From Candidatus Saccharibacteria bacterium RIFCSPHIGHO2_12_FULL_44_22 (GTDB taxonomy: Bacteria; Patescibacteriota; Saccharimonadia; Saccharimonadales; Saccharimonadaceae), in assembly GCA_001790515.1 (NCBI GenBank), contig MGCS01000013.1, forward strand, positions 62,001 to 126,000: DNA of 64,000 nt. Reading direction: 5' to 3'. Position 1 is the first letter of the stretch, and every line of letters starts with the position of its first letter. This document shows positions 1 to 64,000 of this stretch, in pieces. The position numbers and the translations under genes are program-made. The notes beneath the pieces are model-generated. The model saw only the letters and a program-made list of their open reading frames with translations, was not told the origin of the DNA and made no database searches.

Positions 1-515
1 GGCGCAAATACTTCAAGTGATTCGCGTGCAATTTTGGTTTGTTTTTCGGCTGGCATATGCTGCAAAGTCGATAGATTATGTAGTCGATCGGCGAGCTTGA
101 TGATAATAACTCGGACGTCTTGACCAACGGCAATCAAAAGCTTTGAAAGATTATCTTTTGTTTGTGGCAGATAACTTGAAAGGTCGCGCATGCCGGCGCG
201 TGCCTGCGACACCTTCGTCACACCGTCGACAAGAAACGCAACGTCGCGACCAAATAAATTCTCAATCTCGGACAGGGTTGCATCGGTATCTTCGACCGTG
301 TCGTGCAGGATTCCAGCAAGGACGGTATCGATGTCCATACCCCATTCGATAAGTGTATATGTCACGTGGAGCGGGTGGATGATGTAGGGCTCGCCGCTCC
401 TTCGTCTTTGTCCTTGGTGAGCTTTGCGTGCATATTCGATTGCATGGTCAAGTTCGAGAAGCTGGTCTTCATCGTAAAAGTGAGCCGCTAGTTCCATGAC
501 ATCACGCTTTTTCAT
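1..515 (-). CDS. Rel/SpoT-family (p)ppGpp hydrolase/synthetase, N-terminal part
   Basis: The gene starts at 515 and runs off the left edge; 171 codons are visible. The visible part is the HD hydrolase domain of RelA/SpoT homologues, which degrade the alarmone (p)ppGpp in the cytoplasm. Expected metal and substrate residues are present: His47 (in IIHPLH), His71-Asp72 with Glu75 (HDTVEDT) and Asp143-Arg144 (LADRLHN). The hydrolase half therefore looks intact; whether a synthetase domain and TGS/ACT domains follow cannot be seen. A -10 box (TATACT, minus strand) ends 8 nt before the ATG and no SD is present, so a leaderless start is likely. It is divergent from gapdh. Confidence 0.9.
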   Translation of the reverse strand, partial: MKKRDVMELAAHFYDEDQLLELDHAIEYARKAHQGQRRRSGEPYIIHPLHVTYTLIEWGMDIDTVLAGILHDTVEDTDATLSEIENLFGRDVAFLVDGVTKVSQARAGMRDLSSYLPQTKDNLSKLLIAVGQDVRVIIIKLADRLHNLSTLQHMPAEKQTKIARESLEVFA

Positions 516-523
516 GTACCACT

Positions 524-529
524 AGTATA
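524..529 (-). promoter_or_regulatory. -10 box of the Rel/SpoT gene
   Basis: TATACT on the minus strand, separated from the ATG by 8 nt. The predicted transcription start falls on or next to the start codon. Confidence 0.6.
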
Positions 530-571
530 GCGGAGTGCATCTAAATTAAAAACAACGACTATCGAATATAT

Positions 572-601
572 TTGCACATCACGATGTGGCTGATATACAA
601 T
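572..601 (+). promoter_or_regulatory. Promoter of gapdh
   Basis: TTGCAC (572-577), an 18-nt spacer and TACAAT (596-601); an overlapping TGA-TATACA extended -10 is also possible. This leaves a leader of roughly 40 nt, unlike most promoters in this window. Confidence 0.5.
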
Positions 602-648
602 AGACAACGAAAGAACTAATGCTTATACAGAAGGGGCATTTACAGACT

Positions 649-1662
649 ATGAGCCAGACAACATTGGGTATAAACGGATTTGGACGAATCGGACGCAATG
701 CGTTTAAAATTGCATTTGAGCGTGGTGATATTGAAATTGTCGCGATCAACGATTTGACAGACACGAAAACACTAGCGTATCTACTAAAAAACGATAGCAA
801 CTATGGTACGTATCATCATACGGTGACATACGACGATACAAATATCATTGTTGACGGCAAGCCGATCAAGGTATTGGCTGAACGTGATCCTGCAGCATTG
901 CCTTGGGGTGAGCTTGGTGTTGAATTGGTTATTGAATCGACGGGATTCTTTACTGCCAAAGAAGACGCCGAAAAGCATATCACTGCTGGTGCTAAGCGTG
1001 TTGTCATTAGTGGTCCGACAAAGAGCGAAGGCGTTGATACGATTGTATTGGGTGCAAACGAGGACAAGATCGAGAGCGCGAGTCATGTTGTCAGTAATGC
1101 CAGCTGTACGACAAATAGCTTGGGTGCGGTCATGGCAATCCTTGATGCAGAATTTGGCGTTGAAAAATCAATGTTGACGACGGTCCATAGCTACACTGCC
1201 AGCCAGGCAATCCAAGATGCGCCAAAGAAAGATCTTCGCGAAGGTCGCAATGGCGCTGAAAACATTGTCCCGACAACAACTGGCGCGGCAATAGCCGTCA
1301 CTAAAACATTGCCTCAGCTAGAAGGCAAATTTGACGGACTCTCTATCCGTGTCCCAACTCCAGTTGTGTCTATTAGTGATGTGACGGCACTGTTGTCACG
1401 CGATGTGACGGTCGAAGAGATCAACGATGTATTCAAAAAAGCAGCCAGCGAACCGTTCTATCAAGGAATTCTAGCCGTTAGTGAAGAGCCGCTCGTATCA
1501 CGTGATTATATTGGCAACAGCAATTCAGGAACGGTCGATCTGTTACTGACAAAGGTTGTTGGTGGAAACTTGATTAAAATTTGCGTATGGTACGACAACG
1601 AATGGGGGTATAGCAACCGACTTGTCGAACTTGTTGCCGACATTGGCAAGACACTTCGTTAA
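649..1662 (+). CDS. gap: Glyceraldehyde-3-phosphate dehydrogenase
   Basis: Oxidises glyceraldehyde-3-phosphate to 1,3-bisphosphoglycerate with NAD(P)+ in glycolysis. The N-terminal Rossmann motif NGFGRIGR, the catalytic Cys153 in SNASCTTN and His180 in TVHSYTASQ are present, as is the C-terminal WYDNEWGYSNR signature. At 337 residues it has the usual length. I chose ATG 649 rather than the in-frame ATG at 619 because MSQTTLGINGFG matches normal GAPDH N-termini and AAGGGG at 631-636 could serve as SD, though its 12-nt spacing is long. It is monocistronic with its own terminator, and the pentose-phosphate operon follows. Confidence 0.96.
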   Translation: MSQTTLGINGFGRIGRNAFKIAFERGDIEIVAINDLTDTKTLAYLLKNDSNYGTYHHTVTYDDTNIIVDGKPIKVLAERDPAALPWGELGVELVIESTGFFTAKEDAEKHITAGAKRVVISGPTKSEGVDTIVLGANEDKIESASHVVSNASCTTNSLGAVMAILDAEFGVEKSMLTTVHSYTASQAIQDAPKKDLREGRNGAENIVPTTTGAAIAVTKTLPQLEGKFDGLSIRVPTPVVSISDVTALLSRDVTVEEINDVFKKAASEPFYQGILAVSEEPLVSRDYIGNSNSGTVDLLLTKVVGGNLIKICVWYDNEWGYSNRLVELVADIGKTLR

Positions 1663-1665
1663 TTC

Positions 1666-1703
1666 AAAACAAAAGAGTCCGCGTAGGACTCTTTTGTTTT
1701 ATG
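1666..1703 (+). terminator. Rho-independent terminator after gap
   Basis: Perfect 15-bp inverted repeat: AAAACAAAAGAGTCC (1666-1680), loop GCGTA, GGACTCTTTTGTTTT (1686-1700). The T-rich arm serves as the tail. It ends 11 nt before the rpiB -10 box. Confidence 0.85.
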
Positions 1704-1714
1704 GATAAAACGCT

Positions 1715-1720
1715 TATACT
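1715..1720 (+). promoter_or_regulatory. -10 box of the rpiB operon
   Basis: TATACT ends 6 nt before the rpiB ATG, with no SD. The mRNA is probably leaderless. Confidence 0.65.
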
Positions 1721-1726
1721 AAAATC

Positions 1727-2179
1727 ATGAAGATTTATCTGGGCTCTGATCATAATGGCTTTCATTTGAAAGAAAAAGTCTTCGCCTACCTCGCGAAGCG
1801 CAAATACGACGTTGAAGATGTTGGTGGACATGAACTTGATCCAGATGACGATTTTCCTGAATTTGCCCAGGCGGCAGCAATTCAAATCATCGGTGACGAC
1901 AGCAAAGATCCTCGTGCTATTCTGATTTGCGGCGGTGGCCAAGGGATGGCGATGGCAGCTAATCGATTTCGAGGTATTCGTGCAAGTGTTATTTGGGATG
2001 CGGAGGAAGCGCGTATGACACGCAACGATAATGACAGCAATGTACTGTGTTTACCGTCACGTATTCTCGATGACGAAGACGTTGTTTGGCAGGATATTGT
2101 CGATACATGGCTACATACGCCATTTGCCGACGCTGCTCGCTATAAACGTCGCAATACGCAGATTGACGAGCTTGCCTAA
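1727..2179 (+). CDS. rpiB: Ribose-5-phosphate isomerase B
   Basis: Interconverts ribose-5-P and ribulose-5-P (RpiB/LacAB family). The N-terminus has GSDHNG (Asp8-His9), close to the family's SDHAG. The catalytic Cys68 lies in CGGGQG, with the MAANR stretch just after, and NDNDSNVLCLPSR matches the usual NDANVL block. Length is 150 residues, typical. First gene of a tightly packed operon with rpe, split transketolase, a PfkB kinase and aldolase; its stop overlaps the rpe ATG (TAATG). Confidence 0.93.
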   Translation: MKIYLGSDHNGFHLKEKVFAYLAKRKYDVEDVGGHELDPDDDFPEFAQAAAIQIIGDDSKDPRAILICGGGQGMAMAANRFRGIRASVIWDAEEARMTRNDNDSNVLCLPSRILDDEDVVWQDIVDTWLHTPFADAARYKRRNTQIDELA

Positions 2180-2823
2180 TGCCGGTAGTTGCACCATGCG
2201 TCACGGTCAGTGACCCAGAAGAATATAAGGCGTCACTTGAGCGTATTCATCTGTTTGCGCAACGTATTCATGTTGACATTAGTGACAATACATTTGCACC
2301 AACAACATTACTTCCGCCGAACCAGATTTGGTGGCCACAGGAGTGGCAGGTTGATATCCATGCAATGGTTGCCAAACCTTCACAGTACCTACCAACGCTT
2401 ATCGCACTAAAACCACACATGATTGTATTTCACGCAGAGGCCGAAGAGGATTTGCTACCAATGATACAGCAGGTGAAACAATACGGCATCAAGGTAGGCG
2501 TGGCGCTTCTGAAGCCAACTGTACCATCTGATATTGCTACGCTACTTGAAGCAGCTGATCATGCCATGATATTTAGCGGCGAACTAGGAACATATGGCGG
2601 AAGTGCTAGTCTGATGCAGCTTGAAAAGGTTCGACTTATAAAAGCAATCAATGCAGGGCTCGAGATCGGCTGGGACGGTGGTGGGTCTGTTGAAAATGCA
2701 TTTAGCCTCGCACAAGGTGGTGTCGATGTACTGAATGTCGGAGGAGCGATCCAAAAAGCAGCCGATCCACAGGCGGCGTATACTGCAATTGTCAATGAGA
2801 TTAATAAACAAGGAGTGATTTAA
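2179..2823 (+). CDS. rpe: Ribulose-phosphate 3-epimerase, divergent
   Basis: Predicted TIM-barrel epimerase converting ribulose-5-P to xylulose-5-P. The four family metal ligands can be placed: His31 and Asp33 (HVDIS), His61 (DIHAMV) and Asp166 (WDGGGS). However, the phosphate-gripping loop normally written as VNPGFGGQ is replaced by SGELGTYGGSAS, and the N-terminal SILSADF block is weak. Either the loop has diverged while keeping glycines or the substrate differs. Its position between rpiB and transketolase strongly supports the epimerase role. It starts in the overlap TAATG with rpiB. Confidence 0.82.
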   Translation: MPVVAPCVTVSDPEEYKASLERIHLFAQRIHVDISDNTFAPTTLLPPNQIWWPQEWQVDIHAMVAKPSQYLPTLIALKPHMIVFHAEAEEDLLPMIQQVKQYGIKVGVALLKPTVPSDIATLLEAADHAMIFSGELGTYGGSASLMQLEKVRLIKAINAGLEIGWDGGGSVENAFSLAQGGVDVLNVGGAIQKAADPQAAYTAIVNEINKQGVI

Positions 2824-2824
2824 C

Positions 2825-3688
2825 ATGCAGGGTGGGCAATTAACAACGAAGCAACTCGACGCAAAAGCGTCATTACTTCGACAAGACATCATAGCCATGC
2901 TCGAAAAAGCTGGCAGCGGACACAGTGCCGGGCCGCTAGGACTTGCGGACATATTCGCGGCATTATATTTCCATATATTGAACATACGACCTGCGGAACC
3001 AGAGTGGCCTGATCGCGATGTATTTTTCCTTAGCAATGGTCACTGTGTACCCGTGCAATATGTCGCAATGGCAGAAGCAGGGTTTTTTGACAAGTCAGAG
3101 CTTGCGACGCTGCGTCAATTAGGAAGTCGTCTACAAGGACACCCTGAGCGAACGAAGTTACCTGGTCTAGAAAATACGAGCGGGCCACTAGGGAGTGGAC
3201 TTAGCCAGGCTGCCGGGTATGCATATACGTTGCAGTATATTGACGGCGCTCCTCATCGGTTTGTGTACACGGTTATGGGTGACGGCGAATTGAACGAGGG
3301 TAACATTTGGGAAGCAGCAATGTTTGCTGGTAAGTATAAATTGTCACAACTGACTGCCTTTGTCGATCGCAACAACATTCAAATTGATGGTACGACAGAA
3401 GATGTTATGCCACTAGAAGATCTGCGTGGTAAATGGGAGTCATTTGGTTGGCATGTCCAAGAAATCGATGGACATAATATCGAAAGTATCATTGATGCCG
3501 CCAGTATGGCACGGGCGATTACGAACAAGCCAAGTGTCATTATTGCTCATACAATTCCAGGTAAAGGTGTTGACTTTATGGAGTACGATTATCACTGGCA
3601 TGGTATGGCACCGAATAGTGAACAGGCAAAAGAAGCGCTTCGAAAACTTCGGACGCTTGATGGCAAAATTGAAGGAGCACACGAATGA
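2825..3688 (+). CDS. Transketolase, N-terminal (TPP-binding) subunit
   Basis: 287-residue N-terminal half of a split transketolase, which moves two-carbon units between sugar phosphates with thiamine pyrophosphate. The TPP/Mg motif starts at residue 152 (GDGELNEG) and runs to the Asp-Arg-Asn at 181-183. GHSAGPLG at 32-39 and the HPE/GPLGSGLS blocks are also present. The start follows the rpe stop by one base, and the last four bases overlap the C-terminal subunit gene (ATGA), suggesting coupled translation. Split transketolases are common in archaea and some bacteria. Confidence 0.95.
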   Translation: MQGGQLTTKQLDAKASLLRQDIIAMLEKAGSGHSAGPLGLADIFAALYFHILNIRPAEPEWPDRDVFFLSNGHCVPVQYVAMAEAGFFDKSELATLRQLGSRLQGHPERTKLPGLENTSGPLGSGLSQAAGYAYTLQYIDGAPHRFVYTVMGDGELNEGNIWEAAMFAGKYKLSQLTAFVDRNNIQIDGTTEDVMPLEDLRGKWESFGWHVQEIDGHNIESIIDAASMARAITNKPSVIIAHTIPGKGVDFMEYDYHWHGMAPNSEQAKEALRKLRTLDGKIEGAHE

Positions 3689-4683
3689 GTCATTTTCCTA
3701 TGCAATCTAATATCTATGACGACGATGTCGCCAAGGAGCCGACTCGGGCTGGATTCGGCCGTGGGCTCAAGGCCGCTGGCGAAGCAAACGAACAAATAGT
3801 TGCATTGTGTGCTGACCTGACAGAGAGCACACAAATGCATTTATTCCGCGATGCATTTCCAAAACGTTTCGTCGAAATAGGCGTTGCCGAGCAAAACCTC
3901 GTTACTGTCGCAAGTGGTATGGCGCGGGCAGGCAAGATACCGTTTACGAGTAGCTATGCGGCATTTAGTCCAGGTCGAAACTGGGAACAGATTCGTACGA
4001 CTATAGCACTGAATGATCAACCGGTGAAAATCGTCGGATCACACGCTGGAGTAAGCGTTGGCCCCGATGGTGCGACACATCAGATGCTCGAAGATATTGC
4101 GCTGATGCGAGTACTGTCGAATATGGTTGTTGTCGCGCCTGGCGATAGTATCGAGGCCGAAAAAGCGACAAAAGCCATCGCTGAAAACGGTAAACCCAGT
4201 TACATACGATTGGCGCGTGAGAAAACGGCAATATTTAGCACTGACGAATCACCGTTTGAGATCGGCAAAGCCTACGTGCTTCGTGAAGGTGCTGACGTAA
4301 GCCTACTTGGAACGGGCACAATGACACACCAACTGCTGCTTGCCGCACATGAATTAGAAAAACATGGTATCTATGCCGAGGTAGTACACGTACCGACGAT
4401 AAAACCACTCGACGATGAGACGATTCTTGCGAGTGCAAGAAAGACGGGTCGAGTCGTTACAGCGGAAGAGGCGCAGATCAAAGGCGGATTTGGTGGGGCG
4501 GTCGCAGAATTACTTTCAGAACAGTTGCCGACGCCATTGAAGCGGATCGGCATGCAGGATCGCTTTGGCGAAAGCGGCAAGCCAGATGAATTATTAGATC
4601 ATTTTGGATTGACTGGAGTAAAGATGGCGCACACGATACAACAGTTTATTCACACGACAGCACAATATCACAGGGAGTATTAA
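3685..4683 (+). CDS. Transketolase, C-terminal (pyrimidine-binding) subunit
   Basis: 332-residue partner of the preceding gene, containing the pyrimidine-binding domain and C-terminal transketolase domain. Glu69 in VEIGVAEQNLV is the residue that activates the TPP aminopyrimidine. SYAAFSPGRNWEQIR and GVSVGPDGATHQ are standard subunit-B blocks. The ATG overlaps the stop of the N-subunit gene by 4 nt. Active enzyme would need both subunits. Confidence 0.95.
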   Translation: MSHFPMQSNIYDDDVAKEPTRAGFGRGLKAAGEANEQIVALCADLTESTQMHLFRDAFPKRFVEIGVAEQNLVTVASGMARAGKIPFTSSYAAFSPGRNWEQIRTTIALNDQPVKIVGSHAGVSVGPDGATHQMLEDIALMRVLSNMVVVAPGDSIEAEKATKAIAENGKPSYIRLAREKTAIFSTDESPFEIGKAYVLREGADVSLLGTGTMTHQLLLAAHELEKHGIYAEVVHVPTIKPLDDETILASARKTGRVVTAEEAQIKGGFGGAVAELLSEQLPTPLKRIGMQDRFGESGKPDELLDHFGLTGVKMAHTIQQFIHTTAQYHREY

Positions 4684-4684
4684 C

Positions 4685-5683
4685 ATGACAAAAATTGACG
4701 TATTAAATATTGGCGATATCGTCACCGATGCTTTCATCAAACTAAAAGATGAATATGGACGCGTCGAAGAGGCGGCCGACGGTAAACGTCTCAGTCTTCC
4801 GTTTAGCACGAAAATACCATTCGATCATGCAGAAGTGCTTGACGCAGTTGGTAATAGCGCAAACACCGCGGTGAACTTTGCAAAATTAGGCTTAAAAAGT
4901 AGTTTTGTAACAAACGTCGGTGATGATCAAGCGGGTCGCGACATGGTGGTTGCGCTGACGAAAAACGGCGTCGATACACGGTTTGTCAAAGCAAATGCTG
5001 GCAAAAACAGTAATTATCACTATGTATTGTGGTATGGTGACGAACGAACGATTTTGATCAAACACGAACAATACGATTATCACTGGCCAACGTTCCGGCC
5101 AGATGAATTGCCTGAATGGGTGTATTTTAGCTCTATTTCCGAGGGTGCGCTGGAATACCACGATGCTGTAGCTGACTGGCTAGAAGCCCATCCGACGATC
5201 AAAATGGCATTTCAACCTGGTACATTCCAGCTGCTTGCCGGTAAAGAGCGTCTGGCACGGATCTATCAGCGGACTCAAGTATTAGCGGTGAATTTTGAAG
5301 AAGCGCAGCAAATCTTGGATAATCGGACTCGAGATATTCATGAGTTATTTAATGGTCTTCATGCACTTGGTCCAAATACAGTGGTTATCACCGATGGCCC
5401 AGCGGGAAGCTATGCATCTGATGGCGAAAACCGTTTCAAGATGCCAATCTATCCAGACCCAGCGCCACCAGTAGAGCGAACAGGGTGCGGTGATGCCTAC
5501 ACGAGCACTTTTGTAGCGGCGCTCATCAAAGGATATCCACTTGAAGGTGCGTTACAATGGGCGCCTATAACACCGACAAATGTAGTTCAGCATGTGGGCG
5601 CGCAAGCGGGACTACTTGACGAAGAAACACTAAAAGAATGGCTAGCCAAAGCACCCGACTGGTATAAGGCTGAGAGGATTTAA
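4685..5683 (+). CDS. PfkB-family carbohydrate kinase (1)
   Basis: Ribokinase/PfkB fold sugar kinase that phosphorylates a sugar or sugar phosphate with ATP. The C-terminal signature is ERTGCGDAYTSTFVAALIKG, with the catalytic base Asp270. The usual GAGD is GCGD here. The N-terminal GNSANTAVNFAKLG block is the substrate-binding region. It lies one base after transketolase C and 5 bases before aldolase, so a fructose-6-P or tagatose-6-P kinase role that would feed aldolase is the natural guess, but substrate specificity cannot be read from the sequence. A second PfkB gene lies just downstream. Confidence 0.88.
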   Translation: MTKIDVLNIGDIVTDAFIKLKDEYGRVEEAADGKRLSLPFSTKIPFDHAEVLDAVGNSANTAVNFAKLGLKSSFVTNVGDDQAGRDMVVALTKNGVDTRFVKANAGKNSNYHYVLWYGDERTILIKHEQYDYHWPTFRPDELPEWVYFSSISEGALEYHDAVADWLEAHPTIKMAFQPGTFQLLAGKERLARIYQRTQVLAVNFEEAQQILDNRTRDIHELFNGLHALGPNTVVITDGPAGSYASDGENRFKMPIYPDPAPPVERTGCGDAYTSTFVAALIKGYPLEGALQWAPITPTNVVQHVGAQAGLLDEETLKEWLAKAPDWYKAERI

Positions 5684-5688
5684 TCATT

Positions 5689-6600
5689 ATGAGTTTAAGT
5701 ATTAGTCAAATTCGTGCAAACACGTTGCGAGCACGTCATTTATATCAACGCACACGCCGCCAAGGCTTTGCCGTGGGTGCATTTAATATCGACAACCAAG
5801 AGACGCTGATCGCTGTCGTCCAAGCCGCACAAAAATTAAATTCGCCAGTTCTTGTCGAAGTAAGTGATGGCGAAGTAAAAGCCATGGGACTTGAGAACAT
5901 TCGAGACCTGGTTGACAACTACAAAGAAGAATATGGCGTTGAGATGTATATTAATCTCGATCATAGCCCGACAGTTGATGATTGCAAACGCGCTATTGAT
6001 GCTGGTTACGAGTATATCCACATCGATATCTCGCAGGCAAATCACGATGCATCAACCGAAGAGATTATTGAAAAGACGAAAGAAGTTGTTGAATATGCTA
6101 AATTTACTGGTGCGCTTGTCGAAAGTGAGCCGCATTATTTCGGCGGATCATCAAATGTCCATACCGAAGGAATTGACTTCGAAGAAATTAAAAAGACATT
6201 CAGTACTCCAGAGAGTATCAAATCATTTGTCGACGCGACAGGTATTGATACATTCGCAGCAGCAATCGGAAACTTACATGGAAAGTATCCAGTACCAAAA
6301 GTGCTTGACCTGGAACTGCTTCAGAAACTTCGTGACGCGTCGGATGTTCAAATTAGCCTGCACGGCGGCAGCGGTACGCCGCTTCACTACTTTGAAGAGG
6401 CTGCAAAGATCGGTGTAAGCAAGATTAACATCAACAGCGATATGCGTTACGTGTTTCGCAAAACGCTCGAAAAAGTCTTGGCCGAAAACCCAAATGAATA
6501 TGCAGTCGTAAAGTTAATGCCGACGGTGTACGGTGAAGTGCAAAAAGTAGTTGAAGAAAAGATTCAGGCATTTGGTAGTGCGGGTAAAGCGGTCGTATAA
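5689..6600 (+). CDS. fba: Class II fructose-bisphosphate aldolase
   Basis: Zn-dependent aldolase cleaving fructose-1,6-bisphosphate (or tagatose-bisphosphate) to dihydroxyacetone-P and glyceraldehyde-3-P. Asp91-His92 (NLDHS), Glu146 region (VESEPHYFGG), His197 (GNLHGKY) and His225 (SLHGGSGT) supply the catalytic and zinc residues. The final NINSDMR block is the phosphate-binding region. It has 303 residues, typical for the family. AGAGGAT 9 nt upstream is the likely SD. It is the last gene of the rpiB operon. Confidence 0.94.
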   Translation: MSLSISQIRANTLRARHLYQRTRRQGFAVGAFNIDNQETLIAVVQAAQKLNSPVLVEVSDGEVKAMGLENIRDLVDNYKEEYGVEMYINLDHSPTVDDCKRAIDAGYEYIHIDISQANHDASTEEIIEKTKEVVEYAKFTGALVESEPHYFGGSSNVHTEGIDFEEIKKTFSTPESIKSFVDATGIDTFAAAIGNLHGKYPVPKVLDLELLQKLRDASDVQISLHGGSGTPLHYFEEAAKIGVSKININSDMRYVFRKTLEKVLAENPNEYAVVKLMPTVYGEVQKVVEEKIQAFGSAGKAVV

Positions 6601-6648
6601 AATCCGCTATCCATCGAACTGAGATCGATATTTTTGCCATAAGAACTA

Positions 6649-6657
6649 TGGTACAAT
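6649..6657 (+). promoter_or_regulatory. Extended -10 of the second PfkB kinase gene
   Basis: TGG-TACAAT. It overlaps the in-frame ATG at 6656 and ends 7 nt before ATG 6665, which decides the start in favour of 6665. Confidence 0.65.
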
Positions 6658-6664
6658 GGTGTCA

Positions 6665-7639
6665 ATGAGTGGGCGTCATATAAAAATTATCTCTGTTGGT
6701 GCGGCTGTCCAGGATGTCTTTTTGAGTCATAGCCCTCAATTTAAACCTGTCGTAGAAAATCCTCACGAAAGCTTTATGAAGCTAGAACTTGGTGCAAAAT
6801 CTGATGTGAACAACATTACCTTTAGCACGGGTGGTGGTGCCACAAACGCTGCAGTGACGTTTGCGCGCCAGGGATTGCATGCGCAGTTTATGGGGAGTCT
6901 TGGCCACGATCCGGCAGGTCAGGCTGTTCTTGATATGCTTGATCACGAAGGAGTCGACACGTCAAAGGTGACATTCAGTCATAAATATCACACGGGCTAT
7001 TCTGTTTTGCTGCTTGCGCCTAACGGAGAGCGGACTATTTTGACATATCGCGGAGCATCAACACATTATCATGAAGGTGATTTTAACCTTAAAGGGAGCG
7101 ATGCAGACTGGTTATATGTCTCGACAATGAGTGGCAACATGGCAATTCTGCATCAATTATTCTTAGATGCAAAGTCACATGGTTTGAAAATCATGTTCAA
7201 TCCAGGCAAAGGTGAATTGGCGCACCATCAAAAATTAAAGGGCTTGCTACACGATGTTGACGTACTTCTTGTCAACAAAGACGAGGCAGCGCTGATTGTC
7301 GAAGGATCGTCTCTTGAAGAGCTGACGCGACATTTACTAAACTATGTATCAACGGTGATTATCTCTGACGGACCAAATGGCGTAATGGCTAGTGATGGCA
7401 AAACGATTGCTCGTGCGGGTATGTATCAAGACGTCCAGGTGATTGATCGGACTGGCGCCGGTGACGCATTTGGCGCCGGATTTTTAGCGCAATGGTCACA
7501 AGGTGCGTCTTTGGTGGATAGTATTATTTTTGCCAGCGCAAATTCGACATCGGTGGTGAACCATATTGGTGCAAAAACCGGAATATTACCAAAAGGAACG
7601 ATGCTTCACCATATGCCAATTCACGAACAGCCACTATAG
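6665..7639 (+). CDS. PfkB-family carbohydrate kinase (2)
   Basis: Second ribokinase/PfkB-like sugar kinase. The canonical signature DRTGAGDAFGAGFLA carries the catalytic Asp267, and STGGGATNAAVTFARQG is the N-terminal sugar-binding block. I start it at ATG 6665 because the alternative ATG at 6656 lies inside the -10 hexamer, so it would not be transcribed. It has its own promoter and is not part of the aldolase operon. The two kinases are clearly divergent from each other, so they may act on different substrates. Confidence 0.87.
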   Translation: MSGRHIKIISVGAAVQDVFLSHSPQFKPVVENPHESFMKLELGAKSDVNNITFSTGGGATNAAVTFARQGLHAQFMGSLGHDPAGQAVLDMLDHEGVDTSKVTFSHKYHTGYSVLLLAPNGERTILTYRGASTHYHEGDFNLKGSDADWLYVSTMSGNMAILHQLFLDAKSHGLKIMFNPGKGELAHHQKLKGLLHDVDVLLVNKDEAALIVEGSSLEELTRHLLNYVSTVIISDGPNGVMASDGKTIARAGMYQDVQVIDRTGAGDAFGAGFLAQWSQGASLVDSIIFASANSTSVVNHIGAKTGILPKGTMLHHMPIHEQPL

Positions 7640-7663
7640 CAGATTAAAACTAACCATAAGCAT

Positions 7664-7671
7664 GATATAAT
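7664..7671 (+). promoter_or_regulatory. Extended -10 upstream of the 418-aa unknown gene
   Basis: TGA-TATAAT (TATAAT at 7666-7671), ending 11 nt before the ATG at 7683. No SD. Confidence 0.6.
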
Positions 7672-7682
7672 CGAGACAATAT

Positions 7683-8939
7683 ATGGCAAAATTTTTACGG
7701 GATTTACTAGACGCAGAACAACCACTATTTAGTGCAAGTCTTCGCCAACTAGAATCTGCGAGTGGGCAGACTGGTGCGGATGTAAAATTAATTGGGACGA
7801 TTCATGAACTAGCGCATGACCGTATGCGTCAGATGAAACTCGATCCATCCGACACGACAGGCAAGGAACTGTATCAAGCCTTGATGAACCGTGTCTCGCT
7901 TGACAACAAGCGTCTTGCGGCGCTGATTGGCGGTGTCGACGGCGAAGACGTGAAGAGTATGATACCGTTGATGGTCACTGCTGCAAACAAAGTAGACTTT
8001 CCCCGTAAAGTGTTCGTATTGAAACATTCCAAAGCAAAGAGCCTCCTCAAAAAAATGCCACCTAAGAATTTAATGAAAACACTCGGCTATTCGTCACTCA
8101 CTGAACTTTTCAAACACGAAGATTTTGATGAACTCTACACCGCACTCCGGTTTAGCGAGGGGCCTGAGTGGCTGAACGAGTATGATGAGCTATTCAAGAC
8201 CGTGACGGCTGCTGATTACGAAGAGCGAGATATTCGAATTGTTGTTATGGATCATGACAAGTATGTTGATTTAGCAGAACATTTCGTTGCAAAAAAGTTG
8301 CATAATATCACTCATACGAAAGAACTTGGTGTTATTGTCGTTGTTCCTATGAAAGCTGAGCGTATGCGTGGGCTTGCGCTCAAATCACTTCCTCTTATGC
8401 TGCATTATCTGAATGAAATCAAGCTATACTCAACATTTTTCAAAATGAAATCAAAAAAGGCGAATTTTGGAAAGACTATCGTCACAACGTTGATTGCAGA
8501 TCCGGGCAACGCTAGTCAAATAGTTGACAATCATATCCATTGGCGTGTTATTCAGCGCTATTTTGGCAAATTAAAGGACGAATCGCACCCAGAAGCGTTT
8601 GAGCCGCATGTACAACCGGAAGATTTGCACTGGCGGCGCGCGGAAGACTTGCTGTTTCAGATTGACCCTGAGCTTGTGTTCTGGAAAGATCTAGATTATG
8701 TTGCGCTCAACCATGATGGATTCCCGGTGTCATTCAATCTATTTGATATCAGTTTTGCGTATTCAAACACCGAACCATACGAACGACGGTACGCCTATCA
8801 TTTCAGAGAGAGTCTTTGGAACGAGATATTCATTCGTTATATGGGATTTCCAAATTTGCAAAAGCAAGTACTACAGCAGCTGGATAACGATATGATTGCG
8901 CCAGAGAAATTAACATATGCAAAGGGAGGCTATAAATAA
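7683..8939 (+). CDS. Conserved hypothetical protein, 418 aa
   Basis: I do not recognise this family. The protein is soluble-looking, with no signal peptide or membrane segment, rich in charged residues and probably mixed alpha/beta. The middle region (about 195-290) contains hydrophobic strands such as IRIVVMDHD and LGVIVVVPM. The C-terminal third carries many Trp, Tyr and His residues (HIHWRVIQRYF, DLHWRRAEDLLF, YRYAYHF-like). It is followed directly (TAA-ATG) by the LOG/SLOG-like gene whose SD (AAAGGGAGG, 8921-8929) lies in its 3' end, so the two are probably co-expressed and may work together. Confidence 0.8.
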   Translation: MAKFLRDLLDAEQPLFSASLRQLESASGQTGADVKLIGTIHELAHDRMRQMKLDPSDTTGKELYQALMNRVSLDNKRLAALIGGVDGEDVKSMIPLMVTAANKVDFPRKVFVLKHSKAKSLLKKMPPKNLMKTLGYSSLTELFKHEDFDELYTALRFSEGPEWLNEYDELFKTVTAADYEERDIRIVVMDHDKYVDLAEHFVAKKLHNITHTKELGVIVVVPMKAERMRGLALKSLPLMLHYLNEIKLYSTFFKMKSKKANFGKTIVTTLIADPGNASQIVDNHIHWRVIQRYFGKLKDESHPEAFEPHVQPEDLHWRRAEDLLFQIDPELVFWKDLDYVALNHDGFPVSFNLFDISFAYSNTEPYERRYAYHFRESLWNEIFIRYMGFPNLQKQVLQQLDNDMIAPEKLTYAKGGYK

Positions 8940-9548
8940 ATGAGGTATCAAATTTGTGTATCAGGCGCGGCGAGCGGTGACACGGTGACGACATCACACC
9001 AACTAGCATACGAACTCGGCAAAGCAATATCAGCTGCCGGCAAGACGCTTACGACAGGTGCCACTGTTGGATTACCTCACTATGCTGCAATGGGCGCAGT
9101 GAGTGTGACGGGCAAACGAGGTATTTCGATTGGGTTTAGCCCTGCTAGCTCATTTCGAGAGCACGTTGCAACGTATAAACTGCCAACAAAAGAATTTGAT
9201 TACATTAATTTTACTGGTATGGAATACGTGGGTCGCGATGTACATCTTGTCCGCAGTAGCGATGCAGTGATTACTGTCGGTGGGCGGATGGGAAGTTTGC
9301 ATGAACTAGCAACCGCACTCGAGAGTCGAAAAGTATGCGGCATCCTCCTTGGAAGCGGCGGACTTGCTGACTACGCGCCGACACTTCTTGAAAATATTGA
9401 GGCACCAGGTGCGCGAGATATTATTTATGACACAGATCCAGCGCGTTTAGTGGCAAAAGTGATTGATGCGCTCGATAAAAAATATGCTGATTTTCAGCAT
9501 GATGGCACAGATAATCACGTCAGTGCAAAACGATCAGGCCGCGGCTAA
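8940..9548 (+). CDS. LOG/SLOG-superfamily Rossmann-fold nucleotide-binding protein
   Basis: 202 residues. The motif order VSGAASGD, TTGATVGLPHYAAMGA and GGRMGSLHELATAL matches the LOG/TIGR00725-like fold (the PGGxGTxxE motif here is GGRMGSLHE). Relatives bind nucleotides or molybdopterin-like ligands; some hydrolyse nucleoside 5'-monophosphate N-glycosidic bonds (cytokinin-activating LOG). The exact activity here is unknown. A strong SD (AAAGGGAGG) sits 10 nt upstream inside the preceding gene. The C-terminal about 20 residues (GTDNHVSAKRSGRG) look like a disordered tail. Confidence 0.78.
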   Translation: MRYQICVSGAASGDTVTTSHQLAYELGKAISAAGKTLTTGATVGLPHYAAMGAVSVTGKRGISIGFSPASSFREHVATYKLPTKEFDYINFTGMEYVGRDVHLVRSSDAVITVGGRMGSLHELATALESRKVCGILLGSGGLADYAPTLLENIEAPGARDIIYDTDPARLVAKVIDALDKKYADFQHDGTDNHVSAKRSGRG

Positions 9549-9589
9549 TATAAATTGCGAGTATATCGCAATGAAGGAATTTGACAAGT

Positions 9590-9847
9590 ATGAGGATACA
9601 TGAAAGAGGTAGCGTTCATTTGGCAGCGGTAGTAGTAGCTGTAATCGCTATTGCTGCTCTGCTTGTGTTTACGTTTTTTCAGATTTTGCAAGGTCGTGAT
9701 GATCTGGCGGCGGACAGCGCAAAAACATTTAGCGATTGCAAGCGGCTCCGTATGAGCCAAATACTTGAAACGTACCCAGAGCAATGTGTGACCGAATCCG
9801 GCAAAAAATTTACTAATCCAGCACAAGCCATTAATGATCGTAAATGA
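9590..9847 (+). CDS. Small membrane-anchored protein
   Basis: 85 residues with one hydrophobic segment (about 10-31) after a short charged N-terminus (MRIHERGSVHLA), which resembles a type IV prepilin leader but lacks the Glu5. The extracytoplasmic part has two cysteines in DCKRLRM and ETYPEQCVTESGKKFTNP, a pattern I associate with small Patescibacteria surface proteins (family recollection, not tested). ATG 9590 is preferred over the TTG at 9581 because AAGGAA (9573-9578) fits it better. Function unknown. Confidence 0.65.
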   Translation: MRIHERGSVHLAAVVVAVIAIAALLVFTFFQILQGRDDLAADSAKTFSDCKRLRMSQILETYPEQCVTESGKKFTNPAQAINDRK

Positions 9848-9950
9848 GTATACCTAATAACAGCTGATGTGTCGGTCGCGGCACAGAACGGGCTGAGTGA
9901 GTGCAGTTGTTGACGTGTTAACGTCGCTTTAGTGTAACGGGATTTAGCTG

Positions 9951-9956
9951 TATACT
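9951..9956 (+). promoter_or_regulatory. -10 box of uvrB
   Basis: TATACT, 6 nt before the uvrB ATG; no SD. Predicted leaderless. Confidence 0.65.
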
Positions 9957-9962
9957 TAATGA

Positions 9963-11936
9963 ATGGACGAATTATTCCACCTGCAAACAAAGTATCAACC
10001 GACCGGTGATCAACCGAGTGCGATTAGGCAGTTGGTCGAAGGACTTGACGCGGGTGAGCGAGAGCAAACACTTTTAGGTGTCACTGGATCAGGCAAGACG
10101 TTTACGATGGCGAACATTATCCAAAATCGTCAAGTGCCGACGCTAGTGCTCGCGCACAATAAAACACTTGCTGCACAGTTATATAGTGAGTTTAAGTCGT
10201 TTTTCCCCGAGAATGAAGTACATTATTTTGTCAGCTACTTTGACTATTACCAACCCGAGGCGTATATCAGTAGCAGCGACACATTTATCGAAAAAGATAG
10301 CCGAATTAACGATGAGATTGATCGTCTGCGCCATGCCGCAACCACGGCGCTATTGACGCGTCGTGACGTTATTATTGTTGCAAGTGTTAGCTGTATCTAC
10401 GGCATTGGTTCGCCAGACGATTACGGCGAAATGTCTATTACGGTAACCAAAGACGAAAAGCGGCAGCAGGATAAATTTATTCGCTGGCTAACTGACATTC
10501 AGTATCAACGCAATGATATTGATTTTCACCGGGGAACATTTCGAGTAAAAGGTGACGTAGTCGATGTATTTCCTGCGGGCAGCGATGTCGCGTATAGAAT
10601 CGAGTTTTTTGGTGACGTCGTCGACAGAATCACTCGAATCGACCCTCTCACTGGTGAAATATTGGGCGAACCGCATGCTGTGACGATTTTTCCGAGCAGC
10701 CACTATGTAACGCCCAAACAAAAGCTTGAATATGCGATCGAGCGAATCAAACAAGAATTTGAGGAGCGTGTTGAATGGTTCGAAGCGCATGATAAATTAC
10801 TCGAAGCACAGCGCCTGACGCAGCGAACGAAATACGATATAGAAATGCTTGAAGAAACAGGATTCGTGAAAGGAATCGAGAACTATAGTCGGTACTTGAC
10901 TAATCGTGAACCAGGTGAGCAGCCGGCGACTCTGATCGACTATTTCCCAGACGATTGGCTACTTTTAGTTGACGAAAGTCATCAGACATTACCGCAAGTT
11001 CGCGGTATGTACAATGGAGATCGCGCACGCAAAGAGGTACTGGTCGAATACGGATTCCGTCTGCCATCAGCGCTCGATAACCGTCCGCTTCGATTTGATG
11101 AATTTGATAGCCATATCAACAAGGCGGTATATGTATCAGCGACACCTGGCGACTACGAACTCGAACATAGCCCTGAACCGGCTCAACAGATCATTCGACC
11201 AACAGGGTTACTTGATCCTCAGCTAGAAATTCGGCCGACTGACGGTCAGATTGATGATTTGATCGCTGAAATCCGCGAACGCATCGAAAAAAATCAACGT
11301 GTGCTCGTAACAACACTCACGAAACGCATGGCAGAAGACCTTAGTTCGTACCTGCTTGAACTCGATATCAAGACTGCTTATATTCACAGCGAAGTTGACA
11401 CGCTTGAACGTGGTGATATTTTGCGTGATCTTCGCCTGGGTGTTTATGATGTACTCGTTGGAATTAACTTGCTTCGTGAAGGTTTAGATCTGCCAGAAGT
11501 AAGCATGGTGGCGATTATGGATGCAGACAAAGAAGGGTTTCTGCGTTCCGAGAGTGCGCTCATACAGACAATTGGTCGTGCCGCGCGCCACCAAGAAGGC
11601 AAGGTTTATATGTATGCCGACACTGTGACGCGCTCGATGCAGGCTGCGATTGATGAGACTGATCGGCGTCGTGCTATCCAGGAAGCATACAACACCGAAC
11701 ACGGGATTACGCCGACGAGTGTTGCAAAGGAAATTGACGAAGGTCTTCGATCAATTATTCCAATGAAGGAAGGCGACAACAAGCAGAAATTAGACCTTAA
11801 GAAAATACCAAAAGACGAGTATCAATCACTTATCAAAGAGCTTTCGGGGCAGATGGAATTAGCCAGTGCGAATCTTGAGTTTGAAAAGGCTGCAGAGCTG
11901 CGCGATATGATTGGTGAAATTCGTTCAAAACTCTAG
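9963..11936 (+). CDS. uvrB: Excinuclease ABC subunit B
   Basis: Damage-recognition helicase of nucleotide excision repair; it loads on damaged DNA with UvrA and recruits UvrC. Walker A is GVTGSGKT at residues 39-46. The tyrosine-rich beta-hairpin ([18 protein letters not shown]), the DESHQT Walker B and the helicase motifs ([24 protein letters not shown]) follow in order. A C-terminal UVR motif ([13 protein letters not shown]) for UvrC binding is present. Length of 657 residues is typical. It is transcribed alone; uvrA and uvrC are not in the window. Confidence 0.97.
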
Positions 11937-11943
11937 TTTGATA

Positions 11944-11952
11944 TGCTACACT
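11944..11952 (+). promoter_or_regulatory. Extended -10 before the trypsin-like membrane protein gene
   Basis: TGC-TACACT, ending 10 nt before the ATG at 11963; no SD. Confidence 0.55.
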
Positions 11953-11962
11953 AAGCATAAGC

Positions 11963-14611
11963 ATGCAAGATTCTTCAACCAACCCCTACATACCACAGGA
12001 GTCGGAGGCAATACGCCAAAAGACCGAAACAATCCATTCGCCGCTAGGCCGGATTGCGAAAATTTTATTAATTGTCACGATTGTACTATCCGTTTTGATC
12101 GCAATCGGCTTGTTTTTTGTCGTACCCCGTACAGCGTACGATGACAAAGATGCGCGAATAGAACTAGGTAATGTACTGCAACCAAGCGATCAGCTAGCAA
12201 AACTCGTTCCCGTGACATCTACTCAAGGCTTTAGTGTCAGCTACGATAACCAGCTGTTCACAAGTTATGCCGAAACGGTCGTCCCAGTTGGAAAAGATGG
12301 CAAACCTCAAGAAGCTGTGCCGTATTATGAAAACAATGATCTTCGTGTAAAGCGTGACTACAACCTCGTTCGAGTAAGTCCAGTAGAAAGCACCGATTCG
12401 ACGCGTGCAGCTGTGACCAATCCTCCTCAGCTGCTCATTACAGCAAATGTGACCGCAGAACAAATCAAAGAGGCCGCCGCAAAACCTGATTTTAAAGGAC
12501 TATCCAATCTCAGTACGTTTATCAAACTGAGCACTGACAAGCGACTTGCAGAACGAACCGCCGATGACGGCACAACAGCAACGGTAAGCATCGAAGCGAG
12601 CAAGCCGGTTCCTCAGTCTATTAATGGTGTCGAGTTCCAAAAGATTCGCTATACCACCAAGAATGATAATTATCGTATTGCCACCGAAAAATATGATGAC
12701 TGCTATTATACGATTCAGAATGATCAGGCGTATGCCGCGTGCATAACGAATGTTCGTCCATACAATGTTGATGCGGCCGCTCTCGATGAACAGATGCTTC
12801 AGTCGCTCACATTCCAAAAGACAAATACGGCTGCCGACGACACCGATGCTGCGGCAAACACGACAACAGAGGAACAGACATCAGAAGTTGTTGATGAAAC
12901 AGAGGCTGCTTTGGTGACAAAAAAAGCAGAGTATAACGAGAACACCGAAAGTCTTCGTTCAATCGCAAAAGCTCAACCGAGTGTCGTTCGAATCGGAACA
13001 CTCTATTGCGCAGATTTGGATCTCAAGCTGGAATCAGGCGAGACGGCAACGACATTGACAAATGCCTGTATCGGCAATGTTGCTAACGGCACGATCGTGT
13101 CGAGCGAAGGACATATCGCAACGTCCGGACATGCAATTCGTCATGATGTCAAAGATGCTATTAACGGCTACATCAACTATGCCGACAGCCGTGAAGATTT
13201 ACTTACTCGGTTGCAGACCATTCTTGACTATCTGTTAAAGGCTCGGGTTATTTTAGAGGACGATGCAAATTACCTCAAAAATGGAGCAATCAACGGGGAT
13301 CAAGAAGCGATCGCAAAAATAGAGAACATAGGCTCTATTATTCCAAGCAGCTACATTACAGCCGTAAAAGATGAGTATACCTACAGTATCCAGCCAACGA
13401 ACAAGCCAATTGTTATCAATCGTGGCGGCGGATCAAAACCATCCTTTGCGTATTCAGATACCGTCCTTTCAGCAAAATTCGTTGCTGCAGAATACGACAT
13501 GTCAAAATCTCGTCAAGAAGTGTTTAACAGTGATACTCCTTCGGCAGATGTCGGGTTACTAAAGGTTGAAGGAGCGACGTTCCAAAACACTGCAATTGCA
13601 CCAGGGAATGACATCAAAGCAAATACTGTTCTGAATACTATCGGATTCCCCGCGTATGCTGACAGTGCATTGATCATCGACAAGATCAATAACTTCCCCC
13701 AAGTAACCAACGCAAAGGTCAACCAGACATATGACCGAGACGGTGAGCGACTCATCGAAACAAGCACGCCGGTTGTCCCGGGCGGTGATGGCGCTGGAAC
13801 GTTTGATCAGTCGGGTAAATTAGTAGGATTCGCAGTATATGGCAAATTATACTGCCCTGATCAAGAATGTTTTGCGAACGGAACAGTGCGTTCTACAAAT
13901 GAGCTGACAAAATTAGTCGACGACAAGAATATAAAACTTGGTGAATTAAGCCAGGCGACAAACACTTGGAACAGAGCTATCGATGAATATTTTGCTGGTA
14001 ACTACAGTGCGGCGCAAAGTAGTTTTGCTACCGCAGCTAGTCAGTATGGCTTTAACCAATGGGCAACGCCGCTTTCGCAGCTTGCTCAGTCCAAAAGGGG
14101 CTCAGTAGGCGACACGTCACTGTTCAATCAGGGTCTCACCGCTATGATTATCTTGCTTGTACTAATGATTATACTAACGATTTTGTTTGCAGTTGTCTTC
14201 TATCTGCAGCGTCGCCGATACAGTATGTTGCAGGTGGGTCATTATGGTGCGATGCCATCAATGCCGGCTGCAAACTACCAACCAAGCCCTCAGCAGCCGC
14301 CAGTGAGTAGCCAATATCAGGCAACTACTAGTCAATATCAAACTGCACCTCAGCCCGTCATGAGTACGCAACAGCCGCAAAACCAACCGTATACGCCGCA
14401 GCAAATCCGACAGCAGCCGCAACAACCTGCGCAGTATACTGCGCCAGTCCCGAGTGGTTTTCAACCGCAGTACCAGGCTGATCCAACTCAGCCACAGCGA
14501 TATGAGCAACAAATTCCGCCGGTTGCTCAGCCGTATAATGCTCCTCAGTCTGTTCAACCGCAGCAGCCTACCCAGCCGCCACAGTCTGAAGATCCGTTCT
14601 ATCGGCAGTAG
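11963..14611 (+). CDS. Large two-TM membrane protein with trypsin-like domain lacking the catalytic Ser
   Basis: 882 residues. A short cytoplasmic N-terminus is followed by a TM helix (about 32-55), a large extracytoplasmic part, a second TM helix (about 727-749) and a Gln/Pro-rich cytoplasmic tail of about 130 residues. Residues about 330-660 resemble chymotrypsin/DegP-like peptidases: His390 in ATSGHAIRHD and Asp529 in SADVGLLKV fit the catalytic pair, but where GNSGGP is expected the protein has PGGDGAG with Asp609 in the serine position. It is therefore probably a proteolytically inactive scaffold or binding protein. The domain before it (about 60-290) is unrecognised. Confidence 0.75.
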   Translation: MQDSSTNPYIPQESEAIRQKTETIHSPLGRIAKILLIVTIVLSVLIAIGLFFVVPRTAYDDKDARIELGNVLQPSDQLAKLVPVTSTQGFSVSYDNQLFTSYAETVVPVGKDGKPQEAVPYYENNDLRVKRDYNLVRVSPVESTDSTRAAVTNPPQLLITANVTAEQIKEAAAKPDFKGLSNLSTFIKLSTDKRLAERTADDGTTATVSIEASKPVPQSINGVEFQKIRYTTKNDNYRIATEKYDDCYYTIQNDQAYAACITNVRPYNVDAAALDEQMLQSLTFQKTNTAADDTDAAANTTTEEQTSEVVDETEAALVTKKAEYNENTESLRSIAKAQPSVVRIGTLYCADLDLKLESGETATTLTNACIGNVANGTIVSSEGHIATSGHAIRHDVKDAINGYINYADSREDLLTRLQTILDYLLKARVILEDDANYLKNGAINGDQEAIAKIENIGSIIPSSYITAVKDEYTYSIQPTNKPIVINRGGGSKPSFAYSDTVLSAKFVAAEYDMSKSRQEVFNSDTPSADVGLLKVEGATFQNTAIAPGNDIKANTVLNTIGFPAYADSALIIDKINNFPQVTNAKVNQTYDRDGERLIETSTPVVPGGDGAGTFDQSGKLVGFAVYGKLYCPDQECFANGTVRSTNELTKLVDDKNIKLGELSQATNTWNRAIDEYFAGNYSAAQSSFATAASQYGFNQWATPLSQLAQSKRGSVGDTSLFNQGLTAMIILLVLMIILTILFAVVFYLQRRRYSMLQVGHYGAMPSMPAANYQPSPQQPPVSSQYQATTSQYQTAPQPVMSTQQPQNQPYTPQQIRQQPQQPAQYTAPVPSGFQPQYQADPTQPQRYEQQIPPVAQPYNAPQSVQPQQPTQPPQSEDPFYRQ

Positions 14612-14643
14612 ATTGACGATTAGTTGCATTTCCGTGCCTCTTG

Positions 14644-14652
14644 TGCTATAAT
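14644..14652 (+). promoter_or_regulatory. Extended -10 of the DEAD-box helicase gene
   Basis: TGC-TATAAT (TATAAT at 14647-14652). It lies 174 nt before the start codon, so the transcript has a long leader. Confidence 0.7.
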
Positions 14653-14658
14653 GAATAT

Positions 14659-14826
14659 ATTGCATTCGATGAATGTCGAGCCTCTTTCAAAGATGAGCGC
14701 ACCGATTTTATGAGCACAGAACCGTGCCATGGCGCCACCACCGAAATATCCTCTCGCTGTTCTATGACTAGTTATTAGTCTTGACTGCAAATCTACTAAA
14801 TAGAAACAACGAAAGGGTTATTTCTT
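14659..14826 (+). promoter_or_regulatory. Long 5' leader of the helicase gene
   Basis: About 168 nt without an ORF of note. It contains small hairpins (GACTA-N5-TAGTC near 14766-14780; GCAC-N6-GTGC followed by the palindrome TGGCGCCA) and ends in an SD (GAAAGGG) 10 nt before the ATG. Long structured leaders are typical of cold-shock-controlled DEAD helicases; regulation here is an inference. Confidence 0.5.
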
Positions 14827-16065
14827 ATGGCATTTACACAACAACGACGAGGTGGACGACCACCCCAAGGTAACTCACGTCCATCAGGCGGTCGATCATT
14901 CGGCGGCGGTGGTGGCGGACGACGTGGCGGCGGTAATCGCGGTCCAGCAAAAAAATATATTCATCCATCTAAATTCATCAACAAAGCCGTCGCAAAAGCT
15001 GACGAAATTGTCTATGAATCAAAGCATAAATTCGCCGATTTTCCGTTCGGCGCACAGTTGCATCACAACATCTCCCACAAGGGCTACGTGACTCCAAGTG
15101 CTATCCAAGATCAAGCGATTCCTCATATTATTGAAGGTCGTGATGTTATCGGTCTTGCAAACACCGGTACCGGCAAAACAGCGGCATTCTTGCTCCCAAT
15201 CATTGAACGTCAGAGTGGTATTTCACTCCGACCGAGCGTACTGATTGTTGCGCCAACTCGCGAGCTAGCTCAGCAAATTGACGAACAATTCCGTGAATTC
15301 AGTAAAGGCCTTAACCTTTATTCTGCACTTATCGTTGGTGGCGTGAATGTTGATCGCCAGATTCGTGACCTCAAACGACGTCCTCACTTTATTATTGGAA
15401 CGCCAGGACGACTAAAAGATCTGATGCAGCGTCGGATACTTCGACTAGACACAATGACGACATTAGTACTGGACGAAGCTGACCGAATGCTTGATATGGG
15501 ATTCTTGCCTGATATTCGTCAAATCGTTGATGCGATGCCACGAGAACGTCAGACGCTATTCTTTAGTGCGACGATAACACCTGATATTCAGGCACTTGTT
15601 AATACTTTCCTGAACAATCCAGAAACAGTATCTGTTCGAACATCAGAGACTAGCGAACATGTCGAACAAGACATTATCGAAGTACGTGATAAATCACAAA
15701 AGATCGATATCTTGACTGAGATGCTTCGCGGTGAAGCATACGATAAGGTACTTGTATTTGGTGAAACAAAGTTTGGCGTGCAGCGTTTGAGTGACCACTT
15801 AGACAATAGCGGTATTCCATCTGCTGCGATCCATGGTAATAAAAACCAATCACAGCGCCAACGTGCTTTGAAACAATTCAAAGACGAGCGCGTGAAGGTG
15901 CTTGTAGCAACTGATGTTGCGGCTCGCGGGCTGGACATTCCAAATGTATCGCACGTGATCAACTTCGATACACCACAGACATACGAAGATTATGTACACC
16001 GTATCGGCCGAACCGGTCGTGGTGGCGCAAGTGGACGTGCACATACGTTCATCGACGCACGCTAA
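14827..16065 (+). CDS. DEAD-box ATP-dependent RNA helicase
   Basis: ATP-dependent RNA remodelling enzyme of the RhlE/CshA/DeaD type. An Arg/Gly-rich N-terminal extension (residues 7-40, with RGG-like stretches) precedes the helicase core. Motifs in order: Q motif (TPSAIQDQAIP), I (ANTGTGKT), Ia (PTRELAQQ), Ib (GTPGRL), II (DEAD), III (SAT), IV-VI (TDVAARGLDIP, HRIGRTGR). The RG-rich region, usually C-terminal in bacterial relatives, is N-terminal here. There is no C-terminal accessory domain: the protein stops shortly after motif VI. A terminator follows. Confidence 0.94.
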   Translation: MAFTQQRRGGRPPQGNSRPSGGRSFGGGGGGRRGGGNRGPAKKYIHPSKFINKAVAKADEIVYESKHKFADFPFGAQLHHNISHKGYVTPSAIQDQAIPHIIEGRDVIGLANTGTGKTAAFLLPIIERQSGISLRPSVLIVAPTRELAQQIDEQFREFSKGLNLYSALIVGGVNVDRQIRDLKRRPHFIIGTPGRLKDLMQRRILRLDTMTTLVLDEADRMLDMGFLPDIRQIVDAMPRERQTLFFSATITPDIQALVNTFLNNPETVSVRTSETSEHVEQDIIEVRDKSQKIDILTEMLRGEAYDKVLVFGETKFGVQRLSDHLDNSGIPSAAIHGNKNQSQRQRALKQFKDERVKVLVATDVAARGLDIPNVSHVINFDTPQTYEDYVHRIGRTGRGGASGRAHTFIDAR

Positions 16066-16093
16066 AAAATACATCATTCTATCCGTCAAGAAT

Positions 16094-16133
16094 ATGCTAC
16101 CATTGTTTCAATACAGTGGTAGCATTTTATTTG
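16094..16133 (+). terminator. Terminator after the helicase gene
   Basis: ATGCTACCATTG (16094-16105), loop, CAGTGGTAGCAT (16114-16125) with one G-T pair, then TTTATTT. The SD of the next gene (GGGAG) follows immediately. Confidence 0.75.
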
Positions 16134-16143
16134 GGAGAAAGAA

Positions 16144-17115
16144 ATGACGCAGACATTCGAAAAAATGAGTCGACAGCAGGCTATTGATCGTTATCGGCCT
16201 TTTGTCCCGAGCCTAGATTCACAGCCTAAGAGCCAGCTTGAAAGTGAATTACGTGAGAATGGAATTGCAGAAGTTGTACTTGATACACCAGTTGATGCAT
16301 ACCAATTGATCAGTGATCAATACGATATATGTATGAATGAGCACCCTGAGTGGCTAAACTGGACAGCTGGAAGCTTTGATAAAGTTGGAGTACCAGAAGA
16401 CGGACATGTTCGAAAAGAACTCAGTATAAATCTAGCAGGCATGCAAATCAGTGATCCTAAGGTTATTTTTCACTTTAATGACACTCTTCGCAAAAAGTGG
16501 TATCGTATGCAGCAAAAGACTCCGCCAGAATTTAAAGACTATATGGAACATGGTTTTTATCTCCAATCTGACTTAGCTCGTTCAGCTGCCAACATTATGG
16601 ATATTCTTGACGAATCTTACCGGGGTATAAAACACCTCTATTTTCCAAGCGAATTAGGGTCTATAACATTCCGTCTGCTAAGATATGACGGATACGATAC
16701 GCATGACGGAGAAGGCAAATTAATTGTTGATAATGGCGCTCAGATTGCAAAACCACACTATGATCGAGGTGGAGCAACCATTCAAGCGTATGCTAGTGCA
16801 CCTGGTTTTTGGCGACAGTTAGAAGGTCGACACGGCGCTGCACATCCTAAGCTTTATCCGCCCCATGGTGTTGGTATGTCGCAATTCTTCTTCGGTGCCG
16901 CTAACCGCGTTGTATATGGGTCAAAAAATAATCCAATTAAACCACTCTACCACTGTGTAGATCGTATCATTTCAGATGGAGCACAGAATATTCCAGACTA
17001 TGTACCGCCTCGTACAGCCGCTATCGGATTTATTGATATGCCAGGAGTGGATTTGAAGATTACTTCGAGAGATACGCAGCCAGAGCGTATAGACATGCAT
17101 AATCTTGATATCTAA
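16144..17115 (+). CDS. 2-oxoglutarate/Fe(II)-dependent oxygenase-like protein
   Basis: 323 residues with the facial triad expected of the isopenicillin-N-synthase-like dioxygenases: His205-x-Asp207 (KPHYDRGGATIQAY) and His270 (PLYHCVDR), followed by Arg290 (PPRTAAIGFID) in the place of the 2-oxoglutarate-binding RxS. These enzymes hydroxylate or desaturate small molecules or proteins using O2, Fe(II) and 2-oxoglutarate. The substrate cannot be predicted, and an O2-requiring enzyme would be unusual in a fermentative ultrasmall bacterium. SD GGGAG lies about 9 nt upstream. No operon partner; the next gene is convergent. Confidence 0.7.
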   Translation: MTQTFEKMSRQQAIDRYRPFVPSLDSQPKSQLESELRENGIAEVVLDTPVDAYQLISDQYDICMNEHPEWLNWTAGSFDKVGVPEDGHVRKELSINLAGMQISDPKVIFHFNDTLRKKWYRMQQKTPPEFKDYMEHGFYLQSDLARSAANIMDILDESYRGIKHLYFPSELGSITFRLLRYDGYDTHDGEGKLIVDNGAQIAKPHYDRGGATIQAYASAPGFWRQLEGRHGAAHPKLYPPHGVGMSQFFFGAANRVVYGSKNNPIKPLYHCVDRIISDGAQNIPDYVPPRTAAIGFIDMPGVDLKITSRDTQPERIDMHNLDI

Positions 17116-17592
17116 TTAAGCTGTTTTAATTCGTCGTCGTTTTGCTTTAGATCGCGCGATGCGTAGCCCATGATGACGGACAGGTGCGAATACCCAGAAC
17201 TTCAATCCAACAAATGTCCAGGCGGTCGAGAATAGACCGGATATGAATTGTCCAATGTACGGCGTAATCCCAAACTGCTGTTCTAATGTATAGGTGATCG
17301 TGAATAGTAGAACTGCACTAGTGATAGTGAATGTAATGAATTTGATAACACCGTCAGATGAATCACGGCCTTTTTTGTCATCGGCAAATACCCATTTATC
17401 GTCCACGATAAAGAACAAAATGTTTGACAGGACAGTTGGAATAGCGAGTGCCCAAAAACTTGGCATATTGAATGTCTGATCAAGGAATGCAAAGCCAAAA
17501 TACGTCCCCCAAAAGGGAATATTTCCGGCAAGTTGTAATTTGGCAAACTCAGTTACAAGCTTGATTATATTCTTTTTCTTTTTTGTTTTCAT
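17116..17592 (-). CDS. GtrA-like membrane protein
   Basis: 158 residues with four predicted TM helices and Lys/Arg-rich termini. The pattern N-x-L-F-F-I-V-D-D-K-W-V-F at about 57-69 matches the GtrA family signature (N F x x x R x W V F). GtrA proteins are thought to flip or hand over undecaprenyl-phosphate-linked sugars for cell-surface glycosylation. Convergent with the oxygenase gene: the stop codons are adjacent. An extended -10 lies just upstream. Confidence 0.78.
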   Translation of the reverse strand: MKTKKKKNIIKLVTEFAKLQLAGNIPFWGTYFGFAFLDQTFNMPSFWALAIPTVLSNILFFIVDDKWVFADDKKGRDSSDGVIKFITFTITSAVLLFTITYTLEQQFGITPYIGQFISGLFSTAWTFVGLKFWVFAPVRHHGLRIARSKAKRRRIKTA

Positions 17593-17605
17593 AAGCGTTA
17601 CGACA

Positions 17606-17611
17606 AGTATA
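17606..17611 (-). promoter_or_regulatory. -10 box of the GtrA-like gene
   Basis: Minus-strand TATACT preceded by TGC (extended -10), 13 nt before the ATG. Confidence 0.55.
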
Positions 17612-17625
17612 GCATAGATATGACG

Positions 17626-17659
17626 AACCCCTCGATCACCGTGTGGTAATCGAGGGGTT
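17626..17659. terminator. Terminator of the lipoprotein gene
   Basis: Perfect 11-bp inverted repeat AACCCCTCGAT (17626-17636) / ATCGAGGGGTT (17649-17659) just after the lipoprotein stop on the minus strand. Tail weakly U-rich. Confidence 0.6.
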
Positions 17660-17676
17660 TCGAGCGTCAGGAGGGG

Positions 17677-18216
17677 TTAGTTCTGCCAAGCTTGTCCTGC
17701 GCACTGCGTGCTTGGGATGTCGACAACCTGAGTGACTAGCTGAGTCGTTTTCGCCCCAATCAGGCTGATCTTGATCGAAATGTCTTTGCCATTCAGCGGG
17801 ATTGGAACGGCGACTTGGCCGGCATCTTGTTCGCCAGTCACCGTATCTTTCATGTAGAAAAGCGATGCTTCGTGTCCTGGGTCTTGACGGTTCGATGCCG
17901 GCTTCCCGATATCGGCGAAATCGCCGACCAGGACGCCGATCTCACCCTCGCCTGCCGTCGTGTAGGTCACGACGACGATCGCAGTGTTGCTGTCCGTGCA
18001 CTTGTCGAAGTACACTTCACCGAACATGACTTCGGTGACGCTTCCCTCGTACGACGACTGTGACGAGATGATCTGTGACGGGATGACTCCCGTCGGGCTA
18101 GTCTCATTCGTGGTCGGTGACTGCGCATCGTCTTTCGCGACGGGACTACCGTCGACACTGCAACCGGTCAGGGCTGCGACAGTGATGACACTTGCGAAAA
18201 AAACAGAAGCCCTCAT
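17677..18216 (-). CDS. Small lipoprotein, G+C-rich orphan
   Basis: 179 residues. Signal peptide with lipobox LTGC (Cys at about 19), then a Ser/Thr/Pro-rich linker to about residue 55 and a beta-rich domain with two cysteines (DKCTD and TQCAG), probably disulphide-linked. No family recognised. Base composition is clearly more G+C-rich than the neighbours, with codons such as GTC, GAC and CGG favoured. Unlike most genes here it has a strong SD (AGGAGG close to the ATG), its own promoter and its own terminator, so it looks like a self-contained cassette, possibly acquired. Confidence 0.75.
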   Translation of the reverse strand: MRASVFFASVITVAALTGCSVDGSPVAKDDAQSPTTNETSPTGVIPSQIISSQSSYEGSVTEVMFGEVYFDKCTDSNTAIVVVTYTTAGEGEIGVLVGDFADIGKPASNRQDPGHEASLFYMKDTVTGEQDAGQVAVPIPLNGKDISIKISLIGAKTTQLVTQVVDIPSTQCAGQAWQN

Positions 18217-18235
18217 GGCTCCTCCTCGTGCTCGA

Positions 18236-18263
18236 GTACCGTATTCCGGAATGTCCGGGGTAC
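18236..18263. promoter_or_regulatory. Palindromic site in the lipoprotein leader
   Basis: GTACC...GGTAC ends enclosing TTCCGGAA (18244-18251). It lies between the -10 and the SD of the lipoprotein gene, so it could be an operator or an mRNA hairpin. Confidence 0.4.
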
Positions 18264-18272
18264 TATAATTAA

Positions 18273-18281
18273 ATTATATCA
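18273..18281 (-). promoter_or_regulatory. Extended -10 of the lipoprotein gene
   Basis: Minus-strand TGA-TATAAT (TATAAT at 18273-18278), leaving a leader of about 50 nt with an SD. Confidence 0.6.
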
Positions 18282-18328
18282 TAAATACTAATATTAATCA
18301 ATCTTTTACATGACGGTCGTATCTGTAC

Positions 18329-18334
18329 TATAAT
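18329..18334 (+). promoter_or_regulatory. -10 box of the gatCAB operon
   Basis: TATAAT, 6 nt before the gatC ATG; no SD. Confidence 0.65.
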
Positions 18335-18340
18335 AATCCT

Positions 18341-18631
18341 ATGACACAAATTTCTCGTGATGATGTGCAACATCTGGCACAGTTAAGTAGCTTGCAGCTA
18401 GCAGATGACGAAACCGATAGTTTGCAAACAGATATTGAAAACATTTTAGGCTACGTCGAACAATTGTCGCAGCTAGACACGTCAGGTATCGAACCAACTT
18501 ATCAAGTCACTGGACTTACGAATGTGTGGCGTGATGATAGCGTGATTGACTATGGTGTTACTCGTGAAACATTACTCGCACTAGCACCAGAAAAAACAAC
18601 TGATTCTGTAAAAGTTCCAAAGGTATTATAA
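18341..18631 (+). CDS. gatC: Asp/Glu-tRNA amidotransferase subunit C
   Basis: 96 residues, the small subunit that stabilises GatA-GatB. The family pattern is clear: an N-terminal helix (ISRDDVQHLAQLSSLQLADDE), then ILGYVEQLSQLDTSGIEPTYQV and the C-terminal RDDSV block. The complex transamidates misacylated Glu-tRNA(Gln) or Asp-tRNA(Asn). First gene of the operon gatC-gatA-unknown-gatB. Confidence 0.92.
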   Translation: MTQISRDDVQHLAQLSSLQLADDETDSLQTDIENILGYVEQLSQLDTSGIEPTYQVTGLTNVWRDDSVIDYGVTRETLLALAPEKTTDSVKVPKVL

Positions 18632-18633
18632 CT

Positions 18634-20004
18634 ATGGTAAAGATTTCTGATTATAACGATATATCTGCCGTCGAAGCGGTGCAGCAAGCACTCGATAAAG
18701 TAGCGGCGAGTGAATCCTATCACGCGCTACTGTCACTCACTAAAGAACGTGCGCTCGAACGAGCCGCCGCAGTTGATGCAGGCGAGATCACGGGTAAACT
18801 AGCTGGTGTTCCATTTGTTGTCAAAGATAATTTCTTAGCATTCGGTGCGCCGACGACCGCTGCCAGTAAGATTCTCGAAAACTTCCAGGCGCCATTACAG
18901 GCAACGGCAGTCGAACGACTGGAAGCTGAAGGTGCGATCTGTATAGGCAAGGCAAACCTTGACGCGTTCGCGCATGGTGGAAGTACTGAAAACTCGGCGT
19001 ATGGTGTAACAAAGAACGCCATCGATCAAACGCGCGTTGCTGGTGGTAGCAGTGGTGGATCAGCTGTCGTGACGGCACTTGACATTGTGCCATTTGCACT
19101 AGGGACGGATACTGGCGGATCGATCCGTCAGCCAGCTAGTTTTAATGGCGTCGTGGGTGTCAAGCCGACCTACGGGACTGTCAGTCGATATGGTGTTGTC
19201 GCTATGGCTAGTAGTACAGATACTATTGGCACGTTTGCGACCACTGCGGACGATGCATCGCTAGTGATGGCTATTATGGCTGGCAAAGACGAGCGTGATA
19301 TGACGACGCTGCCTGACTTCTTTGGCGCGGAAGTGTTAAAACCTGCGCAAAAAATTGGGATCATTCGTGAATTTATGTCGGACGATGTCGACGAGGAAGT
19401 CCGTGATAGGGTTATTGAATACGCGGAAAAGCTAAAGACTGCGGGTCATATCGTCGAAGAAGTGAACCTGCCGATGATTAAATATGGTGTGGGCATGTAC
19501 TATATTATCGTCCCTGCGGAAATTAGTAGTAACTTGGCTCGCTATGACGGTATTCGTTATGGTGTTCGCGCTCAGAACGTACAGACATTGGCGGAATTGT
19601 ATGGCCGTTCGCGCGACGAAGGGTTCGTCACTGAAAACAAACGACGAATCATGATCGGTAGCTATGTGTTATCGAGCGGTTATTTTGATGCCTATTATCA
19701 GCAGGCGCAAAAAGCCCGCACACTACTGATTAATGAGTTTAACGCATTGTTTGAAACCTATGATGCACTGATCGGCCCAGTCAGTCCAACTCCAGCATTC
19801 AGAATAGGTGAAAATGCCGAAGATCCAGTAAAAATGTATCTAGCAGACATCATGACAGTATCGGCTAGTCTGGCGGGCGTTCCTGCAATCAGTGTTCCGG
19901 CGGGTACGACAAGTGATGGATTGCCTGTCGGTGTGCAAATAATTGGCCAACAAAAATCAGATGCACAGTTATTGGCGCTGGCTAGCTCACAGGAGGAAAA
20001 CTAA
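18634..20004 (+). CDS. gatA: Asp/Glu-tRNA amidotransferase subunit A
   Basis: 456 residues, amidase-signature enzyme that releases ammonia from glutamine for transamidation. The Ser-cisSer-Lys triad is present: Lys64 (VVKDN), Ser139 (GGSSGGS) and nucleophile Ser163 (GTDTGGSIRQPA). Slightly shorter than many GatA (about 480). Its last base overlaps the ATG of the membrane HEPN-like gene, showing tight coupling. Confidence 0.96.
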   Translation: MVKISDYNDISAVEAVQQALDKVAASESYHALLSLTKERALERAAAVDAGEITGKLAGVPFVVKDNFLAFGAPTTAASKILENFQAPLQATAVERLEAEGAICIGKANLDAFAHGGSTENSAYGVTKNAIDQTRVAGGSSGGSAVVTALDIVPFALGTDTGGSIRQPASFNGVVGVKPTYGTVSRYGVVAMASSTDTIGTFATTADDASLVMAIMAGKDERDMTTLPDFFGAEVLKPAQKIGIIREFMSDDVDEEVRDRVIEYAEKLKTAGHIVEEVNLPMIKYGVGMYYIIVPAEISSNLARYDGIRYGVRAQNVQTLAELYGRSRDEGFVTENKRRIMIGSYVLSSGYFDAYYQQAQKARTLLINEFNALFETYDALIGPVSPTPAFRIGENAEDPVKMYLADIMTVSASLAGVPAISVPAGTTSDGLPVGVQIIGQQKSDAQLLALASSQEEN

Positions 20005-20420
20005 TGGACGGAACAATTATTCTATTATTCGCAGCAGTACTGATTGTCGGCGTGTTGCTGTTTGCAGCAATTACACTGACCAAAAAAGGCGGATCGCTTG
20101 ATGTTGATAAATACCGTTCACGTTGGTTAACGATTGAACAGTCTGTGCAAAAAGATAACGAACCAAGCTATCATTTGGCGATTATGAATGCAGACAAATT
20201 GCTTGACCAGGCGCTTCGTGACCATGGAACGAAAGGGCAAACGATGGGTGATCGAATGAAATTTGCAAAAGAACGCTGGAGTGATCGAAATGGTGTCTGG
20301 ACGGCGCACAAGCTCCGCAATCGAATCGCGCACGAAACAGATGTGCGTGTTAGCTACGGTGAAACGCGATCGGCACTGGGCGGATTCAAACAGGCATTAA
20401 AAGATTTGGGAGCGATTTAA
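20004..20420 (+). CDS. Membrane-anchored HEPN-like protein inside the gat operon
   Basis: 138 residues: an N-terminal TM helix (about 4-25), then a helical cytoplasmic domain. The stretch NADKLLDQALRDHG followed by W-T-A-H-K-L-RNRIAH places Arg105-Asn106-x3-His110, the RNxxxH motif that defines HEPN ribonuclease-type domains. Known HEPN proteins often cleave RNA or act in toxin and defence systems; others are inactive. Its location between gatA and gatB (1-nt overlap with gatA, 1-nt gap to gatB) ties it to tRNA(Gln/Asn) charging. Activity is an inference. Confidence 0.6.
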   Translation: MDGTIILLFAAVLIVGVLLFAAITLTKKGGSLDVDKYRSRWLTIEQSVQKDNEPSYHLAIMNADKLLDQALRDHGTKGQTMGDRMKFAKERWSDRNGVWTAHKLRNRIAHETDVRVSYGETRSALGGFKQALKDLGAI

Positions 20421-20421
20421 T

Positions 20422-21867
20422 ATGGCATCCGCTGAAACTCTCGCAAAGTATGAAATGACAATTGGTATAGAATGTCACGTGCAACTTGCGACTGCAACGA
20501 AATTATTTAGTGGTGCCGATAATGACGCTCGCGACAAATCACCGAACAGTGTTGTTAGTCCGATTGATTTTGGTCTCCCTGGCATGCTCCCCGTTCTTAA
20601 TCGGCACGCTGTCAATCTAGCTATCAAGGCCGGTAAGGCACTGAATGCACCGATTGCACGAATTTCACGTTTTGACCGCAAGCATTATTTTTATCCAGAC
20701 CTCCCCAAAGGCTACCAGACAACTCAGATGTATCATCCGATTATCGAAGCTGGCTATATTGACGCACCGCTTGAAGATGGTAGTTCTGTTCGCGTGCGGA
20801 TTCATCACGCACATATGGAAGAAGATGCCGGTAAATTAACGCACTTTGGTGATCATAGCTTGGTCGACCTCAACCGTGCTGGCACTCCACTGATAGAGAT
20901 TGTCAGCGAACCAGATATCCATTCGGCGGAGGCAGCCAAAGCATACGCATCTGAACTCCATAAACTTATGACATACGCGGGTGTAACGCACGGCGATCTG
21001 TATCATGGGAATATGCGTTTTGATGTTAACTTGTCGGTCGCATTAAAAGGTGCGACGGAGCTCGGCACACGAGCAGAAGTAAAGAACCTTAATTCGTTTC
21101 GAAGTGTCGAAAAGGCAGCAGAATACGAGTTCAATCGTCAGATTGATCGATTAGAATCTGGTGAGACGATCGTTCAAGAAACTCGTGGCTGGGATGAAGC
21201 GGCACAAAAAACAAATAGTCAGCGTAGTAAAGAAGACGCACAGGATTATCGCTACATGCCGGATGCCGATATTCCACCTATCGTACTAACGGATGAAGAG
21301 GTTGAGCGAATTCAATCCGAAGTGCCAATCTTACCACCTGAATACCGATCACGATGGGCTGGCCTTGGCATCGATAAATCTGTTACCGATTCACTCCTTG
21401 CGAATCAACTGTACGCAAAAACGATCACGACTATCCAGCAAAAAGCTGGCGATACGACGGCAAAGCGGATCGCGCATTGGTTTTCGAGTGCGCTTGGCGG
21501 TGAAGATGCGCCAAAAGTTGATGAAAGTATGCTTCGTGACGATGATCTGATTGCGCTTGCTGCAATGGTTGACGGTAATGAACTAAGTAGTACGGCAGCA
21601 AAAGAAATCTTTGTCGATGTCTTGTCGTCGTCTGATTCGCCGCGAGCGATCGCCGAACGAAAGAATATGCTGCAAGTAAGCGACGAGGGTGCAATTGCTG
21701 CTATTGTGGATGAAGTATTGGCAGATCCGGCGAGCGCAAAGGCTGTTGCTGACATAAAGGCCGGTAACGACAAAGTGATTGGATTTTTGGTCGGACAGAT
21801 CATGAAGAAATCACAAGGAAAAGCCAATCCAGCACTGGCACAAAAACTTATCCGTGAACGACTATAG
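20422..21867 (+). CDS. gatB: Asp/Glu-tRNA amidotransferase subunit B
   Basis: 481 residues, the kinase/tRNA-binding subunit that activates the misacylated Glu/Asp. The N-terminal IGIECHVQL, GLPGMLPVLN, RKHYFYPDLPKGYQ and DLNRAGTPLIEIVSEPD blocks are the GatB signature. A C-terminal YqeY-like tail domain (from about 330) ends in IGFLVGQIMKKSQGKANP. No glutaminyl-tRNA synthetase is seen in the window, consistent with use of the indirect route. Confidence 0.97.
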   Translation: MASAETLAKYEMTIGIECHVQLATATKLFSGADNDARDKSPNSVVSPIDFGLPGMLPVLNRHAVNLAIKAGKALNAPIARISRFDRKHYFYPDLPKGYQTTQMYHPIIEAGYIDAPLEDGSSVRVRIHHAHMEEDAGKLTHFGDHSLVDLNRAGTPLIEIVSEPDIHSAEAAKAYASELHKLMTYAGVTHGDLYHGNMRFDVNLSVALKGATELGTRAEVKNLNSFRSVEKAAEYEFNRQIDRLESGETIVQETRGWDEAAQKTNSQRSKEDAQDYRYMPDADIPPIVLTDEEVERIQSEVPILPPEYRSRWAGLGIDKSVTDSLLANQLYAKTITTIQQKAGDTTAKRIAHWFSSALGGEDAPKVDESMLRDDDLIALAAMVDGNELSSTAAKEIFVDVLSSSDSPRAIAERKNMLQVSDEGAIAAIVDEVLADPASAKAVADIKAGNDKVIGFLVGQIMKKSQGKANPALAQKLIRERL

Positions 21868-21917
21868 TAGTGTTTGCGGAAGCGTGAGATAAATTACAGC
21901 ACTGATTGACGACTGTA

Positions 21918-21926
21918 TGATATAAA
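21918..21926 (+). promoter_or_regulatory. Extended -10 of galU
   Basis: TGA-TATAAA (TATAAA 21921-21926); leader of about 33 nt ending in an AGGAG SD. Confidence 0.45.
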
Positions 21927-21965
21927 TGCAGACGGATCACTAACAACTTACATTCAGGAGACGCA

Positions 21966-22841
21966 ATGAAACGACCGACAAAAGCTATTATCTGTGCAGC
22001 TGGGCTGGGAACAAGGTTCTTGCCGCAAACAAAAGCAATGCCCAAAGAAATGCTTCCGATCATTGATAGACCAGTCATTCAATTAATCGTCGAAGAAGCA
22101 GTCGCTGCTGGCGTGACCGAAATTATCATTGTGACAGGTAGCACAAAGCGCTCTATCGAAGATCATTTCGATCGTAGTGACGAACTAGAAGCGGAACTGC
22201 GTGAAAAAGGTAAACACGACAAAGCTGATCAAATCAAGGCGATTGCTGAGATGGCAAACTTTGTGTATCTTCGTCAAAAAGGTTCTCCAAAAGGTAATGC
22301 GCGACCAGTGCTCAACGCGCAGCATCTGATTGATGATGACGAACCGTTCTTTGTCTTCTTTGCCGATGATTTCTTTCGAAGTAAAGTGCCACGTGCTAAA
22401 CAGCTGCTTGAAACATATGAAGCGACTGGCAAGTCAGTGATTTCACTCATAGAAGTGGATCGAAAAGACGCCAGTAAATACGGTATGGCTGCAATCGATC
22501 AAAAACTTGACGACCGTACATTCCAACTAACGGAACTAATCGAAAAGCCTGGTGAAGAAAATACTCCTAGTAACTTGGCGTCAGTTGGTGGCTACTTGTT
22601 GACGCCCGATATTCTGCCGATTATTGCCCAAGAAAAAGTCGATAAAAATGGCGAAATTACACTGGCAGATAGCATCAACGAACTTGCACATATCGATAAG
22701 GTATACGGTAAATTTATCGAAGGTATATGGCACGATACAGGCGACCAACTAAAGTACCTAAAGGCTGTCGTTGACGTAGCACTAGAAAGCGATGAATACG
22801 GCCAAGCGTTTGCAGAATATTTGCAACATCGTTTGAAGTAG
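21966..22841 (+). CDS. galU: UTP-glucose-1-phosphate uridylyltransferase
   Basis: Makes UDP-glucose from glucose-1-P and UTP for surface glycans. The nucleotide-binding GLGTRFLPQTKAMPKEMLPI motif at 13-32 is complete, followed by VEEAV, the GSPKGNARPV loop and FADDFF. Length 291 residues, typical. SD AGGAG lies 7 nt upstream. Monocistronic. Confidence 0.95.
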   Translation: MKRPTKAIICAAGLGTRFLPQTKAMPKEMLPIIDRPVIQLIVEEAVAAGVTEIIIVTGSTKRSIEDHFDRSDELEAELREKGKHDKADQIKAIAEMANFVYLRQKGSPKGNARPVLNAQHLIDDDEPFFVFFADDFFRSKVPRAKQLLETYEATGKSVISLIEVDRKDASKYGMAAIDQKLDDRTFQLTELIEKPGEENTPSNLASVGGYLLTPDILPIIAQEKVDKNGEITLADSINELAHIDKVYGKFIEGIWHDTGDQLKYLKAVVDVALESDEYGQAFAEYLQHRLK

Positions 22842-22855
22842 TACGTAACCGTTCG

Positions 22856-22864
22856 TGATATACT
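22856..22864 (+). promoter_or_regulatory. Extended -10 of the three-gene small envelope operon
   Basis: TGA-TATACT (TATACT 22859-22864), about 34 nt before the ATG; AAGGAA lies 10 nt upstream of the start. Confidence 0.55.
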
Positions 22865-22898
22865 GAATAAAACGCACATAACATAAGGAATATTCGTC

Positions 22899-23150
22899 AT
22901 GGATTGGGCACAAGTACTCGTCATTATACTCTCTGTATTTTTAGCAATATTTTTACTACTTGGTATCATACTTGCAATACTATTAATCCGTGTGACGCAG
23001 CAAATTAAGGCAGTGACGGCATCTGCGCAGCGAACCGCGGATGGAATCGAAGGGATTGTTGCGAACATCACTAAATTTTCGTCACCAGGGTTTGTTATGA
23101 AACTAGTGACAAATCAGGCAAAAAAACTAAGAAAACACAAGGAGAAATAA
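22899..23150 (+). CDS. Small single-TM protein
   Basis: 83 residues: one long N-terminal TM helix (about 5-32), then an amphipathic helical tail ending in basic residues. The layout resembles DUF948-like general-stress membrane proteins that are often encoded beside YtxH genes; the match is too weak to name. It is separated by one base from the YtxH-like gene, and the three genes 22899-23751 form one unit. Confidence 0.6.
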   Translation: MDWAQVLVIILSVFLAIFLLLGIILAILLIRVTQQIKAVTASAQRTADGIEGIVANITKFSSPGFVMKLVTNQAKKLRKHKEK

Positions 23151-23151
23151 C

Positions 23152-23439
23152 ATGTCAAAAAAATTCGCAATCGGAGCAATTATCGGTGCAGTCGCAGGCA
23201 TTGTCGCAGGTGTACTAACAGCGCCAAAGAGTGGTAAAGAAACACGGGCTGATCTAAAGGCAAAAGCGCAAGAATTAAAAGACAAAGCAGACGATCAAGC
23301 AGAATCAGCTAAGGCGCATGTTGCTAAAACGGCCGAAGAGCTGAAATCGACCGCGGAAGAGTACAAGATGCGTGGCGAAAAAGCTGTAAATACAGCAATT
23401 GATGACGCAAAGCGTAGCCTTGGCCGCAACGGAAAATAG
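23152..23439 (+). CDS. YtxH-domain protein
   Basis: 95 residues. The N-terminus is a glycine-zipper TM helix (IGAIIGAVAGIVAGVLTAPKSG) ending in the YtxH signature APKSGKETR. A long lysine- and alanine-rich helix follows, predicted to be a coiled coil. YtxH proteins are membrane-associated and linked to stress. SD AAGGAG precedes the ATG. Its stop is directly followed by the ATG of the next gene. Confidence 0.8.
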   Translation: MSKKFAIGAIIGAVAGIVAGVLTAPKSGKETRADLKAKAQELKDKADDQAESAKAHVAKTAEELKSTAEEYKMRGEKAVNTAIDDAKRSLGRNGK

Positions 23440-23751
23440 ATGACCAGTAGAAAGCCCGATGAAAAACAAACACACCCAAAGCCGCTAGCAAAGCGTGTTG
23501 CTCGAAATGAGAGTATGGGCGCTCGACGAACGGTTATTGAAGAGCTTTTTAACGATTTATACAATGACCGGCGCAACATCTACTTGATGAATTTCATTAG
23601 GGGGATATTTTTTGGTCTGGGTAGTGCACTTGGTGGTACGCTTGTTATTGCACTGATTGTTTGGGCGCTAAGTATATTCGTAGGGTTACCCGGAATTGGC
23701 GATGCCTTTCAACAGGTTCAAGATACGATTTCTTCAGAAGAAGAACGATAG
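23440..23751 (+). CDS. DUF5665-like single-TM protein
   Basis: 103 residues. A basic cytoplasmic N-terminus leads to LFNDLYNDRRNIYLMNFIRG and a TM helix (about 50-78). I recognise this as the DUF5665 pattern; function unknown. Third gene of the small-envelope-protein operon, translated directly after the YtxH gene. Confidence 0.7.
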   Translation: MTSRKPDEKQTHPKPLAKRVARNESMGARRTVIEELFNDLYNDRRNIYLMNFIRGIFFGLGSALGGTLVIALIVWALSIFVGLPGIGDAFQQVQDTISSEEER

Positions 23752-23796
23752 AAACCCGGGTATTGTCTAAATGACTATGTCTATAGCAGCTATAGT

Positions 23797-23805
23797 TGCT
23801 ATAAT
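23797..23805 (+). promoter_or_regulatory. Extended -10 of dnaE
   Basis: TGC-TATAAT, ending 9 nt before the dnaE ATG; no SD. Confidence 0.65.
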
Positions 23806-23814
23806 AAAGATAGT

Positions 23815-26800
23815 ATGGAGGTAGAAACGCTTAGTCCGCAGGCAACTGCGACCACATTAAAACCGTCTGATTATGTGCACTTGCATAATCATACGCATCA
23901 TAGTCTGCTTGACGGTTTGACAAAGATCCCCGATCTGGTTGGGGCTATTAAAGATATGGGCATGGAAGCGGTCGCTATGACCGATCATGGAACGATGTCA
24001 GGTGCGATTGATTTTTATAAAGCTGGTCGCGATGCTGGAATCAAACCAATTATCGGTATGGAGGCGTATGTTGCTGCTCGCTCTCGCCATGATAGAGATC
24101 CATCAAAAGACAAGCCACGCTATCATTTAATCCTTCTTGCGATGAACGAAACGGGCTATAAGAACCTTATGAAGTTATCGACGATAGCTAACCTGGAGGG
24201 TATTTACTACAAGCCTCGTATCGATCACGAACTGCTCGAGGAATTAAACGAAGGAATTATCGCCTTGTCGGCCTGTGCTAGTGGCGAAGTAGGCGAGGCA
24301 TTAAAGAATGATGACTATGAGCGTGCTCGCGATACCGCCGCATGGTATAAATCAATTTTTGGTGATCGCTATTATTTAGAACTTCAAGACCACGGTCATC
24401 CTGACTGTCCAGCGAAATGGGATGTGCAGGTCAAGATTAACCAAGGACTTGATAAAATCGCTGCCGAGCTTGATATTCCCTGTGTTGTCACAAGTGACGG
24501 ACATTATCTGACTCATGATGATCAAGATGCGCATGAAATACTCCTTTGTGTTGGAACGGGATCGTTTCTTGCTGACGAAAAACGCATGAGTTTGAAGGAT
24601 TTTGAACTGCACGTGACAGATCCGATGGATATTATTAACCGCTGGCATGCAACCAACCCCGAAGCCGTCGCGAATACAAAACGTATTGCCGACCGATGTA
24701 ATGTCGAGATTGAACTCGGTGGAATATTGATCCCAAAATTCCCTGTACCGGATGGCGAAACAGAAAAATCATTCCTGGATACGCTCGTGTATCAAGGAAT
24801 GGCTATGCGATATGCTGATGTCGAGCCTGAAAAGGCAAAAACGTTGAGTGTTAAAGACATAAAACCATTACTTAGCGACGAACAGACTGATCGTCTCGAG
24901 ATGGAATTGGGTGTACTCGACAAGATGGGCTATAATGGCTACTTCTTGATCGTTCAAGATTTTATCAACTGGGGTAAAGACCAAGGTATTATTTTTGGTC
25001 CCGGTCGCGGGTCGGCGGCTGGATCAATTATCGCGTACTCACTCAAGATTACCGATCTTGATCCACTAAAATATGGGTTGCTGTTTGAGCGATTTCTTAA
25101 CCCCGATCGTATATCAATGCCTGATATTGACGTGGACATTCAAGATACTCGTCGCGACGAAGTGATTCAGTACTGTTCTGACAAATACGGTGCCGATCAT
25201 GTGTCGAACATCGTGACATTTGGTAAAATGGCTGCTCGCGCTGCCGTGCGCGACGTTGCGCGTGTTTTGCAGGTACCATATGCCGAAGCAGACCGCCTGT
25301 CAAAGATGATTCCACCACCAGCACAAGGTCGTCATATTCCACTGAAAAAATCAATTGTCGAAGATGCTGATTTGAAGAAAGAATACGATACAAACCCAAC
25401 GGCGAAGACTGTTTTTGACTTCGCTGTTCGCCTAGAGGGCACAATTCGCTCACACGGTGTCCATGCTTGCGGTGTGGTAATTGCCCCAGACAATCTGGTT
25501 AATTTCTTACCACTCGAAATGGCGCAAAAGGGCGTCGTGTCAACTCAGTTTCCGATGGGTGAAGTCGAAGAACTAGGTTTGCTAAAGATGGATTTCCTTG
25601 GTCTTTCTAACCTGACTATTATTAACAATGCGCTTCGTATTATTAAAAAAGTCTATAAGACAGACATCGATCTTACGAAGTTACCGCTGGACGACGTAAA
25701 AACCTATGAATTATTTCAGCGTGGTGATACGACGGGTGTGTTCCAGCTTGAGTCTGCTGGCATGAAACGCTATTTACGTGATCTCAAGCCGACAGTATTC
25801 GAAGATATTATTGCAATGGTCGCGCTTTATCGTCCTGGACCTATGCAGTTTATTGATAGTTTTATCAAACGAAAACACGGCCAAGAAGAAATCAAGTATC
25901 TTCATCCGGGCATGGAGCCATCATTATCGGGTACATACGGTATTCTTGTCTATCAAGAGCAGTTCATGCAGATATCCAAAGAATGGTGTGGGTTCACGGG
26001 CGGCCAAGCGGACACGCTTCGTAAAGCAGTAGGTAAGAAAAAGATTGATCTCATGCGTAAGGTCAAGGTGGACTTTGTTGAAGGAGCGATCAAAACAAGT
26101 GGTGCCAAAAAAGAGACTGCAGAGTTGTTCTGGGATCAGCTCGAAGAGTTTGCAAATTACTGTTTCAACAAATCTCATGCCGCTTGCTATGGTCTGATAT
26201 CGTACTGGACGGCATATCTGAAAGCGCATTTTCCCGATGCGTTTATGGCGGCGCTTATGACGAGTGACCAAGACGACATTGATCGCCTTGCAATCGAAAT
26301 CAACGAATGCAAGCACATGGGTATTAATGTACTAAACCCTGACATTAATGAATCATTCGTCGAATTTGCAGTGGTACCTGGTGAAAGTACTATTCGATTT
26401 GGCATGGCCGCAATCAAGGGTGTGGGTGTCGGTGCCGTCGAAGAAGTGTTGCGAGCGCGTGGCGATGGAAAGTTTGCTAGTATCGAAGATTTTGCCAAGC
26501 GAGTCAGTGTTGGCAAATTTAATAAAAAAGCATGGGACTCGCTCATCAAATCTGGTGGGTTTGATAGCCTAGGTGATCGATCTGATCTGCTTTACAATCT
26601 TGAAACCGTACAAGCATTTGCGAGCAAGCTGCAAAAAGAAGCGCTTAGCGGGCAAACCGATTTATTTGGTGGTATGAGCAACATGGCAGAGATTAACCCG
26701 ACCGTGACGCTTCAGCCAGCGCCTGCCAGGCATACTGATAAAGAACGATTAACATGGGAACGAGAACTGATGGGGTTGTACATCAGCGCTCATCCACTTG

Positions 26801-27558
26801 ATAATTATGATGCTTATTTCGAAGAACAAACGATTCCATTGGCACACGTCACTCCTGATGCAGACGGCAAGAAAGCGACGATTGGCGGCTTAGTCAGCAC
26901 GGTTCGTACTATTGTGACAAAGAGCGGAACAAAGATGGCCTTCGTCGGTATCGAAGACAAAACGGGCGAAGCGGAGGTGATCATATTCCCGAATTTGTAT
27001 GAGCAGATTGGCGCGAAACTGATTCAGGATGCAGTTGTTCGTGTCGGCGGTAAGATCAGTGCGAGGGATCGAGACGGCAATCTTGGGAGCGACGCAAAGA
27101 TGATCGCCGATGAGGTGAATGTCGTGACAGACAAGGAATTACAAGAATATGAATCAACTGGTCGCAAAATGGAAGCACCGCGCATGAGTAGTAAGGTGAA
27201 AGCTGAGCGCCGGGCTGCCTATAAAGCAACCAAATCTGGTGAACCCATGCCATCTGTTAGTGCGCCGGTCAGCACGATGCCGAGTGACAAGCCAAAGCCG
27301 CCAGCGCCTCCACGCCCAGTCATGGACATACCACCTGTCAAAAAGCTTTTCGTCCATATCAAAGATCCAGACGATCACACTGCGCTATTGTCGCTCAAAC
27401 AAGCCTGTAGCGGGTTTCCTGGACGAATAGATATTGTGTTAGTGCTGGGAGCGAACAAAAAATCTGCAATTCGTTTGCCGTTCCAAGTAGATGGATCCGA
27501 CACGCTTGTAGGCGAGCTAGTGAAACTGCTCGGCGAAGATTGCGTCGTAATGAAATAA
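23815..27558 (+). CDS. dnaE: DNA polymerase III subunit alpha
   Basis: 1247-residue replicative polymerase. The N-terminal PHP domain is complete (HLHNHTHHSLLDG, AMTDHGTMSG), so metal-dependent proofreading by the PHP domain is possible. Palm residues include PDIDVDI (about 435-441). The finger and beta-binding regions follow, then an OB-fold (ATIGGLVSTVRTIVTKSGTKM, from about 1020). A C-terminal extension of about 150 residues contains a Pro/Lys-rich linker and a final globular piece (VKKLFVHIKD... to the end) found in many DnaE. No tetracysteine insertion, so it is DnaE, not PolC. Confidence 0.97.
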   Translation: MEVETLSPQATATTLKPSDYVHLHNHTHHSLLDGLTKIPDLVGAIKDMGMEAVAMTDHGTMSGAIDFYKAGRDAGIKPIIGMEAYVAARSRHDRDPSKDKPRYHLILLAMNETGYKNLMKLSTIANLEGIYYKPRIDHELLEELNEGIIALSACASGEVGEALKNDDYERARDTAAWYKSIFGDRYYLELQDHGHPDCPAKWDVQVKINQGLDKIAAELDIPCVVTSDGHYLTHDDQDAHEILLCVGTGSFLADEKRMSLKDFELHVTDPMDIINRWHATNPEAVANTKRIADRCNVEIELGGILIPKFPVPDGETEKSFLDTLVYQGMAMRYADVEPEKAKTLSVKDIKPLLSDEQTDRLEMELGVLDKMGYNGYFLIVQDFINWGKDQGIIFGPGRGSAAGSIIAYSLKITDLDPLKYGLLFERFLNPDRISMPDIDVDIQDTRRDEVIQYCSDKYGADHVSNIVTFGKMAARAAVRDVARVLQVPYAEADRLSKMIPPPAQGRHIPLKKSIVEDADLKKEYDTNPTAKTVFDFAVRLEGTIRSHGVHACGVVIAPDNLVNFLPLEMAQKGVVSTQFPMGEVEELGLLKMDFLGLSNLTIINNALRIIKKVYKTDIDLTKLPLDDVKTYELFQRGDTTGVFQLESAGMKRYLRDLKPTVFEDIIAMVALYRPGPMQFIDSFIKRKHGQEEIKYLHPGMEPSLSGTYGILVYQEQFMQISKEWCGFTGGQADTLRKAVGKKKIDLMRKVKVDFVEGAIKTSGAKKETAELFWDQLEEFANYCFNKSHAACYGLISYWTAYLKAHFPDAFMAALMTSDQDDIDRLAIEINECKHMGINVLNPDINESFVEFAVVPGESTIRFGMAAIKGVGVGAVEEVLRARGDGKFASIEDFAKRVSVGKFNKKAWDSLIKSGGFDSLGDRSDLLYNLETVQAFASKLQKEALSGQTDLFGGMSNMAEINPTVTLQPAPARHTDKERLTWERELMGLYISAHPLDNYDAYFEEQTIPLAHVTPDADGKKATIGGLVSTVRTIVTKSGTKMAFVGIEDKTGEAEVIIFPNLYEQIGAKLIQDAVVRVGGKISARDRDGNLGSDAKMIADEVNVVTDKELQEYESTGRKMEAPRMSSKVKAERRAAYKATKSGEPMPSVSAPVSTMPSDKPKPPAPPRPVMDIPPVKKLFVHIKDPDDHTALLSLKQACSGFPGRIDIVLVLGANKKSAIRLPFQVDGSDTLVGELVKLLGEDCVVMK

Positions 27559-27570
27559 AGGAGATATTCT

Positions 27571-28119
27571 ATGTCCATGACGATTGCTGTACTTATTGGA
27601 ACAACCCGCGTGCAACGTGAATCAGTTAAAGCAGCAAAATATATTGCTGAGTTTGGTCGTCGCATCGAAAATGTTGATATCATCTTGGTTGACCCGATGG
27701 ACTTTACGTTCCATGGTGACGGCAATGATCCAGAGGGTAAGGACCCTCGCTATACCGAAATCACTGAAAAAGCGGATGCGTTCTTTATCGTAACACCCGA
27801 ATACAACCACAGCTTTCCTGGCAGTCTCAAGCGAATGCTTGATAGTGAGCTAGCAAACTACAATCACAAACCTGTCGCATTTGCTGGCGTCAGTAACGGT
27901 AACTGGGGTGGTGTCCGCGCGGTTGAATCGCTTGTTCCTGCAGTTCGTGAAACAGGACTTGTTGTGATGAGCTGGGACATCTATTTTCCGTATATCCAAA
28001 ATATTTTCGCTGACGACGGGAGCATCCACGCTGACTATAAAGAGCGTTACGAAAAACAGCTTGCAAAACTTTTCGATGAACTTGTTTGGTTTGCGGGTAT
28101 CTTAAAAACACCGCGCTAG
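27571..28119 (+). CDS. NADPH-dependent FMN reductase-family protein
   Basis: 182-residue flavodoxin-like fold. GTTRVQRESVKAA is the FMN phosphate-binding loop and TPEYNHSFPGSLKRMLD the family signature. These enzymes reduce FMN, quinones or azo compounds with NAD(P)H. SD AAAGGAG precedes the ATG and the gene lies 12 bases after dnaE, so it may be transcribed from the dnaE promoter. Its stop codon shares CTAG with the convergent methylase gene. Confidence 0.88.
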   Translation: MSMTIAVLIGTTRVQRESVKAAKYIAEFGRRIENVDIILVDPMDFTFHGDGNDPEGKDPRYTEITEKADAFFIVTPEYNHSFPGSLKRMLDSELANYNHKPVAFAGVSNGNWGGVRAVESLVPAVRETGLVVMSWDIYFPYIQNIFADDGSIHADYKERYEKQLAKLFDELVWFAGILKTPR

Positions 28120-28604
28120 TTTGTGACAAGCGCATACAGCGCGATACCAGTAGCAACGCTAACATTGAATGATTCTTTTTTACCAGACATTGGAATTTCG
28201 ATCAGATCATCACATCTAGCGATGATATCTTCGGATATACCGTCAACCTCCTCGCCGAGAATAAGCGCAATCTTTTGCGGTGGAGTGTAGTCGGAGAGCA
28301 TCATCGAACGATCTCGCTGTTCGAGTCCGATGATGGTGTAGCCAGATTGTTTCAAATCATCGAATGGAATCGCCTCTATCCGTTCAAATGGCACGAATGT
28401 CTCGGCTCCGAGTGCCGTTTTGTGAATTTGTCTGGTCATTTTGTCAGCAAAGTGTGGCAGGCGAGTGTCTTTTTGGATTGCAGGATATGGCGTATATCCA
28501 GTAAGCAGTAGTTTGGACACACCAAACCCATCACAGGTTCGAAAAAAAGCCCCAACATTATGGGTTGATCGAATATTGTGGGCAATAACAATAATTTCGG
28601 GCAT
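28116..28604 (-). CDS. SpoU/TrmH-family RNA 2'-O-methyltransferase (1)
   Basis: 162-residue SPOUT methyltransferase. Motif 1 is HNIRSTHNVGAFFRT with the catalytic Arg and Asn, motif 2 is LILGEEVDGIS, and motif 3 is IPMSGKKESFNVSVATGIALY. The target is an rRNA or tRNA ribose; no RNA-binding N-terminal domain is present, as in TrmL-like short forms. It ends inside the stop of the FMN reductase gene (shared CTAG). Extended -10 TGA-TACACT lies 6 nt upstream, so it is predicted leaderless. Confidence 0.9.
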   Translation of the reverse strand: MPEIIVIAHNIRSTHNVGAFFRTCDGFGVSKLLLTGYTPYPAIQKDTRLPHFADKMTRQIHKTALGAETFVPFERIEAIPFDDLKQSGYTIIGLEQRDRSMMLSDYTPPQKIALILGEEVDGISEDIIARCDDLIEIPMSGKKESFNVSVATGIALYALVTN

Positions 28605-28610
28605 GTTTCT

Positions 28611-28619
28611 AGTGTATCA
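28611..28619 (-). promoter_or_regulatory. Extended -10 of the SpoU methylase gene
   Basis: Minus-strand TGA-TACACT (TACACT at 28611-28616), 6 nt from the ATG. Confidence 0.6.
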
Positions 28620-28640
28620 CTATAAATTACATAAGCTTTT

Positions 28641-28649
28641 TGGTATAGT
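28641..28649 (+). promoter_or_regulatory. Extended -10 of pilB
   Basis: TGG-TATAGT (28644-28649), 8 nt before the pilB ATG. Divergent from the methylase promoter about 25 bp away. Confidence 0.6.
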
Positions 28650-28657
28650 CATACGTA

Positions 28658-30289
28658 ATGGACGAGAAAAAAATTCAAAAGCAGCGACGAGATCACGAAG
28701 AAAACTCGACGCAACAGCGCGCATCTATCTTGGGGATGCAGTATATTGATACGCGTGAGTTCGAAGATGAACTAGAACTTGTCAAAGAAGGTATGCTGAC
28801 CATCGAAGAGATGCACAAGAATCGCATGGTTCCATTGCAAAAGGGTGATGAATACAAACCGTTTCGATTTGGTGCAACTAGCCAAACGCCACAATCTGTT
28901 ATCCAGAAACTCCATCAGAAGTACCAAGACGAAGGTCGCGAAGCGCAAATCTTTTTGATTAGCAACGGTGGCTATAACGTTCTCATGCTTCGGTACGATC
29001 CACCGAAAAAAGTTATTTACGATGACATTACCATCGCCAAAGAAGGCGACAGTGCTACGATCACATCTGTTAGCAAGACACTCAACTCGGTCGGTTCTGA
29101 CCAGATGCTTGATTATCTGATTGATCAAGCCGATCGTTTACAGGCGAGTGACATTCACATCGAAAACCAACGAACGTATATCCGTATTCGTATGCGTGTC
29201 GACGGTGCGCTACACCCGGTGGCAGATATCGAAAAGGACAAGTATCGCATTTTGATGGGTGCTATCGGGTCGCGTGCGAATATTTCATCTGCTGCAAAAA
29301 CATCACAGTCCGGGCATATCCAAAAGGATATTCATCGCGATGGCGCGACGCATCTGTTGAATATTCGTATCGAAACCGTGCCAACGATGTATGGCCAAGA
29401 CGCAGTGATGCGTCTGTTCAACTTTGACGAGAGTATGCTGAACCTTGATTTACTAGGTATCCCGCCAAAAGAACGTGCCGAGATTAACGAAATCGTTAGT
29501 CATCCGCGCGGTATGATGATGATGGTTGGGCCGACCGGTTCGGGTAAGTCAACAACGCTCTATAGTATCTTGAACGCTCTCAACACGTCCGACCGCAAGA
29601 TACTGACTCTCGAAGATCCGATTGAATATGGAATTGGTGGTATTGCGCAGATTCCAGTCGATACGACACATGGACAAACATTCGCCGATGGGTTGCGATC
29701 AATCCTCCGTTTGGACCCTGACGTTGTGATGCTTGGAGAGATCCGTGACGTCGATACGGCCAAGACGGCCATTCAGGCGTCAATCACGGGTCACTTGGTG
29801 CTATCGTCATTTCACGCTAACTCTACATCCGCTGCATTTAGCCGTATGATCGGTATGATCGGCATCAACCCTATCTTTAGTTCTGCAATTCGTTTACTGA
29901 TTGCACAGCGACTTGTCCGTAAACTATACGACCCTTCCAAAGAAGAATACGAACCTGATGAAGCAACAAAGCAGTGGGTCAAGCGAACACTCGAAGGTGT
30001 TGCGCCGGAACGTATGCCGGGAATTGATCTCAATAACTTCAAATTGTGGCGTCCAAAGATTCATGAAGACGCACCCTTTGGCTTTAAGGGTCGTATTGTT
30101 GTCATGGAGCAGATGGTCGTGAATAGTCATATCCAAAAGTTTCTTCGCGGTGATATTGCCGATGCAAACCCAGAGGCAATCGAGGCCGAAGCTCGCAAAT
30201 CTGCAGGGTTGATTACGCTTATTCAAGCAGGGACACTCGCTGCGCTGCGGGGCGAGACGACGCTTGAAGAAGTAAATCGCGCGATATAA
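28658..30289 (+). CDS. pilB: Type IV pilus assembly ATPase, PilB/GspE family
   Basis: 543 residues. Hexameric cytoplasmic ATPase that powers pilus extension. Walker A is GPTGSGKST at 291-299; the Asp box, Walker B (DPDVVMLGEIRD) and His box (GHLVLSSFHANST) follow. The N-terminal domain (1-150) is GSPII-E-like but divergent. The tetracysteine zinc loop of classical PilB is absent: RLVRKLYDPSKEEYEPDEA stands where it would be. No pilC, pilM or pilin genes adjoin it here, so the rest of the system is elsewhere. TM7 bacteria are known to carry type IV pili. Confidence 0.92.
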   Translation: MDEKKIQKQRRDHEENSTQQRASILGMQYIDTREFEDELELVKEGMLTIEEMHKNRMVPLQKGDEYKPFRFGATSQTPQSVIQKLHQKYQDEGREAQIFLISNGGYNVLMLRYDPPKKVIYDDITIAKEGDSATITSVSKTLNSVGSDQMLDYLIDQADRLQASDIHIENQRTYIRIRMRVDGALHPVADIEKDKYRILMGAIGSRANISSAAKTSQSGHIQKDIHRDGATHLLNIRIETVPTMYGQDAVMRLFNFDESMLNLDLLGIPPKERAEINEIVSHPRGMMMMVGPTGSGKSTTLYSILNALNTSDRKILTLEDPIEYGIGGIAQIPVDTTHGQTFADGLRSILRLDPDVVMLGEIRDVDTAKTAIQASITGHLVLSSFHANSTSAAFSRMIGMIGINPIFSSAIRLLIAQRLVRKLYDPSKEEYEPDEATKQWVKRTLEGVAPERMPGIDLNNFKLWRPKIHEDAPFGFKGRIVVMEQMVVNSHIQKFLRGDIADANPEAIEAEARKSAGLITLIQAGTLAALRGETTLEEVNRAI

Positions 30290-30297
30290 AATTTTTC

Positions 30298-30329
30298 GTG
30301 TCATCCTGAACTCGTTTCAGGATCCATTC
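30298..30329 (+). repeat. Dispersed palindromic repeat, copy R1 (module A)
   Basis: GTGTCAT followed by TCCTGAA-N5-TTCAGGA (30304-30322) and TCCATTC. It matches copies at 32145, 33853 (reverse), 33906 (reverse) and 59811. Confidence 0.75.
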
Positions 30330-30360
30330 ATCAACTATTCAACTAACCATACTCCCTTAT

Positions 30361-30488
30361 TGTTCTTTTTCACGAAAGAAGCAAAAGAACTAGTGACGAC
30401 TTCACCACGCGGATAAACACCCTCACTACCAGTAATCGGAATCTGCAAAAACTCGCGCCGACATATTTACGCAGTAGGGCTGCGGATG
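30361..30488 (+). repeat. Composite intergenic repeat, modules B and C
   Basis: Module B (30361-30404; TTTTTCACGAAAGAAGCAAAAG then GTGACGACTTC) and module C (30467-30488; TTACGCAGTAGGGCTGCG). The same order A-B-C recurs at 59811-60156. No ORF in 30290-30520; the region is otherwise unexplained. Confidence 0.6.
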
Positions 30489-30525
30489 TATATTCGAATG
30501 AACCCTTTTAAAAATGACGATAGTA

Positions 30526-30534
30526 TGCTATAGT
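30526..30534 (+). promoter_or_regulatory. Extended -10 of rplS
   Basis: TGC-TATAGT (30529-30534), giving a leader of about 105 nt. Confidence 0.65.
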
Positions 30535-30540
30535 TTAAAG

Positions 30541-30646
30541 CTGATTGTATATAGAAAAGTAAGCGCCGATTGTATGCAGGTGTGGAGCCATAGGGATACA
30601 ACTATGTGGCCAGCCGTTATCAAGTCCGGTAAATAAGGAAGAAATT
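30541..30646 (+). promoter_or_regulatory. Structured leader of rplS
   Basis: Untranslated leader with a hairpin candidate (CATAG near 30589-30593 pairing CTATG at 30602-30606) and an AAGGAAG SD. Autoregulatory L19 leaders are known in Firmicutes; equivalence here is not shown. Confidence 0.45.
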
Positions 30647-31078
30647 ATGAGTTTTGCACTAATCCAAAAAGTTAACGAAGAGCAAAAGAAGCACGCAGTT
30701 GTTGATGTTCGCACTGGTGACACTGTTCGTGTTCATCAAAAAATTAAAGAAGGTAGCAAAGAACGTATTCAGATTTTTGAAGGCGTCGTTATCCGAACAG
30801 ACAACAAAGAATCACACACATCACGAATTACTGTTCGTAAAATTGCAAGCGGTGTTGGTGTCGAAAAGAGTTTCTTGCTACATAACCCACTTGTAGAAAA
30901 AGTAGAGGTCACTCGTCGTGCAAAAGTACGCCGTAACTTCCTTTCATTCCTACGTAACCGTAGTGGTAAGGGCGCTCGTTTGACTGCTGTCAACTTTGAC
31001 CGCGAAGGTATCAATACGCTACCTGAAGCGCCAAAAGCTGAAGAAGCAAAGACTGAAGAGCCTGCTGAAACAAAATAG
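30647..31078 (+). CDS. rplS: 50S ribosomal protein L19
   Basis: 143 residues. L19 sits at the 30S-50S interface. The core (residues 1-115) is standard: VRVHQKIKEGSKERIQIFEGVVI, SRITVRKIASGVGVEKSFLLHNP and RRAKVRRNFLSFLRNRSGKGARL. A C-terminal extension of about 25 residues rich in Ala, Lys, Glu and Pro is extra and probably disordered. Monocistronic with a leader and a terminator. Confidence 0.97.
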   Translation: MSFALIQKVNEEQKKHAVVDVRTGDTVRVHQKIKEGSKERIQIFEGVVIRTDNKESHTSRITVRKIASGVGVEKSFLLHNPLVEKVEVTRRAKVRRNFLSFLRNRSGKGARLTAVNFDREGINTLPEAPKAEEAKTEEPAETK

Positions 31079-31093
31079 TATAATTCATTCTTC

Positions 31094-31126
31094 AAAACAC
31101 TCTAAGTATTTAGGGTGTTTTTGTTT
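31094..31126 (+). terminator. Terminator after rplS
   Basis: AAAACACTCTAA-gta-TTTAGGGTGTTTT with a T-rich tail. The tail abuts the -10 box of the next gene. Confidence 0.8.
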
Positions 31127-31132
31127 TACAAT
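31127..31132 (+). promoter_or_regulatory. -10 box of the rnhB-yraN fusion gene
   Basis: TACAAT, 6 nt before ATG 31139. It supports that start over an upstream in-frame ATG at 31115, which lies before the -10. Confidence 0.6.
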
Positions 31133-31138
31133 ATATCT

Positions 31139-32107
31139 ATGATATTAGGGATTGATGAAGTCGGGCGCGGTCCATGGGCGGGGCCACTGGTTATTGGTGC
31201 CGTTGTACTAGGTGGTGCGCAGATAGAAGGGCTTACCGACAGCAAAAAACTATCTAAGAAACGTCGTGAGCAGCTAAACATACTAATACGTGATCAGGCT
31301 GCAGGATATGGACTAGGGTGGGTTAGCGCTGCTGAGATAGATCAGATAGGGTTGTCGGAGTCGTTGCGGCTAGCGACGCGTCGGGCAGTTGAGCAAATAA
31401 AGGTATCCTATCATGAAATTATTATTGATGGAACGATCAATTTCTTGGACGGCACAAGTAAAGGTCAATACGTGACCACAATGAAAAAGGCTGACCTGCT
31501 AGTGCCAAGTGCATCGGCGGCGTCGATTATCGCCAAGGTCGCAAGAGATTCTTACATGGCCGAACAAGATGATGCATACCCTGGCTACAAGTTCTCATCA
31601 CACGTCGGATATGGAACTGCGGTACACAGGGCGGCAATAGACAAGCTTGGCGTAACGCCGCTTCACAGACTGTCCTTCGCTCCGTTAGCCAAATATAAAG
31701 CTCCGGTATCCATCGACAGGTCGACTAACCTAGCGGATAAGGCTACCGAGACTGTATCGACTGAAACAACGAAGAAGATAGGTGATCGAGCAGAAGATGA
31801 AGCGGCGAACTATCTTGTGCGTCACGGCCATGAGATTTTAGAACGCAACTGGAAGACGAAATACTGCGAGATCGATATCGTATCGCTAAAATCTGGAACG
31901 CTCTATTTCACTGAAGTAAAATACCGTAAAAGTGCAGATCAAGGCGGCGGTATTGCGGCGATTACGAAGAAGAAGTTGAGCCAGATGAAGTTTGCTGCGA
32001 ATTATTTTGTACAAGCACAGCAAATAACAGAACCCGATTTGCTGCTGGCGGTGATATCTATGACGGGAAATCCGCCTGATGTTGAAGAGTTCATAGAACT
32101 AAAGTAA
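31139..32107 (+). CDS. rnhB: Ribonuclease HII fused to a YraN/UPF0102 endonuclease-like domain
   Basis: 322 residues. Residues 1-190 are RNase HII, which removes ribonucleotides from DNA: Asp6-Glu7 (GIDEVGRG), Asp98 (IIIDGT), Asp137 (KVARDSY) and the C-terminal HRLSFAP. After a linker (about 190-212) comes a YraN-type domain with restriction-endonuclease-like residues: Glu244-x-Asp246 (KYCEIDIVSL) and Glu259-x-Lys261 (FTEVKYRKS). In many bacteria yraN is a separate gene next to rnhB; here the two are one ORF. Start chosen from the -10 box 6 nt upstream and the standard RNase HII N-terminus. Confidence 0.93.
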   Translation: MILGIDEVGRGPWAGPLVIGAVVLGGAQIEGLTDSKKLSKKRREQLNILIRDQAAGYGLGWVSAAEIDQIGLSESLRLATRRAVEQIKVSYHEIIIDGTINFLDGTSKGQYVTTMKKADLLVPSASAASIIAKVARDSYMAEQDDAYPGYKFSSHVGYGTAVHRAAIDKLGVTPLHRLSFAPLAKYKAPVSIDRSTNLADKATETVSTETTKKIGDRAEDEAANYLVRHGHEILERNWKTKYCEIDIVSLKSGTLYFTEVKYRKSADQGGGIAAITKKKLSQMKFAANYFVQAQQITEPDLLLAVISMTGNPPDVEEFIELK

Positions 32108-32115
32108 AATGACGC

Positions 32116-32293
32116 CTCCACTTGTCATCAACTACTACATCATTGTGTCATTCTGAATTCATTTCAGAGTCCATTATCCACCCAGTTGCCATTGTTCATT
32201 TTTGCCAAAGAACCAAAAATATATGAGGCTGCTTCACTCATCCGTGTCCCTTAAAATCCTTCTGATGGTTGTTGTCGAACTCCCGTTGGGAGG
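32116..32293 (+). repeat. Composite intergenic repeat, second copy (modules A, B-like, D)
   Basis: CTCCACTTGTCATC (32116-32129) and TGTCATTCTGAATTCATTTCAG (32145-32167) are module A material. A B-like piece (GTTCATTTTTGCCAAAGAACC) follows near 32194. Module D, GAACTCCCGTTGGGAGG (32277-32293), is identical over 17 nt to 60006-60022. No gene between 32108 and 32433. Confidence 0.6.
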
Positions 32294-32351
32294 AAGCGTA
32301 GAGTCATCTAAATTTACGAAAGAAGCTAGGTTTTGTCATCTGGACGAAGTA

Positions 32352-32380
32352 TTGCAATACTGTATAAAAAGTGTTATTAT
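32352..32380 (+). promoter_or_regulatory. Promoter of the G+C-rich GT-like gene
   Basis: TTGCAA (32352-32357), 17-nt spacer, TATTAT (32375-32380) with an upstream TGT. A full sigma70-type promoter with a leader, unlike most neighbours. Confidence 0.6.
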
Positions 32381-32433
32381 AGTGCAGCACAACAAAGGTG
32401 CAAGAAGTTTCCATTCCGAGCCAGGGAGTACAA

Positions 32434-33177
32434 GTGAGCAATCCCGTCGTCACAACCACGACGTTCGCAACCTACAACAACCATGCCGAGACCGTTCGCG
32501 CCGATTGTGCGCTCAAGACCATCGAAGCAGCTGTCACGCACGGCTATACCACTGTCGTCATCGACGGTGGTTCACCGGTCGAGTACGTCGAGGAGATGGA
32601 GTGGCTCGGCGCTCAGGTCTTCGCTCAGGAATTCCCCGGCATGGGGAATGCCAGGCGTGAAGCCCTGCGCCGAGCACGCGACATCGTCCCTCCCGGCCAG
32701 CCGATCGTATGGACGGAACCCGAGAAGTACCCGCTCATCCCTGAGCTGAAGCTGCCGATCAGCACGTTCATCGAGGGCAACTACGACCTCGTGATGCTGC
32801 GTCGAATCAGCCTCGACTCCTATCCGCCCGAGCAGGCCATGGCGTACCAGCTTATCGCGCTGGCCGCCAAGTATCTAACGGGTATCGACAGCGACTTTGG
32901 CTGGGGGCCGACGGTTCTCAGCGCCGACGCAGTCGATTACTACCTGTCCTACGAGAGCACCCACGGTGACCTCTGGGACGGCATCCACTGCCCAAAGCTC
33001 CGCATCATCAAGGATGGGCTGCCCTGGACGATCGTGCCGGTAAACTACCAGCATCCGCCAGAGCAGACCGCCGCCGAGACCGGCATGAACCTCTTCCTGA
33101 AGCGGGTCATGCAGGTGGATCAGCTGGCGCGTGCCATCGAGGCCGAAGTTGATCGGCTGGGGATGCGGGTGGAGTGA
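32434..33177 (+). CDS. Putative GT-A-fold glycosyltransferase-like protein, G+C-rich orphan
   Basis: 247 residues from a GTG start. I prefer GTG 32434 over the in-frame GTG 32398 because GGGAG lies 5 nt upstream. The N-terminal TTTTFATYNN...TVVIDGGSP...GMGNARREALRRAR and IVWTEPEK blocks look like a GT-A nucleotide-sugar fold with W-T-E-P-E-K where the DxD region would be, but I cannot name a family. G+C content is visibly higher (near 60 percent by eye) than the surrounding genes. It has its own promoter, SD and 12-bp terminator, so it behaves as an independent cassette, possibly acquired. Confidence 0.6.
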   Translation: MSNPVVTTTTFATYNNHAETVRADCALKTIEAAVTHGYTTVVIDGGSPVEYVEEMEWLGAQVFAQEFPGMGNARREALRRARDIVPPGQPIVWTEPEKYPLIPELKLPISTFIEGNYDLVMLRRISLDSYPPEQAMAYQLIALAAKYLTGIDSDFGWGPTVLSADAVDYYLSYESTHGDLWDGIHCPKLRIIKDGLPWTIVPVNYQHPPEQTAAETGMNLFLKRVMQVDQLARAIEAEVDRLGMRVE

Positions 33178-33186
33178 CTTCACCGA

Positions 33187-33228
33187 GGGTGGGACTGCTA
33201 GCCATGAGGCTGCAGTCCCACCCCTTTC
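33187..33228 (+). terminator. Terminator of the GT-like gene
   Basis: Perfect 12-bp stem GGGTGGGACTGC (33187-33198) / GCAGTCCCACCC (33212-33223), then CCTTTCCC. It lies just before the promoter of the HD gene. Confidence 0.8.
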
Positions 33229-33235
33229 CCGTTTC

Positions 33236-33244
33236 TGATACAAT
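33236..33244 (+). promoter_or_regulatory. Extended -10 of the HD hydrolase gene
   Basis: TGA-TACAAT (33239-33244), 7 nt before ATG 33252. Excludes the upstream ATG 33174 as start. Confidence 0.65.
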
Positions 33245-33251
33245 AATCTAT

Positions 33252-33851
33252 ATGAATGCACTACCGACTTACGAAGAAATTGTTTCACTTCATAAAAAAC
33301 ACGCACCGTCACAAGCCGCATTTGATCTCGTTTTTACACACTGCCAAATCGTTTGGGAACTTGCCGAACAACTTATCCAGAAATCGAGCCTCTCGGTAAA
33401 TTCCGAACTTGTGAAAGTCGGCTGTCTATTGCATGACATTGGCGTGTATCGCCTCTATTTGCCAGATGGTGAAATTGATCATGCAAACTACATCAAGCAC
33501 GGCACTGAAGGCTACACACTTCTCAAAGAAGAAGGTTTTGACGAATTGCTTAGTCGTTTTGCGTCATGCCACACAGGTGTTGGCTTGACTAAAGATGAGA
33601 TCGAAGAGGAGGATCTCCCTATTCCTCCAGCTGACTACTTTGCTGAAACGCCGGAAGAGCAGCTTGTCATGTATGCCGATAAGTTTCATACCAAAACAAC
33701 ACCACCGAAATTTATGACCGCCGATACGTACGCTGAGAAGCAGAAGAAATTTGGCGAAGAGAAGGCAGAACGGTTTAGGCAATTCCAAAAAAGGTTTGGT
33801 ACTCCCAACCTCCAGGCGTTGGCTGAAAAATATGGCTCTGAAATCATCTAG
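33252..33851 (+). CDS. HD-domain metal-dependent phosphohydrolase
   Basis: 199 residues. HD-domain metal residues: His30 (FTHC), His61-Asp62 (LLHDIG), His83 (IKHG), His107 (SCHTG) and an Asp in MYADKFHTK. HD proteins of this type hydrolyse phosphate mono- or diesters in nucleotides. The exact substrate is unknown. The start is set by the leaderless promoter. Repeats R4 and R5 follow the stop. Confidence 0.85.
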   Translation: MNALPTYEEIVSLHKKHAPSQAAFDLVFTHCQIVWELAEQLIQKSSLSVNSELVKVGCLLHDIGVYRLYLPDGEIDHANYIKHGTEGYTLLKEEGFDELLSRFASCHTGVGLTKDEIEEEDLPIPPADYFAETPEEQLVMYADKFHTKTTPPKFMTADTYAEKQKKFGEEKAERFRQFQKRFGTPNLQALAEKYGSEII

Positions 33852-33852
33852 C

Positions 33853-33933
33853 GGGTTCCGAATCAAGTCCGGAATGACACACTATAATTGAGTTAGGCAT
33901 CCTAAATTCTCTGATCAAATCAGAGAATGACAG
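33853..33933 (-). repeat. Two dispersed palindromic repeats in reverse orientation (R4, R5)
   Basis: Minus-strand TGTCATTCCGGACTTGATTC (from 33853-33880) and CTGTCATTCTCTGATTTGAT (from 33906-33933). Each is an imperfect hairpin headed by TGTCAT, like R1-R3. They separate the HD gene and the aminopeptidase gene and may form the convergent terminator. Confidence 0.7.
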
Positions 33934-33960
33934 TGCCATTTATATATATTTATCTAAGAC

Positions 33961-36477
33961 CTAAAGCTCTAGCAAAGCCTTCTGCACCGCATCCTTATCT
34001 CGTTCGATCAACTCAACTCGTCCCTCGATCTCTTTGATGCCAACCGTAATAGCTCGTGTCAGCGCGGGGATTTCGAGCATTGGATCGAAGAACTCATGAT
34101 ACTCTTCTAGTTGCTTACGTGTCACAAGTGCGCTAGCGCTATAGCGTGGATAATCATCGTATGATTTGTCGCCGCCGAATGTCTGAATGATCCAGTCCCA
34201 GTTGCCACGGATCCATTGCCATGCTGCTTTGCGGCTTTCGCGACCGCGAATTAGGTAGACAAACCAGCGCGCCGCGTCTTGAGGACGAACGGTTTGCGGA
34301 TCTTTGATTGCATTAAGGAGCTCGGTAATTTTTTCAGGCACGCGTGTGCTTGTAATACCGACACAAATATCTTGTCGTAATTCACCAGATTGTGACTGTC
34401 GATAGGCTGTTAGCAGCTCATCAACGACCGTTCCGTCACCATAACGCGCAACAGAACTAATGATCAGCGGCCGTAGCTCTGGATCCAGTTCTTCAAGTGG
34501 TACGGTCGTATAATATTCGAGTGCTTTGGCAATCGCATCTTCATCTTGTGCGTACAGTTTCATGCTGATCATCGTACTGCGAAGCTTTGTATCTTCTTCG
34601 CTTTCGCCTTCGATCGGTTCCCAGCCAAGTCGCTGATATTGCTCATCAGCTAAACGTCCCGACAATGTGCGGAGTTTATCTTCGGCTTCTTTGTTGTCTT
34701 CGACAAACTTTCGCAGTTCACCTGCAGCCATAGCAACGATGTTCCAGACCGGTTCGCTCGTTTCGTTTCGATAGGCGCTAATCAGTGGTAGCAGCATGTT
34801 GCTTGTCATGACGCCACCACGTGCGAGTAGTGTTGCTTCGTCGAGTAGCTGGACGCGATCGACAGGCGATAGCTGTCCGTTGACAAGTTGTGCAATGATG
34901 TCTTTTAGGAGATCTGCGTCGTAATGAGTGATGAAATGGGCGGTGTCACCAGCGTTTAATCGGACTGATGATTCAGAAGTGTAGGTAATGGACGGCTCTG
35001 TAAGTAATTCTGGGGCAGTGGCATCACTGGCGTTTAAAGGGATCGGCCAAACTTTATTGGACGGTTCGTGCGGACCGACAAAGAACTGCTCTTGCGACAA
35101 GGTAACCTGGTCGTCTTGTTTTTCGGCTCGCACGACAGGATAGCCGGATTGTGAAATCCAGGTGTTCATAATACCAGCAACGTCTTTGCCACTAGCTGCG
35201 CCTAGTTCTGTCCACAAATCGTCGCCGACGGTGTTTTTGTAGGCATGTTTTTGGAAATATGATTTCAGGCCTGTTTGGAATGCATCGTTTCCGATGAATG
35301 TCTGGATCATGCGCAGCAAACGTGCACCCTTTGCATAAACAATCGCACCATCAAATAGCGTACTGATCTCGTCTGGATGGTTCACGTCTACTTGAACAGC
35401 CTGGACACCATCAAGCGCGTCACGTCGCAGCGCCATAATACTTTCGTTCGTCGCAAAATCAAGCCAGATGTTCCATTCTGGATGAAGCGCATCGATAGCC
35501 AGGTATTCCATCAGTGTCGCAAAACTTTCGTTCAGCCATAGGTCATTCCACCACTGCATCGTAACGAGGTTGCCGAACCACTGATGCGCGAGTTCGTGAG
35601 CAATGACGGTCGCGATATATTGCCGACTACTGATGCTGGTGGTCGCAGGATCAGCCAGTAGCGCGATCTCGCGGTAGGTAATCAGCCCCCAGTTTTCCAT
35701 TGCGCCACTGCTAAAATCTGGCAGCGCAACATGATCGGACTTTGGTAACGGGTAAGGTGTGCCAAAATAGTCATTGTAGAATTCGATCGATCGCACGGCA
35801 ATATCGAGTGCAAAATCAAGGCTAGCTGCGGGCTGTGCAGGTGTTGCCCAGACATTCACTTCGACACCGTCTTTGGTTTTGGCGGTTTTGCTTTGCAATT
35901 CACCGACGACAAACGCCAGTAGGTAGGTACTCATACGTGGTGTTGTGTCGAATTTTGTAATAAGGTTGCGGCCGTCAGCGTCCTGGTAGTTGATTGGCAT
36001 GTTGCCTAGTACTGACACTGCATCTGGTGTGGTAAGCGTAACGTCAAAAGTGGCTTTTGCGGCGGGTTCGTCGATACATGGAAATACCTCGCGTGCATGG
36101 TGACTTTCGAACTGGGTCGCAATCAGTTCTTTGCGCGTACCGGCATGCTCGTAATAGCAAGGGTACATACCGTGCATAGCGTCGGTGATTTTACCGTTAA
36201 AGCTGACCACGGCGATGTGATCGCCTGGTTGCAAACCTTCTTTAGTGATAGTCATTTCATCGTTTTCGCCAGTTGTGAAGTTTGCTGCTTGTCCATCGAC
36301 GACGACAGAATCAATTGATAGGTCTTTGGCATGAAGTGAGATACCTGATGCGATGTCGGTCATAGTGCCGTGAATCGTCACGATGCCATGAAATGACCGA
36401 TCTTGCTGATTGATATCAAGGGATAGTTCGTAATGGTTTGGAACAAATTGGTCAATTAATCGTGAAACTGTATGCAT
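33961..36477 (-). CDS. pepN: M1-family zinc aminopeptidase
   Basis: 838 residues from ATG 36477. Removes N-terminal amino acids from peptides. GAMEN exopeptidase motif at 259-263 (GAMENWGL), zinc ligands His294 and His298 (HELAHQW) with catalytic Glu295, and Glu317 (NLWLNESFAT) as third ligand. The C-terminal half is the ERAP1/PepN-like helical domain. No signal peptide, so cytoplasmic, fitting peptide scavenging. A 46-residue upstream extension is open but lies across the -10 box (TATAAT, 36485-36490 minus) which ends 7 nt before ATG 36477, so I exclude it. Confidence 0.95.
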   Translation of the reverse strand: MHTVSRLIDQFVPNHYELSLDINQQDRSFHGIVTIHGTMTDIASGISLHAKDLSIDSVVVDGQAANFTTGENDEMTITKEGLQPGDHIAVVSFNGKITDAMHGMYPCYYEHAGTRKELIATQFESHHAREVFPCIDEPAAKATFDVTLTTPDAVSVLGNMPINYQDADGRNLITKFDTTPRMSTYLLAFVVGELQSKTAKTKDGVEVNVWATPAQPAASLDFALDIAVRSIEFYNDYFGTPYPLPKSDHVALPDFSSGAMENWGLITYREIALLADPATTSISSRQYIATVIAHELAHQWFGNLVTMQWWNDLWLNESFATLMEYLAIDALHPEWNIWLDFATNESIMALRRDALDGVQAVQVDVNHPDEISTLFDGAIVYAKGARLLRMIQTFIGNDAFQTGLKSYFQKHAYKNTVGDDLWTELGAASGKDVAGIMNTWISQSGYPVVRAEKQDDQVTLSQEQFFVGPHEPSNKVWPIPLNASDATAPELLTEPSITYTSESSVRLNAGDTAHFITHYDADLLKDIIAQLVNGQLSPVDRVQLLDEATLLARGGVMTSNMLLPLISAYRNETSEPVWNIVAMAAGELRKFVEDNKEAEDKLRTLSGRLADEQYQRLGWEPIEGESEEDTKLRSTMISMKLYAQDEDAIAKALEYYTTVPLEELDPELRPLIISSVARYGDGTVVDELLTAYRQSQSGELRQDICVGITSTRVPEKITELLNAIKDPQTVRPQDAARWFVYLIRGRESRKAAWQWIRGNWDWIIQTFGGDKSYDDYPRYSASALVTRKQLEEYHEFFDPMLEIPALTRAITVGIKEIEGRVELIERDKDAVQKALLEL

Positions 36478-36496
36478 ATATACTATTATACAGGAT
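36478..36496. promoter_or_regulatory. 19-bp divergent promoter with a shared -10
   Basis: The start codons of pepN (minus, 36477) and the nuclease gene (plus, 36497) are 19 bp apart. The stretch TATTATA (36484-36490) reads TATAAT on the minus strand (36490-36485) and TATTAT on the plus strand (36484-36489). Each hexamer ends 7 nt from its start codon. Confidence 0.65.
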
Positions 36497-37195
36497 ATGG
36501 GTAACGCTTTTCGGGTTCGTCGGGTAATTGTTGGGTTAGCATCGCTTATATGTCTGGCAACTATTGTCACGCAGTCGCCTGATTCGTGGCAGCCGACTCT
36601 CCCTACTACCTCCACATCGTCAGAGGTGGCAACGGGTCAGGCGTCTGAAGAACTAGCGCAGCTACCAACCAAAGGTCGTGCACCAAAAACTGGCTATACA
36701 AGGGCGCAATTTGGCGATGGCTGGGCGATGAAGCTGGGGTGCGACATGCGAAACATCATCTTGAACCGTGACATGCGGGATGTTGTAATGGGCGATGGCT
36801 GTAAAGTTGTGTCTGGCCTATTCAGTGATCCGTATACGGGCAGTACTATTCAATTTACACGAGGAGCCAGTACGAGTGCTGATGTGCAGATTGATCATGT
36901 CGTGGCGCTCAGTAACGCATGGCAGACGGGTGCGCAGCAGCTAACTCCACAGCAGCGCATAGAACTTGCCAATGACCCGTTAAATCTATTAGCATCAGAC
37001 GGCAAAGCAAATCAAGAAAAATCAGATGGCGATGCGGCGACATGGCTGCCATCGAACAAAGCGTTTCGCTGTCAATATGTTGCGCGGCAAATCGCCGTCA
37101 AACGAAAGTATACGTTATGGGTAACAACGGCGGAGCGTGATGTGATGAATGCGGTTTTGGCGAAGTGTTCAGGGCAATTGTTACCAAAAGAATGA
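36497..37195 (+). CDS. Secreted HNH-type nuclease (DUF1524-like)
   Basis: 232 residues. An N-terminal signal-anchor/signal peptide (about 7-27) and a Ser/Thr linker precede the catalytic domain. Asp133-His134 (QIDHVVALSNAW), then NDPLNLL (Asn163) and ANQEKSDGDAATWLP (Asn172, Lys175) form the DUF1524/HNH signature found in GmrSD-like C-terminal domains and in secreted nucleases. Cysteines at 82, 102, 192 and 225 could form disulphides outside the cell. Likely digests external DNA for nucleotide scavenging. Shares a promoter region with pepN. Confidence 0.82.
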   Translation: MGNAFRVRRVIVGLASLICLATIVTQSPDSWQPTLPTTSTSSEVATGQASEELAQLPTKGRAPKTGYTRAQFGDGWAMKLGCDMRNIILNRDMRDVVMGDGCKVVSGLFSDPYTGSTIQFTRGASTSADVQIDHVVALSNAWQTGAQQLTPQQRIELANDPLNLLASDGKANQEKSDGDAATWLPSNKAFRCQYVARQIAVKRKYTLWVTTAERDVMNAVLAKCSGQLLPKE

Positions 37196-37254
37196 TAACG
37201 GCCAGTATTTTATTGTAGCGCGACTATCTGCTTCTAGCCATTACCGCAATCATG

Positions 37255-37260
37255 TATACT
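37255..37260 (+). promoter_or_regulatory. -10 box of the tail-fibre-like gene
   Basis: TATACT, with a leader of about 64 nt and no strong SD (AGAGGA at about 37310). Confidence 0.5.
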
Positions 37261-37330
37261 GAAGGCAAGTTACTATGTACCAAATTAATAAATATGCAGA
37301 CTCGAGAGGATTCAAGGGTTCAAACACATC

Positions 37331-39463
37331 ATGGCACGCTTACCACAACCAGGAGGAGATGCAGGGAATTGGGGAGATATTCTTAATGGCTATCTCAATC
37401 AATCTCACAACGCAGACGGGACGCTCAAAGATAACTCAGTAGGTTCGACACAACTTCAAGACAATTCCGTTACGGCAATAACGCTCGCGCCAAATAGCGT
37501 CACTAGTACCGCCCTTGCAGCTGATTCAGTTTCAAAGAGTCAACTTCAGTCAGTATTGAGGACTGAGATAGACGACAAGCTCACTCGAGCTGTTGCTGAC
37601 AATACTTATGCATCCATAGACGTAGTCGGTTCGGGTATCTCGCTGCAGGTCGATGATGCTATCGGCGAATACAGCTGGAACTTTCCTGCTGCCAGCTACC
37701 GGGCTGATCCGTCGCCGCGTACACTTTTCGGTGCAACCTCATCAACGGGCGAGATTCTGTACTGTCACCTCGATCACAGCACCGGCAAGGTTCGCCGCCA
37801 AGTCATCGGAACAAGTATTGTGGACGATCACCACGTCCCAGCGATCTCTGCGCCTGTTGGCGGCGCAATGTTGGCATCGTGGACTGATCACAATATCAAC
37901 AATAACGTGTGGTTTCGTGTTGGTGACGCATCGGGCGACCCTGATACCTTCGGCCCCTTACGGTCGTACAACGCGGGCGGACTTGCTTCCTATCAGGCAT
38001 TAATCCGTAACCCCGCTAACCTCAATGAGGTATGGATGCTATGCCGCACTTGGCCTACGTCCTCTCCGTACAATTGGATTATTGTCAAGGGTACTATCAA
38101 CCCTGCCACGAACGACATCGCTTGGGGGACTCGACGTAAACTCATCGAATTTGCAACAGGCGATCAGGGGTATATTATGATCTCCCTCGCCACCCTGTCC
38201 GGAAACTACGGCATTCGGTTTGCGGTCACTGGAAACCCCATCAATGGCACTTTGCATACTGTGTACTATGCGTCGATTGATCTTGTCACAGGCGCAGTTA
38301 GTTCCCCCGGTAAGACGCTGACTCACAATGTCATAGACGGAACCTTGTTGCCATTGACTCCGGGTGATCTCGATGTCGCATTTACTCCTCCAGTTGGGCA
38401 TACGACACGTTTGTTTGCTGTCCGGGGTGACAATGCCGACCCCGCCGTGGCGATTGCAACGTGGAACCCTGCCTCGTCTGTATCTCCTACGAACTATTAT
38501 CACTGCGCTCGCAGCGCGGCAGCTGAACCCGGCATGCGCCTAGCGTCGACTACATCGTATGTCTCAACCCCGGTAAGCTCTGCTATGAATGTTATGACCT
38601 TGTCTGTGCGTCTCAAGCTTAAACTCGATGCTACGAATATTTCGCAGAACCTCGTACGTAGGTTCGTTACTGTGGGCGACCAGCGGGCGTGGCAATTATC
38701 GCTGACCGCCGGTGGTGCAATCCGATTCCAGTGGTTCCCTACGGGCACATCGACTGCGCTTACTCAGGATTCGGCTCCGCATGGATTTGTGGCTGATACT
38801 GAGTATTACCTGCGTGTCGACTTTGATCCCGCAACTAGATCGACGTCGTTTTATACATCAACTGACGATGGCATGACATGGACACAGTTGGGTGTCACGA
38901 CAACTGGCGTAGCGACCGTTCTCTTTCACGGCACCGCACCGCTAGAGATCGGGTCTGTTACTAACGCAGCTCGTGGCACCGTCAAGAAGATGGTGATGCA
39001 GACTATTGCAGGGGCGATCGTCGCCTCGCAAGACTTCACTAGCCCAGTGCTATGGGCGAACGGTGATGGGGCAGGTGCAACATCGACAGACTCGCAAGGA
39101 AACGTGTGGACGCTGGCCGGGAGTGCTGGAGTCAGTATTGACGGCTGGCAGAATCAGGCGCTCGGCGAGGCAGGGCAAGCGTTCAGTATGCAGTCTGGTT
39201 CGCGTTATGTCGGCGGCATAGCATACCCGACCCCTGCTAAGGGTGATTTGCTGTACGTGTGTCGTCAACTTGTCGGCACTTCGACATTAGAGAAGGCATC
39301 GAAGGCTTCTGGTGTGTGGGTGTACCGAAAGCTGGACGAATCCGAGAGTGTGCTCGCTCGGCCTATGTCGATCCTTGATCAGGGTCCGCTCGAAACCCTC
39401 TATTCGGTAATCACAGATTATACTAGTTTTCAGGACTTCGAATCGAACTATAGGGGCATCTGA
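37331..39463 (+). CDS. Phage tail-fibre-like/adhesin-like protein
   Basis: 710 residues. The N-terminus MARLPQPGGDAGNWGDILNG is a motif I associate with actinophage tail proteins and with TM7 surface or tail-like proteins. It is followed by a repetitive stalk (DNSVGSTQL, DNSVTAITL, NSVTSTAL, DSVSKSQL; period 9-11), a propeller-like region with repeated aromatic/Asp blocks (about 100-400), and a LamG/concanavalin-like domain (about 420-600: LSVRLKLKLD, YYLRVDFDPATRSTSFYTSTDDG). No signal peptide or TM. No capsid, terminase or integrase genes lie nearby, so it is an isolated gene. Base composition is a little higher in G+C than the genes downstream. Confidence 0.65.
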   Translation: MARLPQPGGDAGNWGDILNGYLNQSHNADGTLKDNSVGSTQLQDNSVTAITLAPNSVTSTALAADSVSKSQLQSVLRTEIDDKLTRAVADNTYASIDVVGSGISLQVDDAIGEYSWNFPAASYRADPSPRTLFGATSSTGEILYCHLDHSTGKVRRQVIGTSIVDDHHVPAISAPVGGAMLASWTDHNINNNVWFRVGDASGDPDTFGPLRSYNAGGLASYQALIRNPANLNEVWMLCRTWPTSSPYNWIIVKGTINPATNDIAWGTRRKLIEFATGDQGYIMISLATLSGNYGIRFAVTGNPINGTLHTVYYASIDLVTGAVSSPGKTLTHNVIDGTLLPLTPGDLDVAFTPPVGHTTRLFAVRGDNADPAVAIATWNPASSVSPTNYYHCARSAAAEPGMRLASTTSYVSTPVSSAMNVMTLSVRLKLKLDATNISQNLVRRFVTVGDQRAWQLSLTAGGAIRFQWFPTGTSTALTQDSAPHGFVADTEYYLRVDFDPATRSTSFYTSTDDGMTWTQLGVTTTGVATVLFHGTAPLEIGSVTNAARGTVKKMVMQTIAGAIVASQDFTSPVLWANGDGAGATSTDSQGNVWTLAGSAGVSIDGWQNQALGEAGQAFSMQSGSRYVGGIAYPTPAKGDLLYVCRQLVGTSTLEKASKASGVWVYRKLDESESVLARPMSILDQGPLETLYSVITDYTSFQDFESNYRGI

Positions 39464-39608
39464 CTCGGATATAAGGTGATGATTTATAGATTTATCCTTG
39501 AAGAATGTTAATTTTTACCAGTCCGAATATAAACGAAAATGTATACGAACTTAATCTTCAAAACTCTTACTAAAATAGGTATTTGACTTTTATGGGGTGA
39601 TCTAGTGG
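39464..39608. other. Gap after the tail-fibre-like gene
   Basis: 145 bp of A+T-rich sequence between the tail-fibre-like gene and the convergent J-domain gene. I see no convincing terminator, promoter or ORF. Confidence 0.4.
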
Positions 39609-40046
39609 TCAGTATTGTCCATTGATGCGCCTGTTGACAGTGTTAATCTTGTTTCGATGTCGACGAACTTCTGCAGATTCTTTAACTCGATGAAATAATG
39701 ATCGCTTTGGTTTTTGTGCAGCCATACGATCAAGTTTTTGAATGTATACGACTTCTTCGGGGGTAAACCCGTCGAATAGGCTATCATCTGTCGAAGTTGA
39801 ATATGCGGCATTCGATGTCGCATTGACTGCCGCTGCTGTAGAATGCTGTACAGTGTCATGCTCAACTGAGGCGTCTGCACGCTTCATCAGTTCATCGCGA
39901 GCTTCTTTGATACGTGCGAATGCTTCGGCTGCTTCTGGTGAATCGCTGTGATCTGGGTGTGTTTCTAAGGCAGCTTTGCGAAAAGCTTGCTGAATCTCTT
40001 CTTTTGGCGCGTTCGCTGACACGCCAAGAATCTGATTATGGTTCAT
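39609..40046 (-). CDS. J-domain protein
   Basis: 145 residues. An N-terminal J domain (1-57) carries the HPD tripeptide at 30-32 that stimulates Hsp70 ATPase. The remainder has a Ser/Thr-rich linker and a basic tail (KPKRSLFHRVKESAEVRRHRNK), with no Gly/Phe or zinc-finger region, so it is a DnaJ-like co-chaperone of specialised type. The -10 TATAAT lies 6 nt upstream, so leaderless. Confidence 0.85.
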   Translation of the reverse strand: MNHNQILGVSANAPKEEIQQAFRKAALETHPDHSDSPEAAEAFARIKEARDELMKRADASVEHDTVQHSTAAAVNATSNAAYSTSTDDSLFDGFTPEEVVYIQKLDRMAAQKPKRSLFHRVKESAEVRRHRNKINTVNRRINGQY

Positions 40047-40052
40047 ACTACT

Positions 40053-40058
40053 ATTATA
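40053..40058 (-). promoter_or_regulatory. -10 box of the J-domain gene
   Basis: Minus-strand TATAAT, 6 nt from the ATG. Confidence 0.65.
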
Positions 40059-40116
40059 TACTAAAATGCTTATGATTGCAATATTAACGGCGGACGTTGT
40101 CGTTGATTAAATAGCG

Positions 40117-40125
40117 TGCTATAAT
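40117..40125 (+). promoter_or_regulatory. Extended -10 of nusA
   Basis: TGC-TATAAT (40120-40125), giving a leader of about 55 nt. Confidence 0.7.
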
Positions 40126-40142
40126 AGTGATAGTACAGTATT

Positions 40143-40166
40143 CCGGCCAACAGGTCGGATTTTTTC
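40143..40166 (+). terminator. Attenuator-like hairpin in the nusA leader
   Basis: CCGGCC (40143-40148), loop AACA, GGTCGG (40153-40158) with one G-U pair, then ATTTTTT. It has the form of a short intrinsic terminator between promoter and SD (AAAGGA). Confidence 0.6.
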
Positions 40167-40187
40167 ATAAAGAAAGGATCTAAACAT

Positions 40188-41312
40188 ATGGATGATATTA
40201 ATGTAAAACAGCTAACCCTAGCTGTGCGAACCATCGCCGAAGAAAAGAATTTACCAGAAGAGGTAGTATTAAGTGTCATCGAACAGGCTATTGCTGCTGC
40301 ATGGCGCCGTGACAACGGTGAGCGCGATCAAGAAGTGCGCGCAGAACTAAACACGGTAGACGGAACAGCAAACGTGTTTGTATCACGCGAAGTTGTAGAG
40401 CTCGTCGGGAGTGATACTGTCGAAGTGAGCCTAGAGGACGCTAAAAAGGTAAAAGCGGATGCCGTACTTGGTGACTTTATCGAAGAAAAATACGAAGTAA
40501 CAAGCTTCGGTCGTGTTGCGGCTCAGACAGCAAAGCAGGTTGTCTTGCAACGACTACGTGAAGCGGAGCGCGAAGTCGTGCTAGCTGAATATGAAGACAA
40601 AATCGGGACGGTTGTCACTGGTACTGTTCAGCGTGTCGAACCTCGCGTTGTACGTGTCGAACTCGGTAAAGCAACAGGAATTATCCCACAAAGCGAACAA
40701 ATCCAGGGTGAATTCTATAGCATTGGTAGTCGCATCAAGGTATTTATCAAGGATATTGAGCGCGACAATCGTGGCCCACAGCTAATTCTTAGTCGTGGAA
40801 ACGAAGCGTTTGTTGACTATCTTTTCCGTCAGGAAGTTCCAGAAATGGAAACTGGCGCCGTAGAGATCAAAGCAATCGCACGTGAAGCTGGACGTCGCAC
40901 GAAACTAGCAGTCAATAGTACTGTATCTGGTGTTGATCCAGTTGGTACGTTTGTCGGTGGCCACGGTACTCGCGTTCAGGCTGTCATGAATGAAATCGGT
41001 GATCAAGAAAAAGTCGACATCATTACTTTCGACGAAAACAGCGAACAGTTTATCCGTAACGCGCTGAGTCCAGCTGAAGTGGTAAAAGTAGAGATCGACG
41101 AGAAGGAAAAGCGTGCGCGTGTATTCGTTGCCGAAGACCAGCAATCGATTGCGATTGGTCGTGGCGGGCAGAATGTACGCCTGGCTAGTCGTTTGACTGG
41201 ATACGAACTGGATATCGAAACAGCAGTTCCAGAAAAGCCAGCAGCAGCTGCGCCTAAAAAGAACATCGAAGACAGTTTGCTAAATGCGGTTGAGGAATCA
41301 ACAGAAGAGTAG
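40188..41312 (+). CDS. nusA: Transcription termination/antitermination factor NusA
   Basis: 374 residues. N-terminal RNA polymerase-binding domain (1-125), S1 domain (about 135-200; GTVVTGTVQRVEP) and two KH domains (GGHGTRVQAVM and IGRGGQNVRLASRLTG). The C-terminal acidic repeats of E. coli NusA are absent, as in many small genomes. NusA modulates pausing and termination. Its own leader has a terminator-like hairpin, and its end is followed by the CIRCE/terminator. RbfA or IF2 genes are not adjacent, unlike in many bacteria. Confidence 0.95.
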   Translation: MDDINVKQLTLAVRTIAEEKNLPEEVVLSVIEQAIAAAWRRDNGERDQEVRAELNTVDGTANVFVSREVVELVGSDTVEVSLEDAKKVKADAVLGDFIEEKYEVTSFGRVAAQTAKQVVLQRLREAEREVVLAEYEDKIGTVVTGTVQRVEPRVVRVELGKATGIIPQSEQIQGEFYSIGSRIKVFIKDIERDNRGPQLILSRGNEAFVDYLFRQEVPEMETGAVEIKAIAREAGRRTKLAVNSTVSGVDPVGTFVGGHGTRVQAVMNEIGDQEKVDIITFDENSEQFIRNALSPAEVVKVEIDEKEKRARVFVAEDQQSIAIGRGGQNVRLASRLTGYELDIETAVPEKPAAAAPKKNIEDSLLNAVEESTEE

Positions 41313-41367
41313 GCTGTTGAACGCGACGCCCGGTACGGCGGTATTAATAGTTGCCTACAGAATAATA

Positions 41368-41407
41368 TTAGCACTCGCTTGACGTGAGTGCTAATATTTT
41401 TTATACT
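41368..41407 (+). promoter_or_regulatory. CIRCE operator and sigma70 promoter of clpC
   Basis: TTAGCACTC-N9-GAGTGCTAA at 41368-41394, a perfect match to the HrcA-binding CIRCE consensus. TTGACG (41379-41384) inside the CIRCE loop, a 17-nt spacer and TATACT (41402-41407) form a near-consensus promoter, so HrcA would block the -35. The palindrome followed by TATTTTTT could also terminate nusA transcripts. Confidence 0.9.
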
Positions 41408-41475
41408 TAGTATAGTAACCGTTTAAAGTCGCAAATATGCTTGCGTCTAAGTAAGAGAGGATTGATAATAGGTAT

Positions 41476-43959
41476 ATGCAAGATGATTTCGCAGAATTTG
41501 TAACGCACCTGACTGACAATGCTCGGACGAGTTTGCAGCATGCTGATGCGATTGCTCGTGGATATGGAAGTGCCTATATTGGTACTGAACATCTGTTACT
41601 TGGCGTATTGGCACAAGGGTCTTCGGTGGGAGCAAAAGTCTTGGCAGATGCGGGCGTGACGCTAGACCGCGCGGAACTGGCACTAAATTTGACGCCGCGA
41701 ACACTCGTAGTCAGTACGGGCGCGAAAGGGCTATCCGAAACGGCGAAACTAACACTCAAAATGAGCTGGGAGATTGCCCAAGAATTTAATCAAGATTTTT
41801 TAGGCACAGAACACATCCTTTACAGCATTCTTAGTCAAAAGAACGCTCGTGCGACAGTACTGCTGCGCGATATGAACATCGATGTACCAAACTTAACCTC
41901 TGATCTAGAAGGGTTTTTTGATCGTCAACATAACGATTATCAAGAAGCCATGGGCGACGCTGCAACACGCCCAGCCAAAAAACAAAAGAAGTCCGGTGCG
42001 CTTGAAACATACGGTACCGATCTGACAGCTCGTGCAAAGCAGGGCAAACTAGACCCAGTGATCGGTCGTGATGCACAGGAAGAGCGCATGGTGACAATTC
42101 TCAGTCGGCGAACAAAGAACAATCCAGTACTTATTGGTGAACCTGGGGTTGGTAAAACGGCTATTGTCGAAGGGTTAGCGCAACGAATTGCTCGCGAAGA
42201 CGTCCCTGATCACCTACTGGACAAGCGAGTCATTCAGCTTGATCTAGCTGGTATGATTGCCGGAACCAAATATCGTGGCGAGTTTGAAGAGCGACTCAAA
42301 AAGGTCGTTGACGAACTAAAGGCACAAAAGAATGTCATTGTGTTTATCGATGAGCTACATTTGCTAGTGGGTGCTGGTGCGGCTGAAGGTGCACTGGACG
42401 CGGCGAATATGCTCAAACCTGCCCTAGCTCGTGGCGAATTGCATTTGATCGGTGCGACAACGCTTGATGAATACCGCAAGCATATCGAAAAAGATACGGC
42501 GCTCGAACGTCGATTCCAAACAATTATCGTTCCAGAACCAAGCCTGAAAGACACGATTGCTATTATCAAAGGTCTGCGGTCGTACTATGAGGCTCACCAT
42601 GGCGTCAAGATGAGCGACGAGGTGTTAGAAGATGCTGTGTATATGGCTGATCGCTACGTCAGGGAGCGGTTTATGCCAGACAAGGCGATTGATGTCATAG
42701 ATGAAGCAGCAGCGCTTGTTCGCGTAAAGACTGGCCGTAAACCAAGCAAAGTTCGTGATTTTACGCGCCAGCTAAAGAATCTAAATGAAAAGATGGATGA
42801 GGCGGTCGCTGCTGAAGATTATGAACGTGCAGCGCTCTATAAAACACGTATTAGTCAAATCACCTCAAAGTTAGAAGAGACTAGAGAGGCATTTGAGCAA
42901 AAATCTCCGATAGAGCTCAATGACGAAGATATTGCGCATGCAATTGCGATGATGACGGGTATTCCAGTGAAGCGTGTTCAGAAATCTGAGGCAAAACTGT
43001 TGCGACACCTCGAAAAACACCTGGGTAAATACATTATTGGCCAGCACGAAGCAGTCGAGAAAGTGTCGCGAGCGATACGTCGAAGTCGAAGTGGTGTTGC
43101 GAGCAACAAGCGTCCAATCGGATCATTCGTGTTTATGGGACCAACGGGTGTTGGCAAGACAGAACTCGCAAAAGTATTAGCACGCGAAGTGTTTGGCAAT
43201 GACGATGCGCTTATCAAAATCGATATGAGCGAATTTGGCGAGCGACATAATACAAGTCGGTTGCTCGGTGCCCCCGCTGGATATGTCGGCTACGAAGATG
43301 GCGGCCAGTTGACGGACAAGATTCGTCGTCAGCCATATAGCGTCGTGTTATTTGATGAGATCGAAAAGGCTCATCCTGAAGTATTCCAGCTATTATTGCA
43401 ACTGCTTGAGGACGGCACCTTAACTGATGCCAAGGGGCGCAAAGTTGATTTTACAAACGCCATCATTATCCTGACGAGCAACTTGGGTGCTGACAGAATG
43501 ATGAAAGAGTCGTCGCTAGGATTCCATACAGTTACAAAATCTGACAAAAAGAAGCTGGACGACACACATGCTGAAAATGCAGAAGCAGCCAAAGATGCAT
43601 TATCAAAAATGATGCGTCCAGAACTACTCAATCGGTTTGACGCGGTTGTAACATTCCGCGCCCTTACCCGCGCAGAGGTCAGCAAGATATTCGATGCTCT
43701 TGTCGACGAACTGCAGTCTCGTTTGATACGTAAGGGTATTCATTTGGCTATAAAGCCAGCTGCAAAGCGACTTTTGATTGACAAAGGCTATGACGAAAAG
43801 TATGGTGCGCGGCCACTGCGTCGAGCTATCCAAGATGAACTTGAACACAAGCTAGCAGATGGTATACTAGCAGGAGAATACGAAAAGGGGAGCGTACTGA
43901 CCATCAGTGCTGCGAAGGGCGAAATTACTGTCAATGTCACACATGAAGACGACAAATAG
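41476..43959 (+). CDS. clpC: ATP-dependent Clp protease ATP-binding subunit ClpC
   Basis: 827-residue Hsp100/AAA+ unfoldase that feeds ClpP. Two N-terminal Clp repeats (1-145), first AAA+ domain (Walker A GEPGVGKT at 221-228), a short middle domain with a UVR motif ([15 protein letters not shown], about 435-455), which marks ClpC rather than ClpB, and a second AAA+ domain (GPTGVGKT at 555-562). A 5' leader of about 65 nt has an SD (GAGAGG). Regulated by HrcA through the CIRCE site, so heat-inducible. Overlaps the next gene by 17 nt. Confidence 0.96.
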
Positions 43960-44935
43960 ACTAGGGTCATTTATTGGTTTAGCGGTCGGGTTAAGCCTGA
44001 CCGCTGTTGCCATATTTTTGGTATTCAACCGGCAATATGTATATGACGTCATCTCGTATCACCAATATGAACCAACAGCTGCGGTGACAGCGATCGCTGA
44101 TCGAACAACCATGACCGACACTGGTAAGTTCTATTTTTATGCCAGTCATCCACGAATCGATGGCGCGGCGGCTTTTAATGAAGAATGTAATCGTCATGAG
44201 GAAAGTAGTGCAATACTGGGGTGCTATAGCGGGTTTCGTATCTTTGTCTACGATATTGCTGATGAGCAACTCGATGGGATCAAAGAAGTAACGGCGGCGC
44301 ATGAGATGCTTCATGCAGCATATCAGCGACTATCGGATTCTGAAAAGATGACACTGAACAAGTTGTTACAACAAGAATATGCCAAACATTCTGATAATAA
44401 AGAGCTGGTGGAGCGAATGGCGTTTTACGATCGTAATGAGCCCGGCCAGGAGAACAACGAGCTACATTCCATACTTGGTACGGAGTTTTCTGATCTCGAT
44501 CCGAGACTTGAGCAGCATTACGCCAAATATTTTAACAATCGACAAACAATAGTTGATCTGCACGCCAAGTATGCGGGTGTATTTAATGAGTTAAAATCAA
44601 AATCAGAAACGCTTGCTGCTCAGCTAAAGCAACTTGGCGCGGCTATTGAAACAGATTCATCCTCGTACAATAAATCAGTGACAAATTTGAATACAACTAT
44701 CCAGTCCTTCAATAGCCGAGCAGCTGCGGGCAATTTTGCGTCGCAAGCCGCCTTTGATAGAGAGAAAGCGCAGCTGATGAGTCGGATTAGTCAACTCGAT
44801 GCGCAGCGAAAGGCGATTGATAACGACCTCGCATTGTACGAAAAATTACGGCTTGAATACAATCAAACGGCCGCTGCTTCAAACAAATTATACGAGAGTC
44901 TTGATAGTAACTTAGCCCCGACACCATCAGTCTAG
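43943..44935 (+). CDS. Membrane-anchored putative zinc metallopeptidase
   Basis: 330 residues from ATG 43943, chosen because the TM helix (about 8-28) then starts close to the N-terminus; it overlaps clpC by 17 nt. His120-Glu121-x2-His124 (AAHEMLHAAYQRL) is an HExxH zinc motif, with a candidate third ligand in NELHSILGTEF some 55 residues later. A coiled-coil-rich C-terminal half (about 195-320) follows. The catalytic part would face outside the membrane. I do not recognise the family. Coupling to clpC suggests a role in envelope protein quality control; that is inference. Confidence 0.65.
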   Translation: MKTTNRLGSFIGLAVGLSLTAVAIFLVFNRQYVYDVISYHQYEPTAAVTAIADRTTMTDTGKFYFYASHPRIDGAAAFNEECNRHEESSAILGCYSGFRIFVYDIADEQLDGIKEVTAAHEMLHAAYQRLSDSEKMTLNKLLQQEYAKHSDNKELVERMAFYDRNEPGQENNELHSILGTEFSDLDPRLEQHYAKYFNNRQTIVDLHAKYAGVFNELKSKSETLAAQLKQLGAAIETDSSSYNKSVTNLNTTIQSFNSRAAAGNFASQAAFDREKAQLMSRISQLDAQRKAIDNDLALYEKLRLEYNQTAAASNKLYESLDSNLAPTPSV

Positions 44936-44937
44936 GC

Positions 44938-44943
44938 TATACT
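44938..44943 (+). promoter_or_regulatory. -10 box of radA
   Basis: TATACT, 6 nt before the radA ATG; it overlaps the end of the upstream gene region. No SD. Confidence 0.6.
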
Positions 44944-44949
44944 GGTACT

Positions 44950-46305
44950 ATGGCCAAAGCAAGAACTCAGTTCATCTGTCAAAACTGCAATGCAAGCTAT
45001 CCGAAATGGACAGGTAAGTGCGACAACTGCGGTGAGTGGAATACACTCGTCGAACAGCTACCCGTCGCAAGTGGTAATTCGGCGGTTGCTCGTGGTGCCA
45101 GTTCGGGGAGAGTACTTGTTCCGCAGACTATGCAAGCAATCGGTGCAGAGAAAAGTATTCATCGGTTAGGCACAGGTATTGCCGATCTCGACATTGTTCT
45201 TGGCGGCGGCATCTTGCCAGGGGGTGTTGTGCTGCTGGCAGGACAACCTGGTATTGGGAAGAGTACATTGTTGCTGCAAATAACTGCTCATATCGCTCAG
45301 ACGCAGCCAGTGTTATACGCGAGTGGCGAAGAATCTGCTGGTCAAGTAAAATTACGAGCAGAACGATTAGGTGCACACACAAGCGAGCAGCTGAGTTTTG
45401 TGGCAAGTACCAGCGCGGATGACATTGCGGCAACGATTCGTAGCGGAGCATATAAATTAGTGATCATTGATTCTATCCAGACTCTTAGTCTAGACGAGAT
45501 TACAAGCGCCCCTGGTAGCGTCAGTCAAATTACAAACAGTAGTAATGTGATTATTCGTGCTGCCAAAGAAGCCGGCGCTGCTGTCGTGTTAGTGGGGCAC
45601 GTCACAAAAGAAGGAAGCATTGCAGGTCCAAAAGTTTTGGAGCATCTTGTTGATGTTGTGTTGCAGTTTGAAGGCGACAGATATGGCGGATTCAAAGTAG
45701 TCCGAGCAATCAAAAACCGTTACGGTAGTACGGCAGAGGCGGCGATATTTGAGATGGCCGAAGAAGGCTTGCGTGTCGTCGAGAATCCGTCCGCTGCACT
45801 TTTGGCCGAACGACAAAATGCGGATGGGTCTGTTGTCATGGCAACGCTAGAAGGTACTCGGCCACTGCTGGTAGAAATCCAGGCACTTGTCAATCCGACC
45901 AGTTTCGGGTATCCTAAACGTACAGCAAGTGGGTTTGATCTTAACCGACTCAATGTACTCATCGCAGTTCTGGAACGACGGACAAAATTGAATTTATCAG
46001 ATAAAGATATCTACATCAACGTCGTTGGTGGACTACGACTTGCTGATCCAGCGGCTGATCTCGCTGTGTGTATGGCAATTGCAAGTGCAAGTGCTGGCCG
46101 TCGACTTGACGAAAATGTGGTTGTCTTTGGTGAAGTGGGGCTTGGTGGCGAAGTACGAAGTGTCCTTAGTAGTGATCGTCGTGTCGCCGAGGCAAAGAAA
46201 CTCGGGTTTACTCAAGCGATTGCTCCAAAATACGGCAATAAAAATACATTTATCAAAGGTGTTGGCGATTTGCGACAGGCATTGATCGACTACCTTCAAA
46301 AATAA
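44950..46305 (+). CDS. radA: DNA repair protein RadA
   Basis: 451 residues. Branch-migration helicase in recombination. C4 zinc finger (Cys10, Cys13, Cys24, Cys27), RecA-like ATPase with Walker A GQPGIGKS (98-105), the KNRYG motif, and a Lon-protease-like C-terminal domain. radA followed by a PIN-TRAM gene recalls the radA-disA-yacL order of Firmicutes, without disA. Confidence 0.96.
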   Translation: MAKARTQFICQNCNASYPKWTGKCDNCGEWNTLVEQLPVASGNSAVARGASSGRVLVPQTMQAIGAEKSIHRLGTGIADLDIVLGGGILPGGVVLLAGQPGIGKSTLLLQITAHIAQTQPVLYASGEESAGQVKLRAERLGAHTSEQLSFVASTSADDIAATIRSGAYKLVIIDSIQTLSLDEITSAPGSVSQITNSSNVIIRAAKEAGAAVVLVGHVTKEGSIAGPKVLEHLVDVVLQFEGDRYGGFKVVRAIKNRYGSTAEAAIFEMAEEGLRVVENPSAALLAERQNADGSVVMATLEGTRPLLVEIQALVNPTSFGYPKRTASGFDLNRLNVLIAVLERRTKLNLSDKDIYINVVGGLRLADPAADLAVCMAIASASAGRRLDENVVVFGEVGLGGEVRSVLSSDRRVAEAKKLGFTQAIAPKYGNKNTFIKGVGDLRQALIDYLQK

Positions 46306-46324
46306 TAGATAGGAATAATTCTAC

Positions 46325-47392
46325 GTGAACAATGAAACAATAATCATATTAGCGGTACTTATCGTACTGCTAGTCGAAGTGACGTATTTAGTAAAAAAAC
46401 TACCACGGTCACAAAACGGAAGCAAAAAACGAATGATCTTGGTTGATACGTCTGTGTTGATTGATGGCCGTATTAAATCTGTTGCAAAAACTGGCTTTAT
46501 CGGTGATCTACTCGTGATCCCTCGCAGCGTTATTGGTGAACTACAATTCCTCGCGGACAATGCCGATCATGATAAGCGTTCTCGTGCCCGCTACGGCCTT
46601 GATGTCGTCAAAGACTTGCAGGAGATGGAACAGGTGGAAGTAACGATTCTACAGGACGGCAGCAAGGCTTCTGAAGGCGTTGACGAACGGCTATTAACGC
46701 TCGCGAAGAAACATCGTGCGGCAATTTGCACGATTGACTACAATTTAAACAAAGTGGCAGTTGTTGAAGATATTGTCGTTCTGAATATCAATGAACTGGC
46801 ACAAAATCTACGTATGAGTCATTTACCAGGTGAACGTATACGGATTGAGTTAGTGCAAAAAGGTCAAGATAGTCATCAGGGAGTCGGGTATCTGCCTGAT
46901 GGTACGATGGTTGTTGTCGAGCATGCAGTCAAACAGATAGGTGAAATAGTCGAGATCGAATTCATTCGAAGTCTGCAAACGGCAGCTGGCAAAATGATGT
47001 TTGCCAAACGAGTTGGTGCCGAGGCGACTAAAAAACCGGAAAAAGGTATCGTACAAAAACTAAAAACAATAAAAGTACTTAAAAAAGAGACTGCTGAACC
47101 TGCCTCTGTGCAACCTCAGGTAGCTGTCGAGACTGCTCCTGCGGCGGTATTCCATAGTGAATCGCTCCGTGGATCAGGCAAAAAACAGCAGCGTACACCA
47201 CGACCCGCTGGCAAAAAGCCACTGACCCAGCCTCGAACAAGCGAACGTCGACAATCGCCACAGAGTGAGACAGGCGAGACGAAGCGGCAGGATGTGTCTC
47301 AATCTTCAAAACAGTCACGACAACGTTCATCAAAGCCAAAAACTTCCGCTCAGCGAGAAGCGGCATTAATTGACTTGGTTGATAATCAGTAG
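46325..47392 (+). CDS. PIN-TRAM domain protein, YacL-like
   Basis: 355 residues. One N-terminal TM helix (5-24), then a PIN nuclease domain (Asp41, Asp47 in LVDTSVLIDGR; later acidic residues Glu and Asp in CTIDYNLNKVA) and a TRAM RNA-binding domain (about 160-225). The C-terminal about 110 residues are basic, Lys/Arg/Ser/Pro-rich and probably disordered. Family members are RNA-processing or toxin-like nucleases; YacL is of unknown role. Position after radA matches Bacillus yacL minus the membrane-spanning repeat. Confidence 0.85.
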   Translation: MNNETIIILAVLIVLLVEVTYLVKKLPRSQNGSKKRMILVDTSVLIDGRIKSVAKTGFIGDLLVIPRSVIGELQFLADNADHDKRSRARYGLDVVKDLQEMEQVEVTILQDGSKASEGVDERLLTLAKKHRAAICTIDYNLNKVAVVEDIVVLNINELAQNLRMSHLPGERIRIELVQKGQDSHQGVGYLPDGTMVVVEHAVKQIGEIVEIEFIRSLQTAAGKMMFAKRVGAEATKKPEKGIVQKLKTIKVLKKETAEPASVQPQVAVETAPAAVFHSESLRGSGKKQQRTPRPAGKKPLTQPRTSERRQSPQSETGETKRQDVSQSSKQSRQRSSKPKTSAQREAALIDLVDNQ

Positions 47393-47469
47393 GTTGTTAA
47401 AACCAGGTCTAGCCGCTCCTAGATTTGTTACCGTGTAACACACTTTAAATTTACGAATCACTGTAGACG

Positions 47470-47515
47470 ATAGACAAAGACTGTTCCGGTAATTACCGGA
47501 ACAGTCTTTGTCTAT
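47470..47515. terminator. Bidirectional terminator, perfect 46-nt palindrome
   Basis: Arms of 23 nt around the centre (...CCGGTAATTACCGG...) between the convergent PIN-TRAM and PBP genes. Each strand ends its stem in a T-rich tail (TCTTTGTCTATTT). Confidence 0.8.
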
Positions 47516-47534
47516 TTGATCTATTATTAGGAGT

Positions 47535-50222
47535 TCAGTTGCTTGTCGTATACGTTTGCGACGCTTCACCGGTGTAGTACAGGTTGTCTGTAACAACAGC
47601 ACTGATGGTCTGTGGGCCTTCGGTAGTGAAAGTGTAGCTGGTTGTATAATCACCTGGGCCTCCGATAGGAACAGTACTGACTGTTGCACCGCCCACTTTG
47701 ATATCGAGGGTCGTTAACTGTGCTTTGCCTTGATTAGTCGTGACTTTGATAGTGTAAGTGTTTCCGCTGCTTTTGCTAATGTCAATGTTACTGACTGTCG
47801 GTTTTGCATCTTCACATTTATGAAGGTCGTCTTGCTTACTTCCATCGTAGCCATCGTTGGCGACAATGATTTGCTTCTTTGTGACTGGATCTGTCGATTT
47901 TAGGACGCTAATCTGTATCTTAGCACCCTCTGGCGTACAATCAGTCGCTAGTTTTTTAGATACACGATCAAAAGTTTCTTTTGTACTTATTTGGGCGGCG
48001 TTCTTGTTATACCATGACGGGTATAGTTCATTACCAATCTTTTGTATGCCGGCTGGTTGAGTGAACCAGTCACCTTGTTTCCATTTGCCCTCTTTTGCAT
48101 ACACCTGTTGGTGCGCATATGTCATGACTGAGTTGACAATTGGTCCAGGGATCGATGAGTTCCCGTTTTTGAGTGGCTGTGTAGCTTGGTTGCCTAGCCA
48201 TACGCCCATAGTAATGGATGGGCTATAGCTCATCATCCAAATATCTTTTGATTTGCCGTCGACATCAGATGTACCTGTCTTGGTCGCTGTCTTGACGCGA
48301 CCTTGGTCAACAACGATGCCTGGGAAATTGCGTCCGTACAATCCAGCTCGTGCATTGTCATCGGCAAGGATATCACTGAGGATGTAGCTGACTTGAGGAT
48401 CGACGACTTGCTTTTTGTCTTCGTCTTTCCATGATTTGAGTGTTTCATTTTGACTGTTTTTTACTTCGAGTACAGATGTTTGGGGTTTGTAGACGCCGCC
48501 TCTTGCAAGTGTTGCGAACGCATTGACGTGATCAACCATACGCGTTCCACAGCCTCCAATAGCGGATGCAAGACTTACTTGTTGATCCTGTCCTTGTGTA
48601 CAATAATTCTTGTCACCGACATCGCGAATGAGTTGGAGGGTTGGTTGTATCCCGGCAATCTCCATAGCTTTGATAGCTGGGATATTGCGCGATAGTGCTA
48701 GGCTGGAACGAATAGATATATTACCTCTAAATCCTTTATCGGCGTTAATTGGCGTATATGTTCCATTTAAGAAACTTGTTTTAACATCTGGAATGACTGT
48801 TCCGCTGCCATAGATATTTTTGTTAGCATCGGGTTGCTGGGCTAGTAGTTGTGCATAGACTAGGGGTTTTATAGTTGAACCTGGTTGAATGTAGGCTGTT
48901 GCTGCGTTGTCCTGGCCAAATCCCGCATAATTAAAGTCCCTACTGCCGACTAGCGCAATAATCTGCCCAGTCTGGCTATCTTCAACGGTGGCTGCGCCAT
49001 TTTCGAATCCAGCATAGTTTGGTTTGCAGTTGTATGAATTATCCGTACAATCGAACATATCTTTCATGCTTTCTTCGAGTTTGTTCTGAATGCCGAGATC
49101 AAGTGTTGTCGTGACGGTGAGTCCGCCTTTACCGACAGTTGCCTTGCCCAGTTCTGACTCTAGTTGACTTCTTACCATTTGCACAAAATGAGGTGCTTTG
49201 ATGTCACCATACTGAGCGGCTAGCGGCTGAATCCGATCAAGGATTGGCTCTGCCTTTGCAGTATCCGCATCCGCTCTGCTGACGTACCCCTGGTCAACCA
49301 TGGCATCGAGCGTTTTATGCTGCCTGGTTATTAATGCCTCTTGACCATCAACGTTATACGGGTCGTATAGTCCAGGCTGATTAGGAATGCTCGCAAGCAG
49401 TGCAGATTCTGAGAGTGTCAGATCTTTGGCGTCTTTGTTGAAGTACGTCTTGGCGGCAGAAGCCACACCGTTACGGCGGCCACCGTACGGAGATTCGTTG
49501 AGATAAAGGTTGAGAATTTGATCTTTGTCGTACATCCGCTCAACTTCTATTGATAAGATCATTTCCTTTATCTTTCGCGGTACGCCATTTAGCCCACGTT
49601 TTTGTGCTTCGTCGGCAAAGAATACTTGCTTAACAAGCTGTTGAGTGAGCGTCGAACCACCTTGGACGCTTCCGCCATTTGCGTTGTTGACAAGTGAACG
49701 CGCGATACCGGACACACTGACGCCACCGTGTTTATAAAAATCTTTGTCCTCGATAGCTATTGTTGCTTTTTTCATTAATGGGCTGATGTCCTTGCCATCA
49801 ACAACAACTTTGTAATCTTCACTTCCTTTATCTTCCCATAGAAGTGCTGTTTCACCACCAGCGGGGCCACGTTTATCGTAGTATTTGGTGACAGTCGTTT
49901 GGACGCGCTTGGCTAATTCTCCCGGTCGGATAGAATCAAGATCCTTTCGGTAGTAGGCAAATGCACCGCCGATGACGATCAATGCCATCAAAACGCTTAC
50001 TCCAGCGATTTTCGCGATCATCAAGCCGCCTTTTTTGCTGAACCAATATCCGTACACGCGTTTTGGATGGAGGCGTGCAAAGAATCGCTTAACAGGATGT
50101 TTCGGTAAGGTCGCTAAATATTCCGCTTTTTTACGAGCGACAGCGTCTTTTTTAGTGCGGCGTTTGTGCGCCAGATTAGAGTACACGCTCAATTTGCGCG
50201 AAGATGAAGGTTTTTTAGCCAC
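47535..50222 (-). CDS. Bifunctional penicillin-binding protein 1a-type transglycosylase/transpeptidase
   Basis: 895 residues from a GTG start. TM helix at about 67-91, GT51 domain with catalytic Glu158 (IEDKDFYKHGG) and GGSTLTQQLVKQ (188-199). Transpeptidase domain with nucleophile Ser449 (PGSTIKPL), SxN (LSRN) and KTGTS. It polymerises and crosslinks peptidoglycan on the outer face of the membrane. The C-terminal about 90 residues form an Ig-like beta domain rich in Thr and Gly. The GTG has an SD (GGGAAAG) at 7 nt and an extended -10 (TGC-TATAAT, minus, 50256-50264). Confidence 0.95.
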   Translation of the reverse strand: MAKKPSSSRKLSVYSNLAHKRRTKKDAVARKKAEYLATLPKHPVKRFFARLHPKRVYGYWFSKKGGLMIAKIAGVSVLMALIVIGGAFAYYRKDLDSIRPGELAKRVQTTVTKYYDKRGPAGGETALLWEDKGSEDYKVVVDGKDISPLMKKATIAIEDKDFYKHGGVSVSGIARSLVNNANGGSVQGGSTLTQQLVKQVFFADEAQKRGLNGVPRKIKEMILSIEVERMYDKDQILNLYLNESPYGGRRNGVASAAKTYFNKDAKDLTLSESALLASIPNQPGLYDPYNVDGQEALITRQHKTLDAMVDQGYVSRADADTAKAEPILDRIQPLAAQYGDIKAPHFVQMVRSQLESELGKATVGKGGLTVTTTLDLGIQNKLEESMKDMFDCTDNSYNCKPNYAGFENGAATVEDSQTGQIIALVGSRDFNYAGFGQDNAATAYIQPGSTIKPLVYAQLLAQQPDANKNIYGSGTVIPDVKTSFLNGTYTPINADKGFRGNISIRSSLALSRNIPAIKAMEIAGIQPTLQLIRDVGDKNYCTQGQDQQVSLASAIGGCGTRMVDHVNAFATLARGGVYKPQTSVLEVKNSQNETLKSWKDEDKKQVVDPQVSYILSDILADDNARAGLYGRNFPGIVVDQGRVKTATKTGTSDVDGKSKDIWMMSYSPSITMGVWLGNQATQPLKNGNSSIPGPIVNSVMTYAHQQVYAKEGKWKQGDWFTQPAGIQKIGNELYPSWYNKNAAQISTKETFDRVSKKLATDCTPEGAKIQISVLKSTDPVTKKQIIVANDGYDGSKQDDLHKCEDAKPTVSNIDISKSSGNTYTIKVTTNQGKAQLTTLDIKVGGATVSTVPIGGPGDYTTSYTFTTEGPQTISAVVTDNLYYTGEASQTYTTSN

Positions 50223-50255
50223 GTAATAACTTTCCCATAAGCAGTATTGCTATTC

Positions 50256-50264
50256 ATTATAGCA
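50256..50264 (-). promoter_or_regulatory. Extended -10 of the PBP gene
   Basis: Minus-strand TGC-TATAAT; leader of about 28 nt with SD GGGAAAG. Confidence 0.6.
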
Positions 50265-50304
50265 TCAATGTGCGTAGGTAAATAGGCAATTTGTGCGATT
50301 ATTC

Positions 50305-50313
50305 TGTTACAAT
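50305..50313 (+). promoter_or_regulatory. Extended -10 of tyrS
   Basis: TGT-TACAAT (50308-50313); SD AAGGAG at 50334-50339. Confidence 0.6.
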
Positions 50314-50344
50314 AAGCTGTAGAATTAACAGATAAGGAGCAGAC

Positions 50345-51556
50345 ATGACACTTTCCGAAGAACTGCAGTGGCGTGGGTTTTATAACCAAACGACATTCGA
50401 CTCACCAAATGCATTAGATGAGCAGCAGTTTACTCTTTATCTTGGCACAGATCCATCTGGTGACAGTTTACATGTTGGGCATCTGGCAGTCTATATGATG
50501 GTACGACGATTTATCGATCATGGACACGCTGTCGTGTTGCTCGTGGGTGGTGGTACAGGGCTAATCGGCGATATGCGCGATACGGAAGAGCGTGATCTAA
50601 AGCCGCTTGATGAGATTGCACGCAACACGCTGGCGCTAAAAAACCAGGTTGAAACGCTATTTTCAGGCCAGTCGTTTGAACTTGTCGACAACTACGACTG
50701 GCTAAAAGACGTCACTATTATTCCGTTCCTTCGTGACATCGGTAAGTTATTCACCATGAACGAACTAACGAGTCGTGAATTTTACAAAGCGCGAACAGGC
50801 GAAGGATCGACCGGCCTCAGCTATGCAGAATTTACGTACACAATCTTGCAGGGCTATGACTACTATCATCTTCACGAAACAAAGGGTGTTAATCTACAAA
50901 TCGGCGGCTCTGACCAGTGGGGTAATTTATTATCGGGTGTCGAGTTGATCCGTAAAAAGACCGGCCGTACCGTACACGCATTGTCGTCGCCACTTGTGGT
51001 CAACAAATCAACAGGTCGTAAATTTGGTAAATCAGAAGGCGGTGCCGTATGGCTAGACGCTGCAAGGACGAGTGTCTATGCTTTTTACCAGTTTTGGCTG
51101 AATACCGACGACGAATCCGTTGTCGAGTATTTAAAACTCTTTACGCTACTCTCTAAACAACAAATTGATGAAATTATAGCAGAGCACACGGCAAATCAAG
51201 GATTACGAATTGCCCAAAAAGCGCTTGCACGTGAAGTAACGGTACTCGTACACGGTGACGAGCGAACGCAAGGCGTCATAAATGTTACCGGTGTTTTGTT
51301 TGGTGCCTCTGCATTTACTGATCTGAGTGCTGACGACCTGTCCATTCTCGCTATCGAAATCCCGACCGTCGCTATGGGGGTTACGATCTCGGATGCATTA
51401 TTGGCCGCTGGCGTCGTGCAAAGCAAGGGCGAGGTTCGACGTCTCATTCAGAACGGCGGTATATCCGTCAATAGCGTAAAAGTAAACGATGACTCGATCA
51501 TCGGTACTGTCTCGCTGATTAAAAAAGGTAAAAATACTTTTGTATTAGTAAAATAG
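50345..51556 (+). CDS. tyrS: Tyrosyl-tRNA synthetase
   Basis: 403 residues, class Ic synthetase. HVGH (43-46) is the HIGH motif and KFGKS (226-230) the KMSKS loop. A C-terminal S4 RNA-binding domain (from about 335: SKGEVRRLIQNGGISVN) is present. Start ATG 50345 has an AAGGAG SD. The downstream YibE/F gene starts 8 nt after the stop and may be cotranscribed. Confidence 0.97.
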   Translation: MTLSEELQWRGFYNQTTFDSPNALDEQQFTLYLGTDPSGDSLHVGHLAVYMMVRRFIDHGHAVVLLVGGGTGLIGDMRDTEERDLKPLDEIARNTLALKNQVETLFSGQSFELVDNYDWLKDVTIIPFLRDIGKLFTMNELTSREFYKARTGEGSTGLSYAEFTYTILQGYDYYHLHETKGVNLQIGGSDQWGNLLSGVELIRKKTGRTVHALSSPLVVNKSTGRKFGKSEGGAVWLDAARTSVYAFYQFWLNTDDESVVEYLKLFTLLSKQQIDEIIAEHTANQGLRIAQKALAREVTVLVHGDERTQGVINVTGVLFGASAFTDLSADDLSILAIEIPTVAMGVTISDALLAAGVVQSKGEVRRLIQNGGISVNSVKVNDDSIIGTVSLIKKGKNTFVLVK

Positions 51557-51563
51557 TGTCGTG

Positions 51564-52727
51564 ATGAGAAAAATAGGTCACTTTATAAAAATGCGATTAC
51601 ATGCGCGCATGACCGTGGTACTGTTTGTTCTTGCGATGATTGCGTTGGTCGCTGGTGTGGTCGCGGTGAATGCGTCGCCATATACTGCTCCGTCTCAGCC
51701 AAAATCTATGCTGTCTATCAATCAGCAAGACTCAAATCTCGTTAACTATCTGCGAGCAAAAGTAACCTATGTCGATGCCGAGAAATCTGTCGTGCACATT
51801 TTAGAAGGCCCACGCAAAGGACTCGAGCAGACCATTCCAATTCGCGACCTGCAACTACCTGCTACCCGCGAAAAAGTAGGCGATACTGTGCTAATTGTCG
51901 ATTCGCAGCAGTATCCTGCGATTACCGAACACTGGCGTATACCGGGGCTGCTACTGCTAGGCATGCTGTTCATCGTCGCAATCGTGCTGATTGGCCGACG
52001 AAAGGGTGTTATGGGATCGGTCGGTTTGGCGATCAGTGTCGCGATTATTGGATTGTATGTGATCCCGCTAATATTACAAGGTGCGCCCTCATTTTGGGTG
52101 ATCGTATCTGCGTCGTTTATGATCGCGGCCATTTCGCTGTATGTTGCGCATGGCCGTAATAGACGAACCACAATTGCACTGCTGGCCACGATTATTATTT
52201 TGCTGATTGTCGTTGCACTTGCTGTTTTTTCGGGCTGGTTGATTGGACTGACCGGCGCGTACGACGAAACATCATCTATTTTTGCGGCGACACATCCGAC
52301 GATTGATATGCGTGGCGTGTTGGTGGGAGGGATGATTATTGCAACGCTTGGCGTGCTGGATGACATAATAACGGCACAAGTGGCAGTAGTTGATCAACTA
52401 CGCAAAGCAAATGCCAAACTGGGGATACGAGAGTTGTATAATCGTGCAAGTGTTGTCGGTGGAGAACATATCGCTGCACTCATTAATACTCTCGCACTTG
52501 CATATATTGGCGTGTCGCTCCCGATGGTACTGAGTATTGTCGATACAAGCTATTCACAAAATATATTTGTATTATTTAATAGTGAATTTATTGCACAAGA
52601 ACTGACGCGAACGATTGTATCAAGCCTAGGATTGATATTTGCTGTGCCTGTCAGTACATTCCTTGCGGCGGTTCTCTTGAGTAATTGGGATCATATAAAA
52701 AGCAAGACACGTTCGCAAGATAAATGA
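51564..52727 (+). CDS. YibE/F-family membrane protein
   Basis: 387 residues, with about 8 predicted TM helices and a soluble beta-rich stretch (about 50-125) after the first helix. The motif GGMIIATLGVLDDIITAQ in the middle is the YibE/F signature. The family is thought to be transporters of unknown substrate. Start ATG 51564 is preferred over the adjacent GTG. No SD of note. Confidence 0.85.
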   Translation: MRKIGHFIKMRLHARMTVVLFVLAMIALVAGVVAVNASPYTAPSQPKSMLSINQQDSNLVNYLRAKVTYVDAEKSVVHILEGPRKGLEQTIPIRDLQLPATREKVGDTVLIVDSQQYPAITEHWRIPGLLLLGMLFIVAIVLIGRRKGVMGSVGLAISVAIIGLYVIPLILQGAPSFWVIVSASFMIAAISLYVAHGRNRRTTIALLATIIILLIVVALAVFSGWLIGLTGAYDETSSIFAATHPTIDMRGVLVGGMIIATLGVLDDIITAQVAVVDQLRKANAKLGIRELYNRASVVGGEHIAALINTLALAYIGVSLPMVLSIVDTSYSQNIFVLFNSEFIAQELTRTIVSSLGLIFAVPVSTFLAAVLLSNWDHIKSKTRSQDK

Positions 52728-52731
52728 TGAA

Positions 52732-52740
52732 TGCTATAAT
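52732..52740 (+). promoter_or_regulatory. Extended -10 of the HAD gene
   Basis: TGC-TATAAT (52735-52740); SD AAGGA at 52765-52769. Confidence 0.6.
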
Positions 52741-52776
52741 AAAGGTTCGATACTAGCTAACAGTAAGGATACCCAC

Positions 52777-53538
52777 ATGCCAAAACGAGTTATCGCGTTT
52801 GACTTAGATGATACGCTTGCGATCACGAAGTCACCAATTTCAGACAGAATGGGAGAACTGCTCTCTGGATTACTAGAACATTATGATGTATGCATTATAT
52901 CTGGTGGCAAATTTGAACAATTCAAAAAGCAAGTAGTCGACCGATTAGAAGCGCCTGCGCATAAATTGAATCGAATGCATTTGATGCCAACATGTGGTAC
53001 GCGCTACTACAGGTACGACGAGCTTGCAAAAGAATGGAAAATACAATACGCCGAAGATCTCTCGGCTGACCAAAAAGCTGAAATATTAAAAGTTGTCGAA
53101 CAATCGGCGCGTGAAGTGCATCTTTGGGCAGAAAAGCCGTATGGTGAAATAATCGAAGATCGTGGCAGTCAAGTAACGTACTCTGCGCTGGGACAGCAAG
53201 CTCCTGCTGAAGAGAAGTATGCATGGGCGAAAGATAACGAGCAAGAAAAGCAAGTACTCCGCCAGTTAATCGCAGAACGCTTGCCGGATCTTGAAGTGCG
53301 TCTTGGCGGCACAACAAGTGTCGACATTACGCGAATTGGGATTGATAAAGCATACGGAATGCGGAAACTTATTGAAGCACTAGGCATTAGTAAGGACGAG
53401 ATTCTCTTTCTGGGAGATAAGTTGAATGAGGGTGGAAATGATTATCCTGTGAAAGCCATGGGTATTGACTCTATTGCTGTAGAACGATGGGAAGATACCG
53501 CGTTAGTACTTGAGGGTATTCTTGGCGTTACCGAATAA
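52777..53538 (+). CDS. HAD-IIB hydrolase, phosphomannomutase-like
   Basis: 253 residues. Asp9 and Asp11 in FDLDDTLA are the HAD nucleophile and acid/base. GGTTSVDITRIGIDKAYGM and FLGDKLNEGGNDYPV resemble the eukaryotic-type phosphomannomutase/phosphatase (PMM2/HAD-IIB) cap and core. It could interconvert hexose phosphates or dephosphorylate a sugar; which one is uncertain. recG follows by 18 bases. Confidence 0.8.
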   Translation: MPKRVIAFDLDDTLAITKSPISDRMGELLSGLLEHYDVCIISGGKFEQFKKQVVDRLEAPAHKLNRMHLMPTCGTRYYRYDELAKEWKIQYAEDLSADQKAEILKVVEQSAREVHLWAEKPYGEIIEDRGSQVTYSALGQQAPAEEKYAWAKDNEQEKQVLRQLIAERLPDLEVRLGGTTSVDITRIGIDKAYGMRKLIEALGISKDEILFLGDKLNEGGNDYPVKAMGIDSIAVERWEDTALVLEGILGVTE

Positions 53539-53556
53539 GGTAAACTGGGCGTAGCT

Positions 53557-55587
53557 ATGAACTTTGCATCGCCCCTACAAAATGTCAAAGGTGTCGGCGA
53601 AAAATCAGCCGAGCAGTTTGCTGCCGCTGGGATACATTCCGTCTACGATCTGGTGACGTTCCTACCACGCCGACATGAAGACTTTTCTGATGTGGCGATG
53701 ATTGCGGATATCAGTCCTGGTAAAAAGACTATCAGGGCGCGCTGTGAAAAGATCGCAACGCGCCCTGTTCGTCGTGGATTACGTATTACAACAGCAACAC
53801 TTGCGGACGAAACAGGCAAGTTGCAAGCTGTCTGGTTCAATCAGCCATATCGTGAAACTCAACTAAAAACAGGTGAGGAATTCTTTTTTTCTGGTGAGTT
53901 TGAGTTTAACTATAATAAATACCAGCTAACCAATCCGAGCGCGGAAAAAGTGAGCGAAGTACCCGTATCGACGGATCGTATAGTACCGACCTATCGCGCA
54001 ATTAAAGGGCTAAAGAGTCAGCTGGTGCGCAAGATTCTGAACGAACTTCGACCGTTGATGACAATGTTTCCTGAAACACTGCCGCCAAATGTGGTAGAGG
54101 ATCAGAAACTAGTGTCATATGCTGATGCGTTACTGGGTATGCATTTTCCAAAGAATCCGGATGATATCGCAAAGGCTCGTGAGCGACTCGGATTTGAAGA
54201 GTTGTTCGAGCTACTTCTTGCTAGCCAGTATAACAAGCAGGAAAACGCCAAACTCGATGGTTGGCATATTCCCTTTGATCAATCTGTCGTCGCGTCGTTT
54301 GTCAAGCAGTTGCCCTTTGATTTAACCGGCGCGCAACGTCGCGCTGCCTGGGAAATTATTCAAGATTTTGAAAAGAGTATTCCGATGAACCGATTGTTGC
54401 AAGGCGATGTTGGATCCGGCAAGACGGTCGTCGCAGGCCTTGCGGCACGTCAAGCTGCCCATGCGGGGTTCCAATCAGCAATTATGGCACCGACAGAGAT
54501 ATTAGCATCGCAACACGCTGAAACGCTTCATAACCTGCTTGGCTCACTGGGAATTCGCGTTGGACTATTGACTGGTAGTGTCAAAGGAACCGCACGCAAG
54601 ACGCTCTATGCTCAGATTGAAAGTGGTGAGGTTGATGTAGTTGTTGGTACGCACGCATTGATCCAAGAAACAGTTCACTTTCATAAACTCGGGTTTGTCA
54701 CGATTGACGAGCAACACCGCTTCGGTGTAAAGCAAAGACAAGAATTATTGAAAAAATCTGATCGAATGCCGCATTTGTTAGCCATGACGGCAACGCCTAT
54801 TCCACGAAGCCTGGCGCTAACGGTTTACGGTGAACTCGAGGTAAGTGTGCTAGACGAACTGCCAAAAGGTCGAAAACCTATAGCTACAAAAATCTGGTCA
54901 CCGAACAGTGCCGCGCAACTATATGAAAAAATAGATGCAGAGATTGCGAGTGGACGACAAGCATACGTTATTTGTAGTCTTATCGACGAAAACCCGGATA
55001 ATGACATTAAAAGTGTCCAAGCGGAATATAAAAAACTGCAGAATTCTATCTTTAAACACCGGAGAATAGGCCTATTACACGGTAAATTAAAGCCAGAAGA
55101 AAAAGACGCAGTCATGCAGCGCTTTGCGGCTGGCGAGATAGACATCCTGGTTAGTACGACGGTTGTCGAGGTTGGTGTTGACGTTCCGAATGCTACAGCG
55201 ATGCTTATCGAAAACGCTGATCGATTCGGTCTGAGTCAGTTGCATCAGCTACGTGGGCGTGTGGGACGGTCGTCGCACCAAAGCTACTGCTACTTGGTCA
55301 TGAGCGACAGTAGCAAGCCGTCACAGCGACTGAAAGAGATTGAAAAATCAAACGATGGCTTTTATCTTGCGGAGGTAGATTTAAAACTGCGTGGTCCCGG
55401 TGAGATCTATGGACGTGCACAACATGGCGCACTTAATCTCCAGATTGCGACACTTGCTGATACGAAATTGATTGCTCGCGCTCAGCAGTCAGCGCGTTCA
55501 TTCGTCGAAACAGGGCAAGATTTGCTACAATATAAACAATTGGCCAAGCAAGTGCAACAGTACCAGCGCCTGACAACATTAAATTAA
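53557..55587 (+). CDS. recG: ATP-dependent DNA helicase RecG
   Basis: 676 residues. Reverses stalled forks and processes recombination intermediates. N-terminal wedge/OB domain (LQNVKGVGEKSAEQF, PRRHEDF), Walker A GDVGSGKT (283-290), the DEQHRFGVKQR motif II region, and C-terminal TTVVEVGVDVPNAT and QLHQLRGRVGRS. It closely follows the HAD gene. Confidence 0.96.
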   Translation: MNFASPLQNVKGVGEKSAEQFAAAGIHSVYDLVTFLPRRHEDFSDVAMIADISPGKKTIRARCEKIATRPVRRGLRITTATLADETGKLQAVWFNQPYRETQLKTGEEFFFSGEFEFNYNKYQLTNPSAEKVSEVPVSTDRIVPTYRAIKGLKSQLVRKILNELRPLMTMFPETLPPNVVEDQKLVSYADALLGMHFPKNPDDIAKARERLGFEELFELLLASQYNKQENAKLDGWHIPFDQSVVASFVKQLPFDLTGAQRRAAWEIIQDFEKSIPMNRLLQGDVGSGKTVVAGLAARQAAHAGFQSAIMAPTEILASQHAETLHNLLGSLGIRVGLLTGSVKGTARKTLYAQIESGEVDVVVGTHALIQETVHFHKLGFVTIDEQHRFGVKQRQELLKKSDRMPHLLAMTATPIPRSLALTVYGELEVSVLDELPKGRKPIATKIWSPNSAAQLYEKIDAEIASGRQAYVICSLIDENPDNDIKSVQAEYKKLQNSIFKHRRIGLLHGKLKPEEKDAVMQRFAAGEIDILVSTTVVEVGVDVPNATAMLIENADRFGLSQLHQLRGRVGRSSHQSYCYLVMSDSSKPSQRLKEIEKSNDGFYLAEVDLKLRGPGEIYGRAQHGALNLQIATLADTKLIARAQQSARSFVETGQDLLQYKQLAKQVQQYQRLTTLN

Positions 55588-55601
55588 AGGGCGAATCCGC
55601 T

Positions 55602-56432
55602 ATGTATTCTGGAACAACGTTTCGTGTAAAATCCGGACGCCTGATGGGCGTCCATCAAAAGATAGATAGATTGGCTCGTCGTGCTCTGGCACACTCGATA
55701 CCGCACAAGACTATATTTCCCAGCGAGAATAGCATTCTTCACTTTGAAGGTCTGAATGGCCCAGATGGTATTAAACGAAAAAGCCCCGGTAGGGACGAGC
55801 CGTGGCATTACGTAGACCCAACCAATGCAGCTGACGATGGGCTGGCTGTCATTATCGAAGATCATGTTCATAATCTGACAACTGCGCTTGTCACCGACAA
55901 TCACGAACGAGCGGCATTTGAAGCTGCGTGGTTAGCGCATGCAATTACCGACGGTCTGACGCCCGCTCATCATTATCCACTCGAGGAGAAATTGGAAGAA
56001 ATGCGCGATGGCAAAGGTTTACATACACGCACGACAGCAAAAGAAAAGCTGCTACTGCCAGGAAAGACCAGACGCGAACAGGTGCGTAATAATTGGCAGT
56101 TCTGGGGAGCAAAAGGTATCATGACGACACACCTCGCGTTCGAGCTGGGTGTTGCAACGACGATCGCAGGGCAACGGATCAATGATACGATTCCTACAGA
56201 AGAAGACAGAGCACGAGTACTAGAGCACGGCGTTGTGGCGCTATTTAAGGAATCGGTTGAACACATTGCTGAGCTGCAGCTATACGAAGAGTTTTACAAA
56301 GCTGGCTGGACGCGACGACTGGCGCGTGATACAAAGCGAATATTAATCCCAGAGATTATTCGTATGGTCTGTCTTAGTTGGTATTATTGTGATATGAAAG
56401 CCAGCGAAGTACGAACGGATCACCATCGATGA
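55602..56432 (+). CDS. Putative zinc-dependent phospholipase C/P1-nuclease-like protein
   Basis: 276 residues. Trp-His (EPWHYVDP), His (EDHVHN), and the HAITDGLTPAHHYP motif (His-x3-Asp-x5-His) match the helical three-zinc fold of phospholipase C/S1-P1 nucleases. No signal peptide is seen, so its site of action is unclear. Its last 4 bases overlap the rsmD start (ATGA). Confidence 0.6.
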   Translation: MYSGTTFRVKSGRLMGVHQKIDRLARRALAHSIPHKTIFPSENSILHFEGLNGPDGIKRKSPGRDEPWHYVDPTNAADDGLAVIIEDHVHNLTTALVTDNHERAAFEAAWLAHAITDGLTPAHHYPLEEKLEEMRDGKGLHTRTTAKEKLLLPGKTRREQVRNNWQFWGAKGIMTTHLAFELGVATTIAGQRINDTIPTEEDRARVLEHGVVALFKESVEHIAELQLYEEFYKAGWTRRLARDTKRILIPEIIRMVCLSWYYCDMKASEVRTDHHR

Positions 56433-56971
56433 ACCTACGGATAATATCGGGTGAATTTGGTGGTCGCAAGATTGGTGCGCCCGATGGTCGCGTCACACAC
56501 CCTATGGGAGATAGGCAGCGGAGCGCATTATTCAATATCATTAACGCTGAGATCCCCGGTGCAAAAGTACTCGACGCTTTTGCGGGGACTGGATCACTTG
56601 GACTTGAATGTCTGAGTCGTGGCGCGGAATCGGTACACTTTATCGAAAAAGACAACACAGCTCAGAAATTCTTGAAAAGTAATGTTGAATTGCTTGGTGT
56701 TGGCGACCGAGTAAAGTTAATTAATACAACAGTTTTAAATTGGATTGAGCGAGCCGATCCGCCGCATTTTGATCTGATATTTGTCGACCCACCGTATGAT
56801 GATATGCAGTTATCCACAGTTACGAGATTATTTGATCTTTTAAAGCCTAGTGCGCTTATGGTATTATCACAACCAGGTAGAAGTGAGAGCCCGACCAAAC
56901 CAGGAGTTGTTGTGGTGGACAATCGTAGTTATGGAAACGCGACTCTCACTTTTTACCGCCGAGAGTTGTAA
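56429..56971 (+). CDS. rsmD: 16S rRNA (guanine966-N2)-methyltransferase
   Basis: 180 residues. SAM-binding FAGTGSLG (51-58) and the catalytic DPPY (120-123) of N2-guanine methylases. The N-terminal RIISGEFGGRKI and PMGDRQRSALFNI are RsmD signatures. Methylates G966 in the small subunit. Translationally coupled to the upstream gene. A terminator follows. Confidence 0.93.
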   Translation: MNLRIISGEFGGRKIGAPDGRVTHPMGDRQRSALFNIINAEIPGAKVLDAFAGTGSLGLECLSRGAESVHFIEKDNTAQKFLKSNVELLGVGDRVKLINTTVLNWIERADPPHFDLIFVDPPYDDMQLSTVTRLFDLLKPSALMVLSQPGRSESPTKPGVVVVDNRSYGNATLTFYRREL

Positions 56972-56985
56972 TTTCTATTTTCTTC

Positions 56986-57010
56986 CCACTGATAATCAGT
57001 GGTTTTTATT
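56986..57010 (+). terminator. Terminator after rsmD
   Basis: CCACTG-ATAAT-CAGTGG, then TTTTTATT. It lies before the SD of the next gene. Confidence 0.75.
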
Positions 57011-57031
57011 ATTTCGACACAGGAGGAAAAA

Positions 57032-57430
57032 ATGAGTATATTTTATGAAGCGAACCGGATTGCTATATGTGTCTTGAGAGATATCGCAACGGGCAAAAAT
57101 GTTTTGGTAGGTCATGACGATGAGTTTGCTCTGGATGAGAGCAATCCTGAGACCGTGTATGATACTTTTTCCTGCAGTATACCTCTAGATGAAGCTAAAC
57201 AGACCACCGTACTTGCTGATGAGCTGTTGAAAAACGGATTTGTCCTGAGGAGCTATCAAGTTACTAAACAATTAACAAGACTTGATGATTATTATATAAA
57301 TCAAAAAAAGAATAGAAAATACAGTACGACAATATATATTCATGGTGACATCGATATTCTCAGTGTCGACAGCATAAAAGATAAGACAGCGCGAGGAAAG
57401 ATACAGCAACCTCCTTACATCATAGAGTAA
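57032..57430 (+). CDS. Hypothetical protein, 132 aa
   Basis: Not recognised. Soluble, acidic N-terminal half and a Lys/Tyr-rich middle (DDYYINQKKNRKYSTTIYIHGDI). Start ATG 57032 has a strong SD (AGGAGG, 57021-57026). A+T-richer than its neighbours. Followed by an 18-bp bidirectional terminator. Confidence 0.7.
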   Translation: MSIFYEANRIAICVLRDIATGKNVLVGHDDEFALDESNPETVYDTFSCSIPLDEAKQTTVLADELLKNGFVLRSYQVTKQLTRLDDYYINQKKNRKYSTTIYIHGDIDILSVDSIKDKTARGKIQQPPYIIE

Positions 57431-57453
57431 GGTGTTAGTAATCCTGCCGAGCG

Positions 57454-57495
57454 CCAAATAAAAACAGGCAGCTATATCTGCCTGTTTTTATTTGG
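57454..57495. terminator. Bidirectional terminator, perfect 18-bp stem
   Basis: CCAAATAAAAACAGGCAG (57454-57471), loop CTATAT, CTGCCTGTTTTTATTTGG (57478-57495). It serves the 132-aa gene and the tRNA-Leu gene; the CCA end of the tRNA (57493-57495) lies within the stem. Confidence 0.85.
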
Positions 57496-57577
57496 TACGC
57501 GAGAGAGGACTTGAACCTCCACGCCCGAAAGCACTAGCTCCTAAGGCTAGCGTGTCTACCAATTCCACCACTCGCGC
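57493..57577 (-). tRNA. tRNA-Leu (anticodon TAG)
   Basis: 85 nt with encoded CCA. Anticodon stem CTAGC/GCTAG with loop CTTAGGA, so anticodon TAG (reads CUA). Acceptor GCGCGAG/CTCGCGT pairs with a G1-U72 wobble. Long variable arm as in class II tRNAs; T-loop GGTTCAAGTCC. Confidence 0.95.
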
Positions 57578-57631
57578 ATACTATACGAGTCTACTGGTTT
57601 ATGATCGTCGATTGGTATATACGAAGTTCAC

Positions 57632-57679
57632 GCTAGCGTGTCTACAAATAATTTGCGTTTCACGTAGCCACCATGTAGC
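57632..57679 (-). repeat. tRNA-Leu fragment upstream of tRNA-Leu(TAG)
   Basis: Minus strand carries GTAGACACGCTAGC (57632-57645), identical to the D-arm/anticodon-stem part of the tRNA, preceded about 20 nt earlier by GCTACATGGTGG, like the 5' end. The pattern resembles the tandem units before the other tRNA-Leu. The rest of 57578-57835 shows no gene. Confidence 0.45.
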
Positions 57680-57835
57680 TTGTATCTTAACTGAAATGTG
57701 CCTACTTTTTATAGTCCGTAATGACTTACTGAATACCAGCTATTTCGCTAGGTAACTGTAACACTATAGCATAAATACCGTCCTGATTCAAAGCCCTATG
57801 TTGCAATGACGACCAAGGAACGGGTTGCACCTCAA

Positions 57836-57841
57836 TATACT
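57836..57841 (+). promoter_or_regulatory. -10 box of the 66-aa ORF
   Basis: TATACT, 10 nt before ATG 57852. Confidence 0.45.
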
Positions 57842-57851
57842 ACGGATGTGA

Positions 57852-58052
57852 ATGAACATGGACGCTAGCGTTAGGTGTGCGCTTACCGAAGAAGAGCTAG
57901 GTCAGGCTATTGCTATGGCTTTTGCGAATGCTCAGCAAGAATTGCCTCCAGAAACGGCAATGCCGTTAATGCGTCGGTTCGAAGTCGAGCTTCGCAGGGT
58001 TGTCGGTGCTGATATGTCTGAGGCGAGTACGATAGCGCCACCTATTTCGTAG
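57852..58052 (+). CDS. Small hypothetical protein, 66 aa, G+C-rich
   Basis: Short, helix-forming, slightly acidic protein (ALTEEELGQAIAMAFANAQ). Not recognised. Richer in G+C than its surroundings; starts ATG 57852 or 57858. It has its own promoter and a strong terminator, so it is probably a real gene despite its size. Confidence 0.55.
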   Translation: MNMDASVRCALTEEELGQAIAMAFANAQQELPPETAMPLMRRFEVELRRVVGADMSEASTIAPPIS

Positions 58053-58054
58053 CG

Positions 58055-58115
58055 TCCGCCGCTCGCGTTGAGTTCGTCAAGAGAACTCCGCATATAGCGG
58101 CGGAGTTTTCTTTTT
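58055..58115 (+). terminator. Terminator after the 66-aa ORF
   Basis: TCCGCCGCT (58055-58063) / AGCGGCGGA (58096-58104), with an internal GAGTTC/GAACTC stem in the loop, then GTTTTCTTTTTG. Confidence 0.75.
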
Positions 58116-58131
58116 GTAGAAACAGCGCTTG

Positions 58132-58140
58132 TGCTATTAT
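58132..58140 (+). promoter_or_regulatory. Extended -10 of the FAD oxidase gene
   Basis: TGC-TATTAT, 8 nt before ATG 58149. Excludes the in-frame GTG at 58131. Confidence 0.6.
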
Positions 58141-58148
58141 TAATACAA

Positions 58149-59789
58149 ATGAGTAAAGTTGCTAACTATCTGAACGAACATATATTAGGTGAAGTCTCCA
58201 GCAACGCGGCAGTTCGACACGCAATGTCAACTGACGGTAGCGTTCTGACAATAGTGCCGGAAATGGTTGTCTATCCGCGAACAACTAATGATATTCGTAA
58301 AGTTGCACGATTTTCCAATCAGCTAGCTGAAAAGGGTCATGCGCTTCCAATTACTGCTCGGGGCGGTGGAAGTGATCAGACGGCGGCGGCGATTGGTAGT
58401 GGAATTATTTTGAATACAACGGCGCATATGAATGCGATATTCGAGCTCGATAGCAAACAGAAGCTTGTGCGGCTGCAACCTGGCGTAAATTTCAAGGCAC
58501 TGAATGATGCGCTATTGCTGCACGGTCTACATATTCCATCGTATCCTGCGTCTGCGGGGTACAGTACGATTGGTGGCGCGGTGGCGAATAACGCAAGTGG
58601 AATTTTGTCGGGTAAATATGGTTCAACCGGGCGATGGGTCCATCAGCTAGAAATTGTTTTGTCTAACGGTGATGTTATGCAGACTGGCCGTATCAGCAAA
58701 CGTGAATTGAATCGCAAAAAAGGTCAACAAACGTTTGAGGGTGAAGTGTACCGGCAGATTGATAACTTGATTACGGATAATGATGATCTGATCGCTAACT
58801 CGATTGCACTCGATGTCCGTGACAACGCTGGCTACGCGGGAATCGTCGATGTGAAGCGCCGCGATGGATCGATGGATTTGACGCCACTATTTATTGGTAG
58901 CCAGGGAACGCTTGGTATTATATCTGAACTCATTATGAAGGCGGAATATGCGAGTGCTGAAGTAGCTGTTGCCGCACTTGCTTTTGAAACGCATAATGCT
59001 GCTCGCGATGCCGCAGATTCACTGCGTAGCCTTGATCCGTGTCTATTAGAGTTTATCGACGGGCCGCTATTTGAAACGGCTCTTGAACGCGGTAAGAAGT
59101 ATCGGTTCTATACAGACGCAATCGAACAAGGTGAGGTTGCAGCGGTACTGCTCGTAGGGTTTGACGACATGAGTGAACGGCACCGTTCTAAAAAAATCAA
59201 AAAAACACGAAAGTTGTTGCAAGGACAGGTGTCGTACATGGATGTTGCGTCCGATGCTGCTGCCGCCAATGAGCTTTTGATTTTGCGTGATGTATCGTCG
59301 GTAGTAGTTGTTCCAGACGGCAACGGCGAATCAGCACCACCGCTCGTCGACGGTGCGTATATACCATCAGAGCGATTCGAAGACTTCATGACATCGTTAG
59401 TGGCATTGGCGTCAAAGTTTGCTGTGCAACTACCTCTTTATGGTCGTCTTCTTGATAATGTGTACTATGTGCGGCCGTCATTGCAGCTGCATAAGGTCGG
59501 TGACAAGCAAAAAGTCTTTAAATTCGTCGATGAGTATTCGCATTTAGTCGTCAGCCACCGCGGACACTTGATTGGCGAATCGGCCGAGGGTAGGTTCAAG
59601 GCATCGTTTGCTTACAAAGAGTTTGATGATGACTTGATGGGACTTTATGATGGTATAAAAGCAATCTTTGATCCTTTAGAGATTTTGAATCCTGGTGTTA
59701 AACAAAAGAATGAGTTGAAGACGATGGTTGCGATGCTTCGTAAAGAATATAATCTTGCTGCATTTGCTGGTCATTCGCCAACGAATTAA
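58149..59789 (+). CDS. FAD-binding oxidoreductase, GlcD/lactate-dehydrogenase-like
   Basis: 546 residues. PCMH-type FAD domain: ITARGGGSDQTAAAIGSGIILN and AGYSTIGGAVANNASGILSGKYGST contact the dinucleotide. The C-terminal cap ends in AIFDPLEILNPGVK, the family's closing motif. Relatives oxidise glycolate, D-lactate or similar 2-hydroxy acids. No iron-sulphur partner is adjacent. Predicted leaderless. Confidence 0.9.
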   Translation: MSKVANYLNEHILGEVSSNAAVRHAMSTDGSVLTIVPEMVVYPRTTNDIRKVARFSNQLAEKGHALPITARGGGSDQTAAAIGSGIILNTTAHMNAIFELDSKQKLVRLQPGVNFKALNDALLLHGLHIPSYPASAGYSTIGGAVANNASGILSGKYGSTGRWVHQLEIVLSNGDVMQTGRISKRELNRKKGQQTFEGEVYRQIDNLITDNDDLIANSIALDVRDNAGYAGIVDVKRRDGSMDLTPLFIGSQGTLGIISELIMKAEYASAEVAVAALAFETHNAARDAADSLRSLDPCLLEFIDGPLFETALERGKKYRFYTDAIEQGEVAAVLLVGFDDMSERHRSKKIKKTRKLLQGQVSYMDVASDAAAANELLILRDVSSVVVVPDGNGESAPPLVDGAYIPSERFEDFMTSLVALASKFAVQLPLYGRLLDNVYYVRPSLQLHKVGDKQKVFKFVDEYSHLVVSHRGHLIGESAEGRFKASFAYKEFDDDLMGLYDGIKAIFDPLEILNPGVKQKNELKTMVAMLRKEYNLAAFAGHSPTN

Positions 59790-59810
59790 TTTTATTCAGC
59801 AATCTCCACT

Positions 59811-59841
59811 TGTCATCCTGAACTCGATTCAGGACCCATTC
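59811..59841 (+). repeat. Dispersed palindromic repeat, copy R3 (module A)
   Basis: TGTCATCCTGAA-N4-ATTCAGGACCCATTC. Preceded by CTCCACT as in the copy near 32116. Start of the third composite element. Confidence 0.75.
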
Positions 59842-59919
59842 GAAAAAAACACTATACGAGTATTCTTCGTCAGAAGAATACAATCCTTACTTTTCAACGC
59901 AAAAGTAACAAACCGTCTT

Positions 59920-60156
59920 CTTTTCGTATCGACGAAAAGAAGCAAAAGGCTTTGTGACGGCTTCCTGTCGCCGAGAACTCCTTATATCTTTTATTGGTCG
60001 CTGCGGAACTCCCGTTGGGAGGTTTTGTATATTGATGTTAGTTATGGATACAAAACAAGTCCTCGTGAATTATTCCAATAAAAGATATAAGGAGTTCTCG
60101 GGTCAGTCCAGATGTCACGATTAGTTGATTACTTTTACGCAGTAGGACTGCGAATG
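59920..60156 (+). repeat. Composite intergenic repeat, third copy (modules B, D, C)
   Basis: Module B (TTTTCGTATCGACGAAAAG then AAGCAAAAGGC near 59930-59950), the inverted repeat, module D (60006-60022), and module C (60135-60156). No ORF of note. Confidence 0.6.
59971..60101. repeat. 27-bp perfect inverted repeat with structured loop
   Basis: Arms 59971-59997 and 60075-60101 are exact reverse complements (CCGAGAACTCC...ATTGG). The 77-nt loop holds CTCCC-gtt-GGGAG and GTTTTGTAT (60022-60030) / ATACAAAAC (60048-60056). It predicts a long stem with two inner hairpins. Confidence 0.85.
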
Positions 60157-60172
60157 ATGGCTTGAAATCATG

Positions 60173-60393
60173 GTGCATCGGATATACAATCGTAGGGCGC
60201 TGCAAGAGCAATGTGCTTTCTGATGTAGTTCATCGTAAACAATTGTATACGCGCAGCGCGAGTAGTACAGTATGCAGGCGGGGCGGCTTCGGGTAAACAA
60301 CCGTAGGCGCGCTGCGTGATAATAGTGTATATGCAGATGTGGCGGCTTCGGGTAAACAACCGTAGACGTGCTGCGCGACAGTAGTTAACGTAT
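60173..60393 (+). repeat. Tandem tRNA-Leu 5'-half-like repeats
   Basis: Units at about 60173, 60226, 60271 and 60330, with a period of 59-61 for the last two. The shared core is GTAAACAACCGTAGRCGYGCTGCG. Units 60271 and 60330 begin TATGCAG.TG.GGCGG like the 5' end of the adjacent tRNA-Leu, and the similarity rises toward it. Confidence 0.7.
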
Positions 60394-60480
60394 GCAGATG
60401 TGGCGGAATTGGTAGACGCGCTAGCTTCAGGTGCTAGTGCCCTTCGGGGCGTGGAGGTTCAAGTCCTCTCATCTGTACCA
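60394..60480 (+). tRNA. tRNA-Leu (anticodon CAG)
   Basis: 87 nt with encoded CCA. Anticodon stem CTAGC/GCTAG, loop TTCAGGT, anticodon CAG (reads CUG). Acceptor GCAGATG/CATCTGT with a G1-U72 wobble. Long variable arm (TGCCCTTCGGGGCG), T-loop GGTTCAAGTCC. A short hairpin with T-rich tail (ACTTTC-N5-GAAAGT then GTTTTTG) follows. Confidence 0.96.
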
Positions 60481-60488
60481 AACATATG

Positions 60489-60515
60489 CACTTTCCGTGA
60501 GGAAAGTGTTTTTGT
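60489..60515 (+). terminator. Terminator after tRNA-Leu(CAG)
   Basis: CACTTTC-CGTGA-GGAAAGTG-like stem followed by TTTTTGTTTT. Confidence 0.65.
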
Positions 60516-60571
60516 TTTATATAACCGTGACGGGCGTATTTATAGTCAAATTCTTTGCGTTGCCCTAGAGT

Positions 60572-60600
60572 TTGCAGAATTCCTACTAATATATTATAGT
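60572..60600 (+). promoter_or_regulatory. Promoter of the 233-aa membrane protein
   Basis: TTGCAG (60572-60577), 17-nt spacer, TATAGT (60595-60600). SD AAAGGAG follows before the ATG. Confidence 0.6.
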
Positions 60601-60637
60601 GAAAATTGTTCATCTCATGACTACGAAAGGAGAGATG

Positions 60638-61336
60638 ATGTACTTGCAAGTTGTTCGTCGCAACCCGGTAAGCGACTTGAATCCCTATGTCTATCACCAC
60701 TGGATTATCGGCCGGTTTACAGAACGGCAGTTGCGATGGATTGAAAAGTTCAGCCATCGCACTCGCCGTGACTTACTTGGAGACCTTAGCCTCAGATGGG
60801 CGTTGCTTGGCAGTACTTCCACACTAGCTCTCTTTCCTCTAGGGATCAGCATCTCGCATGCTCTCCTTATTGCAGGAGTCGCAACCGTCATTGGTTTCGG
60901 CTTCCACCTGAGGTTCGCGCTGCGAGCGTGGAAAAATGCAGCGTCATACGTCCGCAACCGCGAGATGGTTGTCCGAGAGAGTGACGCCAGCTGGTCTGTT
61001 GTGCATGGAGTCATTGCCGGTAGGATTTTCAGCCATTTCGAGAGCGATGAAGTGTTGGCTCTGGACGATTTCTTTTGTAACGTCACCGATCACGACAAGC
61101 TTATGAGGAATCGGGAGCTTGAACTGAGCGACGAGGCGCGGATCGAGGCTGATCTCACGGCAAAGGTCAATGTACTTGGTGAAGAGCTCCGCTATCGTAG
61201 AGAGTTCAACCAAGTGATGCTGGCGACGCATGCAGAGTATGTCGACAAAGCCGCAATTTTCGACAAGGTTGTTGCAAAGGAGCAACAGCAACAACTACAT
61301 GAGTGCGTTGTTCAAGCACTCAATCAGCCCCACTAG
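60638..61336 (+). CDS. Hypothetical two-TM protein, G+C-rich orphan
   Basis: 232 residues. Two adjacent TM helices (about 45-75 region; ALLGSTSTLALFPLG and ALLIAGVATVIGFGF), then a cytoplasmic helical domain. Family unknown. ATG 60638 is 5 nt from AAAGGAG; ATG 60635 is the alternative. Like the other orphan genes it is G+C-rich and has its own promoter, SD and terminator. Confidence 0.65.
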   Translation: MYLQVVRRNPVSDLNPYVYHHWIIGRFTERQLRWIEKFSHRTRRDLLGDLSLRWALLGSTSTLALFPLGISISHALLIAGVATVIGFGFHLRFALRAWKNAASYVRNREMVVRESDASWSVVHGVIAGRIFSHFESDEVLALDDFFCNVTDHDKLMRNRELELSDEARIEADLTAKVNVLGEELRYRREFNQVMLATHAEYVDKAAIFDKVVAKEQQQQLHECVVQALNQPH

Positions 61337-61380
61337 GTATCGAACGGATTGCTCTACCTAGTGGGGTAATCTGTTTTTAT
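61328..61380 (+). terminator. Terminator of the two-TM orphan
   Basis: Perfect 12-bp stem CCCCACTAGGTA (61328-61339) / TACCTAGTGGGG (61355-61366), then CTGTTTTT. The stop codon lies in the stem. Confidence 0.8.
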
Positions 61381-61404
61381 GGTGTTTTCCGCGCTTACTT
61401 TAAC

Positions 61405-62196
61405 TTATCCGACTATATATAACGCGGCCATCAGTAACACGAATGGAACAGCGAGTGAAACGTATGAAAGTATGTGTGCTCGTGGCATCTGTAATTTCTT
61501 TTTAGCAATGCCAGTGTATGTCCCATATAACGTTGTCAAACTGCCAGTGGCGGATAGATTACCGCCGTACCCTAGTGTCAGTAGGTAAGGAATGTACTGC
61601 GATGCAAAGATTGTCAGCAAGCCTTTTTTAGTTAACCGCGTACTTTCTTCTAGCGCGGCGTTACCACGATATTTCTTGTTTTCAAAAAACAGCAGTCCGG
61701 CAAAAGAATAACGATAATATGCGACGACACCAGGAATGACGAATAGCACAGACCACAACGTGATTTTGATGTACATCCATAGCATCAAAATAGTGTATGA
61801 TCCGAATTGTCCCAGGGTTGCATTAAACGCTTCGCTGACGGTGACAGATTTTCCTTTTGATAACATGACGGCTGTGTATGACTGGATCCCATGAATCATC
61901 ACCATGATGACGAATAGTGACAATGATATGATTAATACCATTCCGGCGTAAAGGGCGATCGTACTGGCGGGTGTGCTGATGAGTGATTGAATCGCTTGTT
62001 CGACTTGCGCTGGTTCTTTAAATTTTGCTTGCTGCGCCGTAATAAAGTTATTTCCTGTGATAACACAGACACTCGCGATGACAAGAACGACCGCTACGGT
62101 AATCGCCCTACTGACAACCAGAGTGACACCTTGCCACATTGCAACGAAAGGATTGATGCTGATCGGCTGTTCAATAGGTATTTTTTCTTTGCTCAT
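61405..62196 (-). CDS. Multi-pass membrane protein, DUF975-like
   Basis: 263 residues with about 6 TM helices. LWSVLFVIPGVVAYYRYSFAGLLFFENKKYRGNAALEES matches the DUF975/YciC-like pattern of polytopic proteins with unknown function. Extended -10 (TGC-TACACT, minus, 62207-62215) lies 10 nt before the ATG. Confidence 0.75.
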   Translation of the reverse strand: MSKEKIPIEQPISINPFVAMWQGVTLVVSRAITVAVVLVIASVCVITGNNFITAQQAKFKEPAQVEQAIQSLISTPASTIALYAGMVLIISLSLFVIMVMIHGIQSYTAVMLSKGKSVTVSEAFNATLGQFGSYTILMLWMYIKITLWSVLFVIPGVVAYYRYSFAGLLFFENKKYRGNAALEESTRLTKKGLLTIFASQYIPYLLTLGYGGNLSATGSLTTLYGTYTGIAKKKLQMPRAHILSYVSLAVPFVLLMAALYIVG

Positions 62197-62206
62197 ATCT
62201 GTTACG

Positions 62207-62215
62207 AGTGTAGCA
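62207..62215 (-). promoter_or_regulatory. Extended -10 of the DUF975-like gene
   Basis: Minus-strand TGC-TACACT, 10 nt before the ATG. Confidence 0.55.
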
Positions 62216-62226
62216 CATTAGCCGAC

Positions 62227-62235
62227 TGCTATACT
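62227..62235 (+). promoter_or_regulatory. Extended -10 of the second SpoU methylase
   Basis: TGC-TATACT, 10 nt before ATG 62246. Divergent from the DUF975-like promoter. Confidence 0.55.
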
Positions 62236-62245
62236 GGTATAAGTT

Positions 62246-62860
62246 ATGAACGAATCGGAACGAATTATCGGTGTTGGACCCCATCCTCACCCATGGCCAA
62301 CTGATGATCGGTTCGATCGCGAACTATTAGCCGTTGGTGATACGCGAAATGTCGTAGATAAATACCGTTATTGGTCGGTTGAGGCAATAAAAGCAGATAT
62401 GGCAAGTCATGCAATTCCTCTGCATATTGCTATCGAAAACTGGCAACACGACAGTAATATCGGCACTATTGTGCGAACTGCAAATGCATTGAATGTTGAA
62501 TGCGTTCATGTTATCGGGAAGCGCCACTGGAATCGACGAGGTGCAATGGTGACAGATCGATATTTGAACATTGAACATCATGCGTCGGTTGCGGATTTTG
62601 TGACGGCGGTGGGTCAACGAAAGATTATAGCAATCGACAATGTACCAGGTGCGAACATACTTTCGTCGTATGAATTTCCCAAAAACGCAGTACTGGTGTT
62701 TGGTGGCGAAGGGCCAGGCCTTAGTGACGAACTGTTGAGCGTGAGTGCGACAAGTGTACAGATTGAACAAGACGGGAGCACGCGGTCGATTAATGTTGGT
62801 GTCGCGGCGGGTATCGTCATGTATCAATGGGTGCGGCAACATAAACTGTTGTTAAAATAA
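62246..62860 (+). CDS. SpoU/TrmH-family RNA methyltransferase (2)
   Basis: 204 residues. SPOUT motifs: NWQHDSNIGTIVRTANAL (motif 1), VLVFGGEGPGLSDELL (motif 2) and IEQDGSTRSINVGVAAGIVMYQW (motif 3). A short N-terminal region (1-55) may bind the RNA. Target RNA unknown. Distinct from the methylase at 28116. Confidence 0.9.
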   Translation: MNESERIIGVGPHPHPWPTDDRFDRELLAVGDTRNVVDKYRYWSVEAIKADMASHAIPLHIAIENWQHDSNIGTIVRTANALNVECVHVIGKRHWNRRGAMVTDRYLNIEHHASVADFVTAVGQRKIIAIDNVPGANILSSYEFPKNAVLVFGGEGPGLSDELLSVSATSVQIEQDGSTRSINVGVAAGIVMYQWVRQHKLLLK

Positions 62861-62878
62861 GCAACGACTCAGAAATAA

Positions 62879-62907
62879 TTGACGTTCACGCAACTTTATG
62901 CTAATAT
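62879..62907 (+). promoter_or_regulatory. Promoter of the PKD-protein gene
   Basis: TTGACG (62879-62884), 17-nt spacer, TAATAT (62902-62907) with TGC before it. SD AAGGAGAGG follows. Confidence 0.6.
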
Positions 62908-62942
62908 TTAGTCAAAAGTTGTATAAGGAGAGGACGTATAGC

Positions 62943-64000
62943 ATGCGAGGCTTACGAAGTATAGTTAATCATTTTCGGTATATCAAAGACAACAATTTGC
63001 TTGTCATTGCATTTTTCACCCTTGGGCTATTGTCTTTTGGTGTTCTAGGACTGACAAAACAAGACAATGCAATGGCGCTGACTCGCGATAATAGCGCAAA
63101 TGCTATCATGACCGGGGGCGCAGCCGATGCGGCCGAGTTCCGTACAAAGTTCAACCAGAACGCACAAGGTGATCTGCCAGCTATTTATGGCCATTACCGC
63201 ATCCCTCGTGATATGCAAGTGGTACAGGGTCAATCGTTTCGTGACGGAACCGTCCGTGTTAATGGTCGTGTTGTAGCGACGAATGCACAGAGTATCGGTC
63301 GCCAGCCAATCAGCGGCAGCCATCCTATCAGCATCGCTGGCAAGACATATTACGAAACACCAAACAGTGCGGCGTTTATGAGCGATGGTTTGCCGACAAT
63401 GGTAGCGCTTGATGCGGCTGGTAACTTCAAGTATGCGGTGATTAATGGATGTGGCAATCCTATCTATGCAACGCCAACGCCAACTCCACCAACACCTCCA
63501 CCTGTCCAAGAAACACCCAAATATTCATGCACGAATATGACGATCAATCATATTAGCAACACCCGAAAGAGCTTTACTGCAACAGCTGCTGCATCCGGTG
63601 GCGCAACGATTACTGGCTATACGTTCACGTTTGGTGACGGTTCCACACAAGAATCAACTAACGCTACTGTTGAGCATGATTTCGCTCCAGGGTCATACAC
63701 GACTCGTGTTACTGTCAAATTTAAAGTTGGCGACGAAACCAAGACGGATAGCGGTTCAAACTGCGTAAAATCATTTAAAGTAGCGGCACCGGCCGAAGTA
63801 GCCTGTACATCACTGACTGCTATCAAACGATCGAATGCCGAAACGACATATGATTTCACGATTCAAAAAACGAATACAAATGCGACATACGATGGTGCGA
63901 CAATGGACTATGGTGATGGTCGTGTCGAACAGATCAGCGGCGTGAAGGCTTCTCATAAATACGACAAAGTCGGTACCTACACAATCACAGCGACACTAAA
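62943..64000 (+). CDS. PKD-repeat surface protein, N-terminal part
   Basis: The gene runs off the right edge; 352 codons are visible. A basic N-terminus and a TM helix (about 19-37) act as signal or anchor. A first domain to about 180, then a Pro-rich linker (TPTPTPPTPPP), and at least two PKD-type Ig-like repeats (FTFGDGSTQES...VEHDFAPGSYTTRVTV and MDYGDGRVEQ...HKYDKVGTYTITATL). PKD repeats are typical of surface adhesins or pseudopilin-like proteins. SD AAGGAGAGG lies 10 nt upstream. Confidence 0.8.
   Translation, partial: MRGLRSIVNHFRYIKDNNLLVIAFFTLGLLSFGVLGLTKQDNAMALTRDNSANAIMTGGAADAAEFRTKFNQNAQGDLPAIYGHYRIPRDMQVVQGQSFRDGTVRVNGRVVATNAQSIGRQPISGSHPISIAGKTYYETPNSAAFMSDGLPTMVALDAAGNFKYAVINGCGNPIYATPTPTPPTPPPVQETPKYSCTNMTINHISNTRKSFTATAAASGGATITGYTFTFGDGSTQESTNATVEHDFAPGSYTTRVTVKFKVGDETKTDSGSNCVKSFKVAAPAEVACTSLTAIKRSNAETTYDFTIQKTNTNATYDGATMDYGDGRVEQISGVKASHKYDKVGTYTITATL

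Follow-up and report, generated by a model that had tools for sequence, protein, structure and literature searches.

The divergent pepN and nuclease genes

Two genes diverge from a 19-bp gap in the window (the whole stretch of DNA analyzed, 64,000 nucleotides). The minus strand gene pepN (33961-36477) encodes an M1 family aminopeptidase of 838 amino acids with matches to Pfam PF01433, PF17900 and PF11838; in the domain search, its product also matched TIGR02412, with a score under the family cut-off. The plus strand gene (36497-37195) encodes a predicted secreted nuclease of 232 amino acids, recognized by its GmrSD_C (DUF1524) domain (Pfam PF07510) and by conservation in 73 orthologues. Among these, residues D133-H134, N172 and K175 are invariant, there are conserved cysteines, and the N-terminus is hydrophobic in 73/73 sequences. 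Such a pattern would suit a His-Me finger nuclease that is secreted, with secretion and activity presumed, the latter from one Pfam domain. Sequence comparison did not find a solved structure resembling the nuclease. The scavenging link between the two enzymes that the earlier note drew is plausible. Another open reading frame of the window (31115-32107), with its translation read by eye, apparently encodes a ribonuclease HII joined to a nuclease domain of the YraN/UPF0102 type.

The start codons were read from the sequence and the open reading frames at 36477-36475 (minus strand) for pepN and at 36497-36499 (plus strand) for the nuclease, in agreement with the 19-bp distance given earlier. 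Both assignments are supported by comparison with relatives and by the local reading frame: homologues of pepN open with ATG at the equivalent residue, R8 and R9 of the nuclease are kept in 71/73 and 68/73 orthologues, and there is no in-frame start codon 5' of the nuclease ATG. The gap between the start codons (36478-36496, ATATACTATTATACAGGAT) thus defined holds the putative shared promoter.

-10 elements in the gap

The core of the gap, TATTATA (36484-36490), can be read on both strands. It provides TATAAT for pepN (36485-36490, minus strand) and TATTAT for the nuclease (36484-36489, plus strand), each 7 nt 5' of its own ATG, exactly as had been noted. Against the genome's own model of leaderless -10 elements, the two hexamers score 8.6 and 5.8 bits, respectively, and this score in both directions was reached by 0.3% of shuffles of the 19 bases. 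The hexamers overlap by 5 bases, so that -7 and -11 coincide reciprocally (by arithmetic, the 18-bp type); the 4-base overlap of most shared orthologues lacks this coincidence. An extended -10 TG at -15/-14, which most other leaderless promoters of this genome carry, is absent, as TATAAT is preceded by CTG (-14 is T) and TATTAT by TAC.

Other claims of the earlier note had to be revised. TATTATA is not the sole A+T-rich hexamer, because TATACT (5/6 matches) is also present at 36479-36484 on the plus strand, 12 nt 5' of the nuclease ATG; with 4.8 bits, it is an alternative nuclease -10 that would leave a leader of ~6 nt. The -35 regions postulated inside the opposite genes are unneeded, since the leaderless promoters of this genome depend on an extended -10, with almost no -35. 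On one side only, a weak -35-like GTGAAA was found within pepN (36462-36467, plus strand; 9/12 with TATTAT), which is about what chance would give (1 found, 0.9 expected).

In the nearest relative (L002), the gap contains ATTACTAGTATACTAGACCT, where the core is perfectly palindromic and reaches 9.5 bits in either direction. The window copy is an imperfect member of the class, with a weak nuclease side (TATTAT) and a rival TATACT. Comparison with L002 by eye suggests that the shared core is older and that the nuclease TATACT has since dropped its final T in the window; the window nuclease may now use either TATTAT (spacer 7) or TATACT (spacer 12).

Leaderless promoters are routine in Saccharibacteria

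As a background, we used 632 kb of the same genome (about half of its 1.23 Mb, in 16 contigs), with genes defined by simple ORF calls. The -10 model was fitted to upstream regions of this genome, and the window nuclease is among its 553 ATG genes. In the 632 kb, -10-like hexamers cluster at spacers of 6-9 nt, with 130 cases having at most one mismatch to TATAAT, compared to ~6-7 per position elsewhere. The mixture weight of the leaderless -10 was 24.5% of the 553 ATG genes, and scores above 4 bits were obtained for 24.8% of ATG genes versus 4.8% at control positions in the same genome. The signal takes the form TGnTATAMT (T-G-G/C-TATAA/CT) at spacers 6-9 with little or no strong -35, and no clear signal for -35 elements at leaderless promoters was found in this genome's sample. 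In the other Saccharibacteria sampled, 7 of 8 genomes had 20-25% against a background of 5-8%, and genome G080 had 9.0% against 3.8%. As about a quarter of ATG genes carry an extended -10 at 6-9 nt, compared to 5% in the background, leaderless promoters appear to be routine. Shine-Dalgarno-like sequences are likewise common in this genome, and leaderless and Shine-Dalgarno systems therefore seem to coexist. Within the window, the DnaJ-domain gene at 39609-40046 (minus strand) has TATATAATAGTAGT immediately 5' of its ATG (40047-40060), nearly identical to the pepN promoter.

Leaderless promoters being ordinary in this genome, the window site can be described as two of them that coincide. Part of the reverse reading is inherent in TATAAT itself, which counts against a shared promoter: among the single leaderless promoters of this genome, 36% also show an antisense -10 of at least 3 bits that overlaps the sense one. 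Strong shared -10 elements as a general genome feature were considered and rejected, as there was no peak among 223 divergent gene pairs from nine genomes. In the same set, no gap measures 7-17 bp, and gaps of 18-30 bp do occur. Only about 4 pairs with two strong overlapping -10 elements occur in 1.43 Mb, pepN/nuclease included. The pepN/nuclease pair is therefore special and not typical of divergent genes.

A second divergent pair of this kind lies in the same genome at L196:13744-13763 (G000 C2:133744-133763). Its 20-bp gap contains the core AGTATACT with scores of 8.4 and 9.5 bits, and it separates two genes, one for a 263-aa protein not assigned to a family and the other for a 115-aa protein that we take to resemble MmcQ/YjbR. 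In the window itself, a 49-bp gap (62197-62245) between genes at 61405-62196 (minus strand) and 62246-62860 (plus strand) contains outward-facing TACACT and TATACT and represents a separate-promoter version of the pepN/nuclease design.

Conservation of the divergent pair

Orthologous loci were collected from public genomes as distinct divergent pepN/nuclease pairs with a gap below 400 bp; close homologues were nearly all from Saccharibacteria. At least 73 loci from Saccharibacteria contain the pair. At leaderless distance, a -10 of at least 3 bits is present for pepN in 72/73 and for the nuclease in 57/73 orthologues. Overlapping and thus shared -10 elements were seen in 24 of the 73 loci; the gaps measure 18-25 bp there, and the core is usually AGTATACT or ATTATACT. 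Gaps of 26-60 bp were found in 34 loci, 26 of them with two separate outward-facing -10 elements; the remaining loci have longer gaps or are unclear. As to conservation of the gap in related genomes, proposed earlier as a check, short gaps with overlapping -10 elements account for 24/73 loci, and most of the others are longer and have separate ones. Nor is the window an extreme case, as had been thought, for this lineage: gaps of 19-23 bp form the commonest class (24/73 orthologues).

The short gaps of some orthologues hinge on the choice of start codon. The shared state of L108 is doubtful, as in L107, to which it is closely related, the start in use lies at 36 bp, and L108 was excluded from the tree test described below. 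Two orthologous gaps, L140 (14 bp, with abutting TATACT hexamers in both directions) and L144 (6 bp), are too short by the model for two ordinary leaderless promoters and may reflect start-codon errors.

When short gaps were shuffled, both directions reached at least 3 bits in 0.4/27 cases. Given the pepN hexamer alone, a nuclease -10 was seen in 22/24 shared gaps, compared to 6.7 expected. Given the whole pepN 9-mer, 22 were seen and 20.9 expected; this version of the test is uninformative, because the 9-mer already contains the nuclease hexamer. In genomes where the two genes are not neighbors, both mostly retain a leaderless -10 (17/26 scorable copies for the nuclease), so that, judging from these upstream regions, the leaderless state of either gene seems not to depend on the pairing.

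Shared and separate promoters differ at position -14

In the usual shared core (AGTATACT/ATTATACT), the hexamers overlap by 4 bases and the central TATA serves both. With +1 placed seven bases after -7, arithmetic puts the predicted start sites 21 bp apart in this core and 18-20 bp apart in the window. Where the promoters are separate, 38/45 pepN sites and 22/32 nuclease sites carry G at -14 (60/77). Shared promoters have A at this position in 19/24 pepN and 21/23 nuclease sites (40/47), and G in 2/24 and 0/23, respectively (2/47). G is almost never found in shared sites because in the usual 4-base overlap the base at -14 pairs with the -7T of the opposite promoter; the G of an extended -10 and the opposite -10 are therefore mutually exclusive there. 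The difference between shared and separate sites is pronounced (Fisher p = 8e-11 for pepN and 1e-6 for the nuclease, kinship ignored). The nuclease hexamer of shared orthologues is usually strong, being TATACT in 18/23. Element position, conservation and loss of the extended -10 G upon overlap are all directly apparent from the sequences.

The orthologue rows are not independent. Changes were also counted on a tree built from pepN and the nuclease together. The state switched between shared and separate at least 11 times. On supported branches, the pepN -14 base changed in the same direction in ~5/7 independent pairs and in the opposite direction in none (sign test p = 0.06), and the sign test for the nuclease -14 base was not significant (p ~ 0.25).

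Interpretation and alternatives

We consider it probable, at roughly 70%, that the gap functions as a bidirectional leaderless promoter with the predicted start sites. Leaderless transcription in both directions from one promoter, as already suggested in the earlier note, is the reading best compatible with the genome-wide leaderless signal and the conservation across 73 loci. RNA polymerase with the housekeeping sigma factor would bind the near-symmetrical -10 facing either gene, and the transcript of pepN or of the nuclease would begin at, or at most one base from, the A of its own start codon. Both mRNAs would then be leaderless and translated from the 5' end. As one -10 accommodates only one polymerase, the two directions would be alternatives at each binding event, arising from the same site. 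Start sites, two-way promoter activity, competition and a possible gain from having the genes coupled are what we infer from this arrangement, and mutual exclusion at this locus is a possibility and not a conclusion. Only tentatively, and at somewhat less than even odds, would we generalize that in Saccharibacteria a TATA-centred bidirectional leaderless promoter of ~20 bp makes transcription of two genes exclusive per binding event, and that lineages repeatedly go back and forth between it and two separate extended -10 elements, with the -14 G of one gene exchanged for the -7 T of the other.

Two abutting promoters could also explain the gap, with TATAAT (36490-36485) serving pepN and TATACT (36479-36484) serving the nuclease with a leader of ~6 nt. 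TATACT, at 4.8 bits, is nearer to the consensus hexamers of the genome than TATTAT, but its spacer of 12 falls outside the genomic peak of 6-9, and the comparison with ATTACTAGTATACTAGACCT in L002 by eye suggests that the shared core came first and that the window nuclease TATACT later lost its final T. We regard this arrangement as unlikely. Slightly less likely still, the gap could drive pepN only, with the nuclease transcribed from within pepN and the antisense match a chance product of TATAAT symmetry. The frequent antisense -10 elements at ordinary leaderless promoters (36%) and the weaker nuclease side (above 3 bits in 57/73 orthologues) would agree with such a one-way promoter; the usually strong nuclease hexamer of shared orthologues (TATACT in 18/23) and the disappearance of the pepN extended -10 G exactly in these orthologues argue against it.

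The palindrome (CTAGTATACTAG in relatives) might instead be the operator of a dimeric regulator, and its dyad symmetry is indeed perfect in some of them (L002, L003). However, it lies at leaderless -10 distance from both ATGs and matches the -10 model of the genome, and longer gaps carry two separate extended -10 elements in its place, which makes an operator very improbable.

Comparison with known systems

Bidirectional promoters have been described mainly from model bacteria and archaea. A literature search yielded no paper on leaderless genes from either Saccharibacteria or the candidate phyla radiation, and no earlier description of the combination reported here, of the 21-bp core or of the repeated switching. 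If the bidirectional leaderless promoter is real, the entire regulatory region between two genes would have shrunk to ~20 bp, and this in bacteria whose genomes are very small. The arrangement appears to have been gained and lost many times, and shared and separate orthologues amount to a natural experiment, which predicts that it depends on a single base (-14) whether a promoter is strong and one-way or works both ways. Routine leaderless promoters should also aid the choice of start codons in Saccharibacteria.

Warman, Grainger and colleagues described bidirectional promoters with a symmetrical -10, which are common between divergent genes and whose start sites lie on opposite strands at a distance of 7-25 bp (PMC10268837, PMC12825309). 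As in these promoters, one -10 region would be read on both strands in the window; unlike in them, both predicted transcripts are leaderless, and the promoter would therefore occupy the entire gap. In E. coli, a start-site spacing of 18 bp is the commonest, and 10 and 23 bp are also common (PMC12825309). The usual Saccharibacteria core, with an overlap of 4 and a predicted 21 bp, differs from the commonest E. coli spacing, and the window copy is of the 18-bp type. Polymerases cannot bind both ways simultaneously, and competition matters little at low basal activity (PMC12825309).

In Actinobacteria and Deinococcus-Thermus, a large proportion of genes is leaderless (TA-led), with a -10-like hexamer ~6-9 nt before the start codon (PMC3160421, PMC12340547), or TANNNT ~12 bp upstream (PMC3160421). 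The window genes resemble them in that each has a -10-like hexamer at spacer 7, within the genome's 6-9 peak. They differ from TA-led genes in that the Saccharibacteria signal includes the extended -10 TG and in that two genes share one site. Both two-way promoters and leaderless messages are thus known, and judging from the sequences they seem to be combined here in an unusually compact and recurring form.
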